DNA of 25,623 nucleotides, taken from the IMG/VR virus record IMGVR_UViG_3300037475_000027, positions 1 through 25,623 of that record, one strand, 5' to 3'. Shown here piece after piece: positions 1 through 25,623 of this stretch (position 1 is its first letter; each line of letters opens with the position of its first letter). The position numbers and the translations under genes were made by a program. Source of the DNA: a virus. The notes under the pieces are model-generated. The model ran no database searches, had not been told where the DNA came from, and worked only from the letters and a program-made list of their open reading frames with translations.

Positions 1-516
1 CTCTACAAGGAGGATTACACGGGTGACCCGCGCAAGAAACGCCTTGCTGAAGACAGCGAGGGTGCTGGAACCGTCCTCAACTACGTGCGCGATAACTACG
101 CTGCTGACTTGAGCAACACCGCCACGGCTAGCATTACCCGTTTTTCCTCCATGCAACGTCTGCACCTTGGCCCCAAGTCGTTGTCCATGTACTTCGCCCT
201 GCGTGCTGACGCAAAGGACCACGATCTTTGCGAGAAGATGCTGGACTACTATGCCACCTTCGGAGAAGCGTCACCCCCTAGCAAGAATTTCGCGTTCGCA
301 GCGCGCAAGCTGCAAGCCCTGTACGACCAAGCCAAAAAGGACGGTGGCGAAAACCGTGTGCTGAAGGCGCGCCACAAGGAGTTGACGGACAGCCAACTTG
401 ATGTCTACGTGCTGGCGTGGAACAGTGCCCGCGAGGGGAAGCACTACCGCTCGGAAGCCAAGTTTAACGAAGCCTTCCGCGAACAGGAAACCTACGAATG
501 GCCGGGCGTCCTCTGA
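1..516 (+). CDS. Hypothetical phage protein, 5' end outside the window
   Basis: The frame is open from the first base to the TGA at 514-516, giving 171 visible residues. The true start is probably upstream; a GTG at 85 is in frame but has no clear ribosome binding site. The protein is soluble, mixed alpha-type and fairly charged, with no membrane segment, signal peptide or catalytic motif that I recognise. It ends in an aromatic-acidic stretch (ETYEWPGVL). The next gene begins one base after its stop, so it is the upstream member of the same operon. Its function is unknown. Membership in an early or middle phage module is inferred only from position. Confidence 0.75.
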   Translation, partial: LYKEDYTGDPRKKRLAEDSEGAGTVLNYVRDNYAADLSNTATASITRFSSMQRLHLGPKSLSMYFALRADAKDHDLCEKMLDYYATFGEASPPSKNFAFAARKLQALYDQAKKDGGENRVLKARHKELTDSQLDVYVLAWNSAREGKHYRSEAKFNEAFREQETYEWPGVL

Positions 517-517
517 C

Positions 518-1237
518 ATGAAGTGCCATCAGCGTCTCATTCGTGAGGAGCAGGAGCGCGCTGATCCGCGCCCCGTCGAGCCAACGCTTGACGGGGCCGT
601 GGTGGAGGTCATCACGCGCGAAGAGGCGGAGGCTGTCATTCTGAAATATGAATGGCTGGGCACCATGCCCAAGGTGGGGTTGGCCTACTATGGCCTTCGC
701 GTTGCATCAGGCGAGATAGCGGGCGTTGCCTGCTTTGGCAAAGGCATGGGAACGCAGGCGCGCGACTTCTGCGGTGAGGGCATGCGCGACTCCGTGATCT
801 GCCTTGAGCGCGGCGCCTGCGTCCACTGGGCACACCCTCATTCCGGTTCGTTCCTCGTTGCACGGGCATGCAAGCTCGCTTCCCGTGATCACGGCTGGCG
901 CGCCTTCTACGCCTACAGCGATGAGGAGGCTGGCGAGATTGGCACCATTTACCAAGCGTGCAACTGGGTGTACGTCGGGCAGGCACCCGGCCGCACCAGC
1001 AAGCACCGCAGCCGCTTCACAGCGCCTGACGGCACCGTACTCTCATCGCGCGTGATGCGCGCACTACTGGCCCGCACCTATGGTGTCGGCACCATCCAAG
1101 ACCACTGGCCCAACCTCGAATGGGCGGGGTGGACCCGCGACCGCGAAATCGGCAAGCACAAATACATTCATTTCACCGACAAGGGCATGCGCAAGCTGCT
1201 CGTTTATCCAACCCTCCCCTACCCCAAACGATCATGA
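518..1237 (+). CDS. Mom-like GNAT-fold protein, putative DNA modification enzyme
   Basis: This 239-aa protein starts at ATG 518, one base after the previous stop; the longer in-frame ORF only shadows the upstream gene. The N-terminal part has EYEWLGTMP followed by YYGLR (about residues 44-61). The middle has an LERGACVHWAHPHSGS segment (96-111). The C-terminal half has YSDEEAGEIGTIYQACNW (133-150) and then VYVG. This order matches the Mom-type family of phage proteins, whose Mu prototype converts adenines in phage DNA to a carbamoylmethyl form and so protects them from restriction. Length is close to Mu Mom. The chemistry made here is not shown by sequence. An alternative is a related acetyltransferase-like phage protein of other function. 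Its TGA overlaps the next ATG. Confidence 0.72.
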   Translation: MKCHQRLIREEQERADPRPVEPTLDGAVVEVITREEAEAVILKYEWLGTMPKVGLAYYGLRVASGEIAGVACFGKGMGTQARDFCGEGMRDSVICLERGACVHWAHPHSGSFLVARACKLASRDHGWRAFYAYSDEEAGEIGTIYQACNWVYVGQAPGRTSKHRSRFTAPDGTVLSSRVMRALLARTYGVGTIQDHWPNLEWAGWTRDREIGKHKYIHFTDKGMRKLLVYPTLPYPKRS

Positions 1238-1680
1238 CAAGAATTCTCGCAACCGAATATAAAAACTGCTTCCAGTTCCATGGCCCTCTCGAAAAGGAGT
1301 GGCACCGAGGCTATTGGAGCATGCGGCGCCAAGACGGCGGCGCCATCATCACGCTTCGCACGGACAACAACGAATTCAACTGGCGTGACCAGACAATCAA
1401 CTGCGACCCTGAGCCGCTGGATACGCCAAAGTGCTGGCAGATGAGCAAGGCGGGCCATGACTACATCGAACGCTGCAAGGAGTCGATGGAATCCGGCGTT
1501 CCGGCGCGCATCATCCTGCGTGAGCGTGAAGAGGATGCCAAGGACGTGCGCGTTGATACCCGGTTTTACTGGGGTATCATCACCCACGTGGGCATTGGCA
1601 AGGAGTACGGCTACATCCGTGGACACGTGCTCCCCATCGATGGCTACGACCCCGTGTCCAAAACTTTCAAAGGCAAATAA
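1234..1680 (+). CDS. Hypothetical phage protein
   Basis: This 148-aa protein starts at ATG 1234 in an ATGA overlap with the Mom-like gene, which argues for translational coupling and against the longer ORF starting at 1120. The product is soluble and rich in aromatic residues, with many Trp and Tyr (YWSMRR, FNWRDQ, RFYWGII) and a central charged helix (KAGHDYIERCKESMES). The C-terminal half reads like a small beta domain (IITHVGIGKEYGYIRGHVLP). I do not recognise a family. Tight linkage to a DNA modification-type gene upstream and a DNA-binding candidate downstream suggests a DNA-related job, but that is only context. Confidence 0.75.
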   Translation: MTRILATEYKNCFQFHGPLEKEWHRGYWSMRRQDGGAIITLRTDNNEFNWRDQTINCDPEPLDTPKCWQMSKAGHDYIERCKESMESGVPARIILREREEDAKDVRVDTRFYWGIITHVGIGKEYGYIRGHVLPIDGYDPVSKTFKGK

Positions 1681-2643
1681 ATGGCTACCAAGAAACCCGA
1701 TCCCGCGTTGACCAAAGTTACACCACTACCATCGAAAGGTCCCACGATGCCCAAAGCACCAACCAAGACGCCGCCCAAGGAGCAACCCACCAAGACGGCA
1801 TTCGCTGATGAAGTCGTTCCCAAGGTTACGGGAACGGCTGTGATGAGCTACAAGGATCGCATGGCCGCGTTGGTCGAACAGACCAAGAAAGCAGAAGCGC
1901 CCGCTGGCGGGTTCATCAGCACGAAGGGCTCGCGCCTGAGCGTTGGTGATGTCCGCCTGCCCAACGATACGATCCGGGCCATCGTGATCGAGTATCGGAA
2001 GGACAACGAGTTCTATCCCAACGCGTACGTCGCAGGCCAGAGCGCGGCGCCGATCTGCTCGGCCATCGTGCGCCCGCATGAAATCCTGACGCCTTGGCGC
2101 CTGCCCAAGGAGGGCGAGGATTTGGACCTGCTCACGCTGGACGAATCCGGCTGGGTCAGCGACTCGCCCGAGCCCCAAGTGCCTGCCGGTCACGGCTGTG
2201 ACTCGTGCGGCATGCTCGAATGGGGCAGCGCCAAGCTCATCAAGGGCAAGGCTGGCAGCGGCAAGGGCAAGGCATGCCGTGAATCGCGGCGCCTGCACAT
2301 CTTCGCAGCGGACCAATGCACCACGCCGGAAGACGTGGCGCGCGCACCGTACATGACGATGATCCCGCCGCCCACCAGCTTGGACAACTTCAAGCGCTTC
2401 GCCAACGAGGTCACGACGGTGCTGAAGATGCCCGTGTTCGCTGCGGTCGTTGACATCACGCTCGTGCCCAACGATGCCTATATGTTCATGATCGAGTACA
2501 AGATCGTGGAAGCCATCCGGGACGAGGGCATTCTTAACGCGCTGCTGACACGGCATGAGCAACTGATCACCAAGACGATCACGCCGCCCAAGCCCAGCGA
2601 CGATGACAGCACGAAGAATGCACGCGGGAGCAACAAGTTCTGA
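1681..2643 (+). CDS. Candidate single-stranded DNA-binding protein with a Cys motif
   Basis: This 320-aa protein starts directly after the TAA of the previous gene. Residues 1-45 are a Pro/Lys/Thr-rich disordered tail. The core has a CDSC pair (C173, C176), then WGS, a Gly/Lys-rich loop, and KACRESRRLHIF with C199. The pattern C-x2-C, WGS, GKGKAC, RRL recurs in a family of podophage proteins often described as ssDNA-binding or DNA-binding, and it could hold zinc. The C-terminus has a short acidic patch (SDDDS) and ends in Phe, a common feature of SSB tails, but basic residues separate the two. It sits just upstream of the replication operon, which fits. The SSB role is inferred, with no OB fold identified by eye. 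Confidence 0.6.
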   Translation: MATKKPDPALTKVTPLPSKGPTMPKAPTKTPPKEQPTKTAFADEVVPKVTGTAVMSYKDRMAALVEQTKKAEAPAGGFISTKGSRLSVGDVRLPNDTIRAIVIEYRKDNEFYPNAYVAGQSAAPICSAIVRPHEILTPWRLPKEGEDLDLLTLDESGWVSDSPEPQVPAGHGCDSCGMLEWGSAKLIKGKAGSGKGKACRESRRLHIFAADQCTTPEDVARAPYMTMIPPPTSLDNFKRFANEVTTVLKMPVFAAVVDITLVPNDAYMFMIEYKIVEAIRDEGILNALLTRHEQLITKTITPPKPSDDDSTKNARGSNKF

Positions 2644-2649
2644 TACAAT
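2641..2649 (+). promoter_or_regulatory. Putative extended -10 promoter for the replication operon
   Basis: TGATACAAT fits the extended -10 form TGnTAnnnT and overlaps the TGA stop of the preceding gene. No convincing -35 box lies 16-18 bases upstream, which extended -10 promoters can lack. It directly precedes the only substantial gap in the left operon. A similar element occurs at 9842. Confidence 0.4.
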
Positions 2650-2796
2650 GACTACGTGGGCACCTCTCGTGTCCGCAGAGGGCGCGGGTCCTTCGCAAAC
2701 CACCCGCCGTCAAACCCTGCCGGGTAAGGACAGCAAGTCCCGAGAGTTATCCGGCAGGGCGACGTTAAACCAACATTAACCATCAAAGGAATCCAA
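2650..2796 (+). ncRNA. Structured leader or small RNA candidate, three hairpins
   Basis: The gap between the SSB candidate and the next gene contains three inverted repeats in series. Hairpin 1 pairs CCTCT (2663-2667) with AGAGG (2677-2681). Hairpin 2 pairs GCGGGT (2684-2689) with ACCCGC (2702-2707). Hairpin 3 pairs CCCTGCCGGGTAA (2715-2727) with TTATCCGGCAGGG (2747-2759), 13 pairs with one G-U, and encloses a small GGAC/GTCC helix (2728-2731, 2737-2740). No run of T follows hairpin 3, so it is not a standard terminator. No tRNA or known riboswitch pattern was recognised. It could be a 5' leader controlling the replication operon, an mRNA processing site or a stand-alone RNA. Confidence 0.5.
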
Positions 2797-3045
2797 GTGA
2801 ACAAAGATCGCCGGAAGGCATTGAGCGAAGCCGTGTCCCTGATCGAGGAAATCAAGGGCAAGCTGGAGGAAGCCAAGACCAATATCGAGACCGCCAAGGA
2901 CGAGGAACAGGACTACTTCGACAACATGCCTGAGTCGTTCCAGTCGGGCGACAAGGGCGAAGCCGCACAGAATGCCGTCTCTTGCTTGGACGATGCGATC
3001 AGCTGCATCGAAGGCGCAATTGACAGCGTGGAGAACGCACTGTGA
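2797..3045 (+). CDS. Small conserved phage protein, acidic helical
   Basis: This 82-aa protein starts at GTG 2797 with a good AAAGGA ribosome binding site about seven bases upstream. It is almost entirely predicted helix and acidic. An N-terminal amphipathic helix (SLIEEIKGKLEEAK) is followed by a conserved-looking core DEEQDYFDNMPESFQ (about 35-49), then GDKGEAA and a second helix. The DEEQ-YFDNMPES core is one I associate with small uncharacterised proteins found in many phages of Proteobacteria. No enzymatic motif is present. It is the first gene of the replication operon after the structured leader, and its last four bases overlap the next GTG. Confidence 0.85.
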   Translation: MNKDRRKALSEAVSLIEEIKGKLEEAKTNIETAKDEEQDYFDNMPESFQSGDKGEAAQNAVSCLDDAISCIEGAIDSVENAL

Positions 3046-3374
3046 GCGCACCCCGTAGCAGCGACCTTCAGGACCTCGTGAAGGAAATCTTCGGCGGCTC
3101 CGTTGAAGTCATCGAAGTGCCCGCTGGGAAAACCATCGAAGACGTGGTGCGCGAGCGCGAAGCGCCAGCAACCAACCCCGCGCCCGACAATGCCGCGCGC
3201 GACGAGGCCCGCCAGAACGCCCTCAAGGCCGTGCGCAAAGCACAAGCCGACATGCTCAGGCGCTATGACCTGTTGAAGGAACTGGAGCAGTCGATTGCCA
3301 CGCCAGAGAGCGAGCGCACGCACGCTCACACGATCCGGGAAGTCATCCTGTCCCTGCAACTGAAGATGAGCTAA
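3042..3374 (+). CDS. Hypothetical coiled-coil phage protein
   Basis: This 110-aa protein starts at GTG 3042 in a GTGA overlap with the previous gene. The N-terminal 40 residues look like a small alpha/beta segment (LVKEIFGGSVEVIEVPAGKT). A Pro/Ala linker follows, then a long charged helix from about residue 50 (DEARQNALKAVRKAQADMLRR). The helical part suggests oligomerisation or binding to another replication protein. No family is recognised. It lies immediately upstream of DNA polymerase with three bases between stop and start, so it is almost certainly co-transcribed with it. Confidence 0.78.
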   Translation: MSAPRSSDLQDLVKEIFGGSVEVIEVPAGKTIEDVVREREAPATNPAPDNAARDEARQNALKAVRKAQADMLRRYDLLKELEQSIATPESERTHAHTIREVILSLQLKMS

Positions 3375-3377
3375 ACC

Positions 3378-5180
3378 ATGGACATCCCAGTCGTCATCGA
3401 CTTTGAGACGAAGGCCATCATTGATGGCTCAGGCATCAAGCCGGTTCCGGTTGGGGTGTCCATCCTCATGCCGGGCGAAGAGAACATCTATGTCGGCTGG
3501 GGTCATCCGGGCCACAACCCGCACACCCGAGCCGATGGCAGGCGGATACTCGGCATGGTCTGGGACAAGCCTCTCTTGTTCCACAACTGCAAGTTCGACA
3601 TCGGCGTTGCCATTGAGCACATGGGCCTGCCATGGCCGCGCCAGTACGATGACACGCTGTTCTCGTCCTACCTTGTCGATCCGCTCGCCAAGTCGCTGGG
3701 ACTGAAGCAACTCGCAGCCAAGCTGCTGGGCATCGACCCGGAGGAGAAGGACGCGGTTTACCGTTGGCTCAAGGCCAACTTCAAAGGGCCGTTCCTGCCC
3801 GAGCACAAGATCATCACGGAGGCCAACGCAGGGGCTTACATCAGCTATGCCCCATATGACATCGTGGCACCGTACGCCATGGGCGACACCTCACGGACGC
3901 GCGGTCTGCATGCGCTGCTCAGGCCAAGGGTGACCGCCATGGGCATGGATCGAGCCTACGAGCGTGAACTGCGGATTGCCAAGCTGGGCTACGAGATGGA
4001 GCGCACGGGCGTGCGCGTTGATCGTGACCGTCTCGTGGCGGACTACGGGAAGTACGAGCGCATCAAGGCCGAACAGGGCGACATCATCAGCAGCTATCTG
4101 GGTGACATCGACATCACCAAGCCAGTGCAGGTTGCCAAGGCCGTCATCGACAAGGGCTATGCCGTGGACCTCCCACGCACCCCCACGGGCCGATTGAGCA
4201 CGGCCAAGGCCAGCGTAGAGGCCCACGTGAACGAGCCTGCGTTGCTCAAGGCGCTCAGGTATCGATCCACGTTGCAGACGCTGACGAACACCTTCTACAA
4301 GGGTTGGATCGAGCACAGCGCGCGTGACGGTCACGTGCATCCTTCGTGGAATCAGGTGAAGTCGCAGGACGGTGGCGCCCGCACGGGCCGCTTCTCGTGC
4401 TCGGAGCCCAACCTGACCAACGTGCCCACCGAGTTTGGCGAGAACGAGGCCGACGTGCTGCATGACGTTGACCTACCCTACATGCGCCAGTACATCCTTC
4501 CGGATGAGGGCCAGATCATCGTGCCTGCCGACTTCAACGGGCAGGAGATGCGGATCATGTCGCACTACGCCGAGGGCCGCGCGCTGGAGGTCTACCAGAA
4601 GGACCCAACGGCGGACTTCCATGCCGTTGCCTCAGCGCTCATCAAGCAGTACACGGGCATGACCGTGCCGCGCAAGATGTGCAAGATCGTGGGCTTCTCG
4701 CTGATCTACGGTTCCGGCGTGGCAACGCTGGCGCGGCAACTGGGCGTGACCGAGGAGAACGCACGCAAGATCAAGAACGCCTACTTCAAGGCGATCCCCG
4801 GCCTGCAAGAGTTCATCTGGCAGTTCCGTGACCGGCACAGCGTCAAGACATGGGGCGGTCGCGTGCTGCCCTGCGAGGCAGCGAAGGAGGTTGACGGCGA
4901 GTGGCGGACCTACAACTACAAGCTGTGTAACTACCTGATCCAAGGCAGCGCAGCCGATCAATCGAAGGAAGCCATGCTTCGCTACGACTCAAGGAAGGAG
5001 CAAGGACGCTTGCTGATGATGGTTCATGACGAATTGGTCATCAGTGTCCATGATGACAACAAACACACCGAAATCCCCCTGCTTCGTGATAGCATGGAGG
5101 CGATGCCCGGCTGGGATTCTCCATTCCGGGTTGAAGTAGAAACTGGAATCAACTGGCACAACTTGGAAAAATATGACTGA
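3378..5180 (+). CDS. Family A DNA polymerase with 3'-5' exonuclease domain
   Basis: This 600-aa replicative polymerase lacks a 5' nuclease domain. The exonuclease half shows ExoI DFET (D8, E10), ExoII HNCKFD (69-74) and ExoIII YAPYD (157-161), so proofreading is probably intact. The polymerase half shows RTGRFSCSEPNLTNVP (335-350), motif A ADFNGQEMRI (384-393), motif B RKMCKIVGFSLIYG (432-445) with R432, K436, F440 and Y444 aligned to the Klenow pattern, and motif C VHDE (549-552). Position 440 is Phe as in E. coli Pol I, not Tyr as in T7. Its size is typical of phage Pol I-type enzymes. The 3' end overlaps the next gene by eight bases. No primase or replicative hexameric helicase is seen in this window. 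Confidence 0.97.
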   Translation: MDIPVVIDFETKAIIDGSGIKPVPVGVSILMPGEENIYVGWGHPGHNPHTRADGRRILGMVWDKPLLFHNCKFDIGVAIEHMGLPWPRQYDDTLFSSYLVDPLAKSLGLKQLAAKLLGIDPEEKDAVYRWLKANFKGPFLPEHKIITEANAGAYISYAPYDIVAPYAMGDTSRTRGLHALLRPRVTAMGMDRAYERELRIAKLGYEMERTGVRVDRDRLVADYGKYERIKAEQGDIISSYLGDIDITKPVQVAKAVIDKGYAVDLPRTPTGRLSTAKASVEAHVNEPALLKALRYRSTLQTLTNTFYKGWIEHSARDGHVHPSWNQVKSQDGGARTGRFSCSEPNLTNVPTEFGENEADVLHDVDLPYMRQYILPDEGQIIVPADFNGQEMRIMSHYAEGRALEVYQKDPTADFHAVASALIKQYTGMTVPRKMCKIVGFSLIYGSGVATLARQLGVTEENARKIKNAYFKAIPGLQEFIWQFRDRHSVKTWGGRVLPCEAAKEVDGEWRTYNYKLCNYLIQGSAADQSKEAMLRYDSRKEQGRLLMMVHDELVISVHDDNKHTEIPLLRDSMEAMPGWDSPFRVEVETGINWHNLEKYD

Positions 5181-5412
5181 CTCACAACACCCACTCGCAG
5201 AGAGCATCGACATGCTCGGCAAGGCATTGGTCGATGCCCTCCACCCACTTGGCGTTGGCTTCGTGCTGATCGCCCACCTCCCGCACGGCGGCGATACCCC
5301 GTGCGCTGTCTCGTGCGTTGGCAACATGGCGCCCGATGAGACCCAAGACCTGCTGGCTGAGGTCGCAGGTCGGATGACCGGCGAAGTCACCCGCGTGAGC
5401 AAGGGGCACTGA
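5173..5412 (+). CDS. Hypothetical small phage protein
   Basis: This 79-aa protein starts at ATG 5173, eight bases inside the end of the polymerase gene. It appears to form one compact alpha/beta domain: an N-terminal helix (LAESIDMLGKALVDAL), a hydrophobic strand (GVGFVLIAHL), a Cys-containing strand (CAVSCVGN) and a C-terminal helix (DETQDLLAEVAGRM). The helix-strand-strand-helix layout and the small size resemble the many short proteins filling phage replication operons. No catalytic motif is visible and no function can be given. Confidence 0.75.
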   Translation: MTDSQHPLAESIDMLGKALVDALHPLGVGFVLIAHLPHGGDTPCAVSCVGNMAPDETQDLLAEVAGRMTGEVTRVSKGH

Positions 5413-5413
5413 C

Positions 5414-5797
5414 ATGGAAAAGTTCGGACACATCCCACGCGCCAAGCCGCCGCGCCCACCGCTCGAAGTGGTCATTCCGCCGATGATCGACAAGCTGCTT
5501 CAAATCATGGGCCTCAACGGCTACGAGAACATCGGCATGACCATCGTGATGCACGACATCGATAAGGGCGAGACGGCCATGGGCGGCAACCTCAGCGAGA
5601 CGGGCATGCAAGCGCTGCTGTCTTCCGCGCTCGCCAAGCTCGCCGACGTGCCCACCATGGGCGAGGAGGCAGAAGCCGAGTTGCAGAAGTGGCGTTGCAC
5701 GTGCGGTAAACCTGAATTAGCAGGCGTCATCCACCGCGTTGACCTGCCGTGCTACATCGTTGACGACCCATTGGCGCGCAAGGATAAAACACCATGA
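5414..5797 (+). CDS. Hypothetical phage protein with possible zinc site
   Basis: This 127-aa protein starts at ATG 5414 just after the previous TGA. It has a Pro-rich N-terminus (PRAKPPRPPLEVV), a middle segment with strand and helix (YENIGMTIVMHDID, then QALLSSALAKLADV) and a C-terminal cluster WRCTCG, HRVDLPC (C95, C97, H107, C113) that could bind a metal. The helix-strand arrangement resembles its upstream neighbour at 5173, which may point to related folds, but similarity by eye is weak. Its TGA overlaps the next ATG. Function is unknown. Confidence 0.78.
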   Translation: MEKFGHIPRAKPPRPPLEVVIPPMIDKLLQIMGLNGYENIGMTIVMHDIDKGETAMGGNLSETGMQALLSSALAKLADVPTMGEEAEAELQKWRCTCGKPELAGVIHRVDLPCYIVDDPLARKDKTP

Positions 5798-6018
5798 GCA
5801 ACGGCAGACGCATGGCTAGAGACTTGATCGAAAGCATGGGTCTGACCCTCGTGGAGTTGGAACAGAACGGACGCAACCACTTGCGCGCCACTGTCCAGAC
5901 CCCACGGGGTCGGATATTCAACACCACGTTCGCGCAGACCCCAAGCGATCATAGATACCTGCTCAACCAACGCGCTTGGATGCGCAGAAAGATACGGGAA
6001 CTCGATGAACCTGTTTGA
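5794..6018 (+). CDS. Small basic conserved phage protein
   Basis: This 74-aa protein starts at ATG 5794 in an ATGA overlap. It is strongly basic. The first half (LIESMGLTLVELEQNGRNHLRATVQTP) looks like a short double-strand segment, and the end has TPSDHRYLLNQRAWMRRKIRELD. A C-terminal helix of this TPSD-R-x-N-x-R type is familiar from small phage and prophage proteins of unknown function that resemble HicA-size RNA- or DNA-binding domains. Nucleic-acid binding is plausible from charge and context but is not shown. The 3' end overlaps the nuclease gene by 14 bases. Confidence 0.75.
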   Translation: MSNGRRMARDLIESMGLTLVELEQNGRNHLRATVQTPRGRIFNTTFAQTPSDHRYLLNQRAWMRRKIRELDEPV

Positions 6019-6685
6019 CTTGACCAAGCGGCCAACGCGGCACTCCTACAGTTCCATAAAGAAGTATCAGGAATGCCCCGCTGCCTACGGCTACAGCTAC
6101 ATCCAGAAGCTGCCCGACGAGCCCAGCGCAGCGATGATGCGCGGGACACGGCTGCACAAGCTCGCTGAGGACTACATGAACAACACGAACATGCCAGTGC
6201 CCTACGACATCAAGAAAGTCGGATTAAAGATTTTCCAGCTTCGTGAACTTGGAGCAAAGGCAGAACAGGTCTGGTTGCTTGACAGCGACTGGAACCGTGT
6301 TGAACACCAAGACAACGCAAAGATCAAGGCCATCGTTGATGTCCACCGACTCACCGGCGACCTCCTCAAACTCCATGACTACAAATCCGGACGTGAGTAC
6401 CCCTCACACGCAGATCAACTTGAGTTTTACGCTACCGTCGGACTTTTTCACACCCCAAGTGCAAAGCGTGCTGAAGCAAGCGCTATCTACTTTGACACCG
6501 GACATGAGGGCGCAACCCGATCAATCATCCGTGACATGCTTCCTTTCTATCGGGAGAAGTGGGGCACCTACATTGACACAATGGACAACGATCGTTCTTT
6601 TGGAGCAACTGCTGGGAGCCATTGCAACAGGTGTGCTTACAGCAGCAAGAACGGCGGTCCCTGTACCGAATGGAGCAAAGCATGA
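6005..6685 (+). CDS. Cas4/RecB-like PD-(D/E)XK nuclease with Fe-S cysteines
   Basis: This 226-aa protein shows the RecB-nuclease order: YSSIKKYQECP with C24, RGTRLHKLAED with H51, AIVDVHR with D112, HDYKSGR with D125 and K127, then the QLEFYA helix (Q138). Near the C-terminus C207, C210 and C220 join C24 to give the four-cysteine set that holds a [4Fe-4S] cluster in Cas4 and AddB-type enzymes. All expected catalytic residues are present, so it is probably an active DNA exonuclease or endonuclease in phage recombination or replication. It lies between the polymerase and the VRR-NUC and helicase genes. Base composition in its second half is lower in GC than in its neighbours. No CRISPR array or other cas gene is present. 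Confidence 0.92.
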   Translation: MNLFDLTKRPTRHSYSSIKKYQECPAAYGYSYIQKLPDEPSAAMMRGTRLHKLAEDYMNNTNMPVPYDIKKVGLKIFQLRELGAKAEQVWLLDSDWNRVEHQDNAKIKAIVDVHRLTGDLLKLHDYKSGREYPSHADQLEFYATVGLFHTPSAKRAEASAIYFDTGHEGATRSIIRDMLPFYREKWGTYIDTMDNDRSFGATAGSHCNRCAYSSKNGGPCTEWSKA

Positions 6686-6837
6686 CTAACACGGTGGACA
6701 ACGGCATGCCCCTCACGGGCCTGCGCTTCTGGCAGGAGGTCTACATTGCCGCGATCAGGTCAGGCGAGGGGCCAGACCGCGCAGCCTACACCGCCAACGC
6801 GGCGCTGCGTACCTTTCAGGGGCAACCAAGTGCCTGA
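6682..6837 (+). CDS. Hypothetical 51-aa phage protein
   Basis: The ATG at 6682 lies in an ATGA overlap with the nuclease stop and gives 51 residues; upstream in-frame codons only shadow the nuclease. The product is one short helical domain (LRFWQEVYIAAIRSGEGPDRAAYTANAALRTF) with two helices around a Gly-Pro turn. This resembles small phage proteins in which a Trp-containing helix precedes an aanAD-type helix. It overlaps the next gene by eight bases. No function can be assigned, but operon spacing strongly supports translation. Confidence 0.68.
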   Translation: MTNTVDNGMPLTGLRFWQEVYIAAIRSGEGPDRAAYTANAALRTFQGQPSA

Positions 6838-7153
6838 CATCTTCGAGGACTTCCGCGCCGACTTCGAGCGCATGGCGAATGACAGCCACGGCTTCAAGCG
6901 TGGCCGTCATGGTGGATACCGGAACCCAGCCGTGGCCCGCGACTGGAAATGGTTCTGTCTGGGCATCATCGCAATGGAGGCAACATGCGACTCTATCAAA
7001 CCTTCTGGCCCTACGACGAGCCCGTTGGAGGAGGACCCAACGAACCGCATCAAGAGGGCACTGACGGCGGCTTCGACTGCGAAACCCCCGAGTATCTTTA
7101 CCGGGACACCACTGGTGTCCAGCAAGCAGATCATGGAGGCGCTGAAGCCATGA
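6830..7153 (+). CDS. Hypothetical phage protein, FEDFRADFERM family type
   Basis: This 107-aa protein starts at GTG 6830, overlapping the previous gene by eight bases. The first 45 residues contain a Phe-rich helix (IFEDFRADFERM), a Gly/Arg segment (RGRHGGYRN) and a Trp/Phe helix (ARDWKWFCLGIIAME). This arrangement is common in short uncharacterised phage proteins. The C-terminal half (EEDPTNRIKRALTAAS to IMEALKP) is looser. Third-position GC over the last 53 codons is about 72 percent in this frame and about 57 percent in the competing frame, which supports this reading. The TGA overlaps the VRR-NUC ATG. Confidence 0.7.
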   Translation: MPDIFEDFRADFERMANDSHGFKRGRHGGYRNPAVARDWKWFCLGIIAMEATCDSIKPSGPTTSPLEEDPTNRIKRALTAASTAKPPSIFTGTPLVSSKQIMEALKP

Positions 7154-7473
7154 GAGAACGCGACATACAAGCCAAGGTCGTGGGCTACGCACGAAGTCAC
7201 GGTGTCATCGCACGGAAGCTGGACTTCGGCGAGGGTTGGCCCGATTACATGCTGCTGTACGAGGGGCGCATCCTGTTCATCGAATTCAAGGGCGCTGGCG
7301 GTCGTGTCCGTCCGTTGCAGGAGCACGTCCACAAGATTCTGCGAAAGCAGGGCTTCACGGTGCTGCTGATCGATGATGCCATGGAGGGCCAGTTGGCAGT
7401 CATGAAGTTCATTGCACAGCCGGTCAACAGTGTGGTAGACTACTCGGACATCACCAAAACACTCTGCAAATGA
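7150..7473 (+). CDS. VRR-NUC domain nuclease
   Basis: This 107-aa protein starts at ATG 7150 in an ATGA overlap. It is a stand-alone VRR-NUC domain of the PD-(D/E)XK superfamily: MRERDIQAKV with E3, a basic strand (VIARKLDF), GWPDYMLL with D32, FIEFKGAGG with E45 and K47, and the helix RPLQEHVHKIL with Q57. The length matches minimal phage VRR-NUC proteins. In this family such nucleases may cut branched DNA and often sit next to SNF2-type helicases, exactly as here. An alternative start at ATG 6985 with a GGAGG upstream would add 55 residues inside the preceding gene; the compact domain and the overlap favour 7150. Confidence 0.92.
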   Translation: MRERDIQAKVVGYARSHGVIARKLDFGEGWPDYMLLYEGRILFIEFKGAGGRVRPLQEHVHKILRKQGFTVLLIDDAMEGQLAVMKFIAQPVNSVVDYSDITKTLCK

Positions 7474-8849
7474 ACTGGAATCCACATCACTACCAAGAGG
7501 AGGCCATTGCCTTCGCCATGAAGCGCGACGGCTGCGGCCTCATGCTGGACCCCGGCATGGGCAAGACCTCGATCACCCTTGCCTGCATCGACATCCTGCG
7601 CAGCGCGGGCGAAATCAAGAAGACCCTCGTTGTCGCGCCCCTGCGGGTCTGCAACACCGTCTGGCCCGTGGAGGCACGCAAGTGGCAGGACTTCCATGCC
7701 CTGAAGGTCTGCAACCTGTGCGAGCACCCTACGAAGTTTCGCGGCGCGCTGATCAACGACCCGACTCACCATGTCTACTGCATCAACCCTGAGAGCTTGG
7801 TCAAGGTATTACCTTTGCTGGGTCCTGATTTTGATCTACTTGTGCTGGACGAGTCCACGAAGTTCAAGGACACGCAGACGCAACGCTTCAAGGCGCTGAA
7901 GAAAGTCCTGCACAACTTCAAGCGCCGCATGATCCTGACGGGCACACCCGTACCCAACGGACTGGCTGACCTGTTCGGACAGATGTACGTCGTTGACTTC
8001 GGCGGCTCGCTGGGCAAGTACGTGAGCCACTTCCGGATGGAGTTCATGCACCAACGACCGGGTGACGCCTACGGGTGGCACTTGAACCGTGGGGCACCGG
8101 ACATGATTTACAAGCGCGTTGCCAATCGGCTCATGCGCCTTGATGCCAAGGACCATCTTCAGATGCCGGAACTGGTGAACAATTTCATCACCGTCCAGTT
8201 GCCCGCCGCGCTGCGCAAGCAGTATGACGATCTGGAAGACGACTTTGTTTCCGAGATGGAGGATGTCAAGGTTGCCGTGTTCAACCCTGCCGCGCTGGGC
8301 TCCAAGCTGCGCCAGATGGCGAACGGGTTCATCTACGATAACCAAGGGGGCATGACCAACCGCCGCGCCTACCGCCTGCACAGCGAGAAGCTGGATGCCT
8401 TGCAGGAACTGGTGGAGGAGATGCAGGGTCGTCCCCTGTTCGTTGCCTACGAGTTCGAGGAAGACTGGGAGATGATCAGGGACCGCTTCAACGGTCAGGA
8501 CCTGCCGCTGGCTGTCAACCTTGGCAAGGAGAAGGACCCAGAGAAGGTCGTCCAGCAGTTCAACGCGGGGCTCCTGCCCTTGGTCGTTGCCCACCCAGCG
8601 AGCGTTGGGCACGGCCTGAACTTGCAGGAAGCATGCAACACCGTCTGTTGGTACGGGATCACGTGGAACCTCGAACACTACATCCAGTTCATCGACCGCG
8701 TGTATCGCCAAGGCCAGAAGGCAGCGACCGTCGTTGTGCATCACATCGTCTGCCAAGGCACCAAGGACGAAGACGTGACCAAGGCGCTCGAAGGCAAGGA
8801 CCGCACGCAAACCCGGTTTAATGACGCCATCAAGAAAGTGCGAGCATGA
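7470..8849 (+). CDS. SNF2-type DNA helicase/translocase
   Basis: This 459-aa superfamily 2 ATPase starts at ATG 7470 in an ATGA overlap with VRR-NUC. A Q-motif-like start (HHYQEEAI) is followed by Walker A DPGMGKTS (27-34), a DEAH-box equivalent VLDEST (125-130), motif III LTGTP (156-160), and in the second RecA domain VGHGLNLQ (motif V) and IDRVYRQGQK (motif VI with arginine fingers). This is the short phage SNF2 layout without accessory domains. It probably translocates on duplex DNA to remodel replication or recombination intermediates together with the neighbouring nuclease. It is unlikely to be the replicative fork helicase by itself. The stop overlaps the next ATG. Confidence 0.95.
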   Translation: MNWNPHHYQEEAIAFAMKRDGCGLMLDPGMGKTSITLACIDILRSAGEIKKTLVVAPLRVCNTVWPVEARKWQDFHALKVCNLCEHPTKFRGALINDPTHHVYCINPESLVKVLPLLGPDFDLLVLDESTKFKDTQTQRFKALKKVLHNFKRRMILTGTPVPNGLADLFGQMYVVDFGGSLGKYVSHFRMEFMHQRPGDAYGWHLNRGAPDMIYKRVANRLMRLDAKDHLQMPELVNNFITVQLPAALRKQYDDLEDDFVSEMEDVKVAVFNPAALGSKLRQMANGFIYDNQGGMTNRRAYRLHSEKLDALQELVEEMQGRPLFVAYEFEEDWEMIRDRFNGQDLPLAVNLGKEKDPEKVVQQFNAGLLPLVVAHPASVGHGLNLQEACNTVCWYGITWNLEHYIQFIDRVYRQGQKAATVVVHHIVCQGTKDEDVTKALEGKDRTQTRFNDAIKKVRA

Positions 8850-9514
8850 AAAGGGGGTTTGACCGTCTTGAACATCTTCCGTCTAGGCAACGCTTTAGAC
8901 AGTTGCCGCGTGGGAAGGCCATAGATAAGACAGTCCGCTTAGACGACGGCTCTGAGTGGTGTTTTGGGAGTTGGAACTGGGATTCCCATTGGCTTGCCCA
9001 TGCAGACATCAAACACCAACTAGGGGACAAGTACGACGAACTCCTACAGAAGTGGGAAGTAAAGAAGCAGGAATACCTTGATGCTTGGAGGCTTGAAGAT
9101 GCTATTTACAAGTCCGAGGTGCGCCATCGAGACCGAGCCAACAAGCACCTCGACTACTTCTCCAAAGGCATCAAGCGACTGCGCGCGGTCGGCGTGTTCA
9201 TCCAAAACTTGAATAGGCTTTGCACCCCTAAGCGTTACACCGAAATTGGTCACTACCTAGAAGACCCCTACTACATCGAACTCACTCACAAAAAGTTGCC
9301 CTGCATGACAATATCCACCAACGTTTTGATCCGCAGCATCTATGAAGATGTCTACAAGCCACTCCTTTCCGGCAAATTGAAGGTTGACAGGGCTCGCGTG
9401 GCTATCCAAGCAATGCAACAAATCTGCCACATGGCAGAGTTGCAGTTGGCCTACGAAGCCAGTCGCCGAGTGGGGAGCGACATCACAGTTGACATGCTGG
9501 AAAACCGTGCCTGA
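8846..9514 (+). CDS. Orphan 222-aa protein of lower GC
   Basis: ATG 8846 overlaps the helicase stop (ATGA). The protein is basic and helical, with an N-terminal Trp-rich patch (EWCFGSWNWDSHWLAHAD), a long charged middle (KYDELLQKWEVKKQEYLDAW) and a hydrophobic C-terminal helix region (VAIQAMQQICHMAELQLAYEAS). No membrane segment, signal peptide or catalytic motif stands out. Sampled 60-base blocks are 43-53 percent GC, clearly below the neighbouring genes, and AT-rich codons such as TTA and AAA are more frequent. This suggests later acquisition, as in a moron or accessory gene at an operon end. I do not recognise the family. Confidence 0.82.
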   Translation: MKRGFDRLEHLPSRQRFRQLPRGKAIDKTVRLDDGSEWCFGSWNWDSHWLAHADIKHQLGDKYDELLQKWEVKKQEYLDAWRLEDAIYKSEVRHRDRANKHLDYFSKGIKRLRAVGVFIQNLNRLCTPKRYTEIGHYLEDPYYIELTHKKLPCMTISTNVLIRSIYEDVYKPLLSGKLKVDRARVAIQAMQQICHMAELQLAYEASRRVGSDITVDMLENRA

Positions 9515-9531
9515 CTGGGCTATACTGCCCA
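9498..9531 (+). promoter_or_regulatory. Putative promoter with palindromic operator upstream of the HTH gene
   Basis: A -35-like TGGAAA (9498-9503, four of six matches) is 17 bases from a -10-like TATACT (9521-9526). The -10 sits in the centre of the inverted repeat TGGGC-TATACT-GCCCA (9516-9531). Such a palindrome over the -10, 27 bases before a helix-turn-helix gene, is the usual place for an operator. That the downstream protein binds it is inference. Confidence 0.45.
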
Positions 9532-9557
9532 CTCATTCAACCTTAGAAAGACCGACA

Positions 9558-9815
9558 ATGGCAACCGTTACCCCGAAGGAGCCCAAGCCGCAAATCACGC
9601 TGCTGGAGGCCATCACCACTCTCACCGAAAAGCACGGCTCACAAGCCGAAGCATCGCGCCAGACTGGCATCAACAAAACCTATTGGTCCCGCCTCTCGGC
9701 AGGCATCAAGGACTGGCCCAGCGATGACACCCTTGCGAAGCTGGGCCTGCGTCGTAACGTGAGCTATGAATGGGTCCGCCAACCGCGTGGCAAGAAAGCA
9801 TCAGCACAAGGGTAA
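9558..9815 (+). CDS. Small helix-turn-helix protein, putative repressor/regulator
   Basis: This 85-aa protein starts at ATG 9558; the longer in-frame ORF would run back into the preceding gene. Residues 27-50 read as helix-turn-helix: GSQAEASRQTGINKTYWSRLS, where SQAEASRQTG is the first helix and turn and NKTYWSRL the recognition helix. The remainder is a short helix (SDDTLAKLGL) and a basic tail (RQPRGKKA). This is the size of Cro-like or YdaS-like single-domain regulators. The palindrome at 9516-9531 just upstream could be its own operator. It separates the replication operon from the secreted-protein genes, so it might control either. Confidence 0.8.
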   Translation: MATVTPKEPKPQITLLEAITTLTEKHGSQAEASRQTGINKTYWSRLSAGIKDWPSDDTLAKLGLRRNVSYEWVRQPRGKKASAQG

Positions 9816-9841
9816 ATGCCTAACCGGGCATCCCTGATAAG

Positions 9842-9850
9842 TGCTACAGT
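9842..9850 (+). promoter_or_regulatory. Putative extended -10 promoter for the secreted-protein genes
   Basis: TGCTACAGT matches TGnTAnnnT and resembles the TGATACAAT at 2641. It lies in the gap after the HTH gene, inside a CTGATA...TATCAG inverted repeat (9834-9859 region). No clear -35 is visible. A start of transcription near 9857 would place hairpin 9859-9874 at the very 5' end of the RNA. Confidence 0.35.
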
Positions 9851-9858
9851 TCGTATCA

Positions 9859-9907
9859 GCCGCTGGAAAGCGGCAACCGCTGCCGGGTCGGCTACCCGGT
9901 TTGTTCT
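9859..9907 (+). promoter_or_regulatory. Two GC hairpins in the leader of the first secreted-protein gene
   Basis: GCCGCT (9859-9864) pairs with AGCGGC (9869-9874) around a GGAA loop. CCGGGT (9883-9888) pairs with ACCCGG (9894-9899) around CGGCT and is followed by TTTGTTCT. The second hairpin could be a weak terminator or attenuator placed just before the ribosome binding site. It could equally be an RNA-stabilising structure. Confidence 0.4.
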
Positions 9908-9921
9908 CTAGGAATCATCAA

Positions 9922-10563
9922 ATGAAGCGCATTCTTCTCTCCCTCGTCGCACTGGCAGCAGCCAGCGCGTTTGCCGCTGGCAACACCTCCACGGGTGCCG
10001 TCGTCGGTGCCGTCGCAACTTCGGGTTCGGGCACCGGCTCGTCGCTGTCGATTGCCAGCCAGCAACAAACCGCCGCCCAGACCAACGGCCAAGCATCGAC
10101 GTTCACGGGCTTCCCCACCACGACCGCCACCAGCGGCGTGCAGGGCTCCACGAACACCAGCACTTCCAGCCTGTCGGCCAACCTGTCCAGCGGCACGGGC
10201 GCTGGCGGCGCAGTGGCAGCGGGCACCTCGTCGGCCACGGCCAGCAACAGCACGGCCATCGGCATCAACGGCCTGACCCCTGCAACGTCGGCTTCGGGTT
10301 CGGGCGCTTCGGTGTCCAACTCGGCCACCGCTGCGGGTACCGACGGCTTTGCGATCCGCAACGGCTCGTCGGCCACGAACTATCAGGCCAACACCGCAGC
10401 CAGCTACAACTGGTTCACGCAAGCCGCTTCCAGCGGTGGCACGGCAACGGCAGGCGCTGCCACCGTGCAGCCGGGCTTCGGCAACCTGACGTTCGGCGCT
10501 GCTGGCGGTTTCATCGTCAACACTGGCGCTGCTGGCGCCACGGGCACCGCAACGACCCCGTAA
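9922..10563 (+). CDS. Secreted Ser/Thr/Ala/Gly-rich low-complexity protein
   Basis: This 213-aa protein starts at ATG 9922 with AGGA about nine bases upstream. Residues 1-18 are a Sec-type signal peptide (MKRILLSLVALAAASAFA) with likely cleavage at AFA/AG. The mature chain is nearly all Ser, Thr, Ala, Gly and Asn, with irregular repeats such as SGSG and SSATASNS. There is one more structured-looking stretch near the end (NYQANTAASYNWFTQ, then FGNLTFGAAGGFIV). There are no cysteines and few charges. It would be exported to the periplasm or beyond. The composition recalls adhesin or fibre-like passenger proteins, but no family is recognised. A strong terminator follows, so it can be transcribed separately from the next gene. 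Confidence 0.82.
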   Translation: MKRILLSLVALAAASAFAAGNTSTGAVVGAVATSGSGTGSSLSIASQQQTAAQTNGQASTFTGFPTTTATSGVQGSTNTSTSSLSANLSSGTGAGGAVAAGTSSATASNSTAIGINGLTPATSASGSGASVSNSATAAGTDGFAIRNGSSATNYQANTAASYNWFTQAASSGGTATAGAATVQPGFGNLTFGAAGGFIVNTGAAGATGTATTP

Positions 10564-10585
10564 TCCACACGGAAGACGGACAACC

Positions 10586-10611
10586 AAAGGGGGCCACTGT
10601 GCCCCCTTTTT
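10586..10611 (+). terminator. Rho-independent terminator after the first secreted-protein gene
   Basis: AAAGGGGGC (10586-10594) pairs with GCCCCCTTT (10601-10609) around a CACTGT loop, and the T-run continues to 10611. This is a strong intrinsic terminator on the + strand. The A-run at its 5' side gives some terminator character on the - strand as well, though no minus-strand gene needs it here. Confidence 0.85.
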
Positions 10612-10635
10612 CAAAACAACCAACCGGAAATCATC

Positions 10636-11283
10636 ATGAAGCGTTCACTTGTCACCCTTGCCCTGCTGGCTGCATTCGCTGCCAATGCTCAGGACAGCAA
10701 CTCCAACAGCACGGCCAACGCTGGCGCGTCCTCCAACCCCGTTGTCTCCAACGGCACCTCCAACTCGTCCAGCGGCGTCAGCGGCGTTGTGGCTGCATCT
10801 TCCAGCGATCCGAACAACTCGGCCACGCAGATGATCCAACTCAACACCTTCAACCCTGACCAGACGCATGCGACCGTTGACAGCACCTCCACCCAGAACA
10901 GTGTCGTATCCGGAGGCGTCACCAACCGCAACATCAACGAAGGCACCAGCACCCAGAACGTCCACTACAGCGGAAGCCAGACTGTCAAGAACGTCCCCGG
11001 TATCGCTATGTCTGGACCTGCTTCTGGACCTTGCACCGGGGCCAGCGGTGGTATCGGCCTCGCGGGACCCGGATGGGGTGTGGGTCTTAACGGTTCGGCG
11101 GTGATGGACGATTGCCGGATGCGCGAGAACACGCGGGTGCTGGGCATGGGCATGCAGTCGCTGGACGGCGCCGCCAACCCGCAGGAGAAGGGCGAAGCCA
11201 CGGTGATGTTCATGGATGCCATGCGCGGTCTGGCCGCGTACAACCGCACGCTGATCGACAAGGCAACGAAGGAGTCCAAGTAA
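10636..11283 (+). CDS. Secreted phage protein with a C-terminal PC...DDC domain
   Basis: This 215-aa protein starts at ATG 10636. Residues 1-19 form a signal peptide (MKRSLVTLALLAAFAANAQ). Residues 20-110 are Ser/Asn/Thr-rich low complexity, similar in style to the previous protein. From about residue 118 there is a distinct domain: VPGIAMSGPASGPCTGASGG, then GPGWGVGLNGS, then MDDCRMREN. It has two cysteines likely to form a disulfide, followed by a Met-rich helix region. Secreted phage and prophage proteins with a Pro-Cys, Gly-rich, Asp-Cys-x-x-Arg arrangement are familiar to me from lysis-proximal regions, with no known function. It ends in an overlap with the next gene (TAATG). Confidence 0.82.
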   Translation: MKRSLVTLALLAAFAANAQDSNSNSTANAGASSNPVVSNGTSNSSSGVSGVVAASSSDPNNSATQMIQLNTFNPDQTHATVDSTSTQNSVVSGGVTNRNINEGTSTQNVHYSGSQTVKNVPGIAMSGPASGPCTGASGGIGLAGPGWGVGLNGSAVMDDCRMRENTRVLGMGMQSLDGAANPQEKGEATVMFMDAMRGLAAYNRTLIDKATKESK

Positions 11284-11567
11284 TGAAGCGCGCTGCCCTG
11301 CTCCTTGCACTGGTGGCGCCCTTTGCCGTCAGTGCCCAAGGCTTCTCTGATCACACGACCTGCTATAGCTGGAACGGCGGCAACCACTCATCCGGTTCGT
11401 TCATCCAGTGCGACACCTACAAGGTGGCAGAGAAGCGGTCGGCACCGCTGCCAGCACCCGTGGTCCAGTCGCCCGTCATGATGCCGATGGCAGCGCCTGT
11501 GACCTGTGCGCCGCCGCCCAAGCCAGTGGTGACCAAGCGGAAGCACAAGCCGTTGCCCAAGTGTTAA
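11283..11567 (+). CDS. Small secreted Pro-rich protein
   Basis: This 94-aa protein starts at ATG 11283, sharing one base with the preceding TAA. Residues 1-18 form a signal peptide (MKRAALLLALVAPFAVSA) with cleavage before QGF. The mature part has an N-terminal Cys-containing segment (HTTCYSWNGGNHSSGSFIQCD). A Pro-rich region follows (PLPAPVVQSPVMMPMAAP, then PPPKPVV), and a basic end (KRKHKPLPKC) closes the chain. Four cysteines suggest disulfides in the periplasm. Pro-rich secreted proteins of this size occur among o-spanins, but there is no lipobox cysteine at the cleavage site, so that call is not supported. An intrinsic terminator begins ten bases after the stop. Confidence 0.8.
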   Translation: MKRAALLLALVAPFAVSAQGFSDHTTCYSWNGGNHSSGSFIQCDTYKVAEKRSAPLPAPVVQSPVMMPMAAPVTCAPPPKPVVTKRKHKPLPKC

Positions 11568-11576
11568 ACACGGATT

Positions 11577-11596
11577 AGGCCCTTCGGGGCCTTTTT
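11577..11596 (+). terminator. Rho-independent terminator between convergent operons
   Basis: AGGCCC (11577-11582) and GGGCCT (11587-11592) pair around a stable TTCG tetraloop, followed by a T-run to 11596. It ends the + strand secreted-protein unit. Its last base is also the first base of the minus-strand gene's stop codon complement. On the - strand no T-run follows, so stopping of late transcripts here would be weaker. Confidence 0.88.
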
Positions 11597-13116
11597 CATG
11601 CGTCTTCCTCAATCTCTTCCTTGAGTTTCTTGCGCTGGGCTTCCGCGATGATCGGCGCGTAGGCCGCTTTCATGAAGGCCAGATCAGCCGCGCTGCCAGC
11701 CGTCCCGCCCGGCCTCCAACGCCCGGTTCCAGCCATCCCCGTGCTGCCAGAACCGCTCAGGAGCCCTTGGGCCATACCTACCCCGCCTGAGCCCCCTTGC
11801 GCGCCTCCTGCGCCTCCTGCGCCGCCCATGAGCGCGTTGGTGACGGCGCCTGAGCCGTACTTGGCGACCAAGCCAGCCAGTTGCGGGTTCATGCCCGATC
11901 CGCTCAGGCCCGTTCCGGCCAGCGAGGCGAGCCCGGAGCCCAGCGCAGCGCGCTTCCAGTCGCCGCCAGACGCCGCAGCGCCAGCGCCGCTCAGGCCAGC
12001 GCTCACCGCTGCCTTGCTGGCCCACGCGGGCATACCCGTCGCGCCAGACAGCGCCGCGCCACCGTAGGCGCCAGCACCGCCAGACAGGCCACCCAGCGCA
12101 GCGCCCTTGAGCACGCCCTGCCAGCCGCCGCCGTTCAGGCCACCGCTGACACCGCCTTGGATCGCGCCCAGAACGGCGGCTTGTTCGACGGCGGAGAGGC
12201 CACCCCAGATTGCCGCCGCCTGCGGACCCAACGCGCTGGCGACGGCGCCAGAGACGCCAGAGAGCCCTGCTCCCGTGCCAGCCGCCGCAGCACCAGTACC
12301 AGCCGCCGTGCCAGCAGCCGAGCCAGCCGCCGCACCAGAAGCCGCACCGCCGCCAGAGGCAGCAGCGCCAGCACCCGCAGCGCCCACGCCTGCGAGCCCG
12401 GCACTGGCAACCAGTGCGGCACCGATGATGGCGACCTTGGCAGGTCCGTGCTCGGCCAGCCACGAGCCCTTTTCAGCGGCATGGCTGACGGTCGGGTCGT
12501 TGACGGCGCGCAGCGTGCCGCCGTCGTTCTTGTACAAGGTCGTTGCGGCTTCACGTGCATCCCCTGTTCCACCCCAGCCGCCCGTCAGGGCCTTCAGGGT
12601 GACGTAGTTCTGGCCCTCGTTCTCCAGCGCCTTGCGGGTGTTCTCGATCTGGCCTGCGTCGTCCAGTCGGTAGTTCGAGAGGTCGAAGCCCATGCGCTGC
12701 GCGATGGTCTTGAGTTGTTCCGGCGTCTCGTTGCCGCCGCCGATGTAGGTCGGGTCGAACTGCTTCAGGCCCGTGGTGACGCCGCCATAGTCGGCCACCT
12801 TGCCCAGCGCGTTGAACTTGTCCCAGCCTGCCTGACTGGACACGTCGTAGGTGGGTGCCTTGGTGGTCGTGCTGTAGGTCAGCGGGGAGCCACCCGCCAA
12901 GCCGTACGTGTCCTTGAAGTAGTTGTTGTAGTTGGCCTGCATCTCAGGGCTCATGCCGCCCGACATGCCCGACTGGGCAGCGGGCGACGAGAGCCCTACC
13001 TGATCGCCGCCCGCCTGCCCGCCCATGGCAAGCTCCTGCTTGCGCATGAGGGCCTGCATGGACGCCTCGTTCGCGTCCATGGGCTTTCCGGGATACCAAC
13101 CGAAGTCATCGGCCAT
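11596..13116 (-). CDS. Large Ala/Gly-rich virion protein, probable DNA-ejection protein
   Basis: The start is ATG at 13116, preceded by GGAGG six bases upstream and overlapping the previous gene as TAATG; a GTG 15 bases upstream is less likely. The 506-aa product has a polar N-terminal third (Gln/Met/Gly, then YNNYFKDTYG and alpha-helical segments). From about residue 225 it is a very long Ala/Gly/Ser region with many GxxxG-type spacings and hydrophobic patches (AKVAIIGAALVASAGLAG, then AAIWGGLSAVEQAAVLGAI). The C-terminus is charged (EAQRKKLKEEIEEDA). Composition and place at the end of the virion operon fit internal proteins that enter the host envelope during DNA ejection. That role is inferred from composition and synteny only. 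Confidence 0.72.
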   Translation of the reverse strand: MADDFGWYPGKPMDANEASMQALMRKQELAMGGQAGGDQVGLSSPAAQSGMSGGMSPEMQANYNNYFKDTYGLAGGSPLTYSTTTKAPTYDVSSQAGWDKFNALGKVADYGGVTTGLKQFDPTYIGGGNETPEQLKTIAQRMGFDLSNYRLDDAGQIENTRKALENEGQNYVTLKALTGGWGGTGDAREAATTLYKNDGGTLRAVNDPTVSHAAEKGSWLAEHGPAKVAIIGAALVASAGLAGVGAAGAGAAASGGGAASGAAAGSAAGTAAGTGAAAAGTGAGLSGVSGAVASALGPQAAAIWGGLSAVEQAAVLGAIQGGVSGGLNGGGWQGVLKGAALGGLSGGAGAYGGAALSGATGMPAWASKAAVSAGLSGAGAAASGGDWKRAALGSGLASLAGTGLSGSGMNPQLAGLVAKYGSGAVTNALMGGAGGAGGAQGGSGGVGMAQGLLSGSGSTGMAGTGRWRPGGTAGSAADLAFMKAAYAPIIAEAQRKKLKEEIEEDA

Positions 13117-13334
13117 TAGCGCCTCCAGCACTCCCTTGGGAGGATCAGACGAGGGTGGCGCTCAACACGTGCGCGCCATTCACGGCAGTAGCGTTGGTGC
13201 TCACGCCATTGCCGATGGCGCTCGCGTTGGTCCCACTGGGGTTGGTGTGGGTTCTGGTCCCTCAGGTCGTAGCGCTGCTGTGCGTAAACCGGGATTACCA
13301 GACAGGCAACAAAGAGAGCGAGGAGCCAGCGCAT
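13116..13334 (-). CDS. Small secreted Arg/His-rich protein
   Basis: The ATG at 13334 overlaps the previous stop (TGATG) and has GGAGG seven bases upstream, giving 72 aa. Residues 1-18 look like a signal peptide (MRWLLALFVACLVIPVYA) with cleavage before QQ. The mature chain is extraordinarily rich in Arg, His, Gln, Trp and Glu (WDQRERHRQWREHQRYCREW). It ends ECWRR, with two cysteines. It could be a periplasmic factor in lysis or envelope disruption, since it follows a two-helix membrane protein. There is no good lipobox, so I do not call it a spanin lipoprotein. It is absent from any simple long-ORF view because the frame is open further upstream. Confidence 0.72.
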   Translation of the reverse strand: MRWLLALFVACLVIPVYAQQRYDLRDQNPHQPQWDQRERHRQWREHQRYCREWRARVERHPRLILPRECWRR

Positions 13335-13492
13335 CACAACCTCCACACAACGGTGCCCGCCAGCGCAGCGAGCACGCAGAAGGCGAGGCCCGCCGCCAGC
13401 AGATTGAACCGTGGCGGGCTTGGGGTGTTGAGCGTTGCCAGCACGAACAACACCAGCGCCACCACCAGAAAGACAACAGTGATGATGTTCAT
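13334..13492 (-). CDS. 52-aa membrane protein with two helices, possible holin
   Basis: The ATG at 13492 is in an ATGA overlap with the preceding gene and the TGA overlaps the next ATG, so it is fully coupled. The 52-aa product is nearly all hydrophobic: helix one at residues 3-20 (IITVVFLVVALVLFVLA), a short TPSPPR turn, and helix two at about 29-49 (FNLLAAGLAFCVLAAL), ending in WRL. Two-helix hairpins of this size include class II-type holins, and the neighbour is secreted, which would fit a lysis pair. However, small PSPP-x-NLLA membrane proteins of unknown role are also common in phages. Holin is therefore only a candidate. Confidence 0.75.
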   Translation of the reverse strand: MNIITVVFLVVALVLFVLATLNTPSPPRFNLLAAGLAFCVLAALAGTVVWRL

Positions 13493-13842
13493 TGGGCACC
13501 CCCACCTTGTTGGCGTAGAAGATCGATCAGCATCTGTGCCCGCCGTGCCTGCGCGTCAGCGGGTGGGCCTTGCATCATGGGGGGTTGCCCGCCAGCAGGA
13601 GGCATAGCACCAGCAGGAGGACCGCCGGGGGCGCCGCCGGGTGGCGGACCACCCTGAGGAGGCATCCCACCAGCAGCGCCCGGAGGGCCACCAGCGCCGC
13701 CCTGCATGGCCTTGAGTTGTGCGATGGCCCGTGGGTCACCTGCCTGCGCCGCCTGCATGAGTTGCTGCATCTGCGGGGGCATACCGCCCTGTGGTGGACC
13801 CATTCCCGGAGGCGGGCCTTGCGGGGGCATCATGGAAGACAT
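13489..13842 (-). CDS. Pro/Gly/Met/Gln-rich low-complexity phage protein
   Basis: This 117-aa protein starts at ATG 13842 with AAGGAG eight bases upstream, itself inside the end of the preceding gene. It begins MSSMMPPQGPPPGMGPP and is mostly Pro, Gly, Met and Gln. It has a short helix in the middle (MQQLMQAAQAGDPRAIAQLK) and a C-terminal helix (DAQARRAQMLIDLLRQQ). The central AQAGDPRAIAQLKAM segment resembles one repeat of helical scaffolds. It is probably intrinsically disordered with two binding helices. It lies in the late operon, so a virion or assembly role is possible, with no direct evidence. Confidence 0.75.
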   Translation of the reverse strand: MSSMMPPQGPPPGMGPPQGGMPPQMQQLMQAAQAGDPRAIAQLKAMQGGAGGPPGAAGGMPPQGGPPPGGAPGGPPAGAMPPAGGQPPMMQGPPADAQARRAQMLIDLLRQQGGGAQ

Positions 13843-13984
13843 CTTGTTGCTCCTTCTGCTGTTGCTGAACCTGTTGCTGGATGTTGGACAACAGACCGTT
13901 GGCCTCCTTCCACGGACGCTCCGCGATGACGTTGGCGATGTAGTCCAGTTCCTGCGGAGTGAATTCGAGGCTGATCTTGTTCAT
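13736..13984 (-). CDS. Small helical phage protein overlapping its neighbour by 107 bases
   Basis: The ATG at 13984 overlaps the tail-fibre stop (ATGA). The first 47 residues look real: LEFTPQELDYIANVIAERPW, then a helix (KEANGLLSNIQQQVQQQQ). This is a pattern I associate with short phage proteins that end soon after a Gln-rich IQQQV helix. The remaining 35 residues (from DVFHDAPARP) come from bases also used by the next gene in the +1 frame and look like low-quality sequence. Either this is a real long overlap, or the two reading frames are joined by frameshifting, or the tail is non-functional. The gene itself is well supported by its start context. Confidence 0.65.
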   Translation of the reverse strand: MNKISLEFTPQELDYIANVIAERPWKEANGLLSNIQQQVQQQQKEQQDVFHDAPARPASGNGSTTGRYAPADAATHAGGAGR

Positions 13985-15684
13985 GGGTTTTCCAGTTGTT
14001 GAATGCGCCGGATCAGGTCCTTGACCATCACGACGGTGCGCACGAGGATGGGGGCCGTGTCCACGGAGCACGGGAAGTTGGGGTCAAGCTCCTTCGTCAC
14101 GTCGCCCACGAGGGCCACGGGAAGGTGCTCGGCCACATTCTGCGCCGAGAAGCCCTCTTGGTATTCGTCCTTGCCGATCCGGTTGAACCCGATGGTGCGA
14201 AGGCTCAGGTAGGCGGCGTCGTCCGGCTGGAGGTCCACGATGTTCTCCTTGACCCGCTCGTCGGACACGGGCGTGAGCGTGACCCAGCCTTGGTTGGCTG
14301 TATCGACAAAAAGGTACGGCCTGTTGTCGGTGTTCCAGAACCAGTTATAGACGTTGCCCCCCACCGCGCCGTTGGCCCCTTGTCGGCTACGAAGCCCCCC
14401 GATGGCATCGATGATCTTGCTTCCCGCCAAGTTGCCCACAACCGTCATATTGCCCACGCCATCAAGCGTCCAGAGCGTGGTGCCCGCAAAGTTGACGTAA
14501 GAGAGGTTGCCGTTGGCGACGATGTACTGAAGGCGCCAGTTGTCCGACGAGAAACGCAGGTACTTGAGCGCCGGGTCACTCACGATCAGGCCGAAGCTGT
14601 TGTCGGTGCCCACGTAGAGGTTGGAGCCCGAGTAGAACTCGCCGTTGGCGGCGAAGACTGTCGAAGGTAGGCCGTTGCGATTCCAGTTCAGTTGCCCAGT
14701 GCTCTTGATGTACTGGAGGAACCAATTGGCGGCGAACTGGAAATAGATGTTGGTTGCGTCTTGGTTCCAGATGGGCATGCCCCCCGGCATGCTGAAAGCC
14801 GCCGCCGTGGCGGTGCCCGAAGCGGTGATATTGCCCGCCGAGACAGCGAGGCTACCCGTGTTGACCGTGAGACCGCCGTTGACGCCCAAGGCGCCACCGA
14901 CAAACAACTGGTTGACGATGTTGACGTTGCCGTTGCTACGACTGATCGAGAAGGGGGAGCCCAGATAAGCTCCCGAGTCGTCAGACCGGGAAATTTCAAA
15001 GTCAGAGCCTGAGTTGGCGCCCGACTCGGTAGCGGCGTTGCCCAGTTGGAGGTTCCAGCGCTGCAACCCGCTCTTCATCCCGTAGACGATGCTCGTTTGC
15101 CCGCTGACGCCCTTGTTGAGAATAATCTGAGCGTTGCCCGTTCCGTTCGGTCCCGAGATTTCAGTGGTCCCGGAGCGAAGGTAAATGTTCGCGTCAGGGT
15201 TGGAGAGGATCAAGCCCAGCGCCCCCGCCGCGCCCGCCTTGGACGTGCCGATGGTGAGCGAGGTGGAACTGGCCGAGATGTTCAAGGAGTTGAGGTTGGC
15301 CGCGCCGTTGGGCGCGTTGGTGACCGTGAACTGGGAAGCGCCCGCCGCCGCCTTGGGACTGAGAACGAAGGTCGTCGTTGCGGTGTTCCCGCTCAGGTAG
15401 GCCAAGTAGGCGCCTTGCGCCACGAAGCCGATCAGGCTCGCCGTGGGCCGGAACAGGCCCAGACCCGGCTCGCTGTTCCACGCCAGACCCGGCGCCGCAA
15501 TGGTGCCGTCCATGAGCTTGAAGGGGCCAGTCGGACCCAGCGTGCCGTCGCGGGTGAAGACGTTGTTCAACTGGGCAGCGATGTCCGACATCGTGCCGTT
15601 GGCCCACGTCGATGCGATGACCGTATTGGTGACAACTGGATTGCCCGCTGGAAGCGTGTAAACGCCGGAACCGTCACGTGGCAT
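13981..15684 (-). CDS. Tail fibre/spike with self-cleaving S74 chaperone domain
   Basis: This 567-aa protein starts at ATG 15684 with AAGGAG upstream. Residues 1-60 (MPRDGSGVYTLPAGNPVVTN, with STWANGTMSDIA) are a typical N-terminal virion-anchoring segment of podophage fibres. The middle is Ser/Thr/Gly/Asn-rich, beta-type and trimeric-fibre-like, with repeats around FVGGALGVNG and NLYVGTDN. The last 94 residues form a peptidase S74 intramolecular chaperone: SDERVKENI with the Ser474-Lys479 pair, then GFNRIG, GFSAQNV and a C-terminal helical stalk (VVMVKDLIRRIQQLE). In this family the chaperone trimerises the fibre and cleaves itself off just before the Ser. This is the likely receptor-binding protein. 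Confidence 0.93.
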   Translation of the reverse strand: MPRDGSGVYTLPAGNPVVTNTVIASTWANGTMSDIAAQLNNVFTRDGTLGPTGPFKLMDGTIAAPGLAWNSEPGLGLFRPTASLIGFVAQGAYLAYLSGNTATTTFVLSPKAAAGASQFTVTNAPNGAANLNSLNISASSTSLTIGTSKAGAAGALGLILSNPDANIYLRSGTTEISGPNGTGNAQIILNKGVSGQTSIVYGMKSGLQRWNLQLGNAATESGANSGSDFEISRSDDSGAYLGSPFSISRSNGNVNIVNQLFVGGALGVNGGLTVNTGSLAVSAGNITASGTATAAAFSMPGGMPIWNQDATNIYFQFAANWFLQYIKSTGQLNWNRNGLPSTVFAANGEFYSGSNLYVGTDNSFGLIVSDPALKYLRFSSDNWRLQYIVANGNLSYVNFAGTTLWTLDGVGNMTVVGNLAGSKIIDAIGGLRSRQGANGAVGGNVYNWFWNTDNRPYLFVDTANQGWVTLTPVSDERVKENIVDLQPDDAAYLSLRTIGFNRIGKDEYQEGFSAQNVAEHLPVALVGDVTKELDPNFPCSVDTAPILVRTVVMVKDLIRRIQQLENP

Positions 15685-15696
15685 GGTAATTCTCCT

Positions 15697-17943
15697 TTAA
15701 TCGGTTGCGACGTTGCGGCCCACTTGGGCGGCAAGCTGCGCTGCCTGCTGGCTTTGGATGATGTCCCGGATACCGCCCTTGGGCAAGCCGCCCGCCAGAC
15801 CCTCAAGGAGGAACTTGCGGCCCGCCTTGGTGTTGGCAAGGCGAACACCGCTAACACCGCCAGCGATGCCCGTAGCCGCCAGAACGGCCATGGGGTCTCC
15901 GCTGGACAGGCCATTGAACATTGCGGGTCCGTGCTTGTATCCGAGGCTAGCGCTCAACGTCCCGAGCCCCGCACCTGTAGCCGTGCCGTACGAGGAGTTG
16001 GGCCTGTTGGCTAGCTGGGTCTCACGACCCATGCGGTTCATGATGTCATCGACGGGCGCCTTGCCTGTTGCAGCGCGGGCCTCGAAGGACTCAGCGGGCG
16101 TGAAGTGGCCCGTGCGAGCACCGCTCATGCGCGCCGCGTCTTCCAGAGCGAACAACTGGGCGCGCGCCTTGTTGGTGTTCTGTAGCTCGGTCGTGACGCT
16201 GTTGGCTGCGCCCGGAATCGGGGTCAGCGCCTCACGAAGCCGCGACTTGACGGCACGGGCAACACGGGCTAATTCGGGATTTATCTCGCGGTTATCCTCG
16301 ATCATCCGGTTGAGGTTCGAGTCAACGTCCTTTGCAATGCGACCGTCGCTGTACCGCATGTTGGCCGTCAGCACGTGCGTCTCGTCGTTGATCTGGTTGT
16401 AGGCGTCCATCCAGCGGCGTTGGCTCGTGGGCGTCATCCTCCCGAGCGTGTCGTTGAGCCCCTGCTGCACGGCCTGCGCAGCGGCGCGTGGACCCATGCG
16501 TGTCTGCGGGATCAACTTCTCGTAGTTGCCTTCTGTGTGCTTGACTGCTTCGGCAACGGCGGTCTCGCCGGATGTCGCAACCTTGTGCTTGATTGGTTCC
16601 AGTGCGCGGTTCACATCCGCCGTGCTGAAGGAGTCCACGGAGTCAGCGATGGCACCATGGGGTCCGCTGATCTTCATTCCCTCACCGACGACGGGGATGT
16701 TGCCAAGGCCGCGTTCGATCTGTTCAACAGGTCCTCCGATGATCTGGCCCGCGCTTGGGCGCCCGCCGCGCTCCACGAACAGGCGCTTGGCTTCCGGCAG
16801 TGCAGCGCGTGCGCCACCCACAATGCCCGTGATGCCGTGGGCAATACTGGAGCCGATGGCCGCATTCTTGGCCTCGTGCATCACGTCGGTGATGCCCTTC
16901 CCTTCCGCCGCAGCGCGACCGCCAGAGTAGGCCGCGTTGACACCAACGTCAGCAGCGGCGCGCTTGAGGACGGAGCCAGCGGGACCAGTGAGCGCATTCA
17001 CGGCGGCGTTCTGCGGCGCAGCCGTGGCGATCATCTCAGGCACTGCCTGCTGCGCCCTGTAGCCGATGCTGTTGGGGTCGCGCGCCGTGTCCTGAGCGAA
17101 ACTCTCGATGCCCTGCCGGATGGCCGCGTTGCCCGTGCCCAGCTTGTCACCCTTGATCGTGTCCTGTGCTGCGCCAACGAGGGGGGCCACGAAGTTGCCA
17201 GCGCCCGTCACGAAGGAGTTGGGCAAGTCGAGCGCAGAGTTGATCGCGGCGTTGCCAGCGGCCTTCCAGCCCTCCTTGGTCTGGGCTTGGTCAACGAGAC
17301 GGCCCGCCGCCGCCTTGGCGCGTTGGAGGATGCTTGGCGGCTTCGGCGCCATGGGCTCCATGGGCGGTGGCAGGTTCTGGCCGGGTATCTCACTCGCGCC
17401 TGCCTGCACCGTGGGCTCAGGCGCAGCCACCGCAGCGGGCGCGGGTGTGTCTTCCGCGAACGGATCGAAGTCAACGACTTTGCCTTTCATGGCTGTTGCT
17501 CCGTTGGGCTTGACGCGGCTTGCGACCTGATCGGCGTATTGGAGGGTGCTGGGTGCCTTGGGATTCTTTGGGTCGTAGACAGGGATGCCCTTGGCTGCTT
17601 GGGCTTGTCCGCCCGGACCACCATAGTAGCCAGCCGCAGCGAGGCGAACGTCACCATTCGAGGCTTTGAGCCGCTGCATCGCGTACCGCACACCAGCGTG
17701 CGTTGAATCCATGGTGTCATTGATGTCCCCTTTAACCCCGGAATCGGTGAATGCCCCCTTGGTCACCTGCATGGGGCCATGGGCGCCTTGGTTCGAGGTC
17801 GTCGTGTTCTTGCCGGAACTGGACTCTTGGTGGTAGAGGCTCTTGATGTAAGCCTGTTGTGTGGGGTCGCTGATGCCCTCCCGCTTGATCGCTACATCAA
17901 CGGGGTCGTCCGTGAACGGATTGAAGTCAACAACCTTTGCCAT
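15697..17943 (-). CDS. Internal virion protein with N-terminal lytic transglycosylase
   Basis: This 748-aa protein starts at ATG 17943, one base after the upstream stop. Residues 20-115 are a transglycosylase SLT domain: LYHQESSSGKN with catalytic E40, GAHGPMQV (53-60) and AAAGYYGG (102-109). It would locally open peptidoglycan during DNA ejection, as T7 gp16-type proteins do. The rest is Ala-rich and helical, with hydrophobic patches and few motifs. A leader-like motif occurs twice, KVVDFNPF at residues 3-10 and KVVDFDPF at 155-162. The second copy follows Met152, which has GGAG at ideal spacing, so the gene looks like a fusion and may also make a 597-aa product without the enzyme. Confidence 0.88.
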   Translation of the reverse strand: MAKVVDFNPFTDDPVDVAIKREGISDPTQQAYIKSLYHQESSSGKNTTTSNQGAHGPMQVTKGAFTDSGVKGDINDTMDSTHAGVRYAMQRLKASNGDVRLAAAGYYGGPGGQAQAAKGIPVYDPKNPKAPSTLQYADQVASRVKPNGATAMKGKVVDFDPFAEDTPAPAAVAAPEPTVQAGASEIPGQNLPPPMEPMAPKPPSILQRAKAAAGRLVDQAQTKEGWKAAGNAAINSALDLPNSFVTGAGNFVAPLVGAAQDTIKGDKLGTGNAAIRQGIESFAQDTARDPNSIGYRAQQAVPEMIATAAPQNAAVNALTGPAGSVLKRAAADVGVNAAYSGGRAAAEGKGITDVMHEAKNAAIGSSIAHGITGIVGGARAALPEAKRLFVERGGRPSAGQIIGGPVEQIERGLGNIPVVGEGMKISGPHGAIADSVDSFSTADVNRALEPIKHKVATSGETAVAEAVKHTEGNYEKLIPQTRMGPRAAAQAVQQGLNDTLGRMTPTSQRRWMDAYNQINDETHVLTANMRYSDGRIAKDVDSNLNRMIEDNREINPELARVARAVKSRLREALTPIPGAANSVTTELQNTNKARAQLFALEDAARMSGARTGHFTPAESFEARAATGKAPVDDIMNRMGRETQLANRPNSSYGTATGAGLGTLSASLGYKHGPAMFNGLSSGDPMAVLAATGIAGGVSGVRLANTKAGRKFLLEGLAGGLPKGGIRDIIQSQQAAQLAAQVGRNVATD
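17488..17502 (-). promoter_or_regulatory. Internal ribosome binding site and ATG inside the transglycosylase gene
   Basis: On the - strand GGAG (17502-17499) is eight bases from ATG 17490-17488, in frame with the 748-aa protein. The product would begin MKGKVVDFDPF, echoing the full-length start MAKVVDFNPF. The site looks better than the one at the annotated start. Confidence 0.45.
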
Positions 17944-17944
17944 G

Positions 17945-19411
17945 TCAGTCCAGTTGAACGAACTTTCCGTCCGCGTTCTTGGCGTAGTAGTGGCCGTACT
18001 TCGCCGAGTAGGTGCCCTTGACCCCGCCGCCGAAGTCCTTCACCGACTTGTCCTGCGGGGCAGCGCCGGGTGCTGTCGCCGCTGGCGCCGCTGCTGGCGC
18101 TGACTCAGAGAGCAACCCGCCGCCAGCGTTGGCCTTGGCCGCGTTCTCAACGCCCTTGCGCAGCATGTCTTCAACCAGAATCAGATTCTTCTCACGGATG
18201 GCCGGATCAATGAAACGGTTGCCGACTGCGCCCATGTACTTCTCGAACAGTTCGCGCTCGGTGTCCGTGATCGTGCCCGGACCCCGTGGGTACTTGGAAG
18301 CCAACTGCCCTGCGATGATGTCCAGTTGGGTGGCGTTCATGCCCTTTTCGGAAGTGGGCAACCCTGCAACGCGCGTGATGCCCTCTCCCAAGCTGTCCAT
18401 CCAGCCATAGCTCGTGTTCTTCAGGTTACCGCGAGCCTTTTGGATCAGGCCGATGGCGTCGTTGGCTTCCGCCACCTTCGTCTGGTAGTCCTTCTGGATC
18501 GTCTGCTGGGTCGTTGACGACTTGCCCACCACGCCGTTGGCGGGTGCCGCCGTGCCAGCCGCAGGCGCTGCCGTGGTGCCAGCCTGCACTGGCGTACCCG
18601 TGTTGGCATTGGCCCCGCCAACGTCGCTCTCGCGCACCGCAGGGCCTTGGGTATCCAGCGATGCCGTGCCGCCCGGAAGCTGGCCCAGCGGGAAGGTCCG
18701 GTTGGTCTTCGGGTCGTAGCCACCCGTGACGTTGCCAGCGTCGTCTTGGATCATGGTCAGCTTGGCACCGCCGCTGGCCTGCGCCCGGATGCGCGCGGCT
18801 TCGAGCCTGTTGTCACGATCCAGCGCCTTGTCGCGCGAGGTCAGCGCAGCCTTCGTGAGTTCGAGGCGCTGCGTTGCCTCACGAGACGGTGCGCCTATCA
18901 GTTGGTCATCGATGTACTTCTGGGCCGTGGCGCGCGTCAACGGGTTGCGGGCCAGCCGTGCGCCGTGCGCGAGGATGTCGTTGCGAGTCGGGTCCTGTGC
19001 GGCAACGGCTTGCGACATCAGCGGGCCACCGTTGGGCGTCGGCCCCATGAGTTCGCGCGACGGGATGGCTTCGGTGCTCTGCGGCGTAGCAGCCAGCGCG
19101 GCAACCATCTCGTCCTGTTGGTTCTTGCTGATGCTGTTCTTCATGCCCACCGAACGCGCATCACCGATGTCCGCGCCGATGGTGCCGAGGATCGGATTGA
19201 TCAGCGAGGCAGCGGGCGTCTTGAGCACGCGGCCCGGCATGCGCTGGCCCGTGCTGAGGCTCCACCCGCCGACTTCGCCGTTGTTCACTTCCGGCGTCTG
19301 CGAGCCCACCGCACGCAGGGCCTTGACCCGTGCGAGTTGCTGCTGGAGTTGCAGGTCCTGCGCGTCGAATTCGAGCGAAGGATCGATCATCGGTTCGTCG
19401 TAGTAGGCCAT
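17945..19411 (-). CDS. Virion structural/internal protein
   Basis: This 488-aa protein starts at ATG 19411, two bases after the upstream TAA. The N-terminal part is helical (LEFDAQDLQLQQQLARVKAL). It is followed by a conserved-looking GWSLSTGQRMPGR and a hydrophobic patch (ASLINPILGTIGADIG). The middle is charged helix (REATQRLELTKAALTSRDKAL), then an Ala/Pro/Gly linker and a globular helical segment (NTSYGWMDSLGEGITRVAG to NRFIDPAIREKNLILVEDML). The C-terminus carries a small GTYSAKYGHYYAKNADGKF strand-type end. Size and position between a tail protein and the transglycosylase suit an internal or ejection protein. No enzyme motif is seen, and the exact role is unknown. Confidence 0.75.
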   Translation of the reverse strand: MAYYDEPMIDPSLEFDAQDLQLQQQLARVKALRAVGSQTPEVNNGEVGGWSLSTGQRMPGRVLKTPAASLINPILGTIGADIGDARSVGMKNSISKNQQDEMVAALAATPQSTEAIPSRELMGPTPNGGPLMSQAVAAQDPTRNDILAHGARLARNPLTRATAQKYIDDQLIGAPSREATQRLELTKAALTSRDKALDRDNRLEAARIRAQASGGAKLTMIQDDAGNVTGGYDPKTNRTFPLGQLPGGTASLDTQGPAVRESDVGGANANTGTPVQAGTTAAPAAGTAAPANGVVGKSSTTQQTIQKDYQTKVAEANDAIGLIQKARGNLKNTSYGWMDSLGEGITRVAGLPTSEKGMNATQLDIIAGQLASKYPRGPGTITDTERELFEKYMGAVGNRFIDPAIREKNLILVEDMLRKGVENAAKANAGGGLLSESAPAAAPAATAPGAAPQDKSVKDFGGGVKGTYSAKYGHYYAKNADGKFVQLD

Positions 19412-19413
19412 GC

Positions 19414-20463
19414 TTATCCGCCCGTCGTGTAGGTGGGGCCGCTGTAATCGTTGTAGCCGCTGTAAGGGCTCGTGTCCCAGTTGTCCACGGTGCTATACCC
19501 GTTCTGCGTGTTGCCCCAACCGTTGTAGGCGTCCTTGCCCCAGTTCCAGATCGAGCCAGCGGCGCTGCCGATGTTGCCCCAGCCGATCTGGCCCGCCGTG
19601 TTGAGTGCCGTGTTGAGCAACCCCGTGTTGGCGGACCTGTTCGCGTTGGACTGCGCCTGCGCGGCGTTCTCGTTGGCTTGGTTCGCGCTGAAGGTGTCGC
19701 CTGCGGCGCTGTAGATTTGGGTCGGAAGGTAGTTCGCGCTCGTGGGCGCCTTCGCGTTCCACTCGTTCGGGTTCAACGAGTTGCGCGTGTTGGTCAGGCT
19801 CGTGTTTCCTGAGATGGCAGCGCCGTAAGCGTCCTTGCGCTCGCCCAGTTCCTGACCACGCATGCTGTTTTGCAGTGTTGCCTCTCCAAGATTCTCGGTG
19901 TAACCCTGCTTGCGCGCGTCCAGTGCTTGGCCGAACTCGGTGTTGCCCTGCGAGTAGCCCGCGAGGATCGCCTTGTTCCCCGCGTCCGTGCGGACGTTGC
20001 CCAGCGAGCGCTCCTGATCGCCCCATGCGTTGGAACCCATGGTGATACCCATGGCCGCAGCGCGCTGCCGTGCGGCATCCTCAGACTTCTGCAAGCCGGG
20101 GTTCTGCAACGCATTCCATGCGTTGATGACCTCTTGGTTGTACTGGCCTACCTTGGGCATTTCGCCGAGGTTCCCGTTGAGGTCGCTGTTGCCCCAGCCC
20201 ATGAGGCCACTGGTGTTGAGCCCGCCGCTGATCTGCCCGGACAGGTTCTGCTGGCCCTGCATCGACTGATCCCAGAGCCCCTGAGCCCCACCAGACAGGG
20301 TGGTGGACTGACCCCACGTGCCATCCGGATTGAGACCCCATGTCGTGTTGCCCAGCGGGTTGTACTGGTTGGGTCGGTTGGCGATGTTGGTCTGGTTGGC
20401 GGCAGAGTCGTTCGCCGCCTTCTGCTGATTGGCGAGGTCGCCAAAATTTGGTACTGCGGCCAT
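19414..20463 (-). CDS. Tail/virion structural protein, Asn/Gly-rich
   Basis: This 349-aa protein starts at ATG 20463, overlapping the preceding TAA (TAATG). Its N-terminus has NQYNPLGNTTWGLNPDG and then a WGQSTTLSGGAQGLWDQ segment. This is a pattern I associate with podophage virion proteins whose start reads NQ-x-P-x-G-x-x-TW. The middle is helical (QYNQEVINAWNALQNPGLQ, then EDAARQRAAAMGITMGSNAW). The C-terminal third is Asn/Ala/Gly/Tyr-rich with aromatic repeats (WGNIGSAAGSIWNWGKDAY). It lacks signal peptide and catalytic motifs. A role as tail component or ejected protein is inferred from gene order, after the nozzle-like gene. Confidence 0.75.
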   Translation of the reverse strand: MAAVPNFGDLANQQKAANDSAANQTNIANRPNQYNPLGNTTWGLNPDGTWGQSTTLSGGAQGLWDQSMQGQQNLSGQISGGLNTSGLMGWGNSDLNGNLGEMPKVGQYNQEVINAWNALQNPGLQKSEDAARQRAAAMGITMGSNAWGDQERSLGNVRTDAGNKAILAGYSQGNTEFGQALDARKQGYTENLGEATLQNSMRGQELGERKDAYGAAISGNTSLTNTRNSLNPNEWNAKAPTSANYLPTQIYSAAGDTFSANQANENAAQAQSNANRSANTGLLNTALNTAGQIGWGNIGSAAGSIWNWGKDAYNGWGNTQNGYSTVDNWDTSPYSGYNDYSGPTYTTGG

Positions 20464-22079
20464 TAGAGGATGCCTCCAGAAGATACGGTGTAATCCGTGT
20501 TTACCCAGACAACTTCGCCGTCCGACTTGGTTGCCATGGCAAGCGAGCCAGCGAAGCCAACGCCCTCAGCGCTGGCCCATTGCTTCTGGGCGTGCAGACC
20601 GCCAGTCCAGTAGGCAGCGTCCCAGATCGCAACGTCCCAGCGAGGCGTGCCCGTGGCGGAAGGGTTGGTGTTGACCGTCGGGATATGGAACAGGAAGTCG
20701 TAGGCGATCATCGACTTCCACGCCACGCTGCGGTTCGTGAGGAAGTTCGGGCGATAGAGGCCAACCTGCTTGTTGTTCGCTGGCGTGCCGAAATAGTTGT
20801 AAGCCTGCTGGACAAGCGCGGTGATCGGAACACCAGCGTTGTCAGCGAGGGTCACGTTGTCGGTGTTGCCAGTCCAGCCTTGCAGCACGCGGGTGCCGGA
20901 ACCGAAGAACGGCACCTCCTGATAGTCCACCAGCCAGCACGTCGCGTCGAGCCCAAGGAAGGTTGACCACTTGGAATTCACGGTGTTCTCAACCATCTGA
21001 AGCGAGCCGTCCACGGTGACGCTTGGGATGTTGATGATCAGCATGTTGATCGACGGGACAAACTTCACGTCCCAGCCTTGCAGGAAGCCATAGAGGTTGG
21101 CCTGCTCGGCGAGGAACTGCTGGACAGGCCGTGCCTCAACGCTCTCCTGCGGGCCAACGCTTTGGTTGCTCGTGAACATGGTGTTCATCGAGATAAGGCC
21201 CTGCGTCGTCATGAACTTCAGGTCACCGGAAACCTTGCAATGGAAGCGGTGTCCAGCGATGGGCCTGCCAGCGTAGTAGACGCCCTTCAGGCCCCACGTG
21301 TCGATGCTGTTCGGGTCGATGCCTTGGTAGACCACAACGTCGCCTTCGCTGCTGAAGGCAACTAACAGGTCATCCGTGCTCTCGCCGTCGCCCACCGTCC
21401 ACGTTGCCAGCGACTGAAGGAAGCCGCCGCGCTTGAACAGGGGGCCGAAGTCGAACTTGCTCGCCACGCCATAGACCTGCTCGGTGGGCAGATACCAGCC
21501 GTAGGTCGTATCCTTCTCCACGAACCAGAGACGTTTCTGGTGGATCGTCACGTCGATGGCAGCGGCAGGGTTGAACCCGCTGATCGTGCCGGGTGCGATG
21601 CCGTCACCAGCGGTCAGGCGGTCATAGACGACGGCAGGCGGGGCCGTCTGGTGCAGCCAGATCGGGTTGTCCTGACCGGAAACGAACACCTTGTGGGTGC
21701 CGCCACTGTTGGCGAACATCGTGGCTTGCCAGATCGAGGTGGACAGGCCCGTCACGACGGGTGTGCCAACGGCATGCGTCGATGCCGTGTCGCGCGCCGT
21801 CACGTCATACATGCCATCACCGCTGAAGGCGTACATCAGGGACTGGCCCGTACGGCTGTGGAAGCTGTACAGCGATCCCACCGTCGCAGGCAGGCCAACG
21901 GTCCACTCGCGGTAACCCTTGCGGTGCGTGCAGCCGTAGACCTCAGGCCACCAGTTGGTCAGGCGGATCGCGTTCTCAGCGGGCATGCCGAACAGGCTGC
22001 TCAGGAAGTCAACGCCTCCCGTAGCTGAAGGAACCGTGACGATTCCGGCGTTCTGGGCCTTCGCGGCAGTCTGGGCCAT
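20463..22079 (-). CDS. Propeller-like tail nozzle/stabilisation protein
   Basis: This 538-aa protein starts at ATG 22079 in a TGATG overlap. It is mostly beta with blade-like repeats. The opening region has RLTNWWPEVYGCTHRKGY and then GSLYSFHSRTGQSLMYAFSG with MYDVTA. Later blades include KVFVSGQDNPIWLHQ, KRLWFVEKDTTYGWYL and DDLLVAFSSEGDVVVYQG. Phage nozzle and stabilisation proteins (T7 gp12-type, P22 gp10-type) use such beta-propellers below the adaptor ring. The gene directly follows the adaptor gene, as expected. Identification rests on repeat style and synteny, not on a single diagnostic motif. Confidence 0.75.
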   Translation of the reverse strand: MAQTAAKAQNAGIVTVPSATGGVDFLSSLFGMPAENAIRLTNWWPEVYGCTHRKGYREWTVGLPATVGSLYSFHSRTGQSLMYAFSGDGMYDVTARDTASTHAVGTPVVTGLSTSIWQATMFANSGGTHKVFVSGQDNPIWLHQTAPPAVVYDRLTAGDGIAPGTISGFNPAAAIDVTIHQKRLWFVEKDTTYGWYLPTEQVYGVASKFDFGPLFKRGGFLQSLATWTVGDGESTDDLLVAFSSEGDVVVYQGIDPNSIDTWGLKGVYYAGRPIAGHRFHCKVSGDLKFMTTQGLISMNTMFTSNQSVGPQESVEARPVQQFLAEQANLYGFLQGWDVKFVPSINMLIINIPSVTVDGSLQMVENTVNSKWSTFLGLDATCWLVDYQEVPFFGSGTRVLQGWTGNTDNVTLADNAGVPITALVQQAYNYFGTPANNKQVGLYRPNFLTNRSVAWKSMIAYDFLFHIPTVNTNPSATGTPRWDVAIWDAAYWTGGLHAQKQWASAEGVGFAGSLAMATKSDGEVVWVNTDYTVSSGGIL

Positions 22080-22816
22080 CAGATGCTCCAGTTGCCATCA
22101 GGGATCGACCATGGGCCAATGAACACGGGTGTCTGGCGGGGCACGAGGGACAGGACCTGTGCGCCAGCGTCCTTGCCCTGAAGGGCAGCGTACATCCGCT
22201 GGAAGTCGCTGGCTGCGGCTTCGCTTGGGAAGTTCTTGAGTTGCATCCACTTGAGCTTGGTGTACTTCACCATGAGCCATGGCTGATACCACACGAGGTC
22301 ACCGTCCGCCATGACCAACGCGGCGTTGGGCTCTTGGTCGGTGGAACTGGCCGACTGCACCCAGTTCTCGGTCACGTACTCCATGGAGAGCACGTACTCG
22401 CTGTTGGATGCTGGCGTGGGGAACACCTCGAACTTGTTGTTCATCACGCGGTAGCGCATCCGTGGGAAGGATGCGAGGAGCCCGCCCTTGAGCCACGCCC
22501 ATTCAGCAGCGGACTTCGGGCCAAGCAGCGGCCAGTGATTCGTGCGGTCCCACTGGGTCTGGTCGATGAAATAGGACCAGCCGGGCGGCAGGTCGTAGCT
22601 GCTCTGCCCCTCCACCAGCGTGAAGACCCATTCCTTTTTGAACTGCTCCCACGGGTAGTAGAAGCCGAGTTCGTTGCCAGCGCTGTTGAGCGCGGACAGC
22701 AACTGGTTGCTCTGTACGGCGTTCTGGTCGTCGGGGGCAAAAAGGGTTTGGACCTTGGCTAGCCCGACTTCACCAGCGACTTGATTGACGATCTGAAGTG
22801 CGGGCCAGTATTCCAT
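22079..22816 (-). CDS. Head-tail adaptor protein
   Basis: This 245-aa protein starts at ATG 22816, seven bases after the upstream gene's end. It begins with a helix (LQIVNQVAGEVGL), then SALNSAGNELGFYYPWEQFKK. A Trp-rich central block follows (LPPGWSYFIDQTQWDRTNHW, then GPKSAAEWAWLKGG), followed by FEVFPTPA and YVTENWVQS. This matches the adaptor (gp11/T7-type or P22 gp4-like) family of short-tailed phages, which joins the portal to the tail nozzle. Size is typical. No portal gene is present to confirm it; that gene should lie beyond the right edge. Confidence 0.85.
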   Translation of the reverse strand: MEYWPALQIVNQVAGEVGLAKVQTLFAPDDQNAVQSNQLLSALNSAGNELGFYYPWEQFKKEWVFTLVEGQSSYDLPPGWSYFIDQTQWDRTNHWPLLGPKSAAEWAWLKGGLLASFPRMRYRVMNNKFEVFPTPASNSEYVLSMEYVTENWVQSASSTDQEPNAALVMADGDLVWYQPWLMVKYTKLKWMQLKNFPSEAAASDFQRMYAALQGKDAGAQVLSLVPRQTPVFIGPWSIPDGNWSI

Positions 22817-22822
22817 GGGGTC

Positions 22823-23407
22823 CTACCGATTCTTCTTGTCCAGCTTCTCGAAGGCTGCGGTCAGTTCCTCCACCTTGCGGGTGAGGACTTGGATGTGGTT
22901 GTCCCGCTGTTCAAGCTCTGCTTGCAGCTTGAGCATCGGGGCCTCACCAGCGGCGGCGGCAAGATAGTTCTTGGCGCGCTCGCGCATACTGTGATTGCCC
23001 ATGAACTTCAGGGCGTTGGCGTCGGACAAGTTGGCTAGCTGTTCAACCGTGTGGATGTTGGAGTAGTTCAACTCCGCGATCTGCGACTTGGACAACCATG
23101 GCAACTCGGAAAGCAACGTGCCGTCGATGGTCGTTGCTTCCGTGTTGGCCTTCCACTTGTCGTACGCCTTGCGGAAGCGCCCCTTGTAGTGGTCGTCCAG
23201 CGGGAACGTGCTGATGTCGCGCGAGCCGGGAACGATGATCTGGATGTACTCCTGATCGTAGAAGATCGGGCGCCCTTCCTGATTCGACTTGAACTCGTTG
23301 CGGACGGCGCGGACTTCAAACTTCACATACAGCTTGTCGTCGTCGGAAAACTGCTTTCCGTCCTCATAGGTCTTGTCGTGGTCGTAAATACCGGCTGCGA
23401 ATGACAT
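22823..23407 (-). CDS. Conserved virion-region protein with helical hairpin and coiled coil
   Basis: This 194-aa protein starts at ATG 23407 with GGAG six bases upstream. The N-terminal 90 residues look like a beta domain (KLYVKFEVRAVRNEF, then YIQIIVPGSRDIS). Residues around 110-150 resemble a small helix-hairpin-helix module (IAELNYSNIHTVEQLANLSDANALKFMG). The C-terminus is a charged coiled coil (LKLQAELEQRDNHIQVLTRKVEEL). It sits between the small capsid-associated gene and the adaptor. Proteins of this type are frequent next to podophage capsid genes with no assigned role. It could help head assembly or head completion. Confidence 0.78.
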   Translation of the reverse strand: MSFAAGIYDHDKTYEDGKQFSDDDKLYVKFEVRAVRNEFKSNQEGRPIFYDQEYIQIIVPGSRDISTFPLDDHYKGRFRKAYDKWKANTEATTIDGTLLSELPWLSKSQIAELNYSNIHTVEQLANLSDANALKFMGNHSMRERAKNYLAAAAGEAPMLKLQAELEQRDNHIQVLTRKVEELTAAFEKLDKKNR

Positions 23408-23423
23408 AGTTGCTCCGTTAGGG

Positions 23424-23822
23424 TTAGTTCTTCACCCAGCCATAGCCGTTGGCTGGAATGACTGATTGGGCGACGGAAGCCCCGGCGCCTGCCGTGAAGA
23501 CCGTGCCCGCGATGGTGCCTGTCTGCCCGACGGTCGTGGGGGCGGCGCTCGTCACCCACGTCATGAGGGCGCCCGCCTTGTCGCGGCCAAGCGTACCCGG
23601 CGCGGCAATGAGGCTGGAGCCATCGGTAGGGGTGCCCCCGAGCGCGGCCACCTTCAACGGGGAGCCAGCGGTGCCCAGTTCGGAACCGATGTGGCCGTTC
23701 CACATTTCGGTGTTGGCAGCGGTCAGCTTGTCCCACCCGATTGGGGGTTGGACAGCGGGACCGCCCGGAGGGCCAACGGTTACCGCAGCATTGATCGTTG
23801 CGTTTGCGTAGTCAGCGGACAT
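23424..23822 (-). CDS. Candidate capsid decoration/cement protein
   Basis: This 132-aa protein starts at ATG 23822 with GGAGA upstream. The product is rich in Gly, Ala, Thr and Pro and predicted mostly beta (ATINAAVTVGPPGGPAVQPP, then GTIAGTVFTAGAGASVAQSV). It lacks signal peptide or cysteines and ends NGYGWVKN. Its gene follows the major capsid gene directly with a hairpin between them. That is where small head decoration or cement proteins are encoded in epsilon15- and BPP-1-type podophages, and the size fits. Sequence identity to those proteins could not be checked, so the call is positional. Confidence 0.6.
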   Translation of the reverse strand: MSADYANATINAAVTVGPPGGPAVQPPIGWDKLTAANTEMWNGHIGSELGTAGSPLKVAALGGTPTDGSSLIAAPGTLGRDKAGALMTWVTSAAPTTVGQTGTIAGTVFTAGAGASVAQSVIPANGYGWVKN

Positions 23823-23838
23823 GGTTAATCTCCGATTA

Positions 23839-23854
23839 GGGGGCCGAAGCCCCC
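23839..23854 (-). terminator. GC hairpin after the capsid gene, weak terminator or RNA stabiliser
   Basis: On the - strand GGGGGC pairs with GCCCCC around a TTCG loop, between the capsid gene stop and the next start. Only TAAT follows, not a T-run, so complete termination is unlikely. It may allow partial read-through or protect the 3' end of a capsid-rich transcript. Confidence 0.6.
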
Positions 23855-23859
23855 GTTGC

Positions 23860-24840
23860 TCACTCGAACATCTTCCCTTGAAATTGCAAACCGCTCGAAG
23901 TGAGGTTTCCAGCCCACGCGAGGATTTGCACTTCGGCGTCTTGGTTGACGCTGTAGCGCTTGTTCGGGTTCAGAGACACCATGTTGCGGTCGCGGTGCGG
24001 ACGGTACTTGATGTACTTGGTGTTGAGCATGTACATCGTCTTCACGGGCATGCCGCCACCGATACCGCCGTCGAGCACCACGTCAGCGTCCATGTACTTC
24101 AGCGCCATGAAACCACGGGTGGCGGCTTCGCTGGACGAGAAGCGTTGCTGTGCTTGCAACGAGGCCACGAACAGTGCCCAGTAGGCGTTGTCCATCAGGA
24201 TCAGGTCCGGACGGTCGTTGCCGCGCACCAGCGATGCCCACAAGGCATTCATGTAATCGCCGATGTTGTCCTTGGTCGTCGCAGCGCCGCCCGTGGTCGT
24301 CGCCTTGAAGACCTTGTTGCGCCAGAACTGCCACGTGGCGCGGTCGATGCCGCCGACAACGCCAGTCGTCGGGTCGGTGGCGACCTGCTTGGCGAGGCCG
24401 TCAATCTCCTTGCCGCCCGAGCCCGTGCCGTCGCTGTACAGCGAAATGCTGATCAGGTTGGACATGCTCGATTCGGCAACGCTGATGCGCGCTTCCAGCA
24501 GATCGATCATGCGTTCCGGGCCGCTGTTCATCAGTTCTTCAAGGCCGCTGATGGTGACTGGGCAAGCAGCTTGCTTCCAGCCGTATTCCGCTGCCGAGAT
24601 GACATCCTGCGCCGCGATGGGCAGGGTCTCGTAGCCGGAATAGAACCCTGCGTTGCCGTTGGCGGCAAAGCTCAGTTCTTCCATGATGGTGTTGCCACCG
24701 CTCACGGTGCGGATGTTGCCCCGCTTGGACATCCAAGTCAGGACGGCGTTGTTCTTGGTCACGTTGTCAGCGATGACCTTGTTGCGATGCTGGATCGTGG
24801 TAGCGATGATGTCGCTGATCGCAGCGTTGGCGAATGCCAT
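23860..24840 (-). CDS. Major capsid protein, HK97-fold type
   Basis: This 326-aa protein starts at ATG 24840 with AGGAG nine bases upstream, inside the end of the preceding gene. The chain opens with a helical N-arm (AFANAAISDIIATTIQHRN). A KRGNIRTVSGGNTIMEELSF segment follows, suggesting the E-loop region. Next comes a long helix with SGLEELMNSGPERMIDLLEARI (the spine-helix position). A P-domain-like LWASLVRGNDRPDLILMDNAYW follows, and late strands (TMYMLNTKYIKYRPHRDRN, then SVNQDAEVQILAWAGNL). The last part is the usual end of podophage capsid proteins. Scaffold upstream, decoration downstream and a size near that of BPP-1 and epsilon15 capsid proteins support the identification. No N-terminal protease domain is fused. 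Confidence 0.92.
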   Translation of the reverse strand: MAFANAAISDIIATTIQHRNKVIADNVTKNNAVLTWMSKRGNIRTVSGGNTIMEELSFAANGNAGFYSGYETLPIAAQDVISAAEYGWKQAACPVTISGLEELMNSGPERMIDLLEARISVAESSMSNLISISLYSDGTGSGGKEIDGLAKQVATDPTTGVVGGIDRATWQFWRNKVFKATTTGGAATTKDNIGDYMNALWASLVRGNDRPDLILMDNAYWALFVASLQAQQRFSSSEAATRGFMALKYMDADVVLDGGIGGGMPVKTMYMLNTKYIKYRPHRDRNMVSLNPNKRYSVNQDAEVQILAWAGNLTSSGLQFQGKMFE

Positions 24841-24845
24841 GGCGA

Positions 24846-25040
24846 TTACTCCTCGAAAGGTAGGACGGTTTGAGACAAAGGTTCCCCTTGGGGTATCTCG
24901 ATGGGCGTACCGTCTTGGTCCACGGAGTAACGAATAAACCGTGGGGTCAGGTCAGCTTCGAGGGCCACCCGCGCGGCCTTCGTAAGAGACTGGTCATTGT
25001 CACTGCGTCCCGCTGCCCAAAGGGCCATTGACGTGATCAT
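24846..25040 (-). CDS. Small protein between scaffold and capsid genes
   Basis: This 64-aa protein starts at ATG 25040 with AAGGA seven bases upstream, one base after the scaffold stop. An internal Met at residue 6 is an alternative start. The N-terminal helix has ALWAAGR, then KAARVALEADLTPRF. The C-terminus is a strand-like IRYSVDQDGTPIEIPQG and a hydrophobic-acidic end (SQTVLPFEE). No family is recognised. Position suggests an assembly-related role. Confidence 0.65.
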   Translation of the reverse strand: MITSMALWAAGRSDNDQSLTKAARVALEADLTPRFIRYSVDQDGTPIEIPQGEPLSQTVLPFEE

Positions 25041-25041
25041 T

Positions 25042-25623
25042 TCAGCGTCCTTGTGCGGTGTTCCATGCAGCTTCGATGGTGCCTCTCAAATCGTCCGATG
25101 ACACCGGTTGGCGAAGTGCTGCGGGTGCTCCACTCACGGAGAGTGAGGCGCCGAGGGAACGGGTGGCAGCATCGTGGGCGCTTTGCGCTCTTTGCTGTCC
25201 CGAACGCGACTGCTCTGCGGCCTGCGCTTCTGGGTTCATTGCGACGGCGCGAGCATACGCCTCTTGCGGTGTCAAGTAAACCCTCCGTTTCAGGGCCATT
25301 TCCGTGATGTCCGCCATGTCCTGCGCCACGAGGCTGTAATGCGGGAAATTCTCGGTGTCGCGCGCCATCCGGTCCAGCACCGTGATCGCGCGCTGGCGCT
25401 CGGAGTCCATCACTTGCTGGCGGCGCTGCTGCTCGGACTGAACGAAGTCCTGAATCGGCCCAAGGCGCTCGTTGAGCAGGCGATCAACGCCCGCCATCGG
25501 TGCCTGAGTGGGGTCCTGTCCCGCCAGCGCCATGTCGAGGGCGTTGATGTCTATCTGGTAATCCTGAATTAGCTTCGCCATGAACCGCGCCCGGTCGGGC
25601 ATCGGGGCCGTGGACAGGTGAAC
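25042..25623 (-). CDS. Probable capsid scaffolding protein, 5' end outside the window
   Basis: The frame is open to the right edge, so the N-terminus is missing; 193 residues are visible. A Met at 25602 is in frame but preceding codons (VHLSTAP) continue without a stop, and a start beyond the window is expected. The protein is acidic and helical and begins FMAKLIQDYQIDINALDMALAGQ. Its middle is rich in Gln, Arg and Ala (SEQQRRQQVMDSERQRA), and it ends DDLRGTIEAAWNTAQGR. Such helix-rich proteins with a short basic C-terminal helix directly upstream of the capsid gene are typical phage scaffolds. The identification is by composition and position. Confidence 0.75.
   Translation of the reverse strand, partial: VHLSTAPMPDRARFMAKLIQDYQIDINALDMALAGQDPTQAPMAGVDRLLNERLGPIQDFVQSEQQRRQQVMDSERQRAITVLDRMARDTENFPHYSLVAQDMADITEMALKRRVYLTPQEAYARAVAMNPEAQAAEQSRSGQQRAQSAHDAATRSLGASLSVSGAPAALRQPVSSDDLRGTIEAAWNTAQGR

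Follow-up and report, generated by a model that had tools for sequence, protein, structure and literature searches.

The window, by which we mean the whole stretch of DNA that was analysed, is a 25.6 kb phage fragment. Its rightward strand carries the replication genes (DNA polymerase, nuclease, SNF2-type helicase and, at 9558-9815, a small HTH protein), and virion genes run leftward from the right end of the window to meet them; the major capsid protein is 65% identical to its counterpart in Stenotrophomonas phage BUCT555. The last genes of the rightward strand, directly ahead of the convergent virion genes, are three open reading frames that we call A, B and C. The initial annotation had placed three consecutive secreted-protein genes at 9922-11567, and three plus-strand reading frames with signal-peptide starts are indeed found there.

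Gene A (9922..10563, + strand, 213 aa) was recognised from its reading frame and composition as coding for a secreted low-complexity protein. It is followed by an intrinsic terminator or attenuator at 10587..10608 (+ strand; AAGGGGGCCACTGTGCCCCCTT and then TTTC), assigned from its folding energy against shuffled sequences and from its presence in relatives. Gene B (10636..11283, + strand, 215 aa) is defined by alignments and profile comparison and gene C (11283..11567, + strand, 94 aa) by its coupling to B, the stop codon of B and the start codon of C sharing one base (TAATGA overlap); both encode predicted exported proteins. A hairpin scan places a terminator-like hairpin at 11577..11592 (+ strand), which closes the A-B-C unit and faces the virion genes, and no promoter for the unit was recognised in a scan of the window. 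On the opposite strand, a gene at 13334-13492 (-) encodes a protein of 52 aa that has two hydrophobic segments, resembles a holin by eye and has no PHROG match, and the gene that follows it (13116-13334, -) encodes another exported basic protein with relatives in contigs L001 and L012-L014.

All three proteins start with a Sec signal peptide, composed of a positive n-region, a hydrophobic core and an A-x-A site, as had been proposed in the form of MKR plus a short Sec signal. The signals were called by a rule-based test and thus stand for predicted export. They are of the cleavable type only: none of the three proteins has a lipobox or a transmembrane anchor. By the same rule, 68 of 101 genes lying within 0.9 kb of a B gene (B counted in) carry a signal, against 8 of 113 genes farther off in the same phage loci, and 76 of 81 B proteins start with one. 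The mature parts differ from each other, in agreement with the initial annotation: A is of low complexity and lacks Cys, B passes from a low-complexity stretch to a two-Cys core, and C combines a Cys pair with a Pro/Lys tail. The remark that phages rarely export three neighbours holds for the typical phage gene (7% with signal peptides) and fails for the A-B-C cassette, which is widespread.

The near-copied starts of the three genes had drawn attention to this locus. The string ATGAAGCG opens A, B and C, and this 8-mer occurs four times in the window against 1.06 +/- 0.89 expected, a count reached in none of 100 shuffles. The string GGAA(A)TCATC lies upstream of A and B only among the three genes, exactly as first described. 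The sharing is therefore real and over-represented. As evidence of kinship, on the other hand, it does not stand: orthologues of A, B and C begin with MKK, MKH, MRK or MKT, written with differing codons, and the string in front of the genes is a weak Shine-Dalgarno sequence of the usual kind that varies freely among relatives. For these reasons we regard the near-copied starts as a coincidence of signal-peptide n-regions. Gene duplication was rejected as their origin, since the orthologues differ in both start codons and mature parts.

Mature A consists to about 83% of G, S, A, T, N and Q, with two charged residues and no Cys. A secreted gene of this type lies directly upstream of B in 15 of 15 close phage relatives. 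Under a strict rule, it adjoins B in 49 of 81 B loci and is found in 1 of 2901 distant control ORFs, a rule that misses several visible A neighbours such as that of Bradyrhizobium (L120). A comparison of phage A with bacterial A by hhalign gives 90% over low-complexity sequence, and because of this low complexity the resemblance is a likeness of kind and not proof of homology. The AlphaFold predictions for A and B were of low confidence (mean pLDDT of 41 and 45, respectively), so the formation of a fibre or complex is without structural support.

The hairpin between A and B has a folding energy of -14.5 kcal/mol, and none of 200 dinucleotide shuffles was equally strong. It is kept in all 11 tight-group loci checked, the window and 10 others (-14.5 to -26.8 kcal/mol), being stronger in each of those 10 than in the window; 0 of 200 shuffles were as strong in each of seven loci tested. 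The element is not seen in the more distant L015 and L017, and it was not among the terminators listed by a tool scan of the window. With a terminator at this place, A is predicted to be produced in larger amounts than B and C.

Window B has a signal peptide, an S/N/T-rich linker, a core of the form YSGSQTxKNVPGIAMSGPASGPCTGxSGG...C and predicted C-terminal helices. The two Cys of this core (C133 and C160) are invariant in alignments of close relatives. When B was used to search viral contigs, 15 close relatives were recovered; in all of them A and B are adjacent, and C follows wherever the DNA continues beyond B, so that the search for the triplet in related phages, proposed at the outset, was positive.

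Searches of Pfam, PHROGs and NCBIfam gave nothing meaningful for window A, B or C, the NF053838 match to B being weak (16.7 bits, cut-off 40) and covering the signal peptide and linker only. Window B has no direct match to phrog_20531, a family of unknown function, the sequence being too divergent. The B proteins of L044-L046 do match it, with up to 98 bits, and link window B to the family as a homologue through intermediates. The alignment shows the conserved SGxQTxKxxP...CxGxxSGG...C core of this exported family to be present in window B, with the third and fourth Cys lost. A sequence search of the PDB returned nothing useful for window B or for C', the C-position protein of T4-like contigs described below. 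Similarly, tblastn of window B and C against cultured phages gave no match, and cultured phages were reached only via intermediates.

Distant relatives of B were collected by stepwise profile searches, and our own HMM identifies 81 distinct B ORFs in the fetched loci, not all of them independent. The carriers comprise podo-, sipho-, T4-like and jumbo-phage contigs, the T4-like and jumbo ones reaching 368 kb, together with Achromobacter and Pelagibacter phages and bacterial chromosomes. Among cultured phages, relatives of B were met in Achromobacter JWAlpha/JWDelta and in several Pelagibacter and Roseobacter phages, all of them annotated as hypothetical. Some distant contigs have the reversed order B-A. 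In the siphophage contigs L017 and L018, A-B directly follows the tail-tip J and fibre genes; downstream of A-B, L017 encodes a lipoprotein-like zinc metalloprotease (8966-9964; HEFGHALGFAHEQNRP). In the T4-like group, A-B-C' is usually followed by a YkuD L,D-transpeptidase-like gene scoring 21-22.4 bits, just under the cut-off of 23.4. This gene (phrog_38499) lies at L045:3048-3413, L046:6853-7215, L072:7120-7476 and L073:3209-3571, among other T4-like and jumbo contigs. Three Pelagibacter phages (L053:4809-7864, L055:658-3170 and L058:4770-7108) have the gene for B followed first by one for a large acidic protein, whose start is export-like, and then by one for a membrane-anchored coiled-coil protein, and in Pelagibacter phage HTVC023P an M15 peptidase gene comes soon after B and the membrane-anchored coiled-coil gene.

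Gene C encodes an invariant core, TCYSWNGGxHSSGSFxxC, which holds the Cys pair, and a Pro/Lys-rich tail with a terminal Cys. Every contig that carries a C relative in our viral-contig search carries B too. In the T4-like group the place of C is taken by C' (unit A-B-C'), another exported protein that has two Cys; homology between C and C' is unsupported, with only 8 aligned columns.

Many close relatives have one extra gene between B and C, which matches Acb2 (PF24729) with 45.6 and 47 bits against a cut-off of 27. Acb2 is an anti-CBASS sponge that acts on cyclic nucleotides in the cytoplasm, and its sequence, that of the Acb2/Tad1 sponge family, is unrelated to A, B and C. PF24729 was found in 5 of 10 records, and by an ORF motif also in L002 and L007-L009; it is absent from the window. 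The gene is present in L012 (6591-6815) and L004 (6588-6824) and missing from L013 (at 6591) and L005 (at 4812), with breakpoints at the start/stop overlaps of B and C, while the pairs are otherwise 90% (L012/L013) and 97.8% (L004/L005) identical. On these sequence comparisons the B/C junction is a natural slot for one-gene anti-defence cargo.

B is also found in replicons of Burkholderia, Variovorax, Novosphingobium and Bradyrhizobium, and in 5 of 399 sampled genomes from the phylum of these bacteria. In Variovorax paradoxus the A-B-C' operon comprises INQ48_36000 to INQ48_36010. Bacterial B genes have A-type (and C') neighbours, and phage genes are absent nearby wherever the context was read. 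Profile comparison shows window-type and bacterial B to be homologous (hhalign probability 98.9, E 2.9e-17), and no window-type B was found in bacterial genome contigs. In Novosphingobium humi (L124:7638-8759), B carries a fused peptidoglycan-binding OmpA domain (64.5 bits, cut-off 27.2), which is the source of the OmpA-type PDB matches of the bacterial B profile.

Regulatory genes lie beside several bacterial copies. A VpsR-domain sigma-54 activator adjoins Burkholderia A-B, response regulators flank the Variovorax copy, and a LuxR-type response regulator adjoins that of L090. The Burkholderia cenocepacia locus (L122:6249-11575) holds two A-type genes, a gene for a 93 aa exported protein, B and a gene for another exported protein beside the activator, and its A-B genes are unannotated in the record used. 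Contigs L085-L090 (IMG/VR 2561511126, 2687453271, 648276631 and 2839360298), with A-B-C' beside a LuxR response regulator, derive from isolates and are classed as viral; these stretches look chromosomal and not phage. In Vibrio, VpsR governs genes for biofilm polysaccharide, and its relative BerB governs biofilm exopolysaccharide in Burkholderia cenocepacia (PMC5552954). The VpsR-domain activator beside the Burkholderia genes may control A-B.

On a tree of B built from 102 columns and showing long branches, the bacterial rows need 6 label changes, of which at least 5 are forced by well-supported branches, indicating that B was exchanged between phages and bacteria more than once. The clade of the window is phage-only (100/99).

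The closest precedent that we could identify is curli. Aggregation, sibling capture and superinfection defence have been put forward as functions of the curli modules found in pelagiphages (PMC9599517), and the curli/type VIII secretion modules of pelagiphages and methylophages are, like A-B-C, bacterial-derived exported cassettes carried by phages (PMC9599517, PMC9004378). The curli subunit and A are both uncharged secreted proteins rich in Gly, Asn, Ser and Gln. Phage curli modules and A-B are both exchanged between distant phages, with a role in aggregation or superinfection proposed, and as csgGF follows thymidylate synthase in Melnitz, so does A-B in L004, L012 and L050. Unlike curli, however, A lacks curlin repeats and matches no Pfam family at E<=1, the locus has neither FecR nor adenylate cyclase, and the B and C families are unrelated by sequence; the CsgG outer-membrane pore was found in 0 of 9 records, including the window (a fragment). 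A-B-C was therefore rejected as curli, lacking both curlin repeats and CsgG, and we infer instead that the cassette may act like a phage-borne curli system without being one. A second comparison is offered by the envelope proteins of phage superinfection exclusion (S-layer-like proteins, T4 Imm/Sp), which are envelope-directed, act before lysis and are not part of the virion, as A, B and C would be, although the latter have no sequence match to them in Pfam, PHROGs or NCBIfam. No functional experiment on any member of the cassette was found in the open-access papers searched.

We tentatively favour, at somewhat less than even chances, the explanation that A-B-C is a transferable exported cassette, common to phages and bacteria, whose products coat or remodel the infected cell's surface ahead of lysis, with superinfection exclusion or aggregation as the likeliest purpose. 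The phage would express A, B and C as the last genes of the rightward replication operon, a position in keeping with a function exerted ahead of lysis, for instance exclusion or blocked adsorption, and the Sec pathway of the host would export the products. Owing to the terminator behind its gene, A would outnumber the other two proteins and serve as the bulk subunit; B, with its extended polar linker and disulfide-type core, would partner A and be anchored in the envelope, and C would be a small accessory factor. The three might form a coat on the infected cell that keeps competing phages off by exclusion or adsorption blocking, or that causes infected cells to aggregate. Comparative support for the envelope role suggested by the initial annotation comes from the OmpA fusion of B, the L,D-transpeptidase-like neighbours in T4-like and jumbo contigs and the biofilm-type regulators beside bacterial copies. 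Because no outer-membrane export pore was identified and CsgG is absent, the proteins might remain periplasmic. A more specific proposal, which we consider doubtful, holds that Pseudomonadota possess an undescribed, non-curli system that builds a proteinaceous fibre or coat on the cell surface, with A as its subunit and B as its envelope anchor; lytic phages, from small podoviruses to jumbo phages, would have captured it repeatedly and would use it to re-dress the infected cell.

Exported proteins could also serve lysis, weakening or gating the outer membrane or peptidoglycan late in infection in the manner of spanins and disruptins, or delaying it. The surroundings of B in Pelagibacter phages, with an M15 endolysin and membrane or coiled-coil genes, fit such a link and count against the envelope or surface reading; the L,D-transpeptidase-like gene of the T4-like loci, the cationic, Pro-rich tail of C and the failure to find any of four endolysin families in the 44 kb relatives also speak for it. 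Still, A, B and C have no lipobox, transmembrane anchor or muralytic domain and no Pfam or PHROG lysis match, and the cassette closes the replication-gene strand of the window, opposite the virion genes. As to adjacency to an endolysin, the picture is mixed: none was seen beside the window cassette, but Pelagibacter B does lie near M15. The lysozyme of the L015 phage is about 40 kb from the cassette, and bacterial chromosomal A-B operons have no phage or lysis context. Lysis timing, one of the roles first put forward, is thus disfavoured as the main one, and a lysis accessory appears unlikely overall. The window-phage relative G001 (L064-L066; 43.7 kb, near full length for the group) has no recognisable endolysin or holin among the families tested, and its lysis genes may be unusual.

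Another view is that A-B-C is neutral or host-benefit cargo, i.e. captured bacterial surface or biofilm genes that help infected cells as a population to take up nutrients, attach or aggregate, and do not act against competing phages. The repeated exchange with bacterial operons, the VpsR- and LuxR-type regulators and the similar role of sibling capture proposed for phage curli (PMC9599517) argue for this view, which we nevertheless find questionable: gene order, coupling and terminator are conserved over large divergence in lytic-type phages, which speaks against neutrality, and the window-type clade has no bacterial copy among the bacterial genome contigs. Very unlikely, in turn, is a role as virion or virion-decorating proteins, or as periplasmic factors delivered with the tail. 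It would suit the position of A-B behind the tail genes in L017/L018 and the Ser/Gly/Ala low-complexity stretches common in fibres, and is opposed by the signal peptides of B and the free-standing bacterial operons. In a virion gel of JWAlpha/JWDelta, all analysed bands but one (a Big_2 protein) came from structural-strand genes; the B gene lies outside that strand, which again argues against a virion role as far as the visible bands covered by the gel (PMC3915230). Finally, the acb2 gene between B and C in many close relatives could mean that A-B-C acts with Acb2 against host immunity. We judge this highly improbable, given that acb2 is cleanly missing from otherwise near-identical phages and from the window, that A, B and C look exported while the target of Acb2 is cytoplasmic, and that bacteria carry A-B themselves.

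The role of the cassette is directly testable, as it is carried by cultured phages (Achromobacter JWAlpha/JWDelta and Pelagibacter phages) and by culturable bacteria (Variovorax). The clean presence or absence of acb2 between B and C points to a site in the cassette at which anti-defence genes land, and this slot offers a practical guide to further ones. Our analysis brings out a hidden exported gene pair that is common to unrelated phages and bacterial chromosomes, nearly all copies seen being without a functional name. Should the cassette indeed re-dress infected cells, phages would carry a second surface system next to curli.
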